In this document: piece by piece, positions 1 to 64,000 of the stretch
Numbering within the stretch: position 1 is the first letter of the stretch
Layout: every line of letters begins with the position of its first letter
Assembly (NCBI GenBank): GCA_021414065.1
Contig: JAIOPE010000063.1
Coordinates: 1-64,000 of the forward strand
DNA length: 64,000 nt
Reading direction: 5' to 3'
Source: Planctomycetota bacterium
GTDB lineage: Bacteria; Planctomycetota; JAJSAM01; JAJVHW01
Translations under genes and position numbers: made by a program
The notes under the pieces: model-generated
Database searches by the model: none
What the model saw: only the letters and a program-made list of their open reading frames with translations
Told to the model about the DNA's origin: nothing

Positions 1-83
1 CTGTCCCGTTCGCGACTCGGGCCTACCTCGTCGGGGACGTCGCCACGAGCGCCCGGTCACCTGCTCCTCGGTCCGGCCCGGCC
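1..83 (-). repeat. Dispersed repeat, copy A
   Basis: Read on the minus strand, this stretch aligns without gaps to 23956-24038 (roughly 84% identity by eye) and in part to the block at 9121-9201. It runs off the left edge of the window. Shared landmarks are a ccgaggag segment, a gcgctcgtggcg segment and a gacgaggtaggc segment. All three copies lie between genes, which fits a non-coding dispersed element rather than a conserved gene. Confidence 0.7.
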
Positions 84-178
84 GCGATGGGCGCTGATGC
101 TCGACGCGGAGGGCGAACGTGCGTCGAGCCGTCCCCCCCCCGTGCCCCGGCACACGCCTTGCGCCCTGTCGCCGTACC

Positions 179-1768
179 ATGAAGCGACACACCTTCCTCT
201 CCAGTCTCCTCCTGGCCTCCGGCGCGCTCGCGTTGGGCTCGGTCCAGGCTCCCGCGCAGGCCGGCGCCGCCGGTTCCGCGCCTGCCGCTGACGCCGCGAA
301 GGGGCACGGGGTGACCTACCACGTGGCCACTCGCGAGGTCCGGACGCGGATGGCCCCGCGGGCGGCGAAGGTCGCCGCAGCGCCGGCCGTCCGCGCACGG
401 CCCGGCTTCCTTCCGCCCGCGCTCCGCGACCTGAACGAGGAGACCTTCCGCCCGCGCAAGGTGTTCGGGACCGACGACCGCTACCCCGTCTCCGACCCGA
501 CCGCGTACCCGTGGTCCACCGTCTGCAAGGTGTTCGCGCGGTTCCCCGACGGCACCCACGTCGAGGGCAGCGCGGTGCTCATCGGCGACGGCTTCGCGCT
601 CACCGCGGGCCACGTCGTCCACGACGCCGACTACGGCGGCTTCGCCGAGACGGTCGAGATCGTCCCGGCCTACGACTTCGGCGACGAACCGTTCGGCACA
701 CTCACCGCGACCGACGTGACCAGCTTCAACGGCTGGACCAGCGACCAGGACTACGACTACGACCTCGCGCTGCTCACGCTCGACGCGAAGTCGGGCGACC
801 AGACCGGATGGCTCGGCCTCGGCGCCTACGCCGACACCTACCTCGCGGGGCTCACCGTCAACACCGGCGGCTACCCCTCCGACCTCGACTCCGGCGACGC
901 GATGTACGGCGCGACCGGCACCGTCGAGCGCGTGCTGCCGGGCCAACTCCAGATGCGCGGGTCGATGGACGCCGCGCAGGGCCAGAGCGGCAGCGGCGTG
1001 TGGGTCCGGCGGGACGACGGACGCTACGTCGTCGGCGTCGTCTCCACCGAGACCAGCACCTACAACCAGGCGGCGCGCATCACCGGCACCGTCTACGACG
1101 CGCTCGCGTCGTGGATGGACGCGGCGGTCGGCGCCGACTTCACCGTGACCGCGCTCGCGGCGCCGATCCCGGCCGAGTTCCAGGCGCCGTACACCGGCTC
1201 CGCGTCCGTCACCGTCGCCAACGACGGTGCGGACGGCGACACCGTCGAAGTCTCGCTCGTCGCCCGCGACCTGCTCGGCGCGCGGACACTCGTCTCCCGT
1301 CGCGACGTCTACGTCGCCGGCGGCGACGAGCTCTCCGTGTCGCTGCCGATCGTGATCGGCGCGGGCTTCCGCGCGGGCAGTTTCGTCCTCGAGGCCGAGG
1401 TGAACGGCGACCGCGCGATCGCCGAGACCGACTACGACAACGACGTCCGCGTGGGCCCGAGCTTCGTCGTCCTCCCGGCGTTCGACGACCGCGCGTTCGG
1501 GCGCACCGCATACGACACCCTCGGCCCCGGGGGCGTCGCTCGCCACCGGATCGTCGTGCCGTCGGGGTTCCGTAACCTGAAGATGCTCCTCTCCGCTCCG
1601 GCCGGCGGCTACGCCGTCGTCACCCGGCCCGACGGAGTCCGGTCCACGGTCTCCGCGGGGCGGACCGTGCGAGTCGCCTCACAGGCCGGCACATGGCTCG
1701 TGGACATCCGCGCGCCGTCGAACCTGCGCCGCGAGCGGAGCTTCCAGTTCCGCATGTCGGACAGGTGA
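179..1768 (+). CDS. Secreted trypsin-like (V8/Glu-endopeptidase type) serine protease with C-terminal accessory domains
   Basis: A 529-residue exported protein. The N-terminus (MKRHTF, hydrophobic run, then AQAGAAG) is a signal peptide. The protease domain covers roughly residues 100-320 and shows all three catalytic residues: His145 in TAGHVV, Asp195 in YDYDLALL and Ser270 in GQSGSGVW. After it, about residues 335-445 look like a CARDB-type beta-sandwich often used for adhesion or substrate binding, followed by a small C-terminal beta domain. ATG at 179 is chosen because it places the signal peptide at the start; a longer in-frame extension to 119 has no signal. It would act outside the cytoplasm or in the periplasm. 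Substrate is unknown. Neighbours do not form an obvious pathway. Confidence 0.9.
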   Translation: MKRHTFLSSLLLASGALALGSVQAPAQAGAAGSAPAADAAKGHGVTYHVATREVRTRMAPRAAKVAAAPAVRARPGFLPPALRDLNEETFRPRKVFGTDDRYPVSDPTAYPWSTVCKVFARFPDGTHVEGSAVLIGDGFALTAGHVVHDADYGGFAETVEIVPAYDFGDEPFGTLTATDVTSFNGWTSDQDYDYDLALLTLDAKSGDQTGWLGLGAYADTYLAGLTVNTGGYPSDLDSGDAMYGATGTVERVLPGQLQMRGSMDAAQGQSGSGVWVRRDDGRYVVGVVSTETSTYNQAARITGTVYDALASWMDAAVGADFTVTALAAPIPAEFQAPYTGSASVTVANDGADGDTVEVSLVARDLLGARTLVSRRDVYVAGGDELSVSLPIVIGAGFRAGSFVLEAEVNGDRAIAETDYDNDVRVGPSFVVLPAFDDRAFGRTAYDTLGPGGVARHRIVVPSGFRNLKMLLSAPAGGYAVVTRPDGVRSTVSAGRTVRVASQAGTWLVDIRAPSNLRRERSFQFRMSDR

Positions 1769-1809
1769 CGTTGCACGATCGGTGACGGTCCCCCGGGCGG
1801 CGGGGTAGC

Positions 1810-2499
1810 GTGACGCAGATGCGCACGCACCTCGCCGCCTTCGTCGTTTCGCTCGTCGCCCTGCCGCTGACCGGGTGCGCGTCCGCCCACGTGGCGCCGT
1901 CGTCCGACCTCGCCGAAGTCGTCGGGCGGATGGCCGGCACGTTCTCCAGCCGCGCGCAGCACGACGCCGCGCCGGACGACTACTTCGACATCCGCCTGGT
2001 GATGGTCCCCGTGTGGACGGACCGCGACGACGGGCCGTGGCTCTACGTCGAGCAGGCGATCGCGCAGAACGTCGCGAAACCGTACCGCCAGCGCGTCTAC
2101 CACCTTCGCAGCGAGGGCGCGGGCCGTGTGGTGAGCGACGTGTTCACGCTCCCCGGGGACCCGCTCCAGTTCAAGGCGACGTGGCTCGAGGAGAAGGCCC
2201 TCTGCTGCATCAAGCCCGAGGATCTGACGCCGCGCGCCGGGTGCTCGATCCACATGACCCGCCGCGAGGACTCCGCCTGGGTCGGCTCGACCGACGGCAA
2301 GGGCTGCGCCAGCGACCTCCGCGGGGCGTCGTACGCCGAGTCGCGCGTCACCCTGACGGACGGTCTTCTCGATGCGTGGGACCAGGGCTTCGACGCCACC
2401 GGCGGCCAGGTCTGGGGCCCGACGAAGGGGCCGTACCACTTCGTTCGGGTGTCGCCCGCGCCGCCCGCCGCCGAGCCTGCGCAGGCTCCGCGCGAGTGA
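1810..2499 (+). CDS. CpcT/CpeT-like family lipoprotein
   Basis: About 229 residues from GTG 1810, or 226 from ATG 1819. The N-terminus is a lipoprotein signal with lipobox LTGC near residue 20, so the mature protein is probably membrane anchored. The body matches the CpcT/CpeT fold seen in cyanobacterial phycobilin lyases and in many non-phototroph homologues: a DYFDIRLVMVPVW segment, GPWLYVEQA, KPYRQRVYHL, a Cys-containing GCSIHM strand, and a GSTDGKGCASDLRGASY stretch near the C-terminal third. In a bacterium without phycobilisomes the ligand is unknown and a lyase function should not be assumed. It lies 41 bp after the protease gene on the same strand, so joint transcription is possible. 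Confidence 0.85.
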   Translation: MTQMRTHLAAFVVSLVALPLTGCASAHVAPSSDLAEVVGRMAGTFSSRAQHDAAPDDYFDIRLVMVPVWTDRDDGPWLYVEQAIAQNVAKPYRQRVYHLRSEGAGRVVSDVFTLPGDPLQFKATWLEEKALCCIKPEDLTPRAGCSIHMTRREDSAWVGSTDGKGCASDLRGASYAESRVTLTDGLLDAWDQGFDATGGQVWGPTKGPYHFVRVSPAPPAAEPAQAPRE

Positions 2500-2540
2500 A
2501 TCCGAACAACTTGTCGCAGCGTCAGGCTCGAAAGTCGTAT

Positions 2541-2604
2541 CTGCGGTGCGGTTCGAGGAACGGTACAATATGAGGCTGGACACGGAGGGCGTTCGATCCC
2601 TCCC
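2541..2604 (+). promoter_or_regulatory. Candidate promoter and leader hairpin of the propeller gene
   Basis: A TACAAT hexamer at 2564-2569 resembles a sigma70 -10 box; the upstream -35 is weak. Downstream, GGAGGG and CCCTCC (about 2585-2604) can pair into a small leader hairpin before the Shine-Dalgarno-like GAGG near 2653. Support is by motif only. Confidence 0.3.
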
Positions 2605-2664
2605 CTCAGCTTCGTCACGCCGTTCGTGACCGTGCGATCGAACCCGTATCTTGAGGACACACCC

Positions 2665-5600
2665 ATGACCAAGCACACTCCCCTCTGGCTCACGCTCGGC
2701 GCCGTCGCCACGGCGTTCGCCGCCTTTGCGCTCGTCGCCGCCGACACGGCCGACGCCGGCCGCGGGCGCGTGAAGGGCCGCGGACGTCGCCACCGCTTCT
2801 TCTCGGCGCAAGCGCCGTCGAAGGGCCGCACGCCGGCGACCGACGCGAATGGCGCAGCGGCAGGCGCTTCGCGCGACGTCGCGGGCGCGGCCGTCGAAGG
2901 GCCGGGGCGGAAGAACACGCTCGAGGGCGGCACGGCCATCGTGCTCTCGGCCACGCGTGCGCTCGTCGCCAACCCGTACCGCGGGCTTGCGATCGTGGAC
3001 GTCACGAACCCGGACGCGCCGTCGGTGATCGGCTCCGTCGTGCTCGACGGTTCCGCCGACCGCGTGTTCGTCTCCGGCACGACGGCGCTCGTCGTCTCGC
3101 GATCGACCGACGCTGCGGGCGGCACGACGAGGGTCATCGCGGTTGATCTGTCCGACGAGGCGGCTCCCGAGGTGACCGGCGACGTCTCCGTCGCGGGCGA
3201 CCTGCTCGACGTCTCGCAGTCGGGCGGCGAGCTCGTGCTCGTCACGACGTCGTTCAGCTACGCGATGTACGCCGACGCGCCGACGGCCGGCCCCGGTGCC
3301 GACGCTGGCGGCAACCCCGGCGGCGCGAACGGCGGCACGCCCGCCGGCGACTACGTGAACGCGGCCGACAACGGCATGGTCCCGCCGGGCGCGCCGCGCA
3401 AGTCGGCCCGCGGGGCGCAGCAGGGCGACATGCTCCCCGGCTTCTGGTTCCCGTGGGGCGGCGACGGCAAGGTCCGCGTCGCGCGGATCGGCCAGGACGG
3501 AACCGGCGCCCCGGTCGTGCACGGCGAGGCCGCGTACGACGGGACGGTACTCGCTCAGGCGATCTCCGGCGACACCGCGGTGCTCGTCCTCGACCGCCGC
3601 GCAACGTACTACCCCGGCGGCCCCGTCTACATCATGGGCAACACGCCGGGCGCGTCCGGCGGCGATCCGACGAACCCCGGCGTGCCGTTCAGCGCGGGCA
3701 CGATCGACCTCGTCGTGGTGGACGCGAGCGCGGCGCCGGCCGAGGCGGGCCGCACCGCGATGAACGACATCTCCGGCGTCGGGCGTCTCGACGTCACGGG
3801 CGGCGTCGCGCGTCTCCTCGCCTGGGCGAACGACGGATCGTCGGTCCTCAAGACGTTCTCGCTCGCGGGCGGCGTGCCCTCGGCGCTCGGCTCCGCGGCC
3901 CTCGCCGCGTGGCCCGAGTCCACCGCGTTCACGGCCGACCGCCTCGCCTTCACGACGACCACGTGGAACTACACCGGCGATCCGACGAACCCCGACGGCA
4001 CGAAGGGCAACACGCTCCCGGCCGGCGGCGTCCGCGCCGAGCCGACCGTCTCGACGACGCTCACGGTGGTCGATCTCGCCGACGCGTCGAACCCCGTCGT
4101 GGGCGGCGCGGCCGACCTCGCCCCGGGCTGGGTCGTCTCGCTCGTCCCCGCGAGTGCGGACGTCGTCGCCACGACCTCGGAGTGGGCGAACGAGACGCAG
4201 ACGACGCACCTCGAGCGCGTGAACCTCACCGACGCATCGGCCCCGGCCGTCACGGCCTCGGCGTCGTTCGACGGCTCCTGGTATGCGTCGCCGAACCCCG
4301 CTTCATCGACGGGCGACCTGCTCCTCCTCCAGGGCGGTGCCGTCAACGCCGACGGCGCGTGGAATCCCCAGGCGCTTCCGGTTTCACTCGCTGACGGCGG
4401 CGTCGCAGTGGGCGCCCCCTTCGACGCGACGTGGATCGCCGCCTCCGCCTGGAGCGCGCCGATCCTCGCCCTCGGCTCGGCCGACACGCTGAAGCTCGTG
4501 GACCTCACGGACCTGCAGAACCCTGTGCAGCGCGGCTCCGTGCGCCTCGCGGTGAACGTTGCCGACCTCGCGGTCGTGAGCGACTCCGCCGCCGCGTGCC
4601 TCGTCACCGACTGGGTCGGCGGAACGATCGAGATCCGCACGGTCTCGCTTCCCGAGGCCGACGCTCTGAAACCGCTCGACACCGTCACGCTCGGCACGGG
4701 CGACGCCCGCCTCTTCCGCGACGGCTCGATGCTCTACGTGCTCTCGACGAACTGGTCCACCGGCCGAGGCGACCTCACGGTCGTCGATGCGTCGGACCCG
4801 TCGCACCTCGCCGTGCGCGGGTCGCTCGACCTCGCGAGCTACCCGGGCCAGGCGTTCGTCGTGAACGGCGCGATGGTCCTCGTCCGCGAGGCGTGGAGCC
4901 TCGTCGAGACGAACGAAACGACCGGCAAGCGCAACGCGATCTCCGACCCGTTCGGCCGTTGCCACACCGGCTGGCTCCGTGACGAGCTCTCGGCCGTGAT
5001 CGACATCGTGGACCTGTCGAACCCCGATGCACCCCGCGCCGCCCGTCGCAAGCGCGTTCGCTGGGACGCGTCCGGTGAAGCCATGCTCCGCGGCAACAGC
5101 CTCTACGTGCCGTCGTACCAGTGGGGCCCGCCGTCGCCCGACGGCTACGATCAGGTCGCCTACGGCATCCGGGAGATCGACCTCACCGATCCGCTCGCGG
5201 CGCGCGTTGGGCCGCTCAGGGAAGTTCCTGGTTCGCTCGCTGCGGCGACGGACGAAGCCGGCCGCGTGCTCACCGTCTCCTACGGATACGACGACACGAC
5301 CGGCGTGTTCGACGCGACGCTCCAACTCGTGGATCTCCGCTCCACCGACTGGCGCACGCGCGTCGTCGCGGGACGCCGCCTCTCCGGCACGCCGGGCGCG
5401 GTCGTCGCGGGCGATGGCCAGGCGTACGTTGCCACGGAGTCGTGGAACCAGGCCACCGGGTCGTCGGAGTTCGAGCTCGCGGCGCTCTCGCTCGCGGACC
5501 TGAACGTGTCGTCCACGCAGGACCGCACGCGGTCCGGGTGGGGCGGCACGATCTCCGGCAACCACCTGTTCCTCCGGAGCTGGGGCTGGACCGGCTCGAT

Positions 5601-5754
5601 CGACGCGTACAGCCTGGCTGACGCTGCGCACCCGGCGCTCGCGGCCACGGCGGAGGTTGACGGCGTCGGCACGTCGATCGGCGTGGCGGGCGGCAAGGCG
5701 TTCGTGCCGGCCGGTTACCGCGGCGTCCTGAGCTTCGACCTGATCACCCGGTAA
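2665..5754 (+). CDS. Secreted beta-propeller (LVIVD-type repeat) protein
   Basis: A 1029-residue exported protein. ATG 2665 follows a GAGG ribosome-binding site and begins a signal peptide (MTKHTP, hydrophobic core, ADTADAG). The body is built of repeating blades ending in short units such as LAIVDVTNPDAPSVIGS, VVDLADASNPVVGGA, LVDLTDLQNPVQRGS and IVDLSNPDAPRAA, the signature of LVIVD/secreted beta-propeller proteins. Residues 30-85 are a basic, low-complexity linker, and a Gly/Asn/Pro-rich insertion lies near residues 210-265. No catalytic motif is visible. Likely a large extracellular binding or scaffold protein. It is followed by a strong terminator, so it is probably the last gene of its transcript. 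Confidence 0.88.
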   Translation: MTKHTPLWLTLGAVATAFAAFALVAADTADAGRGRVKGRGRRHRFFSAQAPSKGRTPATDANGAAAGASRDVAGAAVEGPGRKNTLEGGTAIVLSATRALVANPYRGLAIVDVTNPDAPSVIGSVVLDGSADRVFVSGTTALVVSRSTDAAGGTTRVIAVDLSDEAAPEVTGDVSVAGDLLDVSQSGGELVLVTTSFSYAMYADAPTAGPGADAGGNPGGANGGTPAGDYVNAADNGMVPPGAPRKSARGAQQGDMLPGFWFPWGGDGKVRVARIGQDGTGAPVVHGEAAYDGTVLAQAISGDTAVLVLDRRATYYPGGPVYIMGNTPGASGGDPTNPGVPFSAGTIDLVVVDASAAPAEAGRTAMNDISGVGRLDVTGGVARLLAWANDGSSVLKTFSLAGGVPSALGSAALAAWPESTAFTADRLAFTTTTWNYTGDPTNPDGTKGNTLPAGGVRAEPTVSTTLTVVDLADASNPVVGGAADLAPGWVVSLVPASADVVATTSEWANETQTTHLERVNLTDASAPAVTASASFDGSWYASPNPASSTGDLLLLQGGAVNADGAWNPQALPVSLADGGVAVGAPFDATWIAASAWSAPILALGSADTLKLVDLTDLQNPVQRGSVRLAVNVADLAVVSDSAAACLVTDWVGGTIEIRTVSLPEADALKPLDTVTLGTGDARLFRDGSMLYVLSTNWSTGRGDLTVVDASDPSHLAVRGSLDLASYPGQAFVVNGAMVLVREAWSLVETNETTGKRNAISDPFGRCHTGWLRDELSAVIDIVDLSNPDAPRAARRKRVRWDASGEAMLRGNSLYVPSYQWGPPSPDGYDQVAYGIREIDLTDPLAARVGPLREVPGSLAAATDEAGRVLTVSYGYDDTTGVFDATLQLVDLRSTDWRTRVVAGRRLSGTPGAVVAGDGQAYVATESWNQATGSSEFELAALSLADLNVSSTQDRTRSGWGGTISGNHLFLRSWGWTGSIDAYSLADAAHPALAATAEVDGVGTSIGVAGGKAFVPAGYRGVLSFDLITR

Positions 5755-5774
5755 GACGTTCGGATCATCGGTAC

Positions 5775-5816
5775 ACCGCGGTGCGGGGCCCACGCCCCGC
5801 ACCGCGGTCTCGTTTT
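5775..5816 (+). terminator. Rho-independent terminator after the propeller gene
   Basis: Perfect 15-bp stem (5775-5789 with 5794-5808), four-base loop, and a CGTTTT tail. It begins 20 bp after the stop codon. Confidence 0.85.
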
Positions 5817-6031
5817 GGTCGCTTCCAGCGAGCCCGGATCGCGCGCGTGGGTTCGGCGCGGTGGGGAGTCACCGGGCGACGCACTTGAGAGCACGCGACG
5901 ACGACACGCGTCGGCAGCGTCTGCGAAGGACCGGACGCGGCGCACCCGCCTCCCTCAAGTCCCGCCTGTCCGGTTCCCGATCCGGAACTCGACGGACATG
6001 GACGGTCCATGGCCGAGACCGGAGCGGACTC

Positions 6032-7789
6032 ATGGTGAACTGCGCGGCTTGCGGACGCTGGGGCGGTCGGGCGGGTGAGCCTTGTCCGCACTGCGGCGCG
6101 TCGCCGCGGCGGAAGGCGCCGAACGCCCCGCCGGTCCCGTCGCCCAAGTCCGACCCGCTCGGGTTCGTTGACGAGCTTCTCACCGACGACCCGGCCCCGG
6201 CTGCTCCGATCCTCGCTCCGATGGACCAGTCGCAGCGCACGCCGTCCACGCAGGAGTTCGAACGCTGGTACTCAGCGCTCGACGCCTCGCCGGTGTTCTC
6301 CGGTGAGCAGGGCGTGATGCCCCAGCGTCCGCCGGTCGTTGCGCGGACGGCCACCTCGGCGCCGCTCGACGCGTTGGACACCGAAGGCGTCGGCGAACTC
6401 TCGGGGATCCCGACGGTGGCGCCGATCGTCGCTCCTGTCGTCACGCCGATGCACGCGCCGATCGTCGAACCGATCTCCGGACCGGTCACGCTGAACCCGA
6501 TCGGCGGCCACGACGAGTTGCGCGCTCGCGACGACCGCGGCCTCGACATCGTCGCATCGTTCGAGGTGCCTTCGGCGCCGTGCGACGACGAACCGATGGT
6601 CAACCTGCTCGTCACGATCGAGCCGTCGGGCTCGTCGCCGCTCGACGCCGCAGCCGGCCCGGTCGCGCACGTGATCCTGGCCCTCGACGTCTCGGCCAGC
6701 ATGAACCGGACCGACAAGTACCCGCTCCTCACCGAGGCGCTCGCGGGGATGCTCTACGACCTGAAGCGCCCCGGTGCCCCGGACGTCCTGCTCTCCGTCG
6801 TCCTCTACGCCTACGGCGCGGAGACGATCTTCCGCGACCGCCCGGCGTCGCAGATCGACCCGCGCGAGGTGCTGCGCGACATCGACCGATCGAAGCTCCG
6901 CTTCGGCCGCTACACCGACATGGTGGGGGCGCTGCAGCGCGCGGGACGCATCGCGTACGACCAGGTGCAGCGCAACAAGGCCATGCCCGTGCGCGTCTGC
7001 ATCCTGACCGACGGCCGACCGCAGGACATGGCGGGGACGATGAAGATCGTCCAGACCCTCCGCAAGCTCCCGGTGGACATCGACGCGCTGGCCTTCGGCA
7101 AGGACGCTGACGTTCCGGCGATGCAGGAACTCGTCCAGGGCGGCCGTGGCGGCACGGTCAAGCAGGTTCGCTCCGACACGATCGGCGAGGCGTTCGGCCG
7201 GATCGCGGAGACCGCTGCGCACGTGATCACGAACCGGGCGATGTTCGAGTTCGAACTGCGCCAGGGTGTGGTGGGCGGGTCGGCGTTCCGGTACCGCCCC
7301 GCGCGGCACCGCTACGGCGACACTGCGTTCGACGCCGACGGCGTCTTCCGCACCGACCTGGGCACGCTCGAGGCCGGGCGTCGCTACTCGCTCTTCTTCC
7401 AGCTCCGGCTCCCGTCGGACCGCGGCCTCGAGACCGAGGTCGGTCGCATCACGGTGCGTCTGCCCGGACACGGCGGGGCCGTGCCGTTCGAGTCGTTCGT
7501 GTCGATCCCGCGACACCACGGACACCACGCGTTCGCTCCGGACCGCGAGGTCCAGGCCGCGCGCGACGTTCTCGCGGCGCTCGGCGCCGCCGACCCTAAG
7601 GACCAGCTCCGGGCGTTGCGCACGCGGCGGAAGATGTACGAGGACGAGCGCCGCGACCCGGCGCTCCTCGACGCGATCGACCGCGCCATCGACGAACTCG
7701 AGTCGCACGGCAATCTCGACGGACTCCCCCGCGACACGCAGGCGGCGATCCTCTCGCACACCTGCACCGTCGGCGGCCTCCGCCGCTGA
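6032..7789 (+). CDS. Zinc-ribbon plus von Willebrand factor A (VWA) domain protein
   Basis: 585 residues, no signal peptide. The N-terminus carries a four-cysteine zinc ribbon (C4-x2-C7 and C17-x2-C20), then a Pro-rich disordered linker to about residue 190 with repeated APIVAP/APIVEP units. The VWA domain starts near residue 215 with the MIDAS motif DVSAS (Asp at about 219) and includes a later TDG turn, so metal-ion-dependent ligand binding is plausible. The C-terminal 200 residues resemble the tail of bacterial VWA proteins of the TerY/YfbK kind. ATG 6032 is preferred because the upstream in-frame sequence is low-complexity and precedes the zinc ribbon. Probably a cytoplasmic assembly or stress protein; partner unknown. 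Confidence 0.85.
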   Translation: MVNCAACGRWGGRAGEPCPHCGASPRRKAPNAPPVPSPKSDPLGFVDELLTDDPAPAAPILAPMDQSQRTPSTQEFERWYSALDASPVFSGEQGVMPQRPPVVARTATSAPLDALDTEGVGELSGIPTVAPIVAPVVTPMHAPIVEPISGPVTLNPIGGHDELRARDDRGLDIVASFEVPSAPCDDEPMVNLLVTIEPSGSSPLDAAAGPVAHVILALDVSASMNRTDKYPLLTEALAGMLYDLKRPGAPDVLLSVVLYAYGAETIFRDRPASQIDPREVLRDIDRSKLRFGRYTDMVGALQRAGRIAYDQVQRNKAMPVRVCILTDGRPQDMAGTMKIVQTLRKLPVDIDALAFGKDADVPAMQELVQGGRGGTVKQVRSDTIGEAFGRIAETAAHVITNRAMFEFELRQGVVGGSAFRYRPARHRYGDTAFDADGVFRTDLGTLEAGRRYSLFFQLRLPSDRGLETEVGRITVRLPGHGGAVPFESFVSIPRHHGHHAFAPDREVQAARDVLAALGAADPKDQLRALRTRRKMYEDERRDPALLDAIDRAIDELESHGNLDGLPRDTQAAILSHTCTVGGLRR

Positions 7790-7834
7790 AACTCCGAGAC
7801 GGAAGCGCGGAGCGCTGCCGTCTCGGAGTTTCAG
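7786..7834. terminator. Long perfect hairpin overlapping the VWA stop codon
   Basis: Two 17-base arms (7786-7802 and 7818-7834) pair perfectly around a 15-base loop. The stop codon of the VWA gene sits inside the left arm. There is no T tract, so it may be a rho-independent-like stop, an RNA 3' end stabiliser or both. Confidence 0.6.
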
Positions 7835-7953
7835 GTGTGGAGGGCAGCCAGTGGGCGCGCTTGTGCGCGCCACCTCGTCGGGCGGCCCGAAGGCCCTTGT
7901 GGGCCTCCGTTCAGTGCGCGCGCCGCGGCGGGTCCTCGTCCTTCTCGCGCCCC

Positions 7954-7982
7954 GGGGACGGTCCCCACAAGCTCACAAACTC
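7954..7982 (+). repeat. REP-like palindromic repeat, copy 1
   Basis: A GGGGACGGTCCCC palindrome followed by a conserved ACAA..CTCACAAACTC tail, 29 bp. The same unit recurs at 24047-24075 (inverted), 27381-27409 and 27691-27720 (inverted). All four are intergenic. The surrounding 7835-7999 is GC-rich with no convincing gene. Confidence 0.75.
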
Positions 7983-7999
7983 CGATCCGCAGCGACGCG

Positions 8000-8164
8000 A
8001 TGGGACGTCCCGCGTACGATGCGCTCCACCGTCTGCTCCATGCGAAGGACGACGACCCGATCGTGAACCGGACCTGCGACAGCCTCAGCCGGGTGCTCAC
8101 GGAAGTCCACGAGCCCCGATCCGTCGTCGGTGCCGAGGGTGGGAGGCGCCGAACGTGGGCGTGA
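8000..8164 (+). CDS. Small hypothetical protein (54 aa)
   Basis: Starts ATG 8000, MGRPAYDALHRLLHAKDD, and stops in a GTGA overlap with the next ORF at 8161. The composition is amphipathic and varied, unlike the low-complexity shadow frames nearby, and the overlap pattern matches the translational coupling used elsewhere in the window. No family recognised and no clear ribosome-binding site, so this is a tentative gene. Confidence 0.4.
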   Translation: MGRPAYDALHRLLHAKDDDPIVNRTCDSLSRVLTEVHEPRSVVGAEGGRRRTWA

Positions 8165-8577
8165 TCGGAGTGGGACGTCCTCACGCGGCCGCGGGCGCCT
8201 GGACCCGGTGGCTGGTGTTGGCGGCCCTCGGAGTGTTGGTCGTCGGCGCGGTGGTGCAGAGCCGTTGCCCCGGGCCGAGCGTCCCGCCGTCCGAGTTCTG
8301 GATTCGCGAGGGTGACAGCCGACTTCACGATCGCCCGGCGGGCGAGGTGATCTGCAGCGACTGGGTAGTCGCCCTCGTGCGTTCCGACACGATCGGCGAC
8401 ACGATCGGGATCTTGTCCAGCGCTCGCACGATGACGACGCTGGTTTGGGACGCACGATATCGCCTGGGTCTGTACCGCCGGGGCGAGCTCCGCGACGAGG
8501 AGGTCCACGGCACGGTCAGGTACCGGTTGGTGCGGAGAGAGCTGCACGACGGCGTGGCGTGGACACTGTGTCGATGA
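8161..8577 (+). CDS. Hypothetical single-pass membrane protein
   Basis: 138 residues from GTG 8161; GTG 8155 is an alternative. One transmembrane or uncleaved signal segment (WLVLAALGVLVVGAVV) lies near residues 15-35 and the remainder is a soluble domain with two cysteines, presumably outside the cytoplasm. The start overlaps the preceding small ORF by GTGA, which is why I prefer it. I do not recognise a family. Its coupling to two or three tiny ORFs suggests a small operon of unknown role. Confidence 0.5.
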   Translation: MIGVGRPHAAAGAWTRWLVLAALGVLVVGAVVQSRCPGPSVPPSEFWIREGDSRLHDRPAGEVICSDWVVALVRSDTIGDTIGILSSARTMTTLVWDARYRLGLYRRGELRDEEVHGTVRYRLVRRELHDGVAWTLCR

Positions 8578-8690
8578 GTTCCAGCCGACGGCGCGCAGGC
8601 CGCGTTCCCGGCCGGGAGACGGGGCCCTGGCGCGGCGGTGCGGCGGGGCGGAGAACTGCTCGAGTCAGCCTGACCCAGGAGGCGGCGTGA
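8573..8690 (+). CDS. Possible 38-aa coupled ORF
   Basis: Begins with ATGA over the stop of the 8161 gene and ends with GTGA over the start of the 8687 gene, so it exactly bridges the two. The peptide is Arg/Gly-rich and matches nothing I know. It may be a translated linker or a chance frame; the only support is the two overlaps and a downstream AGGAGG inside it that probably serves the next gene. Confidence 0.2.
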
Positions 8691-9064
8691 GAAGCCGGAG
8701 ACTCACGGCAGTCACGGCAAGTGCCACGACCGCGGTCCTTCTTCTCGTCGCGGCAGCGACTTGCAGGCACCGTGGTGATTCAGTGCCCCTACGGTCACTC
8801 TACGACGTCACGTCGCGCTCTCTTCGAGCCTGCGATGGGAGCCCAATGGGTGGTGTGACGGTTGTGCGCCAAGAGGAAATCGACGACTGCATTGGCGTGG
8901 CGTACTTCCCGTCAACCGTCGAGTACTACTGGCACAGACTCACCCGCCGCAGGGCTGAGTGTTACGGGTTCTTCGAGATCGACAACGGTCGGCTCGTCCC
9001 CGGAACGGTCATGGTGGAGCAGGACGGTCAGTTCAGTTCGGTCTCGGACTTTCGCGTTCGCTAA
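8687..9064 (+). CDS. Hypothetical exported protein (125 aa)
   Basis: GTG 8687 follows an AGGAGG ribosome-binding site four to five bases upstream, a strong start signal. The N-terminus is a signal peptide (basic RSRR, hydrophobic AVLLLVAAAT) with a cysteine at about residue 26 that could be lipidated. The mature part of about 95 residues has two or three cysteines and several aromatic residues. No family recognised. It is the last gene of the small coupled group that begins at 8000. Confidence 0.6.
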   Translation: MRSRRLTAVTASATTAVLLLVAAATCRHRGDSVPLRSLYDVTSRSLRACDGSPMGGVTVVRQEEIDDCIGVAYFPSTVEYYWHRLTRRRAECYGFFEIDNGRLVPGTVMVEQDGQFSSVSDFRVR

Positions 9065-9120
9065 CCCACCCCCTGGAACGGCGACCCAGGGGCCGCGAGG
9101 GCACACGAGGCATGGAGCCT

Positions 9121-9201
9121 CGCGACGCGCATCCGCGGAGCAGAGCGGCCGCGCCCGTCCGAGGAGCCGGAGACGCGGCACTCGCAGCGGCGTTCCCGGC
9201 G
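9121..9201 (+). repeat. Dispersed repeat, copy C
   Basis: Aligns without gaps to 23930-24010, sharing the segments gcgacgcgc, ccgcggagcagagcggcc and gcggcgttccc. It fills the gap between the 125-aa protein and the end of glyA; no gene is seen in 9065-9261. Confidence 0.7.
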
Positions 9202-9261
9202 CCCGGCGGCCCGCGTGAGCGGGCGCCGGTCGCGATCGCGACACCGTTCGGGCGGCGCTGC

Positions 9262-10518
9262 TCAGCCGCGCGCGAGGGCGGCGACGCGGGCGTCGATCTC
9301 GTTCTCGCGGCCGCGCAGCACGTCGTCCACGATGCGGGCGACCTCGCGGAAGTCGTTCTCGTCGAGACCGCGCGTGGTCATCGCGGGCGTTCCGAGGCGG
9401 ATGCCGCTCGGCTTGTTGGCGGGGCGCGTGTCCCACGGGATCAGGTTCTTGTTGGCGAAGATGCGGCGCTTCGCGAGGCGGTCCTGCGCCTCCGCGCCGT
9501 CGATCACGCCACCGAGATCCACGAGCATCAGGTGGTTGTCGGTCCCGTCGGTGACGAGACGCCAGCCGCGCCCCTTCAGCTCGTCGGCCAGTGCCCGGGC
9601 GTTGGTGAGCACGCGACCCTGGTACTCCTTGAACGCCGGCTGGAGCCCCTCGCCGAACGCGACGGCCTTGCCTGCGATCTCGTGCTCGAGCGGGCCGCCC
9701 TGCATGCCCGGGAACACCGACGAATCCACCGCCTTCTGGAACTCGGGCTTGCAGAACACGAGTCCGCCGCGCGGCCCGCGCAGTGTCTTGTGCGTGGTGG
9801 TCGTCACGAAGTCCGCGTGCCCGAACGGCGTCGGGTGCAGGCCCGCCGCGACGAGGCCGGCGATGTGCGCGATGTCTGCGTGGAACAGAGCGCCGACCGA
9901 CTTTGCGATCTCGCCGAACCGCGCGAAGTCGATGAGGCGCGGGTACGCCGAGGCCCCGGCGAGGATGAGCTTCGGCTTGACCTCCGCGGCGACGCGCGCG
10001 ATCGAGTCGTAGTCGAGCCGATCCGTGTCCTTCGACAGCGTGTAGAAGTGCGCCTCGTAGAGCTTGCCCGACTGGTTCAGCTTGAATCCATGGGAGAGGT
10101 GGCCGCCCTGGTTCAGGTCGAGTCCGAGGATGCGGTCGCCCGGCTTCATGCACGCCTGGTAGACGGCCAGGTTCGCCTGGGTCCCGGCGTGCGGCTGCAC
10201 GTTCACGTGGTAGTCGGTCGAGAAGAGTTGCTTGGCGCGGCTCTGCGCCAGCGCCTCGACTTCGTCGGCGACCTCGCAGCCCGAGTAGTACCGCTTGCCG
10301 GGCGTGCCCTCGGCGTACTTGTTCGTCAGCACCGAGCCGACGGCTTCGCGGACGGCGCCCGAGGCGATGTTCTCCGACGCGATGAGTTGCAGTCCGGTTG
10401 TCTGCCGGTCGTCTTCGAGACCGATCAGGCGCCACACGTCGGCGTCCGCTTCGGCGAGTCGTCGCGTCGCCCGGGAACGACCTTCTTCGCGCGCCTTCGA
10501 CGGGATGGATCCGTGCAT
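9262..10518 (-). CDS. glyA: Serine hydroxymethyltransferase
   Basis: 418 residues, full family length. PLP enzyme interconverting serine plus tetrahydrofolate with glycine plus methylene-tetrahydrofolate in the cytosol. Recognisable blocks in order: LIASENIAS (about 45-53), TNKYAEGTPGKRYYSG (65-80), an NVQPHAGTQAN stretch, DIAHIAGLVAAG (215-226), and TTTTHKTLRGPRGG with the Schiff-base lysine at 244. The C-terminal small domain ends RLGTPAMTTRG followed by an acidic helix. ATG at 10518 follows a GGAGGT ribosome-binding site. It is divergent from the kinase-like gene at 10704. Nothing is missing. Confidence 0.97.
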   Translation of the reverse strand: MHGSIPSKAREEGRSRATRRLAEADADVWRLIGLEDDRQTTGLQLIASENIASGAVREAVGSVLTNKYAEGTPGKRYYSGCEVADEVEALAQSRAKQLFSTDYHVNVQPHAGTQANLAVYQACMKPGDRILGLDLNQGGHLSHGFKLNQSGKLYEAHFYTLSKDTDRLDYDSIARVAAEVKPKLILAGASAYPRLIDFARFGEIAKSVGALFHADIAHIAGLVAAGLHPTPFGHADFVTTTTHKTLRGPRGGLVFCKPEFQKAVDSSVFPGMQGGPLEHEIAGKAVAFGEGLQPAFKEYQGRVLTNARALADELKGRGWRLVTDGTDNHLMLVDLGGVIDGAEAQDRLAKRRIFANKNLIPWDTRPANKPSGIRLGTPAMTTRGLDENDFREVARIVDDVLRGRENEIDARVAALARG

Positions 10519-10536
10519 CGAGCACCTCCGCAGCCG

Positions 10537-10557
10537 GTCGCCCGTGGATCGGGCGAC
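10537..10557 (-). promoter_or_regulatory. Leader hairpin upstream of glyA
   Basis: Perfect 8-bp stem (10537-10544 with 10550-10557) with a five-base loop, ending a few bases before the glyA ribosome-binding site. It could modulate translation. It does not look like a glycine riboswitch. Confidence 0.35.
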
Positions 10558-10703
10558 GATCCGACCGATGGTACTGCCGTCGCTGCGACCGCCCTTGCAC
10601 CGCCCGGGCAGCGGCGTGACTCACGTCGCACAGCGGGCCATGCGTCCCGCCCGAACGACCGCACGCGGGGGTTCTCTCAAGTCGAGACGCCGCTGGGCTC
10701 GAT

Positions 10704-11993
10704 GTGAAGGACGCGACCATCCCCGGAGAGCGCGTGCCCACACTCCAAGCGTCTTCGCTCCGAGCTCACGAACGCCGTGTCTGCCGCACCCTCGATGCCC
10801 GCGGCCAGCCGGGCCTCGGCGAGGCGCTCGTCAGGCTCGACGGAACCGTGTTCGGAGGGAACCTGCGCCTCGACTCGCTCTACGCCGTCGGCGGCGAGGG
10901 CGTCGTGTTCCTCTGCAACGACCTCAGCGACCCGACGGCACGGCTCGTCGCGAAGCTCCCGCTCGTCCCGTTTCACAAGCCGATTGAGCTGTCGTCGAAC
11001 TTCCTCCGCCGCCGTCGTGAACAGCTTCGTGAGGAGAGCCGTAATCTCGAGGCGAGTCGCAGCGCGTTCCTGCCCGTGTCGCGCGGACTTCACGATCTTC
11101 CGAACACACTCCTCGACTCCGCGCGCGGCGGCGAGTTCGCGCTGCCCGACCCGGTTCTCGTCATGGAGTGGATGCCGGGCTTCGACCTCGACGTCTGGCT
11201 CGCCCGCGTACACCGGAGCGACGTGCCGGTCGCGCTCCTGCGCCGGAACCTCGATCGAGTGGCGGTCGTGCTGCTGAAGTCGCTCGTGGACCTCGAGGAC
11301 CGCGGCTTCCACTATGCGGACCTCCGCCCCGGAAACCTGCGCATGATGGGGCGGCCCGAGCGCCGCATTCGTCTCCTCGACGCGGGAAGCCTGGTCGAGC
11401 GCGGCGACGAGAGCGGTCGTTTCCCGCACGTCCCGGCGTACCTCCCGCCCGATCTTTTCCGGCGTCGCCAGGAGTCCGGCGAGTCGATCTTCCCCACCGC
11501 GACGACGCAGGCCGTGATGGCGGGCCGCACGCTGTACGAAGTCGCTACCGGCCGCGTTCCGCTTCCCGGCAAGGAGATCGACCGCGACGCGCTCAAGGAG
11601 AGCAACGTCTCCGCGCCGGTCGGCGACGTGATCGACGGCCTGGCGACGGGCAGCTTCACAGACGTCCGGCCGGCGCTTCGCTACCTCGAGAAGCGCGCGC
11701 TGAAACGTGTCGCCCTCCCGGCTCCGACCGCGCGACCGGTCGTGTCCACAGCATCCGTGTCCGCAACCGTCCCGACTGCGGCTGCCTCACTGCGCCCCGC
11801 GCGCACGCCGACACCCATCGTCCCCCTCACGATCGAGACCGCCGCCCCGGCAGCCGTGTCGTCGCCGTCAGCGCCGTCAGCGCCGTCAGCACCGTCAGCA
11901 CCGCCAGCGCCGTCGCGTGACGAACCCCCGAACGACGACATCCTCCCGCCCTCGCCAAAGCGCCCGTGGTGGAAGCGCCTCCTCGGCGGTTGA
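10704..11993 (+). CDS. Atypical protein-kinase-like protein with proline/alanine-rich tail
   Basis: 429 residues from GTG 10704; GTG 10734 is an alternative. A kinase-like fold spans roughly residues 45-330: a glycine-rich loop YAVGGEGVVFLC, a VAKLPL strand with a candidate beta3 lysine, an LVMEWMPG hinge, a catalytic-loop-like YADLRPGN and a metal-loop-like LLDAGS. Compared with HRDLKPEN and DFG, the catalytic loop has Tyr-Ala in place of His-Arg and the second motif is DAG, so activity is possible but degenerate. The tail has a nine-base tandem repeat encoding PSA units, then an acidic-to-basic C-terminus. No transmembrane segment. It could be a pseudokinase scaffold or a signalling kinase. 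Confidence 0.75.
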   Translation: MKDATIPGERVPTLQASSLRAHERRVCRTLDARGQPGLGEALVRLDGTVFGGNLRLDSLYAVGGEGVVFLCNDLSDPTARLVAKLPLVPFHKPIELSSNFLRRRREQLREESRNLEASRSAFLPVSRGLHDLPNTLLDSARGGEFALPDPVLVMEWMPGFDLDVWLARVHRSDVPVALLRRNLDRVAVVLLKSLVDLEDRGFHYADLRPGNLRMMGRPERRIRLLDAGSLVERGDESGRFPHVPAYLPPDLFRRRQESGESIFPTATTQAVMAGRTLYEVATGRVPLPGKEIDRDALKESNVSAPVGDVIDGLATGSFTDVRPALRYLEKRALKRVALPAPTARPVVSTASVSATVPTAAASLRPARTPTPIVPLTIETAAPAAVSSPSAPSAPSAPSAPPAPSRDEPPNDDILPPSPKRPWWKRLLGG

Positions 11994-12001
11994 ATACGGA
12001 G

Positions 12002-12023
12002 GCGGGACAATCTTTTGTCCCGC
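12002..12023. terminator. Hairpin between convergent genes
   Basis: Perfect 9-bp stem (12002-12010 with 12015-12023) around TCTT, sitting between the convergent stops at 11993 and 12053. Probably a bidirectional terminator, although the T tract is short. Confidence 0.55.
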
Positions 12024-12052
12024 GCAATTCGTTCACCGGACGGCGGTGGACC

Positions 12053-15000
12053 TCACGCCGTCAGACGTCGCGCCCGCCGCCGGCGCAGCGCCCACACCGC
12101 GGCGAACAGGCCGAGGAATGCAAGCCCCGCCGCGATGCGTCGGCCTGTCCCCGGAGTGCGCGTCGAGATCGTCACGACGGCCGCCGAGTCGAGCTTCCGG
12201 AAGGCGTACGCGCGGCCTTGCTCAACGAGCGGCGGAGCAAGAGAGATGAGGCCTTGGACGGACGGCGCGGGGGTCGCCCTGCCGCCGCCCGGACCTCCGC
12301 CGTTCCCGCCCAGCCTCGCGCCACCACCACCGCCGCCGCCGCCGAAGTACCCGGAGAAGTCCCGACCGGCCGCCTGCACGAGCGGTCGCGCGGCACCCGC
12401 CGCGGTGGGATCGCTACCCCACGAGCCGGCGGTGCCCTCCTGTCCGGGATCGCTCCCCGGCCGCGCAGCCCCGAACAGCGCATTGCTGCTCGGGCCCCAG
12501 CCCATCGAACGCACGAGGTCCGACTCGAGCCCATCACGACGGTAGACGGACTTCAGCTTGTCCCCGGAGACGACGAACGCGTCGAAACTGCCGTGCGTCA
12601 CGAGCGCCACGTCCACTTCGCTCCCGTCGCCGCCGCGGTCCCCGCCCGCGGTCTGCGGGCCCTCGGCAACGAACCGCGACTTCGACCTCGCCCCGCCCGG
12701 TGACTGGCCGGCCTGCGGCGGCGCGCCGGGCTTGCTCGGTGCGCTGTTCGGTGGGATCACACGGTTGCTCAGCCACGTCTTCTCGGACTGCGCCTCCTTC
12801 GTCGCGTAACGCGCGTGGTCGTCGGACTGCTTCTGCGCTTCGTTCATGTCGTCGATGTTCGTGAGCGCGCCTGTCGGGTCGAGGTTGACGTCGTCGCCGC
12901 GGACCGTGCCTGGGCCCGTGTTCCGGCGGACGTCGCCGAGCGCCTGCTCGATCTCCGACGCGAGGTCCTTCGCCTTGCGGCGGCCCTCGGCGAGCCGCGC
13001 GCGGTCCACGCGTCCTTCCGACGCCGCTCGCTCCAGATCGGCCATGCGCGACTGCGCGAGGTCGAGCGACTCCTGCAACTCGCGCGTGTTCTCGACGAGG
13101 TTCTGCGCGGCCACGATCTGCTGCTGCCGCGAGCCCTTCTCCAGCACCGTGCGCAGACGCGAGACGTCCGACGCGTAGGCCTCGGCGCGCGAGATCGCGA
13201 CCTCCATCTCCTCGATGGAGTCCATGTTCCCGGAGAACGAGTAGTTGCGATCTTCGGGAAGGACGAGCCGCCAGGTCGTCGCATCCACGGGCACTCCGGG
13301 GAACTCGGGCAGCCGCGGCTCGAGCGTGCTGAAGCGCGCGCCCGGCGCAGTCGCCGCCGACCGGAACGTGAGGGAGACGACCTGACTCTCCTCACCGAGC
13401 GACTGCACGCGCACCGGCACCTGCACCACGCCCGGCTCAGCGGGCCGCGTCACCGGCCGCACCGGCGCGCCGCCGACGAGCACCGACTCGAGGTCCGCGT
13501 CGGCGGGGAGCTTCACCGGGAGGAACGACCGTGCGCGGTTGAAGAGCCGAACGGTCACCCGCGTGCGCGACGACCCGTCGCGATCGGCCACGGTCGTCGC
13601 GTCCACGAGGTGGATGCGGGCCTCGGGCAGATCCCCGAGTTGATGAGCGACGAGCCGCAACGGGAGCCGCCACGCGGTGTCGCGGGCGCGGAGGAACCGG
13701 AGCACCCGCAACGGGTCGAGGCCCTGCGGGATGAGCGGGAGGTCGGAGACGTCGCACGTCTCGAGTCCGGGCGCGGCGGCGATCTGCACTTCCGACTCGC
13801 CGAGCGCGCGGAGCAGCAGGAACGCACGGGCGCCCTCGCCGCCGACGGGCTCGGGGCCCGCCACGACGATCGACCCGTCCGCGGGGACCGCGAGGTCGTA
13901 GAGGACCCGGAACGACACGGATCCGGTGGCTGCGGCCTGCATCGTCACTGTGAGCCGCTGCCGGTCCCCGACCATCTCGCGACGCACCTCGCGGAGCCCG
14001 TCGCCGAGGACCCACGCATCGGTCACGCCCGGCGGGGCGTCCACGCGGAACACGCGCTCGCCGCCGCCGCGAACGTCCCACTCAACCAGCGCATCGACGA
14101 TCACGCGGTCGTCGAGCACGGTCAGGTCGGCGACCACCGTCGGGCGAACGATCGGCTGCAGGACGTCGCGTCGGATCGAGACCGCGCCGTCGCCGCGGGC
14201 GTCGTGCCACGCCAACGTGCGCGACTCGGCGACGTCGAGAGCGGGCCAACCGGCGAACTGCTCCGCCGGGACCGACTCCAATCCGGTGGCGCCAACGGCC
14301 GCAGCTGCGAACCCGGGCGACGTCGAGACGAGCAGATCCGCGGTTTCGCGGGTGGCACCGACGACGCGAAGCACCGGGAACGGCAGCGCTTCGCCGCCGG
14401 CGACAGGTCCGCGCAGTCGCAGCGTGACACTCCGTGCTTCGCGGGGCGCGCCCTTGAAGACGAGTCGCACCGAGCCGGGCTCGGCGAACGACGTCGCGCC
14501 GATGGCCTCGTCCAGCGACCAGCCCGCGGGCACGGCCACGCCGGCCTCAAAGAGACCGCGCGGCCCCGGCGCGAAGTCGAACTCGGCGCGCAGTCGCGAC
14601 GCCTCGGAACCAAGATGCAGGTGCTGCCGCGACGCGACGGTGAGGTCCGCCGCGACCGCCTCGACGCGCACCACGAGCCGGGACGGAGCCCGCACCCGGC
14701 GGAACGTCAGCACGCCGGGTTGCGCGCCCGCGGCGTTGTCCGTCCGCTCCACGCCAGCCGTCTCGATGACCGCGAGGCGGCCTTCCTCGGCGGAGACGGA
14801 CACACGACTGCGATCGACCGCGGCACCGCGGACCAGAAACTCCGGGACGACGACCGAGTCGCCTCCGCCCGCGAGGTGGACGAGTCCGGTGAGCGCGATC
14901 TTCGACTCACCGGGTCCTGCGCCGAGCAGTCGCACGCGGAGCGTTCCGCGATCGACCACCGTCCACGACGCGACGGCCGCGCCGCCGACCGACCGCATCT

Positions 15001-18000
15001 CGAGACCCGCCGGAAGCACGGCGTCGAACTCCTGCACCGTGCCGGCCAGCACGCGCAGCACGACGTCGGCCGACCACTCGAGCAGGCCGGGACGAAGGCG
15101 CGCCGTGGCTTCCGTGTCGATCTCGAATCGCGTGAGGCCGCCCGCGGCGTCGGCGCCGCGCGGTTGCCACGCGACATCGAGCGTGTCGATGGGGCCGAGA
15201 TTCGCAACGACGCGCGTGCCGCCGCCTTCGGGCGACGTGGACCAACCGCCAGCCGACGCGAGCGTCACGACTGCGTCGGCGACCGGCACGTCGAGGACAA
15301 GCGAGGTCCGCGGCGCGCGGGGGATCGGCGTGCGAAGGACGCCTCCCGGCAGGTCGCCCGCCACGGCCCAACGCAGCGTCGCCTGCAGCACAGTGCGCGC
15401 GGCCGCCGTCGCCCCACGCGGAACGGACACGAGCGTGGCGCCGCCTGCTGCGGACGACATCGCCGATGCCGGGCGGCCGTCCAGCGTCGCGCCTTCGACG
15501 GATGCGCCCGGCGGCAGTGCAACGACGCCGCCGTCGACGGGGTCGATCTCGTACTTCGCCGTGACCAGGAACGTGCGGCCATCGACGCGGCCCTCGTACG
15601 TCGCGGAGACGACGACCGGCGGCGTCGCGGACTCGATCAGGTCCTCGGGGTGCGCGTCGTTCCAGAGCGCGCGGTACCGTGCGTACGGCAGGAACACGCG
15701 CTCCGGCGAACGCAGCGTCTCCGGGCGCTTGGGGTCGTAGGGCACGTACACGCGGCCCGGCGAAACCGGCTCCGGCGGCACCTTGTCCGCGGCGCGCGCG
15801 GCGCCCGCCGACAACACGACGACGGCGAGAGCAACCGCGGCTGCCGTCCGTCGCGGAGCGAACCGGGCGGCACGTCCGACGACGCCCCGAACGACCACCT
15901 GCACGAAGGCGAGGAGCGCGTAGAGCAGCGTCGCGGCCGCTGCGGCGTCCCACGGGCCCGTGTCCACCGCGCCGAGAACGATCGGCCCCGCTGTGAACAG
16001 CGCGAGGGCGAGTACGGTCCACGTCGGAGCGCCGACGCCGCGGCGCCGCGCGAACAGCGCCGCGATGAACGCCGCCAGTGCGATCAGAACTTTCACGGTT
16101 GCCGCCCCGGCGGCCGAGCGCCACCGCACATCGAGTCCGCCCGTGGGACCGAGGCGCGTTGTCGTCATCGACGGTCCCGCGGCGAGGAGGCGGATGTCCA
16201 TGCCGAAGAGCCCGCGCTGCGCGGCACGGGCGGCAATGCGCTCCTGCGGCGGGGGCGTGACCGTCGGCGCCGCAAGCGTCTCCGCCAGCAGTGGCGTGGC
16301 CGGGTCAGGCACCGACTGCGGCTCTTCCATCTCCGGCGTGGCGCCGTTCGCCAAATCGACTCTTGGCGCGGGCCCGGCGACGCCCTTGCCGAACGTGACG
16401 TCGCCGTCCTCCGGGAAGGCGCCCATCGTGACTCCGCCTGCCATGTCCGCCAACAGTCGGAGACACATCGGGACGCCCGGCCGCGCGACGCGCATCGAGA
16501 ACTCGCCGCTCGCATCGACGGGGATCGATCCCTCGGGGAAGTACACCGTCCAGATCGCGCGGGACCCGGGGACGCCCAGATCGGGCGCTTGGAGCGACGC
16601 CGCGTTCGCGCCCGCGTTCACCGCTTCCTCGTAGATGATCGCAACGTCGAAGGGCTCCGCCGAGGGGACGATCGGGACGAGCAGTACGCCCGCCGAAGTC
16701 CGCACCGGCCGCACCGCTTCGCCTGCGACGCGGGCCGACGAGAGTCGCGCGCCCGCGGGCAGCGTGACGTCGAGCGCCTGCCGGTCGGCGTTGCGCACGC
16801 GCGCGTCGAGTCGCGTCCGGGCGATGCCGTCCATGCCGAGCACCGTCGTCAGCGTCACGGAGTCGGCGAACGCCGACGGGAGCGGCGACGCCGCGAGACG
16901 AACCACCCGCACGGTGAGCGTCGCCGTCGCGTCGCGTTCGCCTTTCCAAGCGCGGAGCAGGCCGACCGCGCGCGACCCGAAGACCGGCGCGAGGTCCGCG
17001 GGGTCGGCACTGCGCAGCCCGGTGGACTCCGTCTTGACGTCGAGTTCGCCGCCGGCCGCGACGCCGACCATCATCTCGAACCGCGTCGTGCCTTCGACCG
17101 AGATCGCAGGCACCGCGGCGGCGCCGTCCTTCAGCGGAAGCTCCGCGGCGAGTCGCAACATCGTGCCGTCGCGCACGAGGCGCCCGAACCGCACGATCCA
17201 CACGTCGTGACCGTCCACGGTCGTGCGGCGCTTCTCGGCGACGTCCGGGCAGTCGATGCGCAGCAGGTCGCCGAGTGCGGGAACGACCGCCAGCCGCACC
17301 TCGCGGATGCCCGACCGCTGCACGGTCACGACTGCCGAGCCTTCGAGTGTCAGGTGATCCTCCGACGGCGTGACGAGCAGTGCGACCGCGCCCGTCACCG
17401 ACGCCGCGGGCCGCGTGACGCGCAACCGACCGCCGGGGGCGCTGCCGCGGAACCGCCATCCGAGGGCCAGTCCCTCCGCCGTGTATCCGGCGCGGTCGCG
17501 AAGTTCCGAGACGGCGACCGGCACGAGTCCGGTCGTGTCCTCTTCGCGCGCCTCGTTGCCCGGCGGCACGACGACGCCGAGCCAGCCCTCGACGTCGATC
17601 GCGGTCTCGCTTCCGGAGCCCGCGGCGTTCACGGTGCTGCCCGCGTCGAGACGCGGCAGCGGTGCGGTGCGCTCCACGGCGTCTTCGACGCTCCATCCCG
17701 CGACGGGCCACCGCCCTCGCACGACGACCGTCACGGCGCCGCCCGGCGCGACGCCACCCGGGAACACGAGCGACAGCCGGCCGTCGGACGTCGTGCCGCG
17801 GAGGAACGCGCGGTCGCCGCTCACGGTCACCGTCTCGGGAAGGAAGCCGGACGGCAGCAGCGGGTCCACGCCGTAGAGGCGGTCGCCGCGCGGCAGATAG
17901 AGGAACGACGCCGCGAGCCACGGGCCGTCGTCGGCGAGGTCGAGCAACGCGCGCACGTCGGCACGGACGAGCACCGACGGCCGCTCGGACCGCGCGCGTG

Positions 18001-19288
18001 GAGTTGCATCGGCCGAGACCGTGTCGAGGCGGAGAAGTGCGTCCACAGCGCCGTCCTCGGAGAGCGCCGGGTCGAGACGGGTCGCGCCCGAGCCGGGTTC
18101 GACGAACCCGCGGAGGCCGTCCTTGAACCGCACCGCCAGCACGCGATCGACCGTCTCCGCGTTTCGCATGTCCGCCACGGGCAGATTCGACGTCCCGGCG
18201 CCGCTGAGCGTCCGCGACGTGCGCATCACGACCGTCCGCACGCCGGTGAAGGGCTCGGCGAACTTCAGTGTGTACGCGGCGCGGTCCGGGTCGGACTTGG
18301 CGGCGTCCTGCGGGACGAGCGACGCACCCTCGCCGTCCACCCCGACGACCGTGACGTCGGCGGGGAGCGTCACGTCGAACGCGTCGCGCGGACTCCGCCA
18401 GCACTCGATGCGCAGCAGCACGACCGCGTCGAGCGAGCGCTCGCCGACCTCGGCGAGCGTTCGGAACTGCGCGCGAACCATCGGCGGCAGATCCGTCCCC
18501 TGGTCCCCCTCGTGCCACGTGGCGATCAGGGCCGACGTCGCACCGAAGGCGACGAGGCGCGTGCGGTCGGGCGCGGACAAACGCTCGGCCCGCCACAGTC
18601 CTTCGCCCGCCGACGCCGTGACTCGGCCCGGGATCTCGAGCGTCCACTTGGCCGCCGCGGCGGCCGGGAGATCGATTCGGACCGAGCGGGCGCCCTTCGT
18701 TCGCACGACGGGTGCGACGACCTCAATGACGGCCTCGTGCGGCCCGTCGCCACGGACGGCGAGCGTGAGGTTGCCTTTCGCGTCCGCGCCGAGCGTCGCC
18801 GCTGCGCCGTCGAGCGTGGCCGACGTGACCGAGCCGCCGAGGTGCAGCGGGAGCACTTCGCGCCCCGCGCCCCGCGACGTCACGGAGAGCTTCATGCGAA
18901 TCCGCGCCTGGTCGCCGGCCACGACACCTTCCGCCTCGCAGCGCACGAGGCGCGCCGCAGGACCCGGCAGACCTTCGGACGCGCCGCCGCGCGCCGCGCG
19001 GGCCCGGCGGTACAGGTCGAGGTACGTCGCGCGGTCGAGCAGTGCCCCGCGCGGGTCGCGTTCGAGCAGGACAGAGAGCCCCGACTCGGGGAGGAAGACG
19101 ACCTCTTCCCAAGGGCCCGGATCGGCCGCGCCGCCGGAGTCGTCGTCTGCGCTCGCGGCAGGCGGGCCGTCGTCTGCACGGGCGGGCAGAGTCGAGACGA
19201 GCGCAGAGACGAGTCCAATCGCCGTGACGACGACGCCGACAAGCGTCAGCGCGGGGGACGACATCCAGGACCTGCGTGCGCGCTTCAT
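12053..19288 (-). CDS. Giant membrane-anchored modular protein (2411 aa), apparent fusion of two paralogous units
   Basis: Starts at ATG 19288, overlapping the stop of the preceding gene by ATGA. It begins with a signal peptide or anchor (SSPALTLVGVVVTAIGLVSAL). Two homologous units follow. Unit 1 is about residues 60-1060 and ends in transmembrane helices near 1063-1145. An internal signal-like segment ending AGAARA (about 1147-1166) precedes unit 2, which opens with RVYVPYDPKRPET and YARYRALWNDAHPE near 1177-1215. Both units carry ATLDG beta-domain repeats. Near the C-terminus come a coiled coil (about 2022-2125), a Gly-rich run (about 2310-2325) and a last transmembrane helix (2380-2400). 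No enzymatic motif seen. Similar oversized uncharacterised envelope proteins are typical of Planctomycetota. A very long open frame on the opposite strand is a GC artefact. Confidence 0.85.
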   Translation of the reverse strand: MKRARRSWMSSPALTLVGVVVTAIGLVSALVSTLPARADDGPPAASADDDSGGAADPGPWEEVVFLPESGLSVLLERDPRGALLDRATYLDLYRRARAARGGASEGLPGPAARLVRCEAEGVVAGDQARIRMKLSVTSRGAGREVLPLHLGGSVTSATLDGAAATLGADAKGNLTLAVRGDGPHEAVIEVVAPVVRTKGARSVRIDLPAAAAAKWTLEIPGRVTASAGEGLWRAERLSAPDRTRLVAFGATSALIATWHEGDQGTDLPPMVRAQFRTLAEVGERSLDAVVLLRIECWRSPRDAFDVTLPADVTVVGVDGEGASLVPQDAAKSDPDRAAYTLKFAEPFTGVRTVVMRTSRTLSGAGTSNLPVADMRNAETVDRVLAVRFKDGLRGFVEPGSGATRLDPALSEDGAVDALLRLDTVSADATPRARSERPSVLVRADVRALLDLADDGPWLAASFLYLPRGDRLYGVDPLLPSGFLPETVTVSGDRAFLRGTTSDGRLSLVFPGGVAPGGAVTVVVRGRWPVAGWSVEDAVERTAPLPRLDAGSTVNAAGSGSETAIDVEGWLGVVVPPGNEAREEDTTGLVPVAVSELRDRAGYTAEGLALGWRFRGSAPGGRLRVTRPAASVTGAVALLVTPSEDHLTLEGSAVVTVQRSGIREVRLAVVPALGDLLRIDCPDVAEKRRTTVDGHDVWIVRFGRLVRDGTMLRLAAELPLKDGAAAVPAISVEGTTRFEMMVGVAAGGELDVKTESTGLRSADPADLAPVFGSRAVGLLRAWKGERDATATLTVRVVRLAASPLPSAFADSVTLTTVLGMDGIARTRLDARVRNADRQALDVTLPAGARLSSARVAGEAVRPVRTSAGVLLVPIVPSAEPFDVAIIYEEAVNAGANAASLQAPDLGVPGSRAIWTVYFPEGSIPVDASGEFSMRVARPGVPMCLRLLADMAGGVTMGAFPEDGDVTFGKGVAGPAPRVDLANGATPEMEEPQSVPDPATPLLAETLAAPTVTPPPQERIAARAAQRGLFGMDIRLLAAGPSMTTTRLGPTGGLDVRWRSAAGAATVKVLIALAAFIAALFARRRGVGAPTWTVLALALFTAGPIVLGAVDTGPWDAAAAATLLYALLAFVQVVVRGVVGRAARFAPRRTAAAVALAVVVLSAGAARAADKVPPEPVSPGRVYVPYDPKRPETLRSPERVFLPYARYRALWNDAHPEDLIESATPPVVVSATYEGRVDGRTFLVTAKYEIDPVDGGVVALPPGASVEGATLDGRPASAMSSAAGGATLVSVPRGATAAARTVLQATLRWAVAGDLPGGVLRTPIPRAPRTSLVLDVPVADAVVTLASAGGWSTSPEGGGTRVVANLGPIDTLDVAWQPRGADAAGGLTRFEIDTEATARLRPGLLEWSADVVLRVLAGTVQEFDAVLPAGLEMRSVGGAAVASWTVVDRGTLRVRLLGAGPGESKIALTGLVHLAGGGDSVVVPEFLVRGAAVDRSRVSVSAEEGRLAVIETAGVERTDNAAGAQPGVLTFRRVRAPSRLVVRVEAVAADLTVASRQHLHLGSEASRLRAEFDFAPGPRGLFEAGVAVPAGWSLDEAIGATSFAEPGSVRLVFKGAPREARSVTLRLRGPVAGGEALPFPVLRVVGATRETADLLVSTSPGFAAAAVGATGLESVPAEQFAGWPALDVAESRTLAWHDARGDGAVSIRRDVLQPIVRPTVVADLTVLDDRVIVDALVEWDVRGGGERVFRVDAPPGVTDAWVLGDGLREVRREMVGDRQRLTVTMQAAATGSVSFRVLYDLAVPADGSIVVAGPEPVGGEGARAFLLLRALGESEVQIAAAPGLETCDVSDLPLIPQGLDPLRVLRFLRARDTAWRLPLRLVAHQLGDLPEARIHLVDATTVADRDGSSRTRVTVRLFNRARSFLPVKLPADADLESVLVGGAPVRPVTRPAEPGVVQVPVRVQSLGEESQVVSLTFRSAATAPGARFSTLEPRLPEFPGVPVDATTWRLVLPEDRNYSFSGNMDSIEEMEVAISRAEAYASDVSRLRTVLEKGSRQQQIVAAQNLVENTRELQESLDLAQSRMADLERAASEGRVDRARLAEGRRKAKDLASEIEQALGDVRRNTGPGTVRGDDVNLDPTGALTNIDDMNEAQKQSDDHARYATKEAQSEKTWLSNRVIPPNSAPSKPGAPPQAGQSPGGARSKSRFVAEGPQTAGGDRGGDGSEVDVALVTHGSFDAFVVSGDKLKSVYRRDGLESDLVRSMGWGPSSNALFGAARPGSDPGQEGTAGSWGSDPTAAGAARPLVQAAGRDFSGYFGGGGGGGGARLGGNGGGPGGGRATPAPSVQGLISLAPPLVEQGRAYAFRKLDSAAVVTISTRTPGTGRRIAAGLAFLGLFAAVWALRRRRARRLTA

Positions 19289-22200
19289 GGCTGCCTCTCC
19301 GACGGCGCGGGAGTCGCCGCCGCTGGGGCGACTGCGGCGTCGGCCGTGGCCCCGACGCGGCGTGCGTCGCAGCGCTTTCGCCATGCCGAGCGCAGCCCAC
19401 AGAACGCGGCGAGCAGGACCGCAGCCATCGCGACGGCCGCGAGCGCCGGGCGCATGCCCGGAGCAGCCGACGGGTAGAGAGCGACGGCGACAGCGAACGT
19501 GGCGAGCGCCGTGAGCGCAGGCGCGACGCCACGTCGAGTGAGCATCCACCCGAGCGCGAGGACGGCGACTCCGCAGACGACTGCGATCGCGCCCGTCGCG
19601 AGGTCAGGGACGAACCGCGCCTCGAGGCGCGCGTCGTCGCCAGTCCGCTGGAACGAAAACGCGACGCGCCCTGCGACCGACAACGTCACCTGCGGCGGCA
19701 GAGCGCCGCTGCGCACCGTCGGGCGGCCATCCTTCTGGGACTGGCCGTACGCCTGACTGAGCGACGTGAGCACCGCGTCGAACACGCCCCACGACGCTGC
19801 CGGCCGCAGGTTGCCGCCGCCGGAGAAGAGCGTTGCGTCCGGCGGGACCCACGTCGTCCATGCGGTGGCCTGCATCAGGGCGTCGGGCACGCGCGGCGCG
19901 ATCAGGTTCACGTTGAACCAGCGGCCCGCGGCGTCCGGCGCGTCCTCGCGGTAGACGAGGCGCACGCCGAAGCGGTCGTCGCGGCTCTTCCCCGGCGGGC
20001 AGGGGAGGAGCAGCGCGTTCTTCTCGATCCGCGGCGACACCGGGCGCCCGTCCACCTCGGCGCTCTCCACCTGCGCCCCGGCGGGGAGTTCGACGCGCAG
20101 GAACTGGAGACCGTTCACCTGCACGTCCATCCGCACCTCGGTGAGCGCCACAGTGCCGCCGCCGACGAGCGTGTCCAGTGCGAGTGCGTTCACGACCGCT
20201 TGCAGGATCGGCACCGCCTGGTGCTTCGCGACCTGGAGCGTGAGCCCGTGCGGTTGGCTCAGACGCCGCCACGCGAGGAATGCGTCGGCCGACCGCGCCC
20301 ACGCCGGGATCTCCCGCGCGTCGGCGTAGATGAGCCCCTTGCCGGTGCCTTCCACGCTGAGCGCCGGGTCGCGTGTGACCTCGTACCAGCCCTGCTCGCG
20401 TTCGACGCCGAGCACTTGCAGCGCGGGAACTTCGAGTTGCCGCGCGCCACCGACGGCGAGCGGTTCCTGCGGCAGGTCGTACTCGACGCGCAGCACGGTC
20501 TCGCCGAGCACGGGCGACTGGAACACCACCGTGTGGACGACGCGATCGGCGTCGGTCGTGTCCGGGGCGCGGGTGTGCTCTTTGACGGCGCCGCCGTCGA
20601 GCCGCACTCGATCGGCGACCGATTTCGGAAGCGCGAACCGGAACGTGTCCACGCCTGCGTAGCGCACGACGAACCGGATCGAGTGCCGCACGTGGAGGCG
20701 GTCCTCTTCCACGCCGGCGAGCGTGACCGCCTCGGCCACGACGAGCGGCTTCCTCCGGACGATCGTGAGCGTTCCCGAGCGGGCCTCGCCCGCGTGGCGG
20801 AACCCGAAGAGCACCGCCCGCGGCTGCGCGGGGTCGGCGGGGAGGTTGGCCGCGGCGAGCACCGCGGGTTCCGCCGGGACGAAGCCCGTCAGGGCGCCCG
20901 TCCGCACGTCGAACGCCTCGTCGGCGGCGACCGCGAACACGCCCCGCGACCGCGCGACGCCGTCCACGATGAGCACTGGCAGCGCGAGCGTCTGCCCCGC
21001 GTCTCCTGCGGGTCCGTCCGTCCCGATCACAAGCGCCCGACGCAGCACGAGGAAGATCGGCACGGCCCCTTGGCGGCGGGCACCGAGGTCGAGCAGAACG
21101 TGCCGCGCTGCGCCCTCGCCCTCGACGCGAGCGTCAACGGCGCGCATCGTCGCGCCGTCCTGCACCTGAGCGGACTGCAACTCCCAGCCTTCGGGCATCG
21201 AGACGCGCGCCTGGAAGAGCCCCGCCCGTTCGACGACGAGGTCGAGCGCTGCGCGCAGCACCGCCGCGCCCGACGTGATGTCGAGCACCGTGCGCTCGCC
21301 AACCGAGATCTCCGGTGCGACTGTTTCGACGGAGACCGACAGCCGCCGCGCCGCGCCCGCGTAGCGCCACGCGAGCACGGTGACGCCGGGCGTCAGCGGC
21401 TTGGCCGCTCGCATCCACTCGCTCGTCTCGTCGGTCGGCACCCGATACAGCCCCTCCACGGTCGCGGGCCGCACCGCGACCGGCGGGAGCACCTGCACCG
21501 CGATCGTCCCGGCCTCGCGCGATGTCCCCGGGAAGGTCAGCGTCGGCAGTTCGGCGACCGTGTCGCCCGCGGTGCGGGGCCGTTCGAAGAGGACGCTCAG
21601 GTCGTAGGACCCTTCGGCGTCGTTGTGCAGTTCCACGCGCAACTCGCGGCCACTTGCGCCGTTGACGACAGCATCCGACTCCTCCCACGACCGGATCCCC
21701 GCGCCTTCGACCTGCAGCACCCGCTCGGTCGCCGGGAAGGCGACGCGGAATGCCCGCGCTCCGCCCCGCAACATCCAGAACCGGACGAACAGCCGCGTCT
21801 CGACCGTCTGCTCGCCGACGCGGTGGAGGACCTCGCTCTGCGCCTGGACGATCGCGGCCGCTCCGGCCTGCTCCACCGGCTTCGGGCGCCACGTGAGCCG
21901 CACCTCCGGCGCCGCGCCGACGTACGCCATCACCCGCGTGACGCCGCTGCCTTCGTCGGTGCGCGTCGTCGCGAGGTTCGGCTCGACGGTGACGCGCACG
22001 CCCTCGCCGGGCACCGCGAACGACAGACGCGAAACCGGCGCGCCCGCCGACGGGAAGGCCACCGTGCGGTCGCCGTCCTTCGGGAGCACGGCCGCGACGA
22101 GTGTCACCTTCAGCGTGTGCGGGCCTTTGCCACGCACGACGACCCGGCGCCCCTTCTTGTCGGAGACGATCACCGCCGGCTTCCCGTCGAGCGTCGCGCT

Positions 22201-22635
22201 GCCGATCGTCGCGCCCGCGAGACCGACCGGCACCGCGGACTCGCCGTCGGAGCCCGACTGCACCTCAAGCGTGGCCTCGACGACCGCGAGGTCCCCGTCC
22301 ACCGTGCCTTCGTACAGCGCCGACGACACGCCCGACGGCGGCGCCGTGTCGGGCCCGCGGTCCATCGCCTTGCGCCAGAGATCGCGGAACTCCGCGTACG
22401 GCACGAACACGCCCTTGCCTTCCTGTTCGAACACCTTCTTCAGGTCTTCGAACGGGATGTACACGCGCGACGGCGGCGGCACGTCGTCGTCGGTGCGCGC
22501 CGGTGCCGGGCGGGGTCCGCCGTCCTGGGCGCGGACGTCGCTCGGCGCAGGGCCGACCAGCGTTGCGACCGCGGCGGCGAGAAGGAGGGCGAACGCACCG
22601 CCGATGCGACGCGTGAGAGACGTGCGGCTGGCCAT
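19285..22635 (-). CDS. Large membrane-anchored modular protein (1116 aa), paralogue of the giant neighbour
   Basis: Starts at ATG 22635 with a GGAGGG ribosome-binding site nearby. A signal peptide (FALLLAAAVATLVG, cleavage after RAQ) leads to a short SRVYIPFEDLKKVFEQ and PYAEFRDLWRKAMD opening, which is the same module as the one near residue 1177 of the 2411-aa protein downstream. The rest is beta-rich with ATLDGKPAV-type strands and no cysteines of note. Near the C-terminus are several transmembrane helices (VVCGVAVLALGWML, LTALATFAVAVALYP, AAVAMAAVLLAAFCG) and a basic tail. ATGA overlap with the next gene implies translational coupling, so the two products are likely made together and may form one cell-envelope complex. 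Function unknown. Confidence 0.85.
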   Translation of the reverse strand: MASRTSLTRRIGGAFALLLAAAVATLVGPAPSDVRAQDGGPRPAPARTDDDVPPPSRVYIPFEDLKKVFEQEGKGVFVPYAEFRDLWRKAMDRGPDTAPPSGVSSALYEGTVDGDLAVVEATLEVQSGSDGESAVPVGLAGATIGSATLDGKPAVIVSDKKGRRVVVRGKGPHTLKVTLVAAVLPKDGDRTVAFPSAGAPVSRLSFAVPGEGVRVTVEPNLATTRTDEGSGVTRVMAYVGAAPEVRLTWRPKPVEQAGAAAIVQAQSEVLHRVGEQTVETRLFVRFWMLRGGARAFRVAFPATERVLQVEGAGIRSWEESDAVVNGASGRELRVELHNDAEGSYDLSVLFERPRTAGDTVAELPTLTFPGTSREAGTIAVQVLPPVAVRPATVEGLYRVPTDETSEWMRAAKPLTPGVTVLAWRYAGAARRLSVSVETVAPEISVGERTVLDITSGAAVLRAALDLVVERAGLFQARVSMPEGWELQSAQVQDGATMRAVDARVEGEGAARHVLLDLGARRQGAVPIFLVLRRALVIGTDGPAGDAGQTLALPVLIVDGVARSRGVFAVAADEAFDVRTGALTGFVPAEPAVLAAANLPADPAQPRAVLFGFRHAGEARSGTLTIVRRKPLVVAEAVTLAGVEEDRLHVRHSIRFVVRYAGVDTFRFALPKSVADRVRLDGGAVKEHTRAPDTTDADRVVHTVVFQSPVLGETVLRVEYDLPQEPLAVGGARQLEVPALQVLGVEREQGWYEVTRDPALSVEGTGKGLIYADAREIPAWARSADAFLAWRRLSQPHGLTLQVAKHQAVPILQAVVNALALDTLVGGGTVALTEVRMDVQVNGLQFLRVELPAGAQVESAEVDGRPVSPRIEKNALLLPCPPGKSRDDRFGVRLVYREDAPDAAGRWFNVNLIAPRVPDALMQATAWTTWVPPDATLFSGGGNLRPAASWGVFDAVLTSLSQAYGQSQKDGRPTVRSGALPPQVTLSVAGRVAFSFQRTGDDARLEARFVPDLATGAIAVVCGVAVLALGWMLTRRGVAPALTALATFAVAVALYPSAAPGMRPALAAVAMAAVLLAAFCGLRSAWRKRCDARRVGATADAAVAPAAATPAPSERQP

Positions 22636-22983
22636 GGACGGGAACCCTCCGGAGCGGGCGGCGGCCGAGCCGTCGCGATGTCGAACGCGTTGCGCCCACC
22701 GAGCATCGCGGGACGCAGGTTGTCAGACGTTCAGACGCCTCCGGATGTTAGGAGTTCCTGCCAGCTTGGGATGCACAAGCCTGCGAAACCCGCGCGCTTC
22801 GAGCGCGGGGTCATCGGCTCCTCGGTCCGGGCCGTCGCGACGTCCGTCGCCTGGTCCGTATCCGGTGACGCGAGTCACAGCGCTCCGCGCGTGAACCGGG
22901 TCGTCTAGGCGCCCATGAAGCCGATTCCGATTCACGACTCCTCGCACCGCCTCGTCGCCTGTCCGCGCGAGGTCTCCGTCTGC
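22636..22983. other. Intergenic region between the giant-protein operon and cysK
   Basis: Divergent promoter region with no gene recognised. It holds a 7-bp stem hairpin with a GCTTCGA loop at 22789-22809. The in-frame stretch 22915-22983 could be a 23-residue N-terminal extension of cysK, but it does not resemble the family. Confidence 0.5.
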
Positions 22984-23898
22984 ATGCAGCCCTCGGGCGT
23001 GCTCGATTCCATCGGCAACACGCCGATGATCCGGCTCAAGGCCGCGAGCGAGGCCACGGGCTGCCGCATCCTCGGCAAGTGCGAGTACATGAACCCCGGC
23101 GGCAGCATCAAGGATCGCATTGCGAAGGCCATCATCGAGCGCGCCGAGGAGCGCGGCACCCTGCGTCAGGGCATGACGATCCTCGAGGTCACGAGCGGCA
23201 ACACCGGCATCGCCTTCTCGATGGTCGGCGCCGTGAAGGGCTACCGCGTCGTCATCATGATGCCGAAGACCGTGAGCGAGGAGCGGCGGCAGATGATCCG
23301 TTCTCTCGGCGCCGAACTCGAGCTGATCTCCGAGATCAACCGCATCCAGCAGGCCGTTGCCGACTCCAAGCTCCGTGCCGTCGAGGACCCGACGCTGTTC
23401 CTCCCGAGCCAGTTCGCGAACCCCGACAACCCGTGGGCCCACGAGACCACCACCGGCCCCGAGATCCTGGCGCAGACCCAGGGCAACCTGGACGCGTTCG
23501 TGATGGGCGTGGGCACGGGCGGCACCGTGATGGGCGTCGGCCGCGCCATCCGACGCGCCGGCTCCAAGGCGAAAGTCATCGCCGTCGAACCCGACGAGTC
23601 CGCCGTCATGTCCGGCGACAAGCCCGGCCGCCACGGCATTCAGGGCCTCGCCGACGGTTTCATTCCCGAGATCGTCCAACTTCCCGAGCTCGACGGTATT
23701 CAGCGCGTCCGCACCGACGACGCGAAGCACATGGCCGCGCGCCTCTCCCGCGAGGAGGGCCTCCTCGTCGGCATCTCGTCCGGCGCCAACGTCATCGCCG
23801 CCACCGAGATCGCCCGCCGCCTCGGCCCCGGCCACACGGTCGTCACCATGCTCTGCGACCGCGGCGAGCGGTACCTGTCACTCGGGCTGGAGCCGTAG
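22984..23898 (+). CDS. cysK: Cysteine synthase (O-acetylserine sulfhydrylase)
   Basis: 304 residues from ATG 22984. PLP enzyme making cysteine from O-acetylserine and sulfide. The N-terminus LDSIGNTPMIRLK is the normal start of the family, which is why I prefer this ATG to one at 22915. The PLP lysine is K43 in NPGGSIKDR; the TSGNTGIAF substrate loop and the GVGTGGTVMG phosphate-binding loop are present, as is the SSGAN loop late in the protein. The length is close to CysK/CysM size. A cystathionine beta-synthase activity cannot be excluded by sequence. Divergent from the giant-protein operon and followed by dispersed repeats, so it is probably monocistronic. Confidence 0.93.
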   Translation: MQPSGVLDSIGNTPMIRLKAASEATGCRILGKCEYMNPGGSIKDRIAKAIIERAEERGTLRQGMTILEVTSGNTGIAFSMVGAVKGYRVVIMMPKTVSEERRQMIRSLGAELELISEINRIQQAVADSKLRAVEDPTLFLPSQFANPDNPWAHETTTGPEILAQTQGNLDAFVMGVGTGGTVMGVGRAIRRAGSKAKVIAVEPDESAVMSGDKPGRHGIQGLADGFIPEIVQLPELDGIQRVRTDDAKHMAARLSREEGLLVGISSGANVIAATEIARRLGPGHTVVTMLCDRGERYLSLGLEP

Positions 23899-23929
23899 GC
23901 GAGGGGGAGGCTTGACGCACGCATTCCCT

Positions 23930-24038
23930 TGCGACGCGCCTCCGCGGAGCAGAGCGGCCGGGCCGCACCGAGGAGAACGCGACCCGGCGCTCGTGGCGGC
24001 GTTCCCGACGAGGTAGGCACGAGCCGCGAACGGTACGG
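23930..24038 (+). repeat. Dispersed repeat, copy B (longest)
   Basis: Aligns to 1-83 (minus strand) over 23956-24038 and to 9121-9201 over 23930-24010, so it spans both partial copies. It is directly followed by a REP-like palindrome at 24047. Confidence 0.72.
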
Positions 24039-24046
24039 AGGGGCGC

Positions 24047-24075
24047 GAGTTTTTGAGTTTTTGGGGACCGTCCCC
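24047..24075 (-). repeat. REP-like palindromic repeat, copy 2
   Basis: Same unit as 7954-7982 in opposite orientation: GAGTTTTTGAG then GGGGACCGTCCCC. Confidence 0.75.
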
Positions 24076-24116
24076 GCGGGCGCAAGGGAGTCGGACGCGC
24101 CGAACGAGGCCGCTGG

Positions 24117-24989
24117 CTACCGACGGTCGTTCTCGGCCTGTGGATGCATGCTCTTCTGGATCTGCGCCTCGATCACCGCCGAGTGTTCCCACCAGCCGAT
24201 CGTGTTGAAACCCGTCTTGTGGTCGTTGCCGAGAACGATCACTCGTGATCCGACCTTCGCGGGTGCGCCGCCGGGCAGATCGCAAAGGAGGGTGCCGCTG
24301 CGTGGGCCTCGGATGGCCTGCGAGATCGAGAGGCGCCACGGCGTGCGGCGGTCTCCCTCCCCCTCTGGTGCGGCCGAGACGGTGCAGACGTAGATCTGGT
24401 GGACCTGCAGGTACTGCTCGAAGCCACTCCTCCAGTGGAGTGGGCTACCGACGTGCGCCGATTCGCGGAGCTCTGCGAGGCCGAGCGATGTGCCGCGTGC
24501 GGACTGCTCGTCGATGTCGCGCCGCGCGGCCTCGTCCGCTTCGACGCGCGGGCGCACGCCGGCCCACCAATCGATCGCGTAGCGCGAGGCGCGACCGAAC
24601 ACGTGCTCGGGTCCGCTCGGCCCGGAGAACCGTCCCTTGAGCACGTCCTGCGCCGGTGCATACGTGACGTGCTGCTCGACCGTCGAGCCGTCCGCTTGGC
24701 GCCGAGAGGTAATCGTCACGCGGAGCGTGGCGACATCGAACGTCCACGTGGCCGGGCAGACGGCCTCCGAGACGACGTGCGCAGTGCCGTCAGCACGCAG
24801 GTCGAGCATCGTATTCTCCCCGCTGAGCCCATCGTCCCAAAGGCCGACAAGCGCCGCCATCGACGGCTCGGCGACCGGATGCGCCTCGACGGTCGGAGCC
24901 TCAGCGGCGTCACGCGACGATGACGCCGTCCCGTCGCACGCTACGACGCACGACGCCACGATCCAGAGGAAGCAGGTCCGTCTTAGCAT
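24117..24989 (-). CDS. Hypothetical lipoprotein
   Basis: 290 residues. ATG 24989 follows a GAGGT ribosome-binding site and starts a lipoprotein signal (MLRRTCFLWIVASCVVAC) with lipobox VVAC at residue 18. The mature N-terminus is Ser/Ala/Glu-rich; residues 45-130 form a beta domain with GLWDDGLSGENTMLDLRADG, reminiscent of small lipocalin-like or META-like domains that open with a G-x-W motif. The second half is predicted soluble with a Cys-containing IYVCTVSAAPEG strand and IRGPRSGTLLCDLPGG. No enzyme motif. It lies 29 bp downstream of katG on the same strand, so co-expression is possible. Confidence 0.75.
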   Translation of the reverse strand: MLRRTCFLWIVASCVVACDGTASSSRDAAEAPTVEAHPVAEPSMAALVGLWDDGLSGENTMLDLRADGTAHVVSEAVCPATWTFDVATLRVTITSRRQADGSTVEQHVTYAPAQDVLKGRFSGPSGPEHVFGRASRYAIDWWAGVRPRVEADEAARRDIDEQSARGTSLGLAELRESAHVGSPLHWRSGFEQYLQVHQIYVCTVSAAPEGEGDRRTPWRLSISQAIRGPRSGTLLCDLPGGAPAKVGSRVIVLGNDHKTGFNTIGWWEHSAVIEAQIQKSMHPQAENDRR

Positions 24990-25018
24990 GCACACCTCGC
25001 CGCAGGAAAGCGCACTCG

Positions 25019-28020
<3,002 letters not shown>

Positions 28021-28688
28021 ACGCAACGGGCCTGCACCGCACGGGCTGTCGGAGCGGAGGCGAGCGTCGGTGATGGGCCTCGAGTCTCGGGGTGGCCGTC
28101 GCGGGCCCGGCCGCGGGAATGTAGCGCCTCGTCGCTCGCCGTTGGCTCCTCGACGCCGACGGTCCGCGCGATCTCCATTCTCGGCTTCCGCGAGATGCCG
28201 GCGTCCGAATCCAGTGCTTGACCGGCGCTCACTCGGTCCTGCATCCTCTCAGCACGATCGACTCCGCATTCGTTGCCCGAGGGTCCGGGCGCCGCGCAGG
28301 CGGTTGGCGTGGTCGGTCGCAGGAGACTGCATGACCCTCGCGTTCACCGCTCCCAGGCGCGCCCCTGCGACGCCTGCCGATTCGCTCCGACAACTCCCGC
28401 GCCGCGGGATTGGAGACGGTCAACGCCCCGACCCATGCGGGGCCAACGGCCCCCGGGAGCAATGATGTTGATCGGGGACTTCCAGAGGAAGCGAACGCGG
28501 CGGCGGCACGCCCGACGCCCTGAATCGAACAGCGCGGGCTGCATACTGACTGTGGATTTGCGGCGAGCGAAGGCCGCAGACTGGTCGGCCAACAGTGCGC
28601 GAAGTCGATGCGCCTGCATCGCTGCCGTTGCGGTTCGCGCCTCTCGGCGGAGTCGTTCGTAGCCCCCGCGGCCACGAACGCGATCGCC
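28021..28688. other. Non-coding left end of the island
   Basis: About 670 bp with only short, low-complexity frames on both strands. It presumably contains the promoter for the glycosyltransferase-radical SAM gene. I see no gene, terminator or repeat that I would defend. Confidence 0.4.
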
Positions 28689-31034
28689 ATGCGGATCCTC
28701 CACGTCATCCACGGATACCCGATGCGCTTCAACGCCGGGTCCGAGGTCTATACGCAGTCGCTCTGTCACGCGCTCGCCGCGCGGCACGAGGTCCACATCT
28801 TCACTCGCGACGAGGACCCTTTCGCACCGGCGCACTCCCCGCGGCTGGAGCAGGACCGGGACGACCCGCGCATCACGCTCCACCTCGTGAACATGGCCGG
28901 ATCGCGCGACCGCTACCGCCACGAGGCCGTCGATCGGCGCTTCGGCGAGGTGATCGACCGGACCCGGGCGGAGTTGGTCCACATCGGACACCTGAACCAC
29001 CTGTCGACCTCGCTGGTCGCCGAAGCTGCCCGGCGCGGACTCCCCGTCGTCTTCACTCTCCACGACTACTGGTTGATGTGCCCGCGCGGCCAGTTCATGC
29101 AACTCTCGCCCGAGGACGCAAACGATACATGGACCGTCTGCGACGGCCAAGAGCATGAGAAGTGTGCGCGCCGCTGCTACAGCCGCTACTTCTCCGGCGC
29201 GCCCAATGAGGAGTCGTCGGACGTCGCCGCCTGGACCGACTGGGTCGCCCGTCGCATGGCCCACGTCCGCGAGGTCTGCGAACTCGTCGACCTATTCCTC
29301 GTGCCGTCCGAGGTGATGGTGGACCGCTTCCACCGCGAATTCGGGCTGCCCCTCGCGAAGCTGAAGTACCTCGACTACGGCTTCGATCGTCAGCTTCTCT
29401 CGCAACGACGACGCACGCCGGGCGAGCCGTTCACGTTCGGGTACATCGGGACGCACACGCCGGCCAAGGGCATCCACGTTCTCATTGACGCGTTCGGTCG
29501 GGTGCGGGGCGCGGCCCAGTTGCGCATTTACGGCCGTCCACGAAGCCCGGAGACAGCCGCGCTGCATTCGCGCGCCCGGGCGCTCCCGAACGGAGCCGGG
29601 GACCGAGTCCAGTGGCTCCCGGAGTACCAGAACGGGGACATCGTCCGCGAGGTGTTCGACCGCGTCGATGCCATCGTCGTCCCTTCCATCTGGGTCGAGA
29701 ACTCCCCGCTCGTCATCCACGAGGCCCAAGCCGTCCGCGTTCCAGTGATCAGCGGCGACGTCGGCGGGATGGCGGAACTCGTTCGCCACGAGGAGAACGG
29801 ACTCCTGTTCCGCCATCGCGACGCGGCCGATCTCGCGCGGCAAATGCAGCGACTCGCCGACGATCGGGCGCTCGCGCGCCGCCTCGGCGCGCGCGGCTAC
29901 GTCCGAGATCCGGAGGGCCGGGTCCCCGACCTCGCGGACCATGCCGCGGCGATTGAGACGACCTACGGTGAGCTGATCGAGCGACGCCGGACCGCGCGCG
30001 TCGACGCCCTGCCGGGTCCGTGGCGCATCACGTTCGACACCAACCCCGACGACTGCAATCTCCACTGCGTGATGTGCGAGGAGCACAGCCCGCACAGTCC
30101 GCTCCAGGCCGCGCGGCGCGCCGCGGGTCACCCGCCGCGACGCATGCCGATTGCGCTGATCCGACAGGTCATCGCCGAGGCAGCGTCCCGCGGACTCCGC
30201 GAGGTCATTCCGTCCACGATGGGCGAGCCACTCCTCTTCGCCGAGTTCGAGGAGATCCTCGCCCTGTGCCGCGATCACAGTGTGAAGCTCAATCTCACGA
30301 CGAACGGGACGTTCCCGCGACTCGGCGCGCGCGCGTGGGCAGAGAAGATCGTCCCGGTCACATCCGACGTGAAGATCTCGTGGAACGGCGCCACGAAGGC
30401 AACGCACGAGGCCGTCATGCTCGGCGCGCGGTGGGAGCAGATGCTTGGCAACGTCCGCGAGTTCGTGGCCGTGCGTGACGAGCACGCCGCCGTGGGTGCC
30501 GATCGCTGCCGCGTGACCTTCCAGCTCACGTTCCTCGAGACGAACGTCGCAGAGATCCCCGACGTGGTGCGTCTCGCTGCGGAACTCGGCATCGATCGCG
30601 TAAAGGGCCACCATCTCTGGGCGCACTTCGACGGGATCAAGTCGGAGTCGATGCGTCGAAGCCCGGAGTCGATCGCGCACTGGAACGCCGTCGTGCGGGC
30701 GGCGCGCGAAGCGGCCGAGCGGCATCGTCTCCCGGACGGGCGCCGCGTGCTGCTGGAGAACATCTTCCCCCTCGACTCCGATGCGCCCGAGGACCTGGCG
30801 CGCGGAGGGCCCTGCCCGTTTCTCGGCCAAGAGGCGTGGATCAGCGCCGAGGGCCGCTTCAACCCCTGCTGCGCGCCCGACGCGCAGCGCCGCACCCTCG
30901 GCGAGTTCGGGAACCTGAACCAGACCGTCCTCGCAGAGGTCTGGAACGGGGATGCGTATCGGCAGCTCGTCGCGGGCTACGCGAGCCGTGATCTCTGCCG
31001 CGGATGCAACATGCGCAGGCCGGTGACACCATGA
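28689..31034 (+). CDS. Fusion of GT4-type glycosyltransferase and radical SAM/SPASM-like domain
   Basis: 781 residues from ATG 28689 (MRILHVIHGYPMRFNAGSEV). Residues 1-435 are a GT-B glycosyltransferase: an N-terminal Rossmann start with a GSEVYTQ acceptor loop, a linker with FTFGYIGTHTPAKGIHVL, and the nucleotide-sugar site VVPSIWVENSPLVIHEAQA with the Glu-x7-Glu-like pattern. Residues 445-781 are a radical SAM enzyme with cluster motif C456-x3-C460-x2-C463 (CNLHCVMC), GEPLLFAEFEE, and a C-terminal cysteine set (CC at 727-728, C770 and C773) typical of a SPASM/auxiliary cluster. Joining a sugar transferase to a SAM radical enzyme is unusual and implies successive modification of the same substrate. 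The stop overlaps the next start by ATGA. Confidence 0.85.
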   Translation: MRILHVIHGYPMRFNAGSEVYTQSLCHALAARHEVHIFTRDEDPFAPAHSPRLEQDRDDPRITLHLVNMAGSRDRYRHEAVDRRFGEVIDRTRAELVHIGHLNHLSTSLVAEAARRGLPVVFTLHDYWLMCPRGQFMQLSPEDANDTWTVCDGQEHEKCARRCYSRYFSGAPNEESSDVAAWTDWVARRMAHVREVCELVDLFLVPSEVMVDRFHREFGLPLAKLKYLDYGFDRQLLSQRRRTPGEPFTFGYIGTHTPAKGIHVLIDAFGRVRGAAQLRIYGRPRSPETAALHSRARALPNGAGDRVQWLPEYQNGDIVREVFDRVDAIVVPSIWVENSPLVIHEAQAVRVPVISGDVGGMAELVRHEENGLLFRHRDAADLARQMQRLADDRALARRLGARGYVRDPEGRVPDLADHAAAIETTYGELIERRRTARVDALPGPWRITFDTNPDDCNLHCVMCEEHSPHSPLQAARRAAGHPPRRMPIALIRQVIAEAASRGLREVIPSTMGEPLLFAEFEEILALCRDHSVKLNLTTNGTFPRLGARAWAEKIVPVTSDVKISWNGATKATHEAVMLGARWEQMLGNVREFVAVRDEHAAVGADRCRVTFQLTFLETNVAEIPDVVRLAAELGIDRVKGHHLWAHFDGIKSESMRRSPESIAHWNAVVRAAREAAERHRLPDGRRVLLENIFPLDSDAPEDLARGGPCPFLGQEAWISAEGRFNPCCAPDAQRRTLGEFGNLNQTVLAEVWNGDAYRQLVAGYASRDLCRGCNMRRPVTP

Positions 31035-32326
31035 CCGACTGGCGCATCACCAAGGTGGCGCAGGACGGCACCCACCATTTGTTCGAAGGCCGGCCGATCT
31101 ATGCGGCGCGCTTCCGCGAGGTCCTGAAGTTCCACGCGCCCGGTCTCGCCGCGGTCCTCGGGGACGACGGCGCGTGGCACATCGACGTCGACGGATGCTC
31201 GGCCTACTCGGAGCGGCACGTGCGCACGTTCGGCTTCTACGAGGACCGGGCCGCCGTTGAAGGCGCGGACGGTTGGTTCCACGTTCTCCCCGACGGCTCG
31301 CCGCTCCAAGCCGACCGGTACTCATGGTGCGGGAACTTCCAGGAGGGCCGCTGCGTCGTTCGCGACGCGGGCGGCCGATACTTCCATGTCGCGCTCAACG
31401 GCGGGGACGCGTACGCGGAGCGGCATCTCTATGCCGGTGACTTTCGTGACGACGCGGCAGTCGTGCGGCACCGGGCGGACGGCCTCTGCGGGCACATCGA
31501 TCCAAGCGGGCACCAGATCCACGGGACGCGGCTCCTCGACCTCGACGTCTATCACAAGGGGTACGCACGCGCGCGCGACCCGGCGGGCTGGTTCCATGTC
31601 GATCGCGCGGGTCGCCCGGCGTACGCCCGCCGATTCTTCGGCGTCGAGCCCTTCTACAATGGCACCGCCCTCGCCTGGACGACCGCCGGGACGCGCGTCC
31701 TCATCGACCAGCGCGGCGAGACCCGCCACGAGATCGCCGATTTCCGAGGACGTTTGTCCGCGTCTTCGGCTCAGCCCAAGGTGCTGGTCCTTGGGAACGT
31801 CGGCGCGGGCAAGTCGACGCTCGTCTCGGCCCTCGCGGCACGAAGGGAGTGGCGCAGCGCCTCGATCGACGCATCCCGCCGCACGCACGGAGACGGCAGC
31901 GCCGACGGAGAACTTCGGGCGTGGGCCGCCTTCGTCTCTGCCGCGAGGTCCGCCGGACCACTGCTGCTTGAATGCACCGGCGTCGGCCCCCAGATCCCGC
32001 TGCTTCGCCTTGCGTTGCGGAGCTCCGGCGACAAGATCGGCGTCCTGTGGCTCCGCGCGCCCATCGATGTCTGCCGGACACGCGTGACCGGCCGGCCCTC
32101 ACCGCCGCCGTACCCGGACTTCGGCGTCGCCATCGGCCAGGTCGTCGCCGACTTGGAGCAACACCTCTCCGCCGCCATGGCGCCTAACGGTACGTGGCAC
32201 AGGGACCTGATCGACGAACTAGACGGGACCGCACCGCTCGACGCACTGGTCGCACGCGCCGACAGCCTCATCGACGCCTGGGAAAGGAGTGAGCCACATG
32301 CGCCATCTGACGCAGCTCGCGGATGA
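31031..32326 (+). CDS. WG-repeat protein fused to a P-loop kinase domain
   Basis: 431 residues. ATG 31031 overlaps the upstream stop by ATGA. Residues 1-245 are seven or so WG-like beta repeats, each with a GWFHV or similar core (for example GAWHIDVDG, GWFHVLPDG, GRYFHVALNG, GWFHVDRAG), probably a protein-binding surface. Residues 248-431 are a P-loop NTPase with Walker A GNVGAGKST at 255-263, followed by a LLLECTG strand and VLWLRAP with a downstream R-rich lid, resembling small-molecule kinases of the shikimate/adenylylsulfate kinase type. The likely role is phosphorylation of a small or peptide substrate of this pathway. The next gene starts 29 bp before its stop. Confidence 0.8.
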   Translation: MTDWRITKVAQDGTHHLFEGRPIYAARFREVLKFHAPGLAAVLGDDGAWHIDVDGCSAYSERHVRTFGFYEDRAAVEGADGWFHVLPDGSPLQADRYSWCGNFQEGRCVVRDAGGRYFHVALNGGDAYAERHLYAGDFRDDAAVVRHRADGLCGHIDPSGHQIHGTRLLDLDVYHKGYARARDPAGWFHVDRAGRPAYARRFFGVEPFYNGTALAWTTAGTRVLIDQRGETRHEIADFRGRLSASSAQPKVLVLGNVGAGKSTLVSALAARREWRSASIDASRRTHGDGSADGELRAWAAFVSAARSAGPLLLECTGVGPQIPLLRLALRSSGDKIGVLWLRAPIDVCRTRVTGRPSPPPYPDFGVAIGQVVADLEQHLSAAMAPNGTWHRDLIDELDGTAPLDALVARADSLIDAWERSEPHAPSDAARG

Positions 32327-33728
32327 CGTTCGCCGCTGGGCGGAAGGCGAGGACGCCGTGCGGGCGGTCCTTTGGTACGGAACCCTGGCGCTTGGGAGGT
32401 CGAGCCCCCACTCGGACGTTGATGCGGCCGTGGTCCATCGGGGTACGGCCTCCGACGTGGTCGCGTCCCTCCAGAGATTCCTCGGCGACCGAGTCCGCGA
32501 GGTCGCGTTCATCGCGTCCCGCGGCGAGGCAGCCATCTGGGTCGACGAAGCGCTGACCAAGATCGACCTCCGCACGGCTGGTTCGCCGGACGATCTTGTG
32601 TCGATGGCGACGAGCCCCGACGTCCCTGCTCCCCGGTTCGTGGTCGTGCTCGACAAGGACGGGAGCTGCGGAGAAATCGCTGAAGCGGCCGCGGCGCAGC
32701 TTCCCCGGGATCTCGGCGCGCTCGTCAACGAGGAGATCGAGAAGTTCCTGGTCGCCTTCGAGGCGGCGTCCAACGCGCACCGCCGCAGCGACGGCTACCG
32801 GTTCTACTTCGAGTACAACCTCGCGCTGCACCGGCTCGCGCGCCTCGTCGAACTCGCCCGCGGCGGCGACGCGTACTTGTTCCTCCCGCGGATGCTGCTC
32901 TCGGGACGCATGCGCCGTGACGAGCAGGAGCGGTTCCGGGCGCTGCACGGCGAGTTGTACCTGCCCGAAGCAGCGGCGCTGAAGCAGCGACTCGTCGACG
33001 CGTTCCTGGATGCGATCGATGAAGTCGCGCGCCGCTTCGCTGTTCGCCGCGACCGGGACTCGCTTCGAAGGTTCCTGAACTCCGTCCTCGAGCGCGATCT
33101 CTTCTACAACCTCCGGGACTTCGCCGACGCCTTCGACGGCCGGGTCAGGAGGGGCGTGCTCTTCCGCGGTTCGACGCTCAGTCGCTGGACCGGTACGCCC
33201 GAACTCAACGCGTGGCTCTCCGCGAGGAACGTCCGCAGGGTCCTCGACTTCCGGGACGCCGACGAGGCGAAGGCGAAGCACGCATACCCCGCGGATTGGA
33301 CGCTGCGCCTCGACGTGCGGGCGTTGCCGCTCTCAGCGAAACCCGGCGCGAGGGGCGCTCCGAGCGGGCGCCCAATCGGCGAGGGCTACTACCGGACCTT
33401 CCTCGCCCATCTTTCGAACGTCGCGGGTGCCCTTCGCATGATCGCGGATCCGGTCGACGGCGCCGTCGTCGTCCACTGCTACGCAGGGAAGGACCGCACC
33501 GGGTGGTTCTGTGCGGCGCTCGCCCTGCTCCTCGGACTCGACGGCGAGTTCATCGTCGACGACTTCCTGCGGAGCGGCCAGGACACGAAGGAGCCCGCGA
33601 TCAGGGAGTTCCTCGAGTTAGTGCAGGAGGGAGGCGGCGCCGAGTCGCATCTCGATCGCGCGGGGTTCGTCGCGTCCGACGTCGCGCGCCTACGCGGCCG
33701 CCTGCTCGCCGCTGACGCTCCCGCGTGA
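32298..33728 (+). CDS. Fusion of nucleotidyltransferase and tyrosine-phosphatase-like domain
   Basis: 476 residues from ATG 32298, which is preceded by AAGGAG; the in-frame GTG at 32289 overlaps that site. Residues 1-110 are a Pol-beta-type minimal nucleotidyltransferase with GTLALGRSSPHSDVDAAV, D40 and D42 being the metal ligands. Residues 120-275 are helical. Residues 280-476 form a dual-specificity/tyrosine phosphatase with signature HCYAGKDRTG (nucleophile C394, R400) and an upstream DFRDADE loop. The order is transferase then phosphatase, so one polypeptide could both add and remove a phosphoryl or nucleotidyl group. It overlaps the kinase gene, and the end at 33728 faces the minus-strand operon only 10 bp away. 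Confidence 0.85.
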   Translation: MRHLTQLADDVRRWAEGEDAVRAVLWYGTLALGRSSPHSDVDAAVVHRGTASDVVASLQRFLGDRVREVAFIASRGEAAIWVDEALTKIDLRTAGSPDDLVSMATSPDVPAPRFVVVLDKDGSCGEIAEAAAAQLPRDLGALVNEEIEKFLVAFEAASNAHRRSDGYRFYFEYNLALHRLARLVELARGGDAYLFLPRMLLSGRMRRDEQERFRALHGELYLPEAAALKQRLVDAFLDAIDEVARRFAVRRDRDSLRRFLNSVLERDLFYNLRDFADAFDGRVRRGVLFRGSTLSRWTGTPELNAWLSARNVRRVLDFRDADEAKAKHAYPADWTLRLDVRALPLSAKPGARGAPSGRPIGEGYYRTFLAHLSNVAGALRMIADPVDGAVVVHCYAGKDRTGWFCAALALLLGLDGEFIVDDFLRSGQDTKEPAIREFLELVQEGGGAESHLDRAGFVASDVARLRGRLLAADAPA

Positions 33729-33738
33729 CGCTGCGCCG

Positions 33739-34752
33739 CTATCCCGTCGGCTCGCTACGCCCAGGCACAGGTGGACGGGCAGCGTCGAGACAGCGCTCCC
33801 AGGTGCTCGGGTCGTAGGCGGCGCGGTCGAGCAGGTAAGGATGATCCCACTCGCCGAAGGGCTGTCTCTCGGGAGGCATAGGTGTTGCGCGCCCCCTCCG
33901 TACGAGTTCGGCACACTGCTCGCGATCACCCCGCGCCAAGGCAAGCCGCGCCGCAAACAGCAGCGGCTCGGCGCGCGGCCCGATCGCAGCGGCAGCCTCG
34001 TAATCCTCAAACGCCGCGACCGCGTCGGAGCGGCCCTCGCGGCAGCGCCCTCTCATCAGTAGCGCCTCGCTGCGGTGGTAGCGGTAGCCCGGCTGGCCGG
34101 CGAGGTACCGCGTCAGCCACTCCTCAGCCGCCATCAGATCGCCCTCCTCGAAGCACGTCGCGCCCAGGTAGTAGAGGAGGTGCGGGTCGGCGGGAGCCTG
34201 CTGCAGAGCGCGTTCGAGGATCGCGCGATAGCGCCGTGGGCGATCTTCGCGCTCGTGCTCGACGACCGCGCCCCGAGCCGCCAAGTCGTGGCCCGTGCGC
34301 GACGGCAGCGGATCGAGGAGTTCATGCACCGGGTACTTCCAGCGGAACGCCGACCGGCGATGGCACCGGGGGAACCAGTGGAGGTTCGTCGCGTGGTAGC
34401 GCCGTCGAACGAACAACCGATCAGCCCCTTGGCGCTCGGCGGACGCAACCTCCGTGGCCAGCCAAGTACTTCGCAACTCCGTCGCATCCACACGGAGTCG
34501 CTCGTCGGCGTCGAAGCGCACGATCCAGTCGTGACGGGCCTGCGCTTCGGCGTACGAGCGGGCGGCCGCGAAGTCGTCGCACCACGTGAACTGGCAGACG
34601 CGGGCGCCGGCGGCTCGTGCGACGTCCATCGTGCCGTCGGTGCTTCCCGTGTCGCAGACGACGACGTCCGGAACGTCGCCCAAGCTAGCCAACGCAGCAC
34701 CGAGGGCGCGTTCCTCGTCACGGACGATGAGAACGACCGCGAACACGGTCAC
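33739..34752 (-). CDS. GT2-family glycosyltransferase with TPR-like C-terminus
   Basis: 337 residues. I place the start at GTG 34752, which overlaps the upstream stop by GTGA; the open frame to 35019 is low-complexity Arg-rich and unlike the family. The N-terminus VFAVVLIVRDEERALGAAL is the nucleotide-binding strand of GT-A enzymes, followed by VVCDTGSTDGTMDVA and a metal-binding DADERLRVD (DxD). From about residue 190 the sequence is helical repeat (TPR-like), for example LLYYLGATCFEEGDL. Such TPR-GT2 proteins typically glycosylate protein or glycan acceptors. Convergent with the three-gene operon at 28.7-33.7 kb. Confidence 0.85.
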   Translation of the reverse strand: MTVFAVVLIVRDEERALGAALASLGDVPDVVVCDTGSTDGTMDVARAAGARVCQFTWCDDFAAARSYAEAQARHDWIVRFDADERLRVDATELRSTWLATEVASAERQGADRLFVRRRYHATNLHWFPRCHRRSAFRWKYPVHELLDPLPSRTGHDLAARGAVVEHEREDRPRRYRAILERALQQAPADPHLLYYLGATCFEEGDLMAAEEWLTRYLAGQPGYRYHRSEALLMRGRCREGRSDAVAAFEDYEAAAAIGPRAEPLLFAARLALARGDREQCAELVRRGRATPMPPERQPFGEWDHPYLLDRAAYDPSTWERCLDAARPPVPGRSEPTG

Positions 34753-35378
34753 CACACCCGGAGCACGTAGCGGCGATCCTCGCCGGACCTCGGCGACCGC
34801 TCTTCCCAGCGCACCGCATCGCCGTGCCATCTGCAGGGCCCGAACGAGAGCCCGACGTGCGCGTCGAAGCGCATGGGCCGAATGCCGTCGCGCCCGGCCT
34901 GGCGCGTGAGTGCAAGGAGTCGGTGGTTCCCATCGAGGATGCTGAATGGCCCGTCGCGCCCCCGTCCGAAGAGTGCGATCCTTCGATCCAGGTGCGAGAC
35001 GTCGAGCGTGCCCTCCCACGCGGTGACGCGCGCCTCGTGCGGTGACCCGGGAACGAGGCTCGTCGCGACGGAGTGCAGATCGCGGACTGCGCTTGGCGGA
35101 TCAGGGAACCACGACTCCTCTGCGATTACCCGCAGGTCGCTTAGGTCGTCGGGCACTTCGATCCTTACGCGGAACCAGTCGCACGGCGGCAGGAAGCGAA
35201 GAAACAGCCACGAGCCATCGACCAGCGCTCGGTATCGCTCCGCGGCCGTCGGTGGAACGCCATGCGGTGCCGCAGCGGGAAGCGCGTCGTGGCCGCCGAT
35301 GCCGCCGCCCGCCAGAATCCCCGCGCAGACATCATCGAACGGCACCTGTTCCCACTTCTTGGTGGACCACTTGGTCAT
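34749..35378 (-). CDS. Uncharacterised DGNHRL-motif protein (ParB/Srx-like fold?)
   Basis: 209 residues from ATG 35378 with a GGAGGG ribosome-binding site very close upstream. It opens MTKWSTKKWEQVPFDDVC and has a PDDLSDLRVIAEESWF block. Near residue 150 comes PFSILDGNHRLLAL, the phosphate/nucleotide-binding motif seen in ParB/sulfiredoxin-fold proteins and free-serine kinases. This suggests ATP or small-molecule binding, but the rest has no clear match. It is coupled to the GT2 gene by GTGA and should act in the same step. Confidence 0.6.
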   Translation of the reverse strand: MTKWSTKKWEQVPFDDVCAGILAGGGIGGHDALPAAAPHGVPPTAAERYRALVDGSWLFLRFLPPCDWFRVRIEVPDDLSDLRVIAEESWFPDPPSAVRDLHSVATSLVPGSPHEARVTAWEGTLDVSHLDRRIALFGRGRDGPFSILDGNHRLLALTRQAGRDGIRPMRFDAHVGLSFGPCRWHGDAVRWEERSPRSGEDRRYVLRVW

Positions 35379-35448
35379 GCGCCCTCCGGACACGCAACAC
35401 ACTCGACGGCGGAGATCGAGACGCCGGGCGATCACACGCGCGCGTAAC

Positions 35449-35525
35449 TGGTATCCCCGGCAGGATTCGAACCTGCGACCCCAGCTTTAGGAAAGCTGTG
35501 CTCTATCCAACTGAGCTACGGGGAC
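35449..35525 (-). tRNA. tRNA-Arg (anticodon CCU)
   Basis: Full cloverleaf on the minus strand: acceptor GTCCCCG with CGGGGAT, D arm GCTC..GAGC, anticodon stem CAGCT/AGCTG with loop TTCCTAA (anticodon CCU, reads AGG), T arm GCAGG-TTCGAAT-CCTGC, discriminator A and an encoded CCA at 35449-35451. It flanks the tyrosine integrase at 35591, so it is the likely attachment site. Its 5' half and upstream 60 bp recur inverted at 27766-27864. Confidence 0.95.
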
Positions 35526-35590
35526 ACAACCGACGTGGCGGGTCGAGGATAGGGCGAGCGTCCACCAGCCCGAACTTCCGAACGCGAGCG
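35526..35590 (-). repeat. tRNA-Arg upstream repeat, right copy
   Basis: Lies between the integrase stop and the tRNA 5' end. Its reverse complement resembles 27766-27825, as described there. Probably the tRNA promoter plus attachment-site flank. Confidence 0.65.
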
Positions 35591-36997
35591 TCAGCCGCGG
35601 CCGAGCGTCTTTGCGCGCTGCAGGAGCGCGTCGCGCGCCCGTTCGTCGAGGTCGCTCCAGGCGGCGAACAACGCGTCCACGCGCGCGTCCGACGACGCGG
35701 GCGCGGCATCGTCGGTGCCGGTCGCGAGCGCCGCGTCCAGCGCGGGCGGCGCGACGTCGAGGTCGGGCAGCGCCGCGACGGCCTCGCGCTCGTCGTCCGA
35801 GTTGAGCACGGTGTAGATGCTGCTCGTCAGTCGCGGGTCGCTGTGGCGCATGAGCCGTTGGGCGAGCTGGAGCGGCACCCGGCTGCGGGCGAGGTTCGTC
35901 GCGAACGTCACCCGCAGGCTGTGGAAGTCGACGACGCGCCCGGCGTCGTCGCGGTACGCAATCCCGGCGAGCGCGAGGTAGTCGCGAATCACCGTCGCTG
36001 CGGGCCACCAGCGATAGAGCTCGAAGACACGCGCCATGGGGAGCGCCTTGCCGATGTAGTCGCGGACGGCCGCCGCCGTCCCGGCGCGCAGCGGGAGCCG
36101 CGCCTCGCGGCGGTTCTTTGCGTTCGTCGCGCGCACGCGGATCGACGCGCGGTCGATGTCCGTGAGATCGACGTCGGCGACGACGAGGGCGCGCAGTTCG
36201 CCGAGGCGCAGTCCCGTCTCTGCTGCGACGCGGTAGAGGACGGCGCGCTTGTGCCCCGTGACGGCCCGGTAGGGCGGCGCGGACTCGGTCGCGGCGAGGA
36301 GCGCGCGCAGTTCGTCGGCCGTGAGCGCACGGCGCTCGCGGCGACGATCGAGTTCCGCGTTGAGGGGACGGAGACCGCGGAGCGGATCCTCGGCGATGAG
36401 CCCCGACCGGATCGCCCAGCCGAGGAACTCCCGGATCGCCTGCAGGTAGCCGTTCGATGTCCGCGCGCTCATGGGAGCGCGCTTGCCGACCCCGCGCTCG
36501 CGGCGGTCGCGAAGGTACCTCTCGACACGGGTCGGATCGATGTCCGCAAACGTCCGGAACCCGCACGCCTCGATCACCCTCTGCGTGTTGGACCGGGTCC
36601 GCATCTTCTGCGGGCGGCCCGTTCCCTTGGCGGCGAGGTGCTCCTGCCACGCGTCGATGTGGACAGCGAGCGGCGCAGCGGCGGCGAGTTGCTTCCGGTC
36701 GAGGAGGTCGAAGCGGGCGAGCGTCTCCCGCGTGCGCACGGGGAGCGCGTCGCACCAGCGGCGGATGTCCGACGACGGCGGGGTCGCGGACGCCCGGGCG
36801 TGGACCAAGTGCTTGAGCTTCTCCTCCATCGCTTCCGTCGAGCGCCGGTCGGCGAGCCCGCGGATCTTGCGGCGGACGTCCTTGTGGTCGCGGAACTGTA
36901 TCCACCACGTCGGCGACCGGAAGCCCTCGCCCTTCACCCGGTAGGTGGGGCGGTAGAGACTCACCGGCCGCTCTCCCATCGGTCGCGCGGCGGACAT
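35591..36997 (-). CDS. int: Tyrosine-recombinase integrase
   Basis: 468 residues. Site-specific recombinase that inserts and excises the prophage. The N-terminal third binds arm sites and contains ERYLRDRRERG; the catalytic domain shows the first Arg in AAETGLRLGELRAL (about residue 260), HSLRVTFATNLAR (His-x-x-Arg, about 357), LMRHSDPRLT and the nucleophile Tyr in SSIYTVLN (about 395). All active-site residues are present. ATG 36997 is the longest likely start; ATG 36979 (MGERPVSLYRP) is an alternative and either overlaps the excisionase-like gene. Its 3' end lies 65 bp from the 5' end of tRNA-Arg(CCU). Confidence 0.95.
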   Translation of the reverse strand: MSAARPMGERPVSLYRPTYRVKGEGFRSPTWWIQFRDHKDVRRKIRGLADRRSTEAMEEKLKHLVHARASATPPSSDIRRWCDALPVRTRETLARFDLLDRKQLAAAAPLAVHIDAWQEHLAAKGTGRPQKMRTRSNTQRVIEACGFRTFADIDPTRVERYLRDRRERGVGKRAPMSARTSNGYLQAIREFLGWAIRSGLIAEDPLRGLRPLNAELDRRRERRALTADELRALLAATESAPPYRAVTGHKRAVLYRVAAETGLRLGELRALVVADVDLTDIDRASIRVRATNAKNRREARLPLRAGTAAAVRDYIGKALPMARVFELYRWWPAATVIRDYLALAGIAYRDDAGRVVDFHSLRVTFATNLARSRVPLQLAQRLMRHSDPRLTSSIYTVLNSDDEREAVAALPDLDVAPPALDAALATGTDDAAPASSDARVDALFAAWSDLDERARDALLQRAKTLGRG

Positions 36998-37215
36998 CCC
37001 GCTTCGACCCAGCGCCGGAGTTCGGGTCGCGACCAGCGCCGGAACTTCGAGAGCCGGATCGGGCTCGGGACGACGCCGCTCAGGTCGAGCCGGTAGAAGC
37101 TGCTGCGGCTGACTCCGAGGAAGTCCGCCGCCTCCGTCGCGTCGAGGAGGAGCGGAAGGGCGGCCTCGGGTATCCGCGCCCGGGGCGCGAGGTCCACAGG
37201 TGTGTCGATCGTCAT
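36961..37215 (-). CDS. AlpA/MerR-like helix-turn-helix protein, probable excisionase
   Basis: About 84 residues from ATG 37215 (MTIDTPVDL); the open frame extends to 37440 but the extra part is low-complexity. The core LLLDATEAADFLGVSRSSFYRLDLSGVVPSPIRLSKFRRWSRPEL is the winged HTH of AlpA/phage excisionase family proteins that recognise DNA and help excision. The C-terminus is short and charged. It overlaps the integrase start by about 37 bp, so the two are one transcript. Confidence 0.85.
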   Translation of the reverse strand: MTIDTPVDLAPRARIPEAALPLLLDATEAADFLGVSRSSFYRLDLSGVVPSPIRLSKFRRWSRPELRRWVEAGCPPRDRWESGR

Positions 37216-37648
37216 GGGGTCGATGTTGCTCGCGGGCGCGACCTCATCGAGTTCAGGCCGAGCCGGGTTCCGGGGTGTCGCGCCGGGCGTCGCCGCCGAC
37301 GTCGGCGGCGCGATCTGGCGCGAACGCCCGCGCCGCGCGTGGCGCGATTCGGCGCGCTCGCTGCCCAAGGGCTGGTGGGGTAACTCCGTTGCTCCACCAG
37401 ATCGCGTAGAACCCGCGTAATTGCTTGCACTTGCGTCCATGGGCGTCCCTGGGTGTTTGTAGTCTGTTCGGTATTGGACAGGACAACCGCGAACCCCGAT
37501 GGGTCGCGCCGGACTCGGCCAGGGGTGGCCCGAGGAACCCGCTGTGATGTCCCCCGCGCGAGGGCAGTGCGTGACCGCCCGGGCGCGAGACAGATCGCAA
37601 GGATAAGAGCTTTCCGCATCGCGTGCAACACAAAGGTGGCAAGCATAG
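37216..37648. other. Divergent control region between integrase operon and regulators
   Basis: About 430 bp without a supported gene. It should hold the leftward promoter for excisionase/integrase and the operators for the Xre-type regulators, but I could not identify a clear leftward -35/-10 pair. Confidence 0.4.
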
Positions 37649-37677
37649 TTGACACCGAAGGCGGGCGGCTCTACCTT
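37649..37677 (+). promoter_or_regulatory. Strong sigma70-like promoter for the prophage regulator operon
   Basis: TTGACA (37649-37654), 17-bp spacer, TACCTT (37672-37677). Perfect -35 and near-consensus -10. Transcription should start near 37684, about 30 bp before the first Xre-like gene. An AGGA..GGA-rich stretch at 37687-37692 may serve as ribosome-binding site. Confidence 0.75.
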
Positions 37678-37712
37678 GATGACGTACGGAGGACTCGCTA
37701 ACGTGACGCACG

Positions 37713-37946
37713 ATGCCGAAGAAAGGAACCCGAACCGCCGACGTGGACACGCGCTGGGACGCGCGTCGACTGCGTCGCCGGTTCGAAGCGAGCAAGCTGA
37801 CGACCGAGGACGTCGCGTCGAAGCTCGACGTCCGCGCGTACACGGTCAGCCGCTGGATCGCTGGCCGGGCCGAAGTGAAGATCACGAAGATCAAGCCGCT
37901 CGCCCGTCTGCTGCACTGCGAGACGGACGACATCCTCCCGGAGTAG
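37713..37946 (+). CDS. Xre-family helix-turn-helix regulator
   Basis: 77 residues, MPKKGTRTADVDTRWDARR then an HTH: LTTEDVASKLDVRAYTVSRW followed by IAGRAEVKITKIKPLARLL. This is the single-domain Cro/Xre type (DNA-binding repressor, dimer). It is the first gene behind the 37649 promoter. In length it lacks the peptidase tail of CI-like repressors, so it is more like Cro or a small lysogeny regulator. Its 3' end overlaps a second HTH frame. Confidence 0.85.
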   Translation: MPKKGTRTADVDTRWDARRLRRRFEASKLTTEDVASKLDVRAYTVSRWIAGRAEVKITKIKPLARLLHCETDDILPE

Positions 37947-38215
37947 GCCCGGACGACTGGAACGGCGCGACGCTCCGGCGTCTGCGCGAGGCCGCGGGCC
38001 TCACGACGACCGAGGTCGGCGCCGCAGTCGGCGTCCACGCGCGCACCGTCACCTTGTGGGAGGGGCGCCCCCGCTCGCCGGCGAGTCCGCCGCGCGCGTC
38101 GTTCCTCCCCCGGCTCCGTGACCTCCTCGGTGTCCCGACGGTGGACGCCTTCTTCGGGCCCGACGCACTCTTCGCGCCCGCTGTCGGCCATGCCGGCCAC
38201 GGACGGACGGCGTGA
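37940..38215 (+). CDS. Second Xre-like HTH, start unresolved
   Basis: In another frame right after the first regulator: GPDDWNGATLRRLREAAGLTTTEVGAAVGVHARTVTLWEGR, a clear HTH, then a short tail ending at 38215, where the next gene starts by overlap (GTGA at 38212). No ATG, GTG or TTG fits the beginning. The only upstream in-frame starts (37649, 37679, 37703) would force translation through the first gene in the wrong frame. A -1 shift at the end of the first gene would fuse the two HTHs into one protein. Either a frameshift mutation or a programmed slip is possible. Confidence 0.5.
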   Translation, partial: GVGPDDWNGATLRRLREAAGLTTTEVGAAVGVHARTVTLWEGRPRSPASPPRASFLPRLRDLLGVPTVDAFFGPDALFAPAVGHAGHGRTA

Positions 38216-39027
38216 CGGAGCCCTTCTCGACCGACGACGAGTTCGCCGTGCTCTTCCCGATCCACTCGGCGGAGCAGCGCGAGCAGTTGGAAGCGTCTCT
38301 CCGGGCCCACGGGTGCCGCGAGCCCCTCGTCGTCTGGAAGGAGGAGAAGCTCCTCCTCGACGGCCACACGAGGCTCGCCCTGTGCCGCCAGCACCGGATC
38401 GAGTTCGCGACGGTCGAGTACTCCTTCCCCGACCGCGACGCCGCGCGCCGCTGGGTTATCGACAACCAGCTCTCCCGCCGGAACCTCACGCGCGAGCAGC
38501 GCGACTACCTCGTCGGGAAGCGATACCTCTCCGAGAGGAAGCCCGAGGGGCGCCCCGCTGGCGAACTGCCTCAGAGTGAGGCAGTTTCCGCCGGGCGGAC
38601 CTCTGCCGCCGTCGCCGCTGCCGCAGGCGTCTCGCGCGCCACTGTCGAGCGCGCGGCCGAGTTCGCCGCCGCCATCGACAAGATCTCGGAGACGTGCCCC
38701 AAGGCGAAGAACGCCATCCTCACGGGGAAGGTCAAGCTCACCCGGGAGCAGGCGAGCCGCGTCGCGGAGACGGCCCCCCGCTCCCTCGGCCAGGTGAAGC
38801 AGGCGGCCGCCGCGGTGGCGAAGCGCCCTGCGCCGGCCGCCTCCGCCGCGCGCCTCCCGCGCGACCACGTCGGCGAGATCGAGACGCTCGCTCTGCGTCT
38901 CTCCGCCTCCATCGACGCCTACTCGAAGTCCGGCCTCCGATCCTCCGACCGCCCGCGGCTGAAGTCGCTGTGGGAGCTGCGCGCCGAGATCGAAGGCCTC
39001 AACGCCGCCCTCGCGGGCAAGAGGTAG
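38212..39027 (+). CDS. ParB-like partition/nuclease-fold protein
   Basis: 271 residues from GTG 38212, overlapping the preceding stop. Residues 5-105 form the ParB N-terminal fold: VLFPIHSAEQREQLEASLRAHG, EPLVVWKEEKLLLDGHTRLALC with the DGHTR phosphate loop, and VIDNQLSRRNLTREQRDYL. A helix-turn-helix (TSAAVAAAAGVSRATVERAAEF) follows near residue 130, then a basic/acidic tail. Acts on DNA: plasmid-like partition of the prophage, or transcription control. Phage genomes carry such ParB genes near replication genes, as here. Confidence 0.88.
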   Translation: MTEPFSTDDEFAVLFPIHSAEQREQLEASLRAHGCREPLVVWKEEKLLLDGHTRLALCRQHRIEFATVEYSFPDRDAARRWVIDNQLSRRNLTREQRDYLVGKRYLSERKPEGRPAGELPQSEAVSAGRTSAAVAAAAGVSRATVERAAEFAAAIDKISETCPKAKNAILTGKVKLTREQASRVAETAPRSLGQVKQAAAAVAKRPAPAASAARLPRDHVGEIETLALRLSASIDAYSKSGLRSSDRPRLKSLWELRAEIEGLNAALAGKR

Positions 39028-39030
39028 CTG

Positions 39031-39936
39031 ATGACAACGACCGCCGTTCCGTCCGCATGTGCCGCTCCGGCGACGAAGCGACCGCGCTTCTCCGTCCACG
39101 CCTTCGTCCAGGAGTTCCACGAGAGCGTCGTCTCCCGTCCCGACCGCTGGATGGCGTGGATCAGGATCACGCCCGAGATGGCGGACGCCTGGCTCACGCG
39201 GTTCAACACGAAGAACCGGACGCTCCGCCAGCACCGGGTCGACCGCTACGCCTCGGACGTGCGGACCGGCAACTGGAAGGAGACGGGCCAGCCGATCGTC
39301 CTCGACGAGGACGGCATCCTCCTCACCGGCCAGCACACGCTCCACGCGGTGATCGCCGCGGGCGTGCCGATCGTGACGCTCGTGGTCGTCGGCGTCGATC
39401 GCGAGTGCCGCTACTTCGTCGACCTCGGGCTCGCGAAGGTCCTCGCCGACTTCCTCATGGAGGACGACGTCCCCTGCTCGAACAACGTCGCGGCGGCCCT
39501 CTCCTTTAAGGCCCGCTACGACGCCCGCTGCATGCTCGTCAGCACGACGGCCGTGACGCTCACGAACGAGCACAAGCGCGCCGTCCTCTCGGAGCACCCG
39601 GGGATCGTCTCCGCGGTGATGGACACGCCGCGTCCCGCGGCCGGGTTCGGCGGACGGGGCGTCTGGGCGTGGCTCGGCTACGAGTTCGGTCGGCGTGACG
39701 AAGCCCTCGCGCGGGAGTTCCTCTCGCAGGTCCTCCTCGGCGTCCGCGTCGATGAGAACACGCCGGCGTGCGCGCTGCGCCGCCGCCTGGAAAAGCAGCG
39801 GACGGTCCGCGGGTCCGGGCTCCCGACGCCCTACATCGTCGCGATCGCGATCAAGGCGTGGAACGCGACGCGGCGGGGCCGCTCGATGGAGCAGATCGGC
39901 TGGCGCACGGGCGAGCCCTTCCCGGAGATCGAGTAG
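39031..39936 (+). CDS. ParB-like-fold phage protein
   Basis: 301 residues. The central motif QHRVDRYASDVRTGNWKETG, PIVLDEDGILLTGQHTLHAV and VDLGLAKVLADF is characteristic of a widespread phage/actinobacterial family with ParB-like nuclease fold (usual form DGQHRLWA; here the loop is TGQHTLHA, lacking the usual Arg). The function is not established. It sits between ParB and the early-replication genes and is coupled by GTG at 39936 to the next gene. Confidence 0.7.
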   Translation: MTTTAVPSACAAPATKRPRFSVHAFVQEFHESVVSRPDRWMAWIRITPEMADAWLTRFNTKNRTLRQHRVDRYASDVRTGNWKETGQPIVLDEDGILLTGQHTLHAVIAAGVPIVTLVVVGVDRECRYFVDLGLAKVLADFLMEDDVPCSNNVAAALSFKARYDARCMLVSTTAVTLTNEHKRAVLSEHPGIVSAVMDTPRPAAGFGGRGVWAWLGYEFGRRDEALAREFLSQVLLGVRVDENTPACALRRRLEKQRTVRGSGLPTPYIVAIAIKAWNATRRGRSMEQIGWRTGEPFPEIE

Positions 39937-40172
39937 TGCTGGCCGCTGCTGCTGAAGAGGACGGTCGGCCGCGGGCGGGAAGGTCCGCGCCGGTCACCCC
40001 AGCCGAGCGCGCCAGAGCCGCGCGGCTCGTTGCCGCGGAGGAGATCCGTGAGGAAGTCGTCTGCCGCGAGTGCGCCCTCGACATCGTCGAGCGGCTCGTC
40101 CGCGCGTCGCTTGAGGCGGACGAGGAAGACATCCGGCGTCGGATGAAGGAGCAGCTCGAGTGCCCGAACTGA
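39936..40172 (+). CDS. Small hypothetical phage protein (78 aa)
   Basis: GTG 39936 overlaps the stop of the previous gene; the stop overlaps the start of the next (GTG 40160). It has a helical C-terminus with REEVVCRECALDIVERLV. No family recognised. The tight overlaps on both sides support translation. Confidence 0.6.
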   Translation: MLAAAAEEDGRPRAGRSAPVTPAERARAARLVAAEEIREEVVCRECALDIVERLVRASLEADEEDIRRRMKEQLECPN

Positions 40173-41191
40173 TCGCACCCACGGCCCCGGCCGAACCCGC
40201 GCTCCTCACAGCGTCGCGCCTCCGGTGCTTCCGCACCTGCCCGCGTCTCCATCACCTGCGCTACGTCGAGGGATGGAAGCCGCGCGCCGAGTCGGAGGCG
40301 CTTCGGTTCGGGAGCCTCTTCCACCAGGGGCTCGAAGCGTGGTGGGGAACCGTCGCGACGGGCGACCTGGACGGCGCTTCGCTGATGGTCGCCCTCGCCG
40401 CCGTCGCAGGGTTCGCCGCCGACCCCTACGAGCAGGTCCGCGTGAACGAACTCCTCCGCGGCTACGACCTCGCGTGGCGCGCGGACGCCGCGCAGTACGA
40501 ACTCCTCGGGGTCGAGGTCTCCTACACCGCCGCGCTCCTCAACCCCGCGACGAACCTCGCCCGCTCCCGGACGTGGCAACTCGCCGGGAAGATCGACGCG
40601 ATCGTCCGCCGGCGTGCCGACGGCCGGGTCCTCGTCGTCGAGCACAAGACGACGATCGAGGAGATCGCGAGCGACGCCGACCACTACTGGTCCACGCTCG
40701 CCCTCGACCATCAGATCTCCGGCTACGTGATCGGCGCCGAGGCCCTCGGCCACCACGTCGACGAGATCCTCTACGACGTGGCGCGGAAGACCGGGCTCCG
40801 GCCGCTCCGCGCGACGGCGCCCGAGTCGCGGAAGTACACGAAGGACGGCCGCCTCTACGCGAACCAGCGCGAGGTGGACGAGTCCGTCGAGGACTACCGC
40901 CTCCGCGTCCGCGCGGAGATCGAGGGCGACCTGTCGCGGTTCTTCCAGCGGCGGAGCATCCCCCGGACCGAGTCGCAGATCCGCGACTTCCTCCAGGACG
41001 CGTGGCAGCAGGGCCGCGCGATGCGGGAAATGGAGCTCGAGGGCTTCGCGCCGCGGAATCCGGAGGCCTGCCACCGCTTCGGCACCTGCCCCTTCTGGCA
41101 GGCCTGCGGCACGGGCAGCCATCCGAGCGACCACGTGAACGACTACGACCAGCTCTTGAACGTGAACCCAGAACTGACGGAGGAACGATGA
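40160..41191 (+). CDS. PD-(D/E)XK nuclease (RecB/Cas4-like) recombination protein
   Basis: 343 residues from GTG 40160. Opens with LTASRLRCFRTCPRLHHLRYVEGWKP, then FGSLFHQGLEAWW; GKIDAIV, VLVVEHKTT (the E-x-K catalytic strand) and DHQISGYVIGAEALG form the PD-(D/E)XK core near residues 140-190. The C-terminus has CHRFGTCPFWQACGTG, which with C22 could hold a 4Fe-4S cluster as in AddB/Cas4 relatives. Likely an exonuclease used for phage DNA recombination, acting with the downstream ATPase. Overlaps the next start by ATGA. Confidence 0.88.
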   Translation: MPELIAPTAPAEPALLTASRLRCFRTCPRLHHLRYVEGWKPRAESEALRFGSLFHQGLEAWWGTVATGDLDGASLMVALAAVAGFAADPYEQVRVNELLRGYDLAWRADAAQYELLGVEVSYTAALLNPATNLARSRTWQLAGKIDAIVRRRADGRVLVVEHKTTIEEIASDADHYWSTLALDHQISGYVIGAEALGHHVDEILYDVARKTGLRPLRATAPESRKYTKDGRLYANQREVDESVEDYRLRVRAEIEGDLSRFFQRRSIPRTESQIRDFLQDAWQQGRAMREMELEGFAPRNPEACHRFGTCPFWQACGTGSHPSDHVNDYDQLLNVNPELTEER

Positions 41192-42222
41192 ACGCAACCC
41201 AGACGAGACCCGCGGCCCGCGCGCCGCAGCCCGCCGCGCCGAGCGCACGGCGCATGACCCTGTCGAGCATCCGGAAGACGCTCGACCGCGGACCGGAGAA
41301 GCTCTTCCTCTACGGGATCGAGGGCGTCGGGAAGTCCTCCTTCGCCGCGGCGGCGCCGAACCCCGTCTTCCTCGCCGCCGAGGACGGCATCAGGAACTTG
41401 GTCCCGGTCCCCGAGAGCTTCCCGACGCCCGAGACATTCCAGGACGTGCTCGACGCCGTCGCCGAACTGGAGACCGGGCAGCACAGCTACCAGACGCTCG
41501 TCGTCGACACGATCGACGCGGTGGACGCGCTCATCCGCGATCAGGTCTGCCGCCGGAACGGCTGGTCGCCCGAGGACTTCGACGCCTACGGACGCGGTCT
41601 CAAGGTGACGCCCGACGAGCACCGGCGGCTCATCGCCGCGCTCGACCGGCTCGCGGCCATCCGCGGCATGAACGTGATCGTCCTCGCCCACGCGAGGACG
41701 AAGACCTTCAAGAACCCGGCCGGCGCGGACTACCTGCGCTACGAGCCGAACCTCGCCGGCGAGATGTCTCCGGCCCTCTGGAAGTACTGGGCGGAGGCCG
41801 TCCTCTTCGCGACGCACGAGGCCTTCGTGCAGGTCGCGAAGTCGGGGAGCGAGGACCCGGCGCTCAAGCGCGGCAAGGGCGTTTCGACCGGCCGCCGCGT
41901 CCTCTACACCGAGTGGAACGCCGCCTACGACGCGAAGAACCGCTACGGGCTCCCCTCGGAGCTCCCGCTCGACTTCGCCGAGTACGCCGCGGCGCGTGAG
42001 CGCGGGCACCCGGCGTCGCCGGACGCGCTCCGCACCGAGGTCCTCTCGCTCGTCGAGGAACTCCGGCCGACGCCGGAGACCAGGGCCGCGATCGGCGTGA
42101 AGCTCGCCGCCTGCGGCGAGTCGGCGCGCGACCTCGCGCGCCTCGTCAATCTGCTTCGCGAGAAGGTCACGAACAAGGGCAACGACACGGGCACGGCAAC
42201 GCCGGCCCAGGAGGGAGCGTAG
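41188..42222 (+). CDS. RecA-like phage ATPase (Sak4-type recombination protein)
   Basis: 344 residues from ATG 41188. A Walker A-like FLYGIEGVGKSSFAAAAP (about 48-65), an LVVDTIDAVDALI Walker B region (about 106-118), and VIVLAHARTKTF after it match the AAA/RecA-like nucleotide-binding proteins that phages use as single-strand annealing or repair factors. The C-terminus contains an acidic helix. With the nuclease before it and the next two genes, this forms a recombination/replication module. No helicase motifs V or VI seen, so not a replicative helicase. Confidence 0.85.
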   Translation: MNATQTRPAARAPQPAAPSARRMTLSSIRKTLDRGPEKLFLYGIEGVGKSSFAAAAPNPVFLAAEDGIRNLVPVPESFPTPETFQDVLDAVAELETGQHSYQTLVVDTIDAVDALIRDQVCRRNGWSPEDFDAYGRGLKVTPDEHRRLIAALDRLAAIRGMNVIVLAHARTKTFKNPAGADYLRYEPNLAGEMSPALWKYWAEAVLFATHEAFVQVAKSGSEDPALKRGKGVSTGRRVLYTEWNAAYDAKNRYGLPSELPLDFAEYAAARERGHPASPDALRTEVLSLVEELRPTPETRAAIGVKLAACGESARDLARLVNLLREKVTNKGNDTGTATPAQEGA

Positions 42223-42225
42223 ACC

Positions 42226-42849
42226 ATGGACTACCGAACGATCCAGCCGGGCCGCTACGTCGGCACCGTCACGTCCTCGTGCCTCGGGCGCGCGGGGAAC
42301 GGCACCGAGCAGCTCGCGATCGGCTTCGACGTGCATCTCGGCGTCGACCAGCAGTCGGTCCCGATGACGTGGTACGGGTTCTTCACGGACCGGGCGTGGG
42401 AGACGACCGAGAAGGCGCTCCGCGCGCTCGGGTGGGATCCCGCCGACCACGACTACCAGCTCGACGCGCTGAACCCCGTCGATCCGTACGACACGCCGAT
42501 CAGGGGCGTCGAAGCGCAGCTCGTCCTCGAGCACGAGGACGACGGCGAGGGCGGCCAGCGGATCCGCATCCGCTGGGTGAACGCTGTGAACGGCGGGCTC
42601 GCGGTGAAGGAGCGGATGGAGGCGGGCGAGGCGACGGCCTTCTCGCACAACCTCCGTGCCCGACTCATCGCGCAGAAGGGCCCGCAGCAGCGGCGTCCCG
42701 CCCCGGCGCGTCCGGCGGCGAGCGCCCCGGCGTCCCGCACCGCGACGGCGACCGCCACGAGGCCGCCTGCGCCGGCGAACCGTCCGGCACCGACCGCCGC
42801 CCCCGCGGCGGCGCCCGCTGACGTCGACTTCGACGACATCCCCTTCTGA
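42226..42849 (+). CDS. Phage single-strand DNA-binding-like protein (DUF669-type)
   Basis: 207 residues. N-terminal two thirds: RYVGTVTSSCLGRAGNGTEQ, FDVHLGVDQQSVPMTWYGFF, then AWETTEKALRALGWDP and EAQLVLEHEDDGEGGQ, an OB-like domain found next to Sak4/RecA-like genes. The C-terminal 70 residues are Ala/Pro-rich, ending with an acidic VDFDDIPF tip, exactly the acidic-tail pattern of single-strand DNA-binding proteins. I call it SSB-like by context and tail, with no direct proof. Confidence 0.75.
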   Translation: MDYRTIQPGRYVGTVTSSCLGRAGNGTEQLAIGFDVHLGVDQQSVPMTWYGFFTDRAWETTEKALRALGWDPADHDYQLDALNPVDPYDTPIRGVEAQLVLEHEDDGEGGQRIRIRWVNAVNGGLAVKERMEAGEATAFSHNLRARLIAQKGPQQRRPAPARPAASAPASRTATATATRPPAPANRPAPTAAPAAAPADVDFDDIPF

Positions 42850-42867
42850 CCGGAGCGGCGGTGCGGC

Positions 42868-43359
42868 ATGCGAGTCCTCGCGATCGATCCTGGGACGTCC
42901 TGCGGCTGGGCGGTACGCCACGCCGCGGCGTCCTGGGATTCGGGCGTGTGGGATCTCGCGCCGCGTCGCCACGAGGGCGGCGGGATGCGGTTCCTCCGGC
43001 TCCGCGCGTATCTGCGCGAGGTCCTCGACCGCTTCCCGCCTGACCTCGTCGGGTACGAGGAGGTCTGGATGCATCGCGGCGTCGCCGCGGCGCACATCTA
43101 CGGCGGCATCGTCGCGGTCGTCGTCGAGGAGTGCGAGGCGCGGAAGATCCCGTACGCCTCGGTCCACTACGCGACGGCGAAGAAGACGGCGACCGGGAAG
43201 GGCAACGCCGACAAGGCGGCGATGGTCGCCGCGGCGGCGGCGCGCTGGCCGCGCGTGGAGCCCTACGACGACAACGAGGCGGACGCGCGGTGGATCGCCG
43301 AGACCGCGGCGATCGAGTTCGCAGGAGCCGGAGATCGAGGGGGCGGGGCCGCATGCTGA
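42868..43359 (+). CDS. RuvC-like Holliday-junction resolvase
   Basis: 163 residues. Begins MRVLAIDPGTSCGWAV (first catalytic Asp at residue 7 and the GT turn), then YEEVWMHRG with the second acidic residue, VEECEARKIP, and a terminal DDNEADARWIAETAA with the last acidic pair, matching RuvC nuclease fold order. Size is close to E. coli RuvC. It probably resolves branched phage DNA before packaging. Overlaps the next start by a few bases. Confidence 0.88.
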   Translation: MRVLAIDPGTSCGWAVRHAAASWDSGVWDLAPRRHEGGGMRFLRLRAYLREVLDRFPPDLVGYEEVWMHRGVAAAHIYGGIVAVVVEECEARKIPYASVHYATAKKTATGKGNADKAAMVAAAAARWPRVEPYDDNEADARWIAETAAIEFAGAGDRGGGAAC

Positions 43360-44219
43360 GGATTCGCAGTTGGGAGCGCTGGCAGCGGCCCTTCATCTAC
43401 GAGGTGACGCGGCGGCGGAAGGACAAGGGCGCGCCGGTGACGATGCGCTACGTCGCGCTCGCGGCCGACCTCGACGACGAGCCGAGCGACGGCGAGGACG
43501 AGGGCAACTGGCGGCGCTTCGCCCGGCTCGTCGGCCCGCGCCAGGCGGAGACCATGCTCGTCCGCGTCCTCCAGTACGTCGCGACGAAAGCCGCGCTCAC
43601 GGGACAGATCCGCGTGTCGCGCGAGAGCTTCGGCGCGGTCGTGCTCTCGCGCGACCTCGACGTCGTCTCGCGCGCCGACGGCGAGCGGGTCTACGACGCC
43701 CTCGTGCTGTCGGCGATCGCCGAGGATCCCGCCGGGCAGATGTCCGGCGACGCGTCCGGGGAGATGACCGGGCATGTGTCCGGTCAACTGCCCGGGCACT
43801 CGTCCGGTCCGTTGCCCGGACAGTCGCCCGGGGAACCGTCCGGGGACCTGCCGGGCAGTTTGCCGCCTCTCGCGGGCGCGCCCCCGCGCGCGCGTTCCGT
43901 GTCCGTGTCCGTGGATGGATCCCCACCCCTACCCTCCCCTGCCGGGGAGGGCGGAGGGCAGTCGGCTCCGCCCCCGGAGGACCAGGCGCAACCCGGCGAG
44001 CCGCTCACGGTCGGCGAGCGCGCCGCGGCGTGCGTCGTCGCCGAGGCGATCGAGCGCGGCGACGTGCGGCTCGATCCAGACGACGAGCAGCGCGTGCTCG
44101 TCGGTGCGAAGGAGCACCGCGTCCCGCTTCGCGTCGCCTGCAACGCGGCTCGGGACGCCGCCCGCGCCGACGCGCGCGACCGGCGTCGCGACGCCCGGGA
44201 TCGCGGAGGCGCAGCGTGA
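43353..44219 (+). CDS. Hypothetical phage protein with 12-bp repeat-encoded tetrapeptide array
   Basis: 288 residues from ATG 43353. N-terminal 105 residues are a compact charged domain (SWERWQRPFIYEVTRR, YVALAADLDDE) similar in position to replisome-organiser proteins. Around residues 127-172 lies an array of [S/P/T]-G-x-x tetrapeptides encoded by 12-bp units. The C-terminal domain has GERAAACVVAEAIERGDV and an Arg/Asp-rich tail. It may be a replication or DNA-binding protein. The stop overlaps the next GTG by one codon. Confidence 0.6.
   Translation: MLRIRSWERWQRPFIYEVTRRRKDKGAPVTMRYVALAADLDDEPSDGEDEGNWRRFARLVGPRQAETMLVRVLQYVATKAALTGQIRVSRESFGAVVLSRDLDVVSRADGERVYDALVLSAIAEDPAGQMSGDASGEMTGHVSGQLPGHSSGPLPGQSPGEPSGDLPGSLPPLAGAPPRARSVSVSVDGSPPLPSPAGEGGGQSAPPPEDQAQPGEPLTVGERAAACVVAEAIERGDVRLDPDDEQRVLVGAKEHRVPLRVACNAARDAARADARDRRRDARDRGGAA
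43732..43866 (+). repeat. Tandem 12-bp repeat array in a phage gene
   Basis: Eleven or so units beginning CCGG, spaced exactly 12 bp (43732, 43744, 43756, 43768, 43780, 43792, 43804, 43816, 43828, 43840, then one base earlier), each giving a Gly plus two variable residues. The array is in frame, so its length can change without a frameshift. Confidence 0.85.
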
Positions 44220-44701
44220 CGGCGGACGTCGCAGAGCCCGCCGTCGCCGCGCCGGCCATTCTCGCCACGCCGTGCGTCGCGTCCGACGCCGAGGGTCGGC
44301 ACTGCACCGTCGGGCTTCTCCTCGGCGCGGCGTGCTGCCCGGACGGAAGCTGCTGGAGTTGCACGACGCAAGCCGCCTGGACGCGGCGCTCGGGCTTCTC
44401 GGACTACGCGGTGTTCCGGTCCATCGTGCGGACCCGCCGCGGCCTCCTCGACCAATGCCCGCTCTGCGGGTTCCCGCCGCCGCCACCGATCACGGAGTCG
44501 AGCCCGCTCCCGCGTCTCGATCGTTCGGGTCGCACGGCGAGCGGATCGTGGGAGTGTCGGACGTGCGGACGCCCGCTCCCGCAGCGACGGCGGCACTACT
44601 GCTCCGACGCCTGCTGGCGCGAGCACGTCCGGCGGACCGAGATGGACGGGAACGAGATCGCGACGCCAACTGCGCCGCGCGTCTTCCGCGCGCGCCCATG
44701 A
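44216..44701 (+). CDS. Cysteine-rich hypothetical phage protein with zinc-finger-like tail
   Basis: 161 residues from GTG 44216 (GTGA overlap). A central CCPDGSCWSC segment, then CPLCGFPPP, and near the C-terminus CRTCGRPLPQRRRHYCSDAC, a C4-type metal-binding finger like those of phage HNH/transcription proteins. A short Pro run separates domains. Probably binds nucleic acid. No closer assignment. Confidence 0.6.
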   Translation: MTADVAEPAVAAPAILATPCVASDAEGRHCTVGLLLGAACCPDGSCWSCTTQAAWTRRSGFSDYAVFRSIVRTRRGLLDQCPLCGFPPPPPITESSPLPRLDRSGRTASGSWECRTCGRPLPQRRRHYCSDACWREHVRRTEMDGNEIATPTAPRVFRARP

Positions 44702-44716
44702 GTCGGTGGGCGATCC

Positions 44717-45004
44717 TCAGTCGCCCTGCCGATCACGCGCCCCGCTCTCGAACTCATCAAGCGCGCGAACTGCATCATCCTGGATGACCGAAGCCATGTC
44801 GGCTCTCTGCGACCACTCTGGGTGCGTGGTGACGATGCGCTTCGCCTCCCCGAGCGAGACATCAAGCGCCAGCCGGGTAACGTAGATGGCATCGATGACG
44901 GACGTGTCCGGCTGGTGGCCGAGCCAGGCGACGATCGCATCATCCGCCGCGCCATCTGCTCGCTGTCGGACGGCCTCTCGCAGGAGCAGTTCTCGGTCCC
45001 GCAT
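44717..45004 (-). CDS. Small ribosomal L7/L12-like C-terminal-domain protein, antisense to the phage operon
   Basis: 95 residues. MRDRELLLREAVRQRADGAADDAIVAWL, then VIDAIYVTRLALDVSLGEAKRIVTTHPEW, resembling the KAxxLVE-type helix of L7/L12 C-terminal domains in a family of small stand-alone proteins. It is the only minus-strand gene between the integrase block and 54 kb, so it is probably an independently expressed moron. Function unknown; a DNA-mimic or translation-interacting role is conceivable. Confidence 0.65.
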   Translation of the reverse strand: MRDRELLLREAVRQRADGAADDAIVAWLGHQPDTSVIDAIYVTRLALDVSLGEAKRIVTTHPEWSQRADMASVIQDDAVRALDEFESGARDRQGD

Positions 45005-45123
45005 GCCACAACCCTACCGTGCCTCGCGCGCGGACCGGTGCGCTTCCCTGACACAGTGCGGGCAGTGGACCGTCGTAGCCGCCACGACTTGCACGAGCCT
45101 CCCGCGCGCCCACGATCGCGTTC

Positions 45124-45501
45124 GTGCCGCGACGACCGCCCCGCGCCTGCGCCGTCCCCGGATGCCCCGCCCTCGTCGAGGACGGCGCCCGCTGCACCGA
45201 CCACGCCCGTGCCCTCCGCGCTGAGTTCGACTCGCTCCGTCCCTCGGCCGCGCGCCGGGGCTACGGCGGCCCGTGGCGGCGCATCCGCCTCGCGCACCTG
45301 ACGCGTCACCCGCTCTGCGCGGCCTGCGAGCGGGCTGGCATCGCGACCCCGGCCACCGACGTGGACCACGTCGTCCCGCTCCGCCGAGGCGGCACGCACG
45401 CGCCGTCGAACCTCCAATCGCTCTGCCACTTCCACCACTCGTCGAAGACCGCCCGCGAGGACGGCCGCTTCGGCGCGCGCGCCACGGGGTCCGCGCGATG
45501 A
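45124..45501 (+). CDS. HNH endonuclease
   Basis: 125 residues from GTG 45124. N-terminal zinc knuckle CAVPGCPALV..CTDH; core PLCAACERAG (C-x2-C), DVDHVVPLRRGG (the His-containing betabetaalpha motif), then NLQSLCHFHHSSKTA. This is the HNH nuclease that commonly lies just before small terminase in HK97-like phages and assists terminase cleavage. It is the first gene of the packaging operon and overlaps the next ORF by ATGA. Confidence 0.92.
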   Translation: MPRRPPRACAVPGCPALVEDGARCTDHARALRAEFDSLRPSAARRGYGGPWRRIRLAHLTRHPLCAACERAGIATPATDVDHVVPLRRGGTHAPSNLQSLCHFHHSSKTAREDGRFGARATGSAR

Positions 45502-45905
45502 CGCGCTACGCTGTCCCGCTCCACGACCTCGACGCCGTGTGGCGCACGCCCTCGGGCGCAGCGCTCGTCGATCTCGCGCTCGACGCGCAGCGCGCCGAGG
45601 ATGCTGAGGTCGTCGACGTCGAGGGCACGGAGGCCCTCGTCCTGCGCGGCCCGTCTGCGCGCACCGAAGCCCTGGCGTCGGGGCTCGCGGCGACCGCGTT
45701 CCCCGCACCAGCCGTGCGCACGGCGCGCGTGTTCGCCAACGACGGCGACGGCTGGCGGCGCATCTCGGCGGCCGACCTCGCCGACCGTGCCGAGGTGGCA
45801 GCCCGGGAGGGGGGGAGGCGAACGCGGGCCCCTTCGCGCCCGGGACCGGAGCGCGCCTCGTTTGCACGCGCGTGCAGGTTTCACACTTCCGGAATCGGTG
45901 ACTGA
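45498..45905 (+). CDS. Hypothetical packaging-operon protein
   Basis: 135 residues from ATG 45498. Alpha/beta content, ending with a basic stretch and SFARACRFHTSGIGD. No family recognised. Both overlaps (ATGA with the HNH gene, stop/start with the next gene at 45905) place it inside the operon. Confidence 0.6.
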   Translation: MTRYAVPLHDLDAVWRTPSGAALVDLALDAQRAEDAEVVDVEGTEALVLRGPSARTEALASGLAATAFPAPAVRTARVFANDGDGWRRISAADLADRAEVAAREGGRRTRAPSRPGPERASFARACRFHTSGIGD

Positions 45906-46156
45906 TGGGACGCCGCGGTCCGCCTGCGCTGCCGTCCGCGATGAAGCGCTCGCGTGGGACGTTCCAGCCGTGTCGCAACAGCCCCGCTGAGCCGCGCGGC
46001 ACCGAGTTCCGGCGGCTCCTCCTGGAGTTCGGGCTGACGCCCGCAGCCGCGACGCGCGTCCGGGCGGACGGCGAGCAGGCCGCGGAGGGCGACGCAAACC
46101 AGCGGCGCTTCTTCAGTCTCGTCGCCGGGAAACGGCGGAAGGCCGGTACGCCGTGA
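45905..46156 (+). CDS. Short P27-like small terminase subunit
   Basis: 83 residues. It begins MGRRGPPALPSAMKRSRG, the typical basic N-terminus of P27-family small terminases, and ends with EFRRLLLEFGLTPAAATRV, the typical C-terminal helix of the same family. The middle of the family (a DNA-binding/oligomerising region of some 60-70 residues) is missing, so this is a compressed version. Position, two genes after the HNH and before the terminase, fits. It may bind DNA with help from neighbours or be a remnant. Confidence 0.7.
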   Translation: MGRRGPPALPSAMKRSRGTFQPCRNSPAEPRGTEFRRLLLEFGLTPAAATRVRADGEQAAEGDANQRRFFSLVAGKRRKAGTP

Positions 46157-46425
46157 AGCCCGCGGCCCTCGTCTACCTCCGGGACAACGTCGCGGCGCAG
46201 CGACTCGCCGTCGCGTGGCCGCTCGTGCCCGACCGAACGCGCCCGGAGAAGGCGCTCGCGCGCGCGTGGGCGGAACTCGCCGACGTCCCGCCGCACCAGG
46301 CCGAGGCGCTCGCGCCGGTGCTCCGCTCGCACGGCATCTGCCGCGACGATGGGACGGTCGATCCCCTCGCCGAGCAGTACATTGGCGCGCAGGTGCAGGC
46401 CACGATCCGAGGGCCGCGTCGGTGA
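46153..46425 (+). CDS. Small hypothetical phage protein (90 aa)
   Basis: From GTG 46153 overlapping the previous stop. MKPAALVYLRDNVAAQRL and VPPHQAEALAPVLRSHGICRDDGTVD suggest a helical, possibly DNA-binding protein. No family recognised. It could supply the function lacking in the short terminase subunit. Confidence 0.55.
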   Translation: MKPAALVYLRDNVAAQRLAVAWPLVPDRTRPEKALARAWAELADVPPHQAEALAPVLRSHGICRDDGTVDPLAEQYIGAQVQATIRGPRR

Positions 46426-47669
46426 TCGCGCCCGACCTGCTCCCGCTCGCCCGGCCGATCGCGTCGCTCCGCGAGGACCCGCAGAACGCGCGCAAGCACA
46501 ACAAGCGGAACCTCGCCGCGATCGCGACGTCGCTGTCCGAATTCGGGCAGCGGAAGCCGGTCGTCGCGCTCGCGGACGGAACCGTGATCGCCGGGAACGG
46601 CACGCTTGCGGCGGCGAAGTCGCTGGGGTGGACGGAGATCGCCGTCGCGACGTTCGAGGACGAAGCGAAGGCGAAGGCCTACGCGATTGCAGACAACCGC
46701 GCGGGCGAACTCGCCTCCTGGGACGACGACCTCCTCGCGCAGGCGCTCTCTGGGATCGACGAGTCGCTCCGCGCCGCGTGCGGGTTCAGCTCGGCGGAGC
46801 TCGAGCGGCTCTGCAAGGCTGCGAGCGGCGGCGGCGATCCCGACGAGGTGCCCGAGGCGCCCGCGGAGCCGACGGCGAAGCGGGGCGACCTCTTCATCCT
46901 CGGCCGCCACCGGCTCCTCTGCGGCGACTCGACGAACGCCGAAGACGTGCGCCGCGTGCTCGAGGGCGCCACGCCGCGGCTCCTCCTCACGGACCCGCCG
47001 TACGGGGTCTCGCTCGACATGGAGTGGCGCGACCGCGCGGGGCTGAACGGACTCGGGCCCGCGGAGTCCTCGTACCTCCAGCGCAGCGAGGGCCACAAGA
47101 ACACGGCCATCTCGGGCGACACGAAGGCCGACTGGAGCGACGCGTTCGAGTTGGTTCCTTCCCTCGACACCGCGTACGTCTGGCACGCCTCCGCCTTCTC
47201 GATCGAGGTCGGGTCGGGCCTCCGCCGCATCGGCTTCGAGCTGAAGCAGCAGATCATCTGGCGGAAGCCGCACTTCGTCCTCAGCCGCCAGCACTACCAC
47301 TGGCAGCACGAGCCCTGCTGGTACGCGCGGAAGGACGGCGCGGCCAAGTTCCGCGGCTCGCGCGACCAGTCGACGATCTGGGACGCCGCCTCGCCCAAGA
47401 TGCTCATGAACCCCGCCGGCGAGCGCGAGGAGAAGGTCGACCACCCGACGCAGAAGCCGGTCGCCCTCTACGCGCGGCCGATCGAGAACCACCTGGAGCC
47501 GGGCGAGGCGTTCTACGAGCCCTTCGGCGGCTCGGGCTCCGGCATCGCCGCGGCCGAGACGACGGGTCGTCGCTGCTTCGCGATCGAACTCGACCCGAAG
47601 TACGTCGACGTGATCGTCGCCCGATGGGAGCGGCTCTCGGGCCAGAAGGCCGAACGGAGGACGGCGTGA
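46422..47669 (+). CDS. ParB-domain DNA methyltransferase
   Basis: 415 residues from GTG 46422. Residues 8-110 are a ParB/Srx domain (SLREDPQNARKHNKRNLAAI, DGTVIAGNGTLAAAKSLGW). Residues 155-415 are an N6-adenine or N4-cytosine methyltransferase with catalytic LLLTDPPYGVSL (DPPY near 191), a long target-recognition part, KVDHPTQKPVAL and FYEPFGGSGSGIAAAE (S-adenosylmethionine loop) plus FAIELDPKYVDVI. This ParB-methyltransferase combination is common in phages and usually protects phage DNA from host restriction; no partner nuclease is next to it. Confidence 0.92.
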   Translation: MIAPDLLPLARPIASLREDPQNARKHNKRNLAAIATSLSEFGQRKPVVALADGTVIAGNGTLAAAKSLGWTEIAVATFEDEAKAKAYAIADNRAGELASWDDDLLAQALSGIDESLRAACGFSSAELERLCKAASGGGDPDEVPEAPAEPTAKRGDLFILGRHRLLCGDSTNAEDVRRVLEGATPRLLLTDPPYGVSLDMEWRDRAGLNGLGPAESSYLQRSEGHKNTAISGDTKADWSDAFELVPSLDTAYVWHASAFSIEVGSGLRRIGFELKQQIIWRKPHFVLSRQHYHWQHEPCWYARKDGAAKFRGSRDQSTIWDAASPKMLMNPAGEREEKVDHPTQKPVALYARPIENHLEPGEAFYEPFGGSGSGIAAAETTGRRCFAIELDPKYVDVIVARWERLSGQKAERRTA

Positions 47670-48106
47670 AGCGCATCTTCGTCTGCTCGCCCTACCGCGG
47701 CGACGTCGCTGCGAACGTCGAGATCGCGCGCGCTGCGTGCCGCGAAGTGCTCCGCGCGGGCGACGCGCCCTTAGTGCCGCACCTTCTCTACCCGGACGTC
47801 CTCGACGACGACGTCCCCGCGGAGCGCTCGCTCGGGATCGAGGCCGGGCGGTGCTGGCTCGCCATGGCGAACGAGGTTCTCGTCGTCGGACCGATCACGG
47901 CCGGCATGCGCGAGGAGATCGCGACCGCCGAGGCCCTCGGCATCCCCGTGCGCTACGCCGCCCAGCCCGCGAAGCCGTCGGTCCAGGAGCGTGGCGGGAT
48001 TGTCGCGTGGCTGCGGGGCGTCCTGCCTGCGGCGTGGGACGACCGCGCAGCGCTGGCCGCGATCGCGCTCGTGGTCCTCGGCTTCCTCTTCTGCCCGGGG
48101 CGATGA
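47666..48106 (+). CDS. DUF7768/DUF4406-like phage protein
   Basis: 146 residues from GTG 47666. RIFVCSPYRGDVAANVEIAR, ACREVLRAGDAPLVPHLLYP and VLVVGPITAGMREEI are the family signature, similar to nucleoside 2-deoxyribosyltransferase-like folds. The C-terminus adds a hydrophobic segment (ALAAIALVVLGFLFC), so it may be membrane-tethered. Possible role in nucleotide metabolism. Overlap with the terminase start is ATGA. Confidence 0.7.
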   Translation: MKRIFVCSPYRGDVAANVEIARAACREVLRAGDAPLVPHLLYPDVLDDDVPAERSLGIEAGRCWLAMANEVLVVGPITAGMREEIATAEALGIPVRYAAQPAKPSVQERGGIVAWLRGVLPAAWDDRAALAAIALVVLGFLFCPGR

Positions 48107-49908
48107 CCGCGCGCCGCCGTCGCCGTCCCGCGCCGCCCCCGGCGAACTGGTGGGGCGAGGGCCCGCCGCCATGGGAGCGATGGCCCGGCGCGTCGCTGCG
48201 CCTCGACGACCGCGGGGGTCGCTACCACTTCGACGCCGCGGCGGCGGACCAGGCGTGCGACTTCTTCCCGACCTACCTGCGCCACGTGAAGGGCGACTTC
48301 GCGGGTCGGCCCTTCGAACTCCTCCCCTGGCAGCGGGACCTCATCGTCCGTCCGCTCTTCGGATGGAAGCGCGCGGACGGGACGCGCCGCTTCCGGAAGG
48401 CGTTCCTCGAGGTCGGGAAGAAGAACGGGAAGTCGGGCCTCGCCTCGGGGATGGGCCTGCTCCTCGCTTTCGGCGACGACGAGCCGGGCGCCGAGGTCTA
48501 CGCGGCGGCGGCCGACAGGGACCAGGCGCGGATCGTGTTCGGCGACGCCGCCGTCATGGCCCGCGAGAACCCGGACTTCCTCCGCGCGGCGGACGTCACG
48601 GTGCTCCGCAACGCGATCGTCCAGACCGCGACGAACTCGACCTTCAAGGCGGTCTCCTCCGAGGTCGGGACGAAGCACGGCTTCAACGTGCATGGCCTGA
48701 TCTTCGACGAGTTCCACACGCAGCGGACGCGCGACCTCTACGACACGCTCTACAAGGGCACGAGCGCGCGGCGCCAGCCGGTCGTCTTCATCATCACGAC
48801 GGCGGGCGACGACCGCGAGTCGATCTGCTACGAGGAGTACGAGTACGCGAAGAAGGTCCGCGACGGCGTGATCGAAGACGAGCAGTACCTCCCGGTGATC
48901 TTCGAGAGCGACCCCGCGGCCGACTGGACCGACGAGCGGACCTGGCGCGCATCGAACCCGTCGCTCGGTGTAACGAAGTCGCTGGAGTACATGCGCGCCG
49001 AGTGCGCCGCGGCCCAGGCGGAGCCCCGGAAGCGGAACAGCTTCCTGCGCCTGGAGCTCAACATCTGGACGGAGAGCCGGACGGTCTGGATCGCACCCGA
49101 GGCGTGGGAGGCGTGCCGGCGGACGGAGCCTGCGACGGACCTCGCGACGCTCGCGTGCTGTGCGGGCCTCGACCTCTCGGCGTCGGCCGACCTTACGGCG
49201 ATCGTCCTGGCGTTCCGCCGACGGGACCGCGCGCGGCCGGCGGAGACGCTCGTCGTCGAACTGCCGCAGGGCGCTGCCGCGGGAACTCCGACGCCGGCCG
49301 CGGCGGGACCGACGCCGAAGGTCGAGCACAGGCTCGTCCTCGACTACGAGGTCGAACTCGTGCCCTACTTCTTCCTCCCGCGCGAGGTCCTCCACGAGCG
49401 CGCGCGGAAGGACCGCGTTCCGTACGACGTGTGGGCCCGCGAGGGCTGGCTCCGCGTCACCGAGGGGAACGTCGTCGATTACGCCGAGGTCTACCGCGTC
49501 GTCCTGGAGGAGATCCGCGCGAAGCACAAGGGCCTCGCGCAGGTCGGCTACGACCCGTGGAACGCGAACCACCTGGCGTCGTCGCTGACCGCGGCGGGCG
49601 TCCAGATGGTCGAGGTCCGCCAGGGCTACGCGTCGCTCTCGGGGCCGTCGAAGCTCTTCGAAGCGCTCGTGCGCTCGCGCCGGATCCGCCACGACGGGAA
49701 TCCCGTCATGCGATGGTGCGTGGCGAACTGCGAGGTCGCGTCCGACCCGGCCGGGAACATCAAGCCGGTGAAGCCCGGCGGAGCGGCGCAGGGGACGCGG
49801 CGGATCGACGGCGTCGTCGCCGCGGTGACGGCGATTTCGCGGCTCATGGTGTTGCCGGACCGGCCGGCCTCGCCGTACGCTCACCGGGGCGTGCGCACGG
49901 TCGGCTGA
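48103..49908 (+). CDS. Terminase large subunit
   Basis: 601 residues from ATG 48103. Packaging motor ATPase and nuclease. ATPase domain: an adenine-binding PFELLPWQRDLIVRPLFGW, a Walker A-like VGKKNGKSG near residue 105, Walker B LIFDEFH near 200, and coupling FIITTAGDDRES. The nuclease domain begins with CAGLDLSASADLTAIVL (first Asp near 355) and includes QVGYDPWNANHLA and VVAAVTAISRL at the end. The family is the HK97/YmfN type. Complete. The normal next gene (portal) is 8.4 kb away because of inserted cargo. Confidence 0.95.
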   Translation: MTARRRRRPAPPPANWWGEGPPPWERWPGASLRLDDRGGRYHFDAAAADQACDFFPTYLRHVKGDFAGRPFELLPWQRDLIVRPLFGWKRADGTRRFRKAFLEVGKKNGKSGLASGMGLLLAFGDDEPGAEVYAAAADRDQARIVFGDAAVMARENPDFLRAADVTVLRNAIVQTATNSTFKAVSSEVGTKHGFNVHGLIFDEFHTQRTRDLYDTLYKGTSARRQPVVFIITTAGDDRESICYEEYEYAKKVRDGVIEDEQYLPVIFESDPAADWTDERTWRASNPSLGVTKSLEYMRAECAAAQAEPRKRNSFLRLELNIWTESRTVWIAPEAWEACRRTEPATDLATLACCAGLDLSASADLTAIVLAFRRRDRARPAETLVVELPQGAAAGTPTPAAAGPTPKVEHRLVLDYEVELVPYFFLPREVLHERARKDRVPYDVWAREGWLRVTEGNVVDYAEVYRVVLEEIRAKHKGLAQVGYDPWNANHLASSLTAAGVQMVEVRQGYASLSGPSKLFEALVRSRRIRHDGNPVMRWCVANCEVASDPAGNIKPVKPGGAAQGTRRIDGVVAAVTAISRLMVLPDRPASPYAHRGVRTVG

Positions 49909-49944
49909 GACGAAGCCTTGACGGTGTTCGCCCGAGATGGGCCC

Positions 49945-49972
49945 TTGTCATGTTCACGGAATGTGCTATGTT
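49945..49972 (+). promoter_or_regulatory. Promoter of the AbiE-like operon
   Basis: TTGTCA (49945-49950), 16-bp spacer, TATGTT (49967-49972). Expected start near 49979, the centre of the operator palindrome. A second TTGACG at 49918 has no good -10. Confidence 0.7.
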
Positions 49973-50006
49973 CACGTTAACGTGAACACCGATCGCATCG
50001 TGAACA
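49951..50006. promoter_or_regulatory. Four-half-site dyad operator of the AbiE-like operon
   Basis: Half-site TGTTCACG occurs at 49951-49958 and 49969-49976; its reverse complement CGTGAACA at 49981-49988 and 49999-50006. The inner pair forms a perfect 20-bp palindrome (49969-49988) and the outer pair shares exactly the same axis, with 18-bp steps on each side. It covers the -10 box, the spacer and the candidate start codon, so binding would block transcription. Confidence 0.85.
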
Positions 50007-51112
50007 CCCATCCTGCCAGCTCGGAGCGAGCCCTGATCGCGAAGCTCCGCGAGATCCTCTCCGACCTCGCGTGGCCCGCCGAGTTCCTCGCGGAACCGAA
50101 GGGATTCGACGCGCTCGTGAGGCTACGAACCAGCGCGGGCAAGCCCACCGTTCTCCTCATCGAGTGCAAGACTGACATCCGCCCGGCGACCTTCGAGTCC
50201 TGGGCAGAACTGCGGACCGTTCTCGCCGAGAGGCGGCACGGCACCCCGGTGCTGGGCCTGCCGTTCGTCTCTCCGCGGATGGCGGAACTCTGCCAGGCGA
50301 GCGGGTGGAGTTGGTTCGACCTCTCCGGGAACTGCCGCATCGACGTCCCCGGCGTGCTGCACATCGAACGCGCTGGGAACGCGCCGGTCCAGCGCGCTGC
50401 GCGCACCGGCGCGAACCTCGGAAGCGCGGCTGCCGCGCGCGTCCTCAGGGTCCTGCTGAGTACCGCGCACGCACGGCGCTCGTGGACGCAGCGAGACCTC
50501 CAAACCTACAGTTGCTGGCAGTTGGAGGGCGACGCGCCGGTCAGCATCGGGCTGGTCAACAAGGTCGTTCGCCACCTCCGCGAGGAGGGCTTCGTCGAAG
50601 ATGCCGGAGACCGAGGCATCTGCGTGCGTGATCACGCCGGACTCCTGACCGCATGGCGCGCTGCGTACCGCTTCGATCGCCACGAGCGTCGCAGCTACTT
50701 CACCCTGCTCAAGGGGGCTGCGCTGACGCAGGCGCTCTACAAGGTGGCGCTCGGTGCCGCCGACGCGATGGTCTACGCGGCGTTCTCCGCCGCTGAGCGG
50801 CAGGCTCCACACGTGCGCCAACCGAAAACCTGGATCTACGTCAGAGCGCCGTACCTCGATGCGCTCGTTCAGCAGGCCGAGGCGAAGGAGGTCGACTCCG
50901 GGGAGAACCTAGTCATCCTCGTTCCAGAGGACTCGGGGGTCTTCCTCTCCTTCGAGGCCGACTCGTTCGTCGGGGACCGGACCATCGGCTGCACCGATCC
51001 GGTGCAGACCTACGTCGATCTCGCGCATTGTGGCGGTCGCGGCGAGGAGGCGGCGCAGGCGCTGCTCGAGCAGCGGATCCTGCGCGTGTGGAAAGCAGCC
51101 GGCGTCGCGTGA
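49982..51112 (+). CDS. AbiEi-like antitoxin/regulator of a type IV toxin-antitoxin system
   Basis: 376 residues if GTG 49982 is the start (370 from GTG 50000); the frame is open to 49937, but the promoter makes those codons unlikely. N-terminal domain ALIAKLREILSDLAWPAEFL, TVLLIECKTDIRPATFESW (an E-x-K nuclease-like strand) and WFDLSGNCRIDVPG, followed by a winged HTH (WTQRDLQTYSCW, SIGLVNKVVRHLREEGFVED), then a conserved C-terminal alpha/beta domain. This order is typical of proteins annotated as AbiEi-like antitoxins. It probably binds the operator in front of it and represses its own operon. The stop overlaps the toxin start (GTGA). Confidence 0.8.
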   Translation: MNTDRIVNTHPASSERALIAKLREILSDLAWPAEFLAEPKGFDALVRLRTSAGKPTVLLIECKTDIRPATFESWAELRTVLAERRHGTPVLGLPFVSPRMAELCQASGWSWFDLSGNCRIDVPGVLHIERAGNAPVQRAARTGANLGSAAAARVLRVLLSTAHARRSWTQRDLQTYSCWQLEGDAPVSIGLVNKVVRHLREEGFVEDAGDRGICVRDHAGLLTAWRAAYRFDRHERRSYFTLLKGAALTQALYKVALGAADAMVYAAFSAAERQAPHVRQPKTWIYVRAPYLDALVQQAEAKEVDSGENLVILVPEDSGVFLSFEADSFVGDRTIGCTDPVQTYVDLAHCGGRGEEAAQALLEQRILRVWKAAGVA

Positions 51113-51948
51113 CCGCTGAACCCCGGACACACCATGACTACGGCGAGCGCGAGATCGAAGCCGCGCGCCGCGTGCTCGTGGACCTCGGCCAGGTGCTCGG
51201 TTCCTTCTTCGAGGACAGCATCGTCGTGGTCGGCGGCTGGGTGCCCGACCTGCTCCTGCCGGACGCCGAGGAACCTCACATCGGGAGCATCGACGTCGAC
51301 CTCGCCCTCGACGCGGACAAGCTGCGCGACGGCCGCTACGCCGAGATCGTGAAGTCTCTCCTGGCGACGCGGCGCTACGAGCAGAGCGACGAGCAGTTCA
51401 AGCTCAAGGCGCGCGTCGACCTCGGCGACGGCGGCGCCGTCATCGTCGTCGACGTGGACTTCCTGAAGCCGCTGGAAAAGCGGAAGAAGCGGAACTCGCC
51501 ACGGCTGCTCAAGGACTTCCGCCCGCTCGACGCGGCAGGGTGTTCGGCGGCGTTCCGGGATCCCGAGTCGGTGAAGGTCGATGGGCACACGATCTCCGGG
51601 GCAGAGAACAGCGTGAGCGTGCTCGTCGCGGCGATCGAGGACTTCCTCGTCATGAAGTCGTACGCGCTCGCGAAACGCGACAAGCCGAAGGACGCTTACG
51701 ACATCTGTTACTGCCTCGACCAAGTGCCCGACGGCATGGACGCTCTCGCCAGTTCCTGGCGCGAGCGCCGCGAGGATCCGCTCGTCGCCGAAGCGATGGG
51801 TCACCTTCGGGAGAAGTTCGCCTCAGTTGCCGCGTACGGACCTCAGCAGGTCGTTGTCTTCTACGACGCGCCCGCCCGCGAGGAGCGTGACCGGCATGCC
51901 CGCCGCGCCTACGAGCTCGTCACGCGCTTCCTTGGCCTCATCGGCTGA
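51109..51948 (+). CDS. AbiEii-like nucleotidyltransferase toxin
   Basis: 279 residues from GTG 51109. Pol-beta-type nucleotidyltransferase: SIVVVGGWVPDLLL, then HIGSIDVDLAL carrying the two metal-binding aspartates, VDVDFLKPLEKRK with the third acidic residue, and MKSYALAKRDKPKDAYDICYCL with the conserved K-x-D helix of the AbiEii/AbiGii family. Such toxins block growth by nucleotide transfer to tRNA or other targets and can abort infection by other phages. The immediate upstream AbiEi-like gene completes the pair. Probably a superinfection-defence cassette of the prophage. Confidence 0.85.
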   Translation: MTAEPRTHHDYGEREIEAARRVLVDLGQVLGSFFEDSIVVVGGWVPDLLLPDAEEPHIGSIDVDLALDADKLRDGRYAEIVKSLLATRRYEQSDEQFKLKARVDLGDGGAVIVVDVDFLKPLEKRKKRNSPRLLKDFRPLDAAGCSAAFRDPESVKVDGHTISGAENSVSVLVAAIEDFLVMKSYALAKRDKPKDAYDICYCLDQVPDGMDALASSWRERREDPLVAEAMGHLREKFASVAAYGPQQVVVFYDAPAREERDRHARRAYELVTRFLGLIG

Positions 51949-52059
51949 CCGACGGCGAGGCGCGCGACGCGCAACCCGTTCGCGGAACGCATCACGGTTC
52001 GATAGGCTCTGCGAACCGCGTTGCCCGTCCGAGGCAGCGGTCGGCCATCAGGAGTTCCA

Positions 52060-53229
52060 ATGGGTCCACCCGATCAGCGCGAAGTGAGCGACGGCTCGTC
52101 AGGCCGACACTCGATCTGGGGCCGCGTGGTCGACGCGAACGGGAAGGGCGTACCTCGCGCCGAGGTCTACTGGGTCGCGGCCCGCCACGCGGGGAAGGAG
52201 TCCGTCGAGCTCTTCGAGACGCACTGGGTCGCGCTCGCCGACGCTGAGGGGCGCTTCTGGGCACCCGGGCTTCCGTCCGGTCGATGCCTCTTGGTGCCCG
52301 ACTTTCAGCGGATCGCCGTTGCCGGCGACAAGGTGCGCCTCGACCACGCGATGCCGGTGACGCTCCCGCTCCCCGAGGGTGAACTCGTCGTCCCGCTCCC
52401 CTACTCGGGCGCGAGCTTCGTGGTGATCCGCGGGCGAGTCTACGACGAGGCCGACAGGTCGCCGATCGCGGGCCACCTGATGGCCGTCCTGGATCCGGAG
52501 AAACGGGCCGTCGTGCGGCAGATGGTCACCGGGCCCGACGGGTCGTTCGCCTTCGGACTGCTCAGGCCCGGCAAGTACGTCCTCGGTGCGCTCGGTACGT
52601 CGCGCTACCTCGGTGGCGGGAATCCGGTGGAGCTCACCGGCGGACAGACCGTCAACGCGCAAGTGGGACTGCACCGTCGGCCGGCTGGTCCACGGCACAT
52701 CGTCCGCGTGCGCGTCGAGGACGAACTAGGCCTCCCGGTGACAGGAGTGCCTGTGCAGTTCTCGGTGCCGGACATCGAGACGCTCGTCGTGCCGACGGAC
52801 GAAGAGGGGCGCGCGGAGGCCACCGACCTGCCGGAGCGTCCCACCGCCGTCATGGTCGGCGTCATCGAGTTCAGCCCCCGCGGGACCGTGGTGCCGCCGG
52901 GCGATCCCGGCGTTCCCGTCGAGCTGACGATCTCGCTGCAGCGCACCCTGCGGATGCGGGTCGCCGCGCGCGACGCGGAGAGCGGGAAGCTGCTGCGCCA
53001 CGCGAACATTTGCGTGAGCCATGGCGGTGGCGACTACTGGAGCTGGGGTGGAGTTCTGCCGGCACCTGGCGCGCCGGAGAAGGACCACTCGGACGTCGTC
53101 GTCCTGCCCGGACGCGTCACGGTTCGCGCAGAGAGTCCGGGGTACGAGGGCGCGCGGCAGGAGGTCGAGGTCACGTCCGGGATGGACGCGCCGTCGGTCA
53201 CGCTCGATCTCGTGCACCGCGAGGCGTAG
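52060..53229 (+). CDS. Carboxypeptidase-regulatory-domain repeat protein
   Basis: 389 residues from ATG 52060, which follows an AGGAG five bases upstream. Repeated beta-sandwich domains with the CarboxypepD_reg pattern: IWGRVVDANGKGVPRAEVYW, VIRGRVYDEADRSPIAGHLM, VRVRVEDELGLPVTGVPVQ and MRVAARDAESGKLLRHANI, each followed by an aromatic/Gly turn. No signal peptide, transmembrane segment or protease motif. Such repeats are abundant in Planctomycetota proteins and unusual in a phage packaging region, so it looks like host-derived cargo. Confidence 0.75.
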   Translation: MGPPDQREVSDGSSGRHSIWGRVVDANGKGVPRAEVYWVAARHAGKESVELFETHWVALADAEGRFWAPGLPSGRCLLVPDFQRIAVAGDKVRLDHAMPVTLPLPEGELVVPLPYSGASFVVIRGRVYDEADRSPIAGHLMAVLDPEKRAVVRQMVTGPDGSFAFGLLRPGKYVLGALGTSRYLGGGNPVELTGGQTVNAQVGLHRRPAGPRHIVRVRVEDELGLPVTGVPVQFSVPDIETLVVPTDEEGRAEATDLPERPTAVMVGVIEFSPRGTVVPPGDPGVPVELTISLQRTLRMRVAARDAESGKLLRHANICVSHGGGDYWSWGGVLPAPGAPEKDHSDVVVLPGRVTVRAESPGYEGARQEVEVTSGMDAPSVTLDLVHREA

Positions 53230-53240
53230 GAGGCGGCGGC

Positions 53241-53537
53241 GTGTCGAACACGAGCAAGCTGGTGACTTTCCGCAACGACGACGCCGGGTACCGGCGATGG
53301 CGGCGCGCGCACCCGCGCGGCTACGTGCTCAACCTCTTCGGTGGCGCGGACGCGCGCGAGAACGTGCTTCATCGCGCTTCGTGCGACGACTTGACTCCGA
53401 AGCTGATCAACCAGTCCACGACATCGGTGCCGAAGGTGTGCAGCGACGACCGCACGGCCATCGATGCCGAAGCCGATCAGCTTCGCGGCGGGCGGGACCG
53501 CTGGACGATCTGCGACCACTGCTTCCGCTGGGCGTAG
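53241..53537 (+). CDS. Small conserved hypothetical protein (98 aa)
   Basis: GTG 53241 follows AGGAGGCGG. VTFRNDDAGYRRWRRAHPRGYVLNLFGG and ENVLHRASCDDL resemble a widespread family of small bacterial proteins that start with a phage-like FxxDDxxYxxWxxxxPxGYVLN pattern. Two CxxC-like cysteines occur near the end (CDHC). Function unknown; the family often sits near mobile or defence genes. Confidence 0.7.
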   Translation: MSNTSKLVTFRNDDAGYRRWRRAHPRGYVLNLFGGADARENVLHRASCDDLTPKLINQSTTSVPKVCSDDRTAIDAEADQLRGGRDRWTICDHCFRWA

Positions 53538-53588
53538 CGACGTCAACGCTGACTGGAATGAGCCTGCCGCCGCCGCAGAGTCGGCGAG

Positions 53589-53740
53589 ATGCCCGCATCG
53601 GCCAGCCCCCGCTCGATCACGTCGCGCCTGCGCTCGGCAGTCCGCGCCTTCCTGCTCTCCGACGAGCCGCCGGAGTGGTTCTGGAAGGGGACGGGCGTTG
53701 GCCGGCCGTCGCTCTCGGGCGTCACCGTCACTGACCAGAC
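53589..53740 (+). pseudogene. Orphaned 5' fragment of the phage portal gene
   Basis: The first 51 codons (MPASASPRSITSRLRSAV.. to VTVTDQT) match the N-terminus of the portal protein at 58286, at roughly 80% DNA identity, including about 35 bp before the ATG (53554 versus 58251). Homology stops at GACCAGAC (53733-53740), the same eight bases as at 58430-58437. This is what remains of the original gene to the left of the inserted element. Confidence 0.85.
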
Positions 53741-53850
53741 AGCTCGTCGTCGGGGACGGGAACGTGACCGTGACCGAGATTTGGAACGCCGCGCTGGCCG
53801 GGCGCGTGGAGAACGTCATGCGTCCCTACATCGAGGCGATGACGGCGTGA
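53741..53850 (+). pseudogene. AbiEi-like antitoxin C-terminal fragment
   Basis: The frame ends TEIWNAALAGRVENVMRPYIEAMTA, similar to the C-terminal end of a different AbiEi family than the intact one at 49982. It starts exactly at the portal junction with no start codon and is followed in GTGA overlap by an AbiEii-like remnant. Confidence 0.5.
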
Positions 53851-54096
53851 AGCCCACGGGCGGCGTGCGCCGCGCGCTTCTCGGGGTCGCCATGGCGCGC
53901 GGCGGCCGTCCCAGCGCGCCCTCGATCGCTACGCCGCCGAGGGTTTCCTCCGGCGACTGGAGGCGCGCCGTACCGGAAGCAGTTCGTGCTGAAGGGGGCG
54001 ATGCTCCTCGCAGCGTGGGGACGCGATGCCTACCGCGCGACGAACGACGTTGACTTCCACTCCTCCGGCGACGCTGTTCTCGAGGACGACGTGGGC
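53847..54096 (+). pseudogene. Frameshifted AbiEii toxin remnant
   Basis: Segments in three frames: MKPTGGVRRALLGVAMARG from GTG 53847, then RALDRYAAEGFLRRLEA, then PYRKQFVLKGAMLLAAWGRD and ATNDVDF. This is the N-terminal part of the AbiEii nucleotidyltransferase family (the FVLKGA and DVDF motifs) interrupted by frameshifts and cut before the rest of the domain. It abuts the ParB gene at 54098. Confidence 0.65.
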
Positions 54097-54097
54097 G

Positions 54098-55033
54098 TTA
54101 CGATACGTGCTTGCCTTGCTCCTGCGGATTCTCATCCGGCGCGTCGTTCGTGAGGTCGACGGTCTCCACGATCCGGCCGAGCTCCGCCAGAAGGTCCGGG
54201 CACTTGCGCGACAGGTACTTGACCACGGCTGCGCTGTCCAGGAGGCGCCGCACGTAGCCGACGGCCACGACCAGCTTGAGCACGTTCTGTCCGTGGGCCT
54301 TCTCGATGCCGCGGAAGTCCGTCTCCAGGGTCTGCGTCTCGCGCTCCATGCGCGCGATGTCCTCGGGCGTGAGGCCCTTGACCTCTTTGGGCGAGGCCTG
54401 ATCGACAAGCTGCTTCTGTGCCGTGGCGGCGATCAGGCACTTCGCGTACGCCACGGTGAAGTTGCGCGAGGAGATCATGAGTTCGGCCATCTGCATCTGC
54501 CGCATGGGCGCCGCGCGGCGGATCTCCCGGAGGGCGCCCGGACGGACAGGGTGGTTGCGCAGCAGCGCGACGGCCTCGGCGCAGATCCCTTCCAAGAGGT
54601 CGCGCTTGTTGCGGATCGCGGCCACGTCGAGACTCAGCGCCTTCGCCATGCGCTCCTCGGAGACCCCGCTGTCCAGGGCCTTGAGGAGCATGAAGTGCTC
54701 CTGGATCGCGGAGATCTGGCTGACCTTGTGGTTGTAGGTGAAGCCCTCGTCGTCGGTCGAGACGAGGCAGAGCACCTCGGTCCTGCCCATGGCCTTCAGC
54801 GCGTCGTGTCGCAGATGGCCGTCCAGGAGAACGTACCGCGCCGCCTCGCCCCGGGTTCCCTTCTGCGGGTAGACCACCAGCGGCTCGATCATCCCCAGCT
54901 CTTGAATCGAGGAGACGATCTGCTCGTACTTCCTCGACTTCTTGATGCTGTCGGGCACCGCGCGCACCGGCAGGATCGAGGCGACCGGGAGCAACCGGGC
55001 CTGCGTCTCGAAGGCGATCCTCACCTGGCCCAT
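54098..55033 (-). CDS. ParB/RepB-type protein (second of pair)
   Basis: 311 residues from ATG 55033, which overlaps the previous stop. ParB N-terminal domain: VASILPVRAVPDSIKKSRKYEQIV, MIEPLVVYPQKG, YVLLDGHLRHDALKAMG (DGHLR loop). A middle helical region contains a typical HTH-like stretch (MAKALSLDVAAIRNKRDLLEG) and a C-terminal plasmid-partition RepB-like domain. Likely DNA-binding. It forms an operon with the two upstream genes (ParB and recombinase) on the minus strand. Confidence 0.85.
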   Translation of the reverse strand: MGQVRIAFETQARLLPVASILPVRAVPDSIKKSRKYEQIVSSIQELGMIEPLVVYPQKGTRGEAARYVLLDGHLRHDALKAMGRTEVLCLVSTDDEGFTYNHKVSQISAIQEHFMLLKALDSGVSEERMAKALSLDVAAIRNKRDLLEGICAEAVALLRNHPVRPGALREIRRAAPMRQMQMAELMISSRNFTVAYAKCLIAATAQKQLVDQASPKEVKGLTPEDIARMERETQTLETDFRGIEKAHGQNVLKLVVAVGYVRRLLDSAAVVKYLSRKCPDLLAELGRIVETVDLTNDAPDENPQEQGKHVS

Positions 55034-55926
55034 CAGGACACCTTCCCGTCGCTCTTGACTTGCTCGGCAAGGGTCTGCGGGAGCTTGTCGAGCTTCTCCT
55101 TGCGCAAGACGGCAACGAAGGCCTCGTCGGCGAGGAGCTGGCGGATGCTGGCGAGCACGAACTGGAGCTTCGTCTCGCACTGCCTGGCCTGGCGAACGAC
55201 AACCCGCTGCCGGGTCGTCTCCTGCTTGTAGACCCGGAGGACGGCTTCGCCGTTGATCGGCGCGCCGCGCCGCGGCGCGGACCCGATGCGCTTGCCACGC
55301 GCGTGGCGCTGGTCAATGAGGCGTCGTGCCCGGAGCAGGTCCTTGCCGCGGAGCGAGTTCTCCGTGTACGCATCCGCGAGCGCCCGCTGAACAGTCGCGT
55401 CGTCGGACGTCGCGATCGTCACTGCGATCGAGATGGGAATCTGCAGCATCTCCACCGCGCGGAGCAGCCGCTCCTCGCCCTTGCTCAGGAGCCGGAGCAT
55501 GCCCTGGACATACGTCGCCGTGAGGCCGGTCTTATCTGCGATCTCGGCGTGCGAGTAGCCCTCGTCCTTCAGGGTGGCGATGCCGGCCATCAGCTCGGGC
55601 GTGCTCCGCACGCGACGAGCCAGGTTCTCGGCGAGGCTCATGAGCATCACCTCGTCCTTCGAGGCGTTGACGACGAATGCGGGAACCTCGCGCTGGCCCA
55701 GGGCCTGGAACGCCTCCAGCCGTCCCTGCCCGCACACGAGGTCGTACTGCTGCGGGTTGCCACTGCGATTGCGGCGCGGGGTAACGGTGATGGGCTTCTT
55801 CAGGCCGAGATTGGCGATGTTGTCCACGATCTGCTTGAACTTGATCTTCCCGCGCGCGCGCGGGTTCACGACCACGATCTGGTCGATCGGGATCATCTCG
55901 ATCTCTGTCGGGCGCTCCTCCGTCAT
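55033..55926 (-). CDS. ParB-like protein (first of pair)
   Basis: 297 residues from ATG 55926, overlapping the recombinase stop (ATGA). EIEMIPIDQIVVVNPRARG, LKKPITVTPRRN, YDLVCGQGRLEAFQALGQ (GQGR loop) then SLAENLARRVRS and an HTH (YSHAEIADKTGLTATYVQGML). This resembles ParB/Noc family DNA-binding proteins. The recombinase plus two ParB-like genes order recurs in plasmid- and island-borne elements. It probably controls or aids the recombinase, or partitions the excised element. Confidence 0.87.
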   Translation of the reverse strand: MTEERPTEIEMIPIDQIVVVNPRARGKIKFKQIVDNIANLGLKKPITVTPRRNRSGNPQQYDLVCGQGRLEAFQALGQREVPAFVVNASKDEVMLMSLAENLARRVRSTPELMAGIATLKDEGYSHAEIADKTGLTATYVQGMLRLLSKGEERLLRAVEMLQIPISIAVTIATSDDATVQRALADAYTENSLRGKDLLRARRLIDQRHARGKRIGSAPRRGAPINGEAVLRVYKQETTRQRVVVRQARQCETKLQFVLASIRQLLADEAFVAVLRKEKLDKLPQTLAEQVKSDGKVS

Positions 55927-57476
55927 GCGGCACCCCCGATCGGGAGCAAGGTCGCCATGCCCATGAAGAACGAGAGCGTGTCGAAACGGTACGTGTCGAT
56001 CCGCGCTCCGTTGTGCTGGCAGAGCTTCAGGCGGCCAAGATCGACCCCCATGCGGGGAATCAGGTAGTAGTCGGACGGCTGTTCGTTGGAGGGGTCCATC
56101 CGGACGACGATCACGACGTCGGCCGTGGACCGCTCCGGCACGACCCAGCGAGCGGACCCCGCCGGCGTCTGGCTGCAACGCGAGAGGAGCATCGACGCCG
56201 TGTAGAACTGGTTGATGGAGAGGATGTTCGACTCGCCGTCGTGCTTGACCGTGGCGCCGACGGACTCGAGATCCTGCATGAGGTCGTCGAGGAGGCGCGG
56301 GTACGCGGCGCGAAGCCGCCGGTTGATCTCGACGTACTCGTAGGAGCTGTCCGGCGTGTAGCCCGCCAGGCGGTAGGCCTCGACCATGCCCCCGAAGCGG
56401 AGGCGGTAGGCTGTGCTGGAAGGGAGGCCCTCGGCGTCGTCGATCAGGGCGCCGGAGAGATAGCCGTGTCCCTTGTGGAGCGTCCGGAGGCGCTCGATCA
56501 TTTCCTCGGGCGAGAGCCGCCGTGCCCGCTCCTGGATGATCCCGCGCGCCATGAAGAACTGTTCGGGCTCGATCAGGGCGGGGAAGACGCCGTCCTTGCG
56601 CACCCACCTGTCGGGCGGGTTCACGACGTGCTCCTTCTTCAGCTTGAAGGAGGTGCGATTCCAGACGTTGTTGCCGATGTACTTCTCGTTGGTGAGGATC
56701 GAGTGGACGCGCCCACGCGTCCAGGCGGAGCCCTCGGTCGACACGATGCCCCGAACGTTGAGGAGGTCGGCGATCTGGCGCTCGGCGAGGCCTTCGTCGA
56801 TGAAGCGCCGGTAGATCTCGCGGACGACTTCGATTTCGTCCCCCGGGCCCTTCACGAGAACGACGCGGTCGGTCTGGAGGCTCTTGTGCTCGCCGCGAGC
56901 GATGATGCCCTTGGACTCGCCCTTCTGGTCCAGGAGCATCCGCCGCAGGCCGAACCCCGCTGGGCCGCCCTGGCGGTAGCCGTGCTCGATCAGTCGGCAC
57001 TGGCCCCTGAAGACCTTGGCCGAGAGCTCACGGCTGTACTCGCCGGCCATCGCGCGCTTGACGCCCTTGATGATCGTGGAGACGGGGCTGCCGTCGTTCT
57101 CGAACTGCTCGGCGCAGTAGATAACCCGGATGCCAGCGCGCTTGCAGGTGTGCTCGTAGTAGGCGCTCTCGTCGGTGTCCTGAAATCGCCCCCAGCGGCT
57201 CACGTCGTACACGAGGACGGCCTCGAATCCCGCGTTGCCGGCGACGACGTCCTGAATGAGCTGGTTCAGGGAGTCGCGGCCCTGCAGCCGCAGCCCGCTC
57301 TTTCCGTCGTCGGCGTACGTCTTCACAATCTCGTAGCCGCGCGCGAGCGCGTAGTCGCGGATCGCGTCGCCCTGGTTCTCGGTCGAGTACTGCTGGTGCT
57401 CGGTGGACATCCGCACGTACTGCGCGGCGCGCATGAGGGGCGGGTCGTCGGGCGGCTGCTGGCGGGAGGTACTCAT
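55923..57476 (-). CDS. Large serine recombinase
   Basis: 517 residues from ATG 57476 (MSTSRQQPPDD). The resolvase catalytic domain begins AAQYVRMSTEHQQYSTENQ with the nucleophile Ser24, then YADDGKSGL, VLVYDVSRWGR and YCAEQFENDGSP. A recombinase domain (GFGLRRM.., VREIYRRFIDEGLAERQIADLLN, WTRGRVHSILTNEKYIGN) follows. The C-terminal part has no clear zinc-ribbon cysteines. Such enzymes insert DNA directionally at specific att cores within genes. The flanking GACCAGAC duplication fits its attachment site. Confidence 0.92.
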   Translation of the reverse strand: MSTSRQQPPDDPPLMRAAQYVRMSTEHQQYSTENQGDAIRDYALARGYEIVKTYADDGKSGLRLQGRDSLNQLIQDVVAGNAGFEAVLVYDVSRWGRFQDTDESAYYEHTCKRAGIRVIYCAEQFENDGSPVSTIIKGVKRAMAGEYSRELSAKVFRGQCRLIEHGYRQGGPAGFGLRRMLLDQKGESKGIIARGEHKSLQTDRVVLVKGPGDEIEVVREIYRRFIDEGLAERQIADLLNVRGIVSTEGSAWTRGRVHSILTNEKYIGNNVWNRTSFKLKKEHVVNPPDRWVRKDGVFPALIEPEQFFMARGIIQERARRLSPEEMIERLRTLHKGHGYLSGALIDDAEGLPSSTAYRLRFGGMVEAYRLAGYTPDSSYEYVEINRRLRAAYPRLLDDLMQDLESVGATVKHDGESNILSINQFYTASMLLSRCSQTPAGSARWVVPERSTADVVIVVRMDPSNEQPSDYYLIPRMGVDLGRLKLCQHNGARIDTYRFDTLSFFMGMATLLPIGGAA

Positions 57477-57596
57477 GGGGGTGTGGGTCTCGGCTGGACG
57501 AGGGGGGCGCACCTCGGCTGTCGGGTGCTGAACCGCGGGCGATCCTCGCGCAGCGCTGTGGCATGGCGGTGTCATCGCAGTGGCATCTCTGTGTCA

Positions 57597-58049
57597 TCAC
57601 GACTTCCGGTCCGCGTCGCCAATCAGGAGCCCGTAGTGACCAGGCTGTCCCCGGATTGCTTCGGCGAGCTCCTTCATGCCGGCCCGCTCGAGCTTGCGGC
57701 GCAGGTGCCTGACGGCGCTTCGGACCGCGGTTTCGGACAGTTCGTCATCACCCCAGACGTCCTCCAACAGGCGCCCGACCGAGACGTAGCGGTTGGCCGG
57801 GCGCGCGAGGCGGCGGAAGAGTCGGAACAAGACCGTCGATCCGAGGTGGCACTCGGCGCCGTTCCAGCGGACCGCGAAGCGGCTGTCGTCGATGAGGTCC
57901 GCCGGGCCCAAGTCGGACCGATCTCCGTGCTCAGCCCTGCGCCGCCGCAGGATCTCCAGGGCGACCTCCGCGTTGCGGAGCGCGGGCGTCAGGGCGTCAA
58001 CGATCTCCGTGAGGAGCGACTCGAGGAGCACCACGTCGTCATGCTTCAT
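57597..58049 (-). CDS. OmpR/PhoB-type winged-helix protein without receiver domain
   Basis: 150 residues. After an N-terminal 55-residue helical part, the C-terminal 95 residues are the trans_reg_C fold: FAVRWNGAECHLGSTVLFRLFRRL, YVSVGRLLEDVW, SETAVRSAVRHLRRKLERAG. There is no receiver domain or phosphorylation site, so it is not a classical response regulator. Upstream on the minus strand of the recombinase, it is a good candidate for the element's transcription or excision control. Confidence 0.85.
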   Translation of the reverse strand: MKHDDVVLLESLLTEIVDALTPALRNAEVALEILRRRRAEHGDRSDLGPADLIDDSRFAVRWNGAECHLGSTVLFRLFRRLARPANRYVSVGRLLEDVWGDDELSETAVRSAVRHLRRKLERAGMKELAEAIRGQPGHYGLLIGDADRKS

Positions 58050-58285
58050 GTCCTTGTCTTCCCCGACCTCCGTGGGCGAGCCGTGGCGTCACCCGGGGAG
58101 GTCGAAGGCCGAGGGCATGGCAGGAGTGCCCGTGGTCCGTCGCTCGGGTCCTCTGTAGCTTGATTCGTCGCCCACGAGCGACGTCGTTGCCACTTGGTTC
58201 GTCCGACTGGCCGGTCGATCGGGTCCGCTTCGGTGCCTCGCGGCCAGGAGTGGAACGAGCCTCCCGCGGCCCGACGCTCGGCGGC

Positions 58286-59551
58286 ATGCCCAGCCCGCCG
58301 GACGCTCGCTCGATCGCTTCGCGCCTGCGCTCGGCCGTCCGCGCGTTCCTAGTCTCGGACGAACCGCCGGAGTGGTTCTGGAAGTCGCACGGCGTGGGGC
58401 GTCCGTCGCTCTCGGGCGTCACGGTCACCGACCAGACCGCGCTCCGCGTCACAGCGGTGCTCTCGTGCGTCAAGGTCCTTGCCGAGTCGATCTCGACGCT
58501 GCCGCTCATGGTCTTCGAGCGACAGGCGAACGGGGACAAGCGGCCCGCGGCGGAGCACCCGCTTTCGCCGATCCTCCACACGCTCTGCAACGACGAGAGC
58601 ACGGCGCAGTCGGTTCGCGAGACGCTCTGCGCGCACGTGCTGATGCGCGGCAACGCGTACGCGCGCGTCGTCCGTGACGGCGGCGGCGACGTCCGCGAGA
58701 TCTGGCCGATCGCGCCCGGGACGATCCAACCGGAGCGCCCGCAGCCCGGCGGACCGCTCGTCTTCCGGGTCTCCGAGGCGGGCGTCAAGCCAGAGACCCT
58801 GCGCACCGACCAAGTGTGGCGCATCCCCGGACTCTCCTGGGGCGGCGCGACGGGCCTTTCGCCGATCGCCCTCGCCCGCGAGTCCGTCGGTCTCGCGATC
58901 GCGCTCGAGCAGAACACCGCGTCCGCGCTGAAGCACGGCGCCCGGATCGCCGGGATCGTGTCCCACCCGCAGGTGATGGACGATCCCGAGTACCAGCGCT
59001 TCAAGCAGTCCTGGGACGACGCCTACGCCGGCGTCACAAACGCGGGCAAGACCGTGATCCTCGAACAGGGGGCCAAGTTCGAGAAGGTGGGGATGACGTT
59101 CGAGGACCTGCAGTTCCTCGAGCTGAAGAAGTTCCAAGTCGCAGAGATCGCGCGGCTCTTCCGCGTGCCGCTCCACATGCTCTACGACACGCAGGCGCAG
59201 CCGCGCGCCAACATGGAGCAGGCGTCGCTGGAGTTTGTGGTCTACACGCTGCGCCCCTGGCTCGTGCGCTTCGAGCAGACGATCGCGCGCGACCTGCTGC
59301 TGCCCTCCGAGCGCGCGCGGTTCTTCGCGGAGCACAACGTCGCGGGGCTGCTCCGCGGCGACTTCGCCGCGCGCATGGCGGGCTACTCGCAGGGTCGCCA
59401 GTGGGGCTGGTGGTCGGTCAACGACATCCGCCGCCTGGAGAACCTGAACGGCATCCCGGAGGGCGACGTCTACCTCCAACCGCTCAACATGACGCCGGCG
59501 GGAAGCACCCCGCCCGCAGGTCCCAACCCGACGAAGGAGTCTGTCCCATGA
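58286..59551 (+). CDS. Portal protein, HK97 family (5' end supplied by the inserted element)
   Basis: 421 residues from ATG 58286. SLSGVTVTDQTALRVTAVLSCVKVLAESI is the standard early HK97-portal motif; PQPGGPLVFRV, WRIPGLSWGGATGLSPI and GVTNAGKTVILEQGAKFE follow, and FRVPLHMLYDTQAQPRANME is the clip/stem region. The length is normal. It forms the vertex through which DNA enters. The first 51 codons have a diverged second copy at 53589, so the present start and upstream region differ from the original phage version. ATGA overlap with the protease gene. Confidence 0.95.
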   Translation: MPSPPDARSIASRLRSAVRAFLVSDEPPEWFWKSHGVGRPSLSGVTVTDQTALRVTAVLSCVKVLAESISTLPLMVFERQANGDKRPAAEHPLSPILHTLCNDESTAQSVRETLCAHVLMRGNAYARVVRDGGGDVREIWPIAPGTIQPERPQPGGPLVFRVSEAGVKPETLRTDQVWRIPGLSWGGATGLSPIALARESVGLAIALEQNTASALKHGARIAGIVSHPQVMDDPEYQRFKQSWDDAYAGVTNAGKTVILEQGAKFEKVGMTFEDLQFLELKKFQVAEIARLFRVPLHMLYDTQAQPRANMEQASLEFVVYTLRPWLVRFEQTIARDLLLPSERARFFAEHNVAGLLRGDFAARMAGYSQGRQWGWWSVNDIRRLENLNGIPEGDVYLQPLNMTPAGSTPPAGPNPTKESVP

Positions 59552-60327
59552 CCACCACGATCAAGGACGGCCGGGGCTACGCGCTCGCAGCCGCCGAGGA
59601 CGGCGCGCCGACGCCGACCCTCTACCTCTACGACGTCCTCGGCATGGACATGTTCGGCGGGATCGCCGCGCGCCAGATCGTCGCCGACCTCCAGGCGCTC
59701 GGGCCCGTCGATGCGCTCGATGTCCGGATCAGCAGTTCGGGCGGCGACGTCTTCGAGGGCATCGCGGTCTACAACGCGCTGAAGCGCTTCCCGGGGAAGG
59801 TCACCGTCCACATCGACGGGATCGCCGCGTCGATCGCGTCGCTGATCGCCATGGCCGGCGACAAGACCGTGATCGCCGAGAACGCGATGGTCATGGTCCA
59901 CCGCCCGTGGACGGCGGTCATGGGCGACGCCGAGGAGATGCGCCGCGTCGCCGACACGCTCGACAAGGCGTGGTCCGCGATGCTGACCACGTACCAGCGG
60001 CGGACCGGACGGCGTGCCGCGACCATCGCGCAGCGCGTGACCGACGCGGGCGGCGAGTGGTGGATGACGGCTGAGGAAGCCGTCGCCGAGGGGTTCGCGG
60101 ATGCCGTCGTGAAGCCCGAGAAGCAGGCGCAGGTCTTCGGACTCCACCGGTTCCGGCAGGTCCCTGCTCAGCTTGCCGCGTCCGGGGCCGACGCGACGGC
60201 CGCACCCGCACTCGTCGCGCCCCGCATCGCCGAGATCGAAGCGCCGCGGGTGGATCGCTCGCCGACCGAGGGCACGCCGCGCGCAGTTCGCCGTCGCGTC
60301 CTCGAAGTGCTGCGCCTCGGAAGTTGA
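59548..60327 (+). CDS. Prohead (ClpP-like) maturation protease
   Basis: 259 residues from ATG 59548. Typical ClpP fold: LYLYDVLGMDMFGG, VRISSSGGDVFEGIAVYNAL, VHIDGIAASIASLIAMAGD containing the nucleophile Ser, and MVMVHRPW with the catalytic His; WMTAEEAVAEGFADAVV follows. The C-terminal third is a linker. It cleaves the capsid delta domain during maturation. Order portal-protease-capsid is standard. Confidence 0.95.
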   Translation: MTTTIKDGRGYALAAAEDGAPTPTLYLYDVLGMDMFGGIAARQIVADLQALGPVDALDVRISSSGGDVFEGIAVYNALKRFPGKVTVHIDGIAASIASLIAMAGDKTVIAENAMVMVHRPWTAVMGDAEEMRRVADTLDKAWSAMLTTYQRRTGRRAATIAQRVTDAGGEWWMTAEEAVAEGFADAVVKPEKQAQVFGLHRFRQVPAQLAASGADATAAPALVAPRIAEIEAPRVDRSPTEGTPRAVRRRVLEVLRLGS

Positions 60328-60387
60328 ACGAACCTCCCGACACGCGACGCTCGGCCTGTCGCAGATCCCGACCTCGAGGAGACGACC

Positions 60388-61665
60388 ATGACGAAGCTGC
60401 TCGAACTCAAGCACACGCGGAAGGAACTCGTCGGCAAGCTGGCCCCGCTCGCCGAGAAGGACGTCCTGACTCCCGAAGAGGAGAGGACGTACACGGAGGG
60501 CAAGGCGCAGGCCGAGGCCCTCGCGAAGCAGATCGAGCGGGTCGAGTTCGTCGAGACGGAGCGCACGGTGCTCGCGCGCGTCGAAGTTGTGACTTCGAAG
60601 CCCCGGCCCGACGCCGAGCCCGCCGCGGCGAAGAAGTCGCCGCTAGCGAAGAGCGGGCGCAGGCCGGTCGAGAACCCGGGCTTCGCCAACGTCGGCGAAC
60701 TCGTCTACTGCGCGCGCTTCCACCCGAACGATCCGCGCATCCACGCCCTCATGGAGATGGGCACGGGCGAGTCGGGCGGGTTCGCGATCCCCGACGAGAT
60801 CAACCCGACGCTGCAGGAGGTGAAGCCCCAGGATGCGATCTTCCGGCCGCGCGCGACGGTAGTGCCGGCGGGCGAGTCGCCCGACGCCGAGTTCGCGCTC
60901 CCGGCGCTCAACCAGACGGCCACCGCCAACATGTACGGCGGCGTGCAGGTGGACTGGGTGGGCGAGGGCGCGGCGAAGCCCGAGACCGGCGCCAAGCTCC
61001 GCGAGACCAAGTGGACCCCGAAGGAGGTCGCGGCCAAGATCATTGTGACCGACAAGCTGCTCCGCAACTGGAGCGCGGCGACCTCGTTCATCGAGCGGAT
61101 GCTCCGCGGTGCGCTGCTCGCCGCCGAGGACGTCGCCTTCCTGAAGGGCGTCGGCGCCAACCGCCCGCGCGGCATCCTCGCTTCGGGCGCCCTCAAGGCG
61201 ATCCACAGGAAGACCGCGAGCAAGGTCTGCTACGAGGACCTCGTCAACATGGAGGGCGCGCTCCACGACGACGCCGGGGCGATCTGGATCGTCAACCCGA
61301 ACGTGATCCCGCAGCTGCGGCAGATGGTCGACGGCGCGGGACGGTTCATCTGGATCGGCGACCGGCCGATCGCCGAGGACCCGGGCGGCGTCTCGACGCT
61401 GCTCGGCCGCCCGGTGCTGAAGAACTACAGGAGCCCCGCGCTCGGCCTGCTCGGCGACGTCGTGCTGCTCGTCCCCTCCTACTACGTCATCAAGGACGGG
61501 ATCGACGTGACGATCGCCGCCTCCGAGCACGTGCTCTTCGACCAGAACAAGACCGTGATCAAGGCGTTCAAGACGGTCGACGGCGGTCCGTGGCTCGACG
61601 GCCCGATCGCGCAGGAGGATGGGAGCACCTACAGCCCGTTCGTCGCGCTCGACGTGCCGGCGTAG
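60388..61665 (+). CDS. Major capsid protein, HK97 fold
   Basis: 425 residues from ATG 60388. N-terminal 90 residues are helical and charged, the expected scaffold-like delta domain to be removed by the protease. From about residue 115 the HK97 shell begins: MEMGTGESGGFAIPDEINPTL, ATVVPAGESPDAEFALP, LRETKWTPKEVAAKIIVTDKLL, FLKGVGANRPRGIL, then AIWIVNPNVIPQLRQM and YVIKDGIDVTIAASEHVLFDQN. All typical. Highly expressed structural gene. Confidence 0.95.
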   Translation: MTKLLELKHTRKELVGKLAPLAEKDVLTPEEERTYTEGKAQAEALAKQIERVEFVETERTVLARVEVVTSKPRPDAEPAAAKKSPLAKSGRRPVENPGFANVGELVYCARFHPNDPRIHALMEMGTGESGGFAIPDEINPTLQEVKPQDAIFRPRATVVPAGESPDAEFALPALNQTATANMYGGVQVDWVGEGAAKPETGAKLRETKWTPKEVAAKIIVTDKLLRNWSAATSFIERMLRGALLAAEDVAFLKGVGANRPRGILASGALKAIHRKTASKVCYEDLVNMEGALHDDAGAIWIVNPNVIPQLRQMVDGAGRFIWIGDRPIAEDPGGVSTLLGRPVLKNYRSPALGLLGDVVLLVPSYYVIKDGIDVTIAASEHVLFDQNKTVIKAFKTVDGGPWLDGPIAQEDGSTYSPFVALDVPA

Positions 61666-61706
61666 TCCGCGCCGGTCATCCGACCCCCTGACCGAGGAGA
61701 ACCACA

Positions 61707-62105
61707 ATGCCGAGGAAGCTGACCGAAGCGCTGCAGTTCGACTGCCTCGTCGCGCCCGCAGACGTTGGGACGGCGGACGTGACCGGGACGTACTTCGACG
61801 TGAGCAACGCCGGGCGGTTCGCCGTGCTCGCGAAGGCGGGCCCGGTGACGGCCGGGAAGATCCTGACGGTGCAGCTCCGCCAGGCGAAGGACGCGGTCGG
61901 CACTGGGGCGAAGGACCTCGGTGCCGCGGTCACGGCGGCGGGCGCGGGCGGCAACGCCCCGGCCGACGTCGAGATCGAGAAGACCGCAGCCGATCTCGAC
62001 GCCTCGAACGGCTTCACGTTCGTCACGGCGGTGCTCGGCATCGACGAGAACGCGAAGTACGGCGCGGCCTACCTCGTCCGCGGCGATCGCCGCTACGTGC
62101 CGTAG
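61707..62105 (+). CDS. Hypothetical virion protein (head decoration candidate)
   Basis: 132 residues, ATG 61707 with a GAGGAG ribosome-binding site. Beta-rich, Ala/Gly-rich: LVAPADVGTADVTGTYFDVS and YGAAYLVRGDRRYVP. Between the capsid and connector genes the usual product is a decoration or stabilising protein. No family recognised with certainty. Confidence 0.65.
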   Translation: MPRKLTEALQFDCLVAPADVGTADVTGTYFDVSNAGRFAVLAKAGPVTAGKILTVQLRQAKDAVGTGAKDLGAAVTAAGAGGNAPADVEIEKTAADLDASNGFTFVTAVLGIDENAKYGAAYLVRGDRRYVP

Positions 62106-62119
62106 GCGGGCTGCACGCC

Positions 62120-62695
62120 ATGGGCCTCGTCCTTCTCGAAGCGCCGTCCGCGCCGGTCGTGTCGCTCGAGGAGGCGCAGGTCCACCTGCGTTCTGAGGTC
62201 GCGGAGGAGTCCGCACTCATCATCTCGCTCGTCGCTGCGGCGACCGCGCAGGCCGAGGCCTTCTGCCGACGCCGGTTCGTGACGCAGCGCTGGCGCGCGA
62301 CGCTCGACCGCTTCCCGGACGGGGCGCTCCTCCTACCGCACCCGCCACTCGCATCGGTCGACGCGGTCACGTACGCGGACACCGCGGGCGTCGCGCAGGT
62401 CATGGCCCCCGCCGACTACGTGGTCCGGCCGGCCGAGACCCCGGGCGAGGTCATCCCGGCGTACGGGAAGTCCTGGCCCGCGACGCGCGACGTGCCGGAC
62501 GCCGTCGCCGTGGACTTCACGTGCGGCTACGGCGACCCCGCCGACGTCCCGGAGGCTGTGAAGCGCGCCGTCCTCCTTCTGGTCGGAACGCTCTACGCGA
62601 ACCGCGAGTCCGTCGCCCCGACCAACATGCAGCCGATCCCGCACACCGCGGAGTGGCTCCTCGGGCCCTTCGTGGTCCGGCGGTTCGCGGCGTGA
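62120..62695 (+). CDS. Head-tail connector protein (gp6-like)
   Basis: 191 residues. VSLEEAQVHLRSEVAEESALIISLVAAATAQAEAFCRRRFV is the N-terminal helical signature of gp6-like adaptor proteins; FTCGYGDPADVPEAVKRAVLLLVGTLYANRE is the typical middle, and AEWLLGPFVVRRFAA the C-terminus. It joins the portal ring to the tail. Confidence 0.92.
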   Translation: MGLVLLEAPSAPVVSLEEAQVHLRSEVAEESALIISLVAAATAQAEAFCRRRFVTQRWRATLDRFPDGALLLPHPPLASVDAVTYADTAGVAQVMAPADYVVRPAETPGEVIPAYGKSWPATRDVPDAVAVDFTCGYGDPADVPEAVKRAVLLLVGTLYANRESVAPTNMQPIPHTAEWLLGPFVVRRFAA

Positions 62696-63021
62696 CGGTT
62701 CGCGCCGGCCTGCTCGACCGCCGTGTCCGCCTCGAGCGGCGCCACGAGGAGACGGATGCCTCCGGCCAGAGCATCGTGCGCTGGCTCCCGCTCGCGGATG
62801 TCTGGGCGCGCGTCGAACCGCTGGGCGGGCGCGAGGGCTTCGGGCAGCAGCAGTGGGTCGCGTCGGGCGACGTCCGCTTCACGATCCGGTGGCGCGCCGA
62901 CGTGACGCCGCTCCACCGGGTCGTCCACGACGGCCGCGAGTACGACGTCGTCTCGGTCGCCGAGGACGGCCGCCGCGAGGCGCTGCTCGTCGTCGGCCGC
63001 GCGCGGACGGAGGGACAGTAG
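62692..63021 (+). CDS. Head-tail adaptor / head-closure protein
   Basis: 109 residues from GTG 62692 (GTGA overlap). AGLLDRRVRLERRHEE, LADVWARVEPLGGREGFG and HDGREYDVVSVAEDGR are the hallmark of the SPP1 gp16-like closure family. Overlaps the upstream adaptor by one codon. Confidence 0.92.
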   Translation: MTVRAGLLDRRVRLERRHEETDASGQSIVRWLPLADVWARVEPLGGREGFGQQQWVASGDVRFTIRWRADVTPLHRVVHDGREYDVVSVAEDGRREALLVVGRARTEGQ

Positions 63022-63023
63022 CC

Positions 63024-63530
63024 GTGGCGGACGTCGCGGTCGTCGGCCTCAAGGAACTCGAAGCGGCGCTCGCAGAGATCCCAGCGTCCCTCCGCCGCAA
63101 CGTCGTCCTCGCGGCGCTCCGCAGGGCGGCGCAGCCGATCGTGCGCGACGCCCGCGCACGGGCCCGTCGCGGGACCGACCCCCGCCGGCGCGGCTCGATG
63201 AAGCAGAGGAAGTCGGGCGAGTCCCTCACGATGGGCCCTGGCGCCGACTCGATCGCCGCGCGCGCCGTGAAGTCGTCGGTGGCGACCGAGGCGTCCATCA
63301 CGGTCGGGCCCGACCGACGCCACTGGTACATGAAGTTCGTCGAGTTCGGCTCCGCGAGGCAGTCGCCGGTCCGCTTCCTGACGCCCGCCTTCGAGGTGAA
63401 CAAGGAGGCCGCGGTCCAACTCGCCGGCGAGGAACTCTGGAAGTCGATCGCCGCGACGGCGCGGCGGCTTGCGCGGCACGCCGAGTCCGGGACGATCTCC
63501 CGGAAGGCGGCCGAGGCGCTCCGCTCATGA
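63024..63530 (+). CDS. HK97 gp10-type tail-completion protein
   Basis: 168 residues from GTG 63024. LKELEAALAEIPASLRRNVVLAALRRAAQPIV opens, then HWYMKFVEFGSARQSPVRFLTPAFE is the signature of the gp10 family, with a charged C-terminus. ATGA-type overlap with the next gene. It is the usual gene after head closure. Confidence 0.92.
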   Translation: MADVAVVGLKELEAALAEIPASLRRNVVLAALRRAAQPIVRDARARARRGTDPRRRGSMKQRKSGESLTMGPGADSIAARAVKSSVATEASITVGPDRRHWYMKFVEFGSARQSPVRFLTPAFEVNKEAAVQLAGEELWKSIAATARRLARHAESGTISRKAAEALRS

Positions 63531-63925
63531 CGCTCGGGAAGTACCTCCGCATGGTCCTCGCGGGCGACGCCGGCGTCGCGGCCCTCGCCGCGGACCGGGT
63601 CTACACCGAGGTCCTCCCGCAGGCGGGCGCGGTCCCGGCCGTCGTGTTCACGGAGGTCGCTGGCGAGGACGACGTCGCCCTCGACGGACCGACCGGCACG
63701 TCCGCTCGCCGCGTGCAGATCGACTCGTGGGGGAAGACGCGGGCGGACGCGACCGCCCTCGGGCACGCCGTCCGCGCGGCGCTCTCCGGCCACACGGGCG
63801 CCGCGGCGGGCCTCGACGTCCAGGGCGTGTTCCTCGTCGCCGAGCGGTGGGACTTCGACGCCGAGTCGGCGCTCTACCGGACGAGCCAGGACTTCGACGT
63901 CTGGAGCGCGGGGGACGCGCCGTGA
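63527..63925 (+). CDS. DUF3168-type tail-completion protein
   Basis: 132 residues. VAALAADRVYTEVLPQAGAVPAVVF and VQIDSWGKTRADATALGHAVRAALSG match the DUF3168/tail-terminator family; YRTSQDFDVW is its end. The stop overlaps GTG 63922, possibly the next (tail) gene, but the remaining 75 bp are too short to judge, so no further gene is called. Confidence 0.88.
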   Translation: MTLGKYLRMVLAGDAGVAALAADRVYTEVLPQAGAVPAVVFTEVAGEDDVALDGPTGTSARRVQIDSWGKTRADATALGHAVRAALSGHTGAAAGLDVQGVFLVAERWDFDAESALYRTSQDFDVWSAGDAP

Positions 63926-64000
63926 CGCGGTCCTCGTTCTCCGGGAGAAGGCAAGGTCGTTCCGCCCGCTCCCGCGGAGGTCAGATTCCGCCTCGATTCC

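Follow-up and report, generated by a model that had tools for sequence, protein, structure and literature searches.

A kinase and nucleotidyltransferase-phosphatase variant of a widespread glycosyltransferase-radical SAM/WG gene core within a planctomycete prophage insertion

The 64,000-nucleotide stretch of Planctomycetota DNA analysed here (the window) carries an island of five genes, positions 28689-35378 by ORF calling, with P1-P3 on the plus strand and P4-P5 on the minus strand. Its conserved core is P1, in which a GT4 glycosyltransferase and a radical SAM/SPASM enzyme are joined, together with the WG domain of P2. The core is already known from Wolbachia phage WO; the new element is a variant in which the core is accompanied by a kinase and a nucleotidyltransferase-phosphatase fusion. 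We give roughly even chances to reading the island as one version of a biosynthetic operon that spreads horizontally and whose proposed chemistry yields a small soluble glycoside with swappable tailoring. The gene anatomy, its conservation and co-occurrence, the intact catalytic motifs and the placement in a tRNA-Arg insertion with phage genes are established; each proposed chemical step is an inference. The features of the island are as follows:

28689-31034, plus strand: P1, fusion of a GT4 glycosyltransferase with a radical SAM/SPASM enzyme, 781 aa, core gene (Pfam; phrog_21308, 4e-196)
31031-31771, plus strand: N-terminal WG domain of P2, ∼240 aa, predicted propeller-like, core (homologues, structure model)
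31775-32326, plus strand: C-terminal P-loop kinase domain of P2, variant cargo (Walker A GNVGAGKS at 31793)
32289 or 32298-33728, plus strand: P3, Pol-beta-type nucleotidyltransferase fused to a PF13350 tyrosine-type phosphatase, variant cargo (Pfam, motifs)
33739-34755, minus strand: P4, GT2 glycosyltransferase with TPR repeats (GT2 + TPR 1.1e-10; ORF open to 35019)
34749-35378, minus strand: P5, family-less protein with an ILDGNHRLLAL motif (ORF calling)

The original prediction had described five genes with these domains and junctions, and ORF calling, Pfam and motif searches bear it out in all but two start codons. The stop codons of P3 and P4 do meet end to end, 10 bp apart; P1 and P2 overlap by 4 nt, P2 and P3 by 29-38 nt. 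The multi-domain fusions are genuine by Pfam and motif scan, and the scan finds intact catalytic motifs: E-x7-E, CX3CX2C, Walker A, GT…SDVD, HCX5R and DxD. The first start of P4, at 35019, would create a 270-nt overlap with P5, so the true start is probably near 34755.

P1 has a GT4 domain of two Rossmann lobes with E-x7-E at residue 337, a radical SAM motif CX3CX2C at residue 456 and the C-terminal SPASM cysteines (Pfam scores: GT4 3e-27, radical SAM 1.5e-11, SPASM 6e-10). The solved structure closest to its GT4 domain, in a weak or generic match, is that of Tll1590, a sucrose-phosphate synthase; enzymes of this sort work on sugar phosphates and have a phosphatase as partner. For P2 (31031-32326, plus strand, 431 aa), Pfam returns a weak P-loop match and nothing more; the WG domain is certain from its homologues and from a high-confidence model (mean pLDDT 96.8). 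Its structural matches are beta-propellers, BamB among them, at good E-values but with a TM score of about 0.5 and an rmsd near 7 Å; a propeller-like ring is therefore likely, in a fold that is no close copy. In P3, the nucleotidyltransferase carries the GT...SDVD motif and a weak Pfam Polbeta match (0.03-0.09), the fold having been modelled for the NT2 domain of relatives only, and the phosphatase is assigned to PF13350 at 1.8e-28, with the HCX5R active site HCYAGKDR at residue 396. The best solved relatives of P4 are GmaR and SunS, glycosyltransferases of protein and peptide.

The distribution of the core was followed with a radical SAM domain profile, which retrieved 295 relatives from the genome collection. 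The best 80 of these, taken with their flanks, were joined by the window and by planctomycete, viral, phage and plasmid loci to give 88 analysed loci, among which one contig is counted twice (L021 and L052) and one locus (L023) is a broken copy. In all 88 the radical SAM domain has a WG neighbour of about 240 aa, and GT4 is absent only from the broken copy and from two contigs that end early. Among the best 80 relatives the core occurs in Myxococcota, Chloroflexota, Pseudomonadota, Planctomycetota, Cyanobacteriota and others; it is also found in two viral contigs, one Arsenophonus plasmid and Wolbachia phage WO. A WG query returns the same three Arsenophonus plasmids that are the only strong plasmid matches of the radical SAM domain, and among phages WO only. 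Radical SAM domains among the best matches in other phyla share 71-76% identity with that of P1, and in the radical SAM tree Myxococcota and Pseudomonadota are intermixed while the window stands apart from the Phycisphaerales copies. Kinship with its relatives marks the host as a planctomycete. Within this phylum, four of 392 genomes hold the radical SAM domain (G000, to which the window belongs, and G028, G077 and G111), and the same four hold a full-length WG domain, with a partial one in G001 and weak distant matches in G046 and G132. The partial copy, in a genome of the same family, is a broken core remnant consisting of the radical SAM end and half of WG (L023 5150-5700, on G001:C96).

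This strict co-occurrence supports, beyond chance, the claim that the genes belong together. For P1, P2 and P3 the pattern recurs elsewhere, for P4 in one further genome (a partner 33% identical within the G028 operon), and P5 is found nowhere else: nothing useful was recovered for it in 99 related genomes, plasmids, phages, Pfam, NCBIfam, PADLOC or PHROGs. The idea of an island of unknown, one-off composition is half right: the core recurs widely, and a composition new from nothing has to give way to a variant, the core being on record in phage WO. That unrelated genes were simply stacked at an integration hot spot is scarcely credible: the orphan status of P5 and the location at an insertion site speak for it, but the cross-phylum co-occurrence already refutes it for P1-P3, and the P4 homologue in the G028 operon also counts against it.

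The surroundings of the operons bear on what they make. Among 84 ORFs sampled from the flanks of relatives, no family occurs in more than three, so the short operon on its own makes up the unit. One published proposal, made for the Undecim Cluster of Wolbachia (PMC9203015), would have the operon add or decorate a residue of lipopolysaccharide or exopolysaccharide. GT4, GT2 and, in many relatives, an epimerase are in keeping with this, but the 25 commonest families of the sampled flanking ORFs include no flippase, polymerase or priming transferase, and the island of the window is flanked by katG and a prophage. A role in surface glycans is quite unlikely. The original suggestion that the island tailors a peptide or surface glycan is possible but not favoured. 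Its defence option is left without support: PADLOC returned only generic weak matches to anti-phage defence families.

The genes around the core vary. Across the 88 loci (including the best 80 of 295), an O-methyltransferase is present in 63, almost always as a fusion with WG, and a phosphatase likewise in 63, drawn from two unrelated families: 58 are histidine phosphatases and five tyrosine-type, one of these five being the duplicate contig. An epimerase occurs in 49 loci, the window not among them; NT2 nucleotidyltransferases (20 loci), histidine phosphatase-NT2 fusions (HisPhos-NT2, 14), carbamoyltransferases (11) and kinases (four) are rarer. WG itself is fused to a methyltransferase, an aldolase II or a kinase, or stands alone. 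In the window, the P-loop kinase sits at the usual place of the methyltransferase, and the nucleotidyltransferase-tyrosine phosphatase fusion (NT-PTP) at that of HisPhos-NT2. Two unrelated kinds of phosphatase-nucleotidyltransferase fusion have thus arisen: HisPhos-NT2 (14 loci) and NT-PTP (the window and G077). This recurrence from unrelated families argues that both steps are part of the pathway. The modelled NT2 fold of relatives (pLDDT 93.9) resembles the head region of CCA-adding enzymes, with weaker matches to ANT(2'') and LnuA.

The kinase variant is narrowly distributed: at the thresholds used, homologues of the kinase and of NT-PTP occur in three of the 392 genomes (G000, G028 and G077), always by the core. 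In G028 (Planctomycetota KW1-S15_114, L021/L052) the core is accompanied by a homologous kinase, a PF13350 phosphatase and a GT2, as in the window, but the fusions and gene order differ and a sulfatase-like gene is present. G077 (L022) shares with the window the core, a homologous kinase and the NT-PTP fusion with its PF13350 phosphatase, again in different fusions and order, and has in addition a histidine phosphatase and a carbamoyltransferase; at about 10640-12600 of this locus a transposase (rve) gene seems to break the start of the NT-PTP gene. A tree test rejects the window, G028 and G077 as a single clade (p 5.6e-5) and does not reject window plus G028 (p 0.57), so the claim is limited to two: the kinase cassette sits on at least two core lineages. 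Three separate lineages had been expected and are unsupported by the tree. A search of the literature outside subscription journals brought up no report of the kinase/NT-phosphatase variant or of a substrate or product for any member, and the gene combination led to the Wolbachia work only; as the original prediction had held, no characterised pathway of such composition was found.

This cargo admits an antibiotic-like product that the kinase and nucleotidyltransferase would disarm inside the cell and the phosphatase re-arm. Kinase, nucleotidyltransferase and phosphatase do travel as a group, the NT2 fold weakly matches the antibiotic-modifying ANT(2'') and LnuA, and the Wolbachia cluster includes an ABC exporter; most relatives, however, lack both a kinase and, among the families scored, an exporter, and activity is known for none. 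Such a product is very unlikely.

The preferred reading, a small soluble glycoside, starts from the GT4 alignment of 85 sequences, in which the acceptor and the donor lobe both hold many residues conserved at ≥95%, suggesting one acceptor and one donor common to the family and one first reaction. Variable cargo likewise suggests variable finishing steps. GT4 would transfer the sugar of a nucleotide donor onto the single common acceptor, and the radical SAM enzyme would next oxidise or rearrange the sugar part by BtrN-like chemistry. The WG propeller may hold the intermediate or dock the fused tailoring enzyme, a guess from the WG fusions. The phosphatase would take off a phosphate, and the nucleotidyltransferase add a nucleotide cap or activate a hydroxyl. 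The phosphatase next to GT4 is reminiscent of sucrose-phosphate-type pairs, in which a sugar is first added to a sugar-phosphate acceptor and the phosphate then removed. In most relatives, tailoring would consist of O-methylation and a histidine phosphatase step, often with a nucleotidyltransferase; in the window it would consist of phosphorylation by the P-loop kinase, the nucleotidyltransferase-phosphatase P3 and probably a second sugar added by P4. The reading is weakened by the weak or generic nature of the GT4 and BtrN matches, by the use of peptides or proteins by many SPASM enzymes and the resemblance of P4 to GmaR and SunS, and by the want in the window of the epimerase present in 49 loci.

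The same observations on SPASM enzymes and P4 lend something to protein modification, in which WG would itself be the substrate: GT4 would glycosylate it and the radical SAM/SPASM domain alter it, turning it into an activated or cofactor-carrying subunit for the fused enzyme. WG adjoins radical SAM in every locus analysed and is strongly conserved, and its repeats share invariant His, Trp and Tyr residues. But the variety of WG fusions fits a docking module equally well, and the epimerase, carbamoyltransferase and phosphatases resemble small-molecule tailoring, so that protein modification is unlikely. A related version, in which the WG propeller is a platform covalently glycosylated and radical-modified by P1 that ferries the intermediate to the fused tailoring enzyme, is distinctly improbable; if true, the WG platform would be an undescribed protein-tethered sugar pathway, disseminated by phages and mobile elements of other kinds.

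The island lies within a site-specific insertion, marked by a split target tRNA, a direct repeat core and an intact site in a relative. The features on the window side are:

27832-27865, plus strand: 5' half of the native tRNA-Arg(CCT), left attachment site, with the 15-bp core GCACCGGTTTCCTAA at 27850-27864
35449-35525, minus strand: complete element-borne tRNA-Arg(CCT), anticodon stem differing from the native gene (ARAGORN)
35591-36997, minus strand: tyrosine integrase of the insertion (family searches)
36961-37440, minus strand: HTH_17 protein, excisionase-like (family searches)

At position 27865 the native tRNA-Arg(CCT) is interrupted within the anticodon loop. Its 3' half, with an identical 15-bp core, is found elsewhere in the genome: contig C94 carries it close to a gene that by eye resembles one for glutaminyl-tRNA synthetase. 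The right attachment site (attR) was located by pattern search, and alignment shows the tRNA intact at the corresponding site of the sister genome G001. The island thus begins just inside the left end of the insertion, a setting that the original prediction overlooked. The element-borne tRNA would replace the native gene split by the insertion, and contigs C75 and C94 may hold one element or a composite. An inverted repeat (27744-27864 and 35487-35607) was considered as two phage ends and rejected by the comparison with G001: its left copy contains the native tRNA half and its right copy is the element's own tRNA. The phage genes of the insertion include exonuclease, RuvC, TerL, portal, capsid and tail terminator. 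Positions 35591-64000 read as a tailed-phage prophage, with a ParB-like protein, a DNA methyltransferase and a major capsid protein as well, and its tail-like genes seemingly continue in L026; a second integrase, serine-type, lies between TerL and portal (55926-57575), perhaps in a nested element. By the right attachment site, about 1-12300 of L149 (G000:C94) holds genes that look defence-like by eye (type IIG methylase-like, DUF262-like, SIR2-like). A short palindromic repeat around GGGGACCGTCCCC, perhaps REP-like, recurs in the window at 24047-24080, 27376-27416 and 27685-27722.

Mobile surroundings are shared by relatives, which lie near integrases or on phage contigs in L057, L074, L083, L088, L091, L099, L107, L113, L116, L117 and phage WO. 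In L091, L099, L113, L116 and L117 the core stands by serine recombinases (Phycisphaerales) or phage genes (viral contigs); those on the viral contigs are RusA, ssDNA-binding protein, endolysin and integrase.

Among known systems, a partial likeness is seen with BtrN, the 2-deoxy-scyllo-inosamine dehydrogenase of butirosin: both it and P1 are radical SAM enzymes with a twitch/SPASM-type auxiliary cluster and possible sugar chemistry, but the match is weak and covers the C-terminal part only (E 0.002). The aminoglycoside cluster of Rickettsia buchneri was rejected as a relative because its gene list differs. The Undecim Cluster of Wolbachia is like the island in its GT4-radical SAM/SPASM fusion (UC3) followed by a WG protein (UC4), its prophage location and its lateral spread (UC2-UC4 are WD0612-WD0614). 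Polysaccharide and methylation roles were proposed for it from homology only (PMC9203015); the core genes were recorded as WD0613/WD0614, with a WG-O-methyltransferase fusion and with homologues, likely syntenic, among free-living bacteria, and UC2 and UC3 are the cluster's most abundant proteins (Baldridge 2015; PMC4701759). A 2025 paper calls its functions unknown and reports it duplicated in an obligate symbiont (PMC12801941). The UC2 epimerase, UC5 PhyH, UC6 ABC exporter and UC7/8 aldolases have no match at 26-38 kb of the window, and the island has the kinase, nucleotidyltransferase-phosphatase and GT2-TPR enzyme instead: WG, joined to an O-methyltransferase in UC4, is kept, and the methyltransferase is replaced by the kinase. 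Free-living operons, such as those of Azospira oryzae (L110), Halomonas sp. (L059) and Hydrogenophaga (L080), have the core in identical order but usually fuse WG to an O-methyltransferase and carry a histidine phosphatase, often NT2-fused. Conserved in Wolbachia prophages and highly expressed, the Undecim Cluster is awkward to test for function in Wolbachia itself; its core is a short operon in many phyla, cultured strains such as Azospira oryzae DSM 21223, Halomonas sp. 25-S5 and Myxococcus vastator included, which offers deletion-capable hosts, and the swapping of tailoring genes for unrelated enzymes of matching type allows fixed and variable steps to be told apart.
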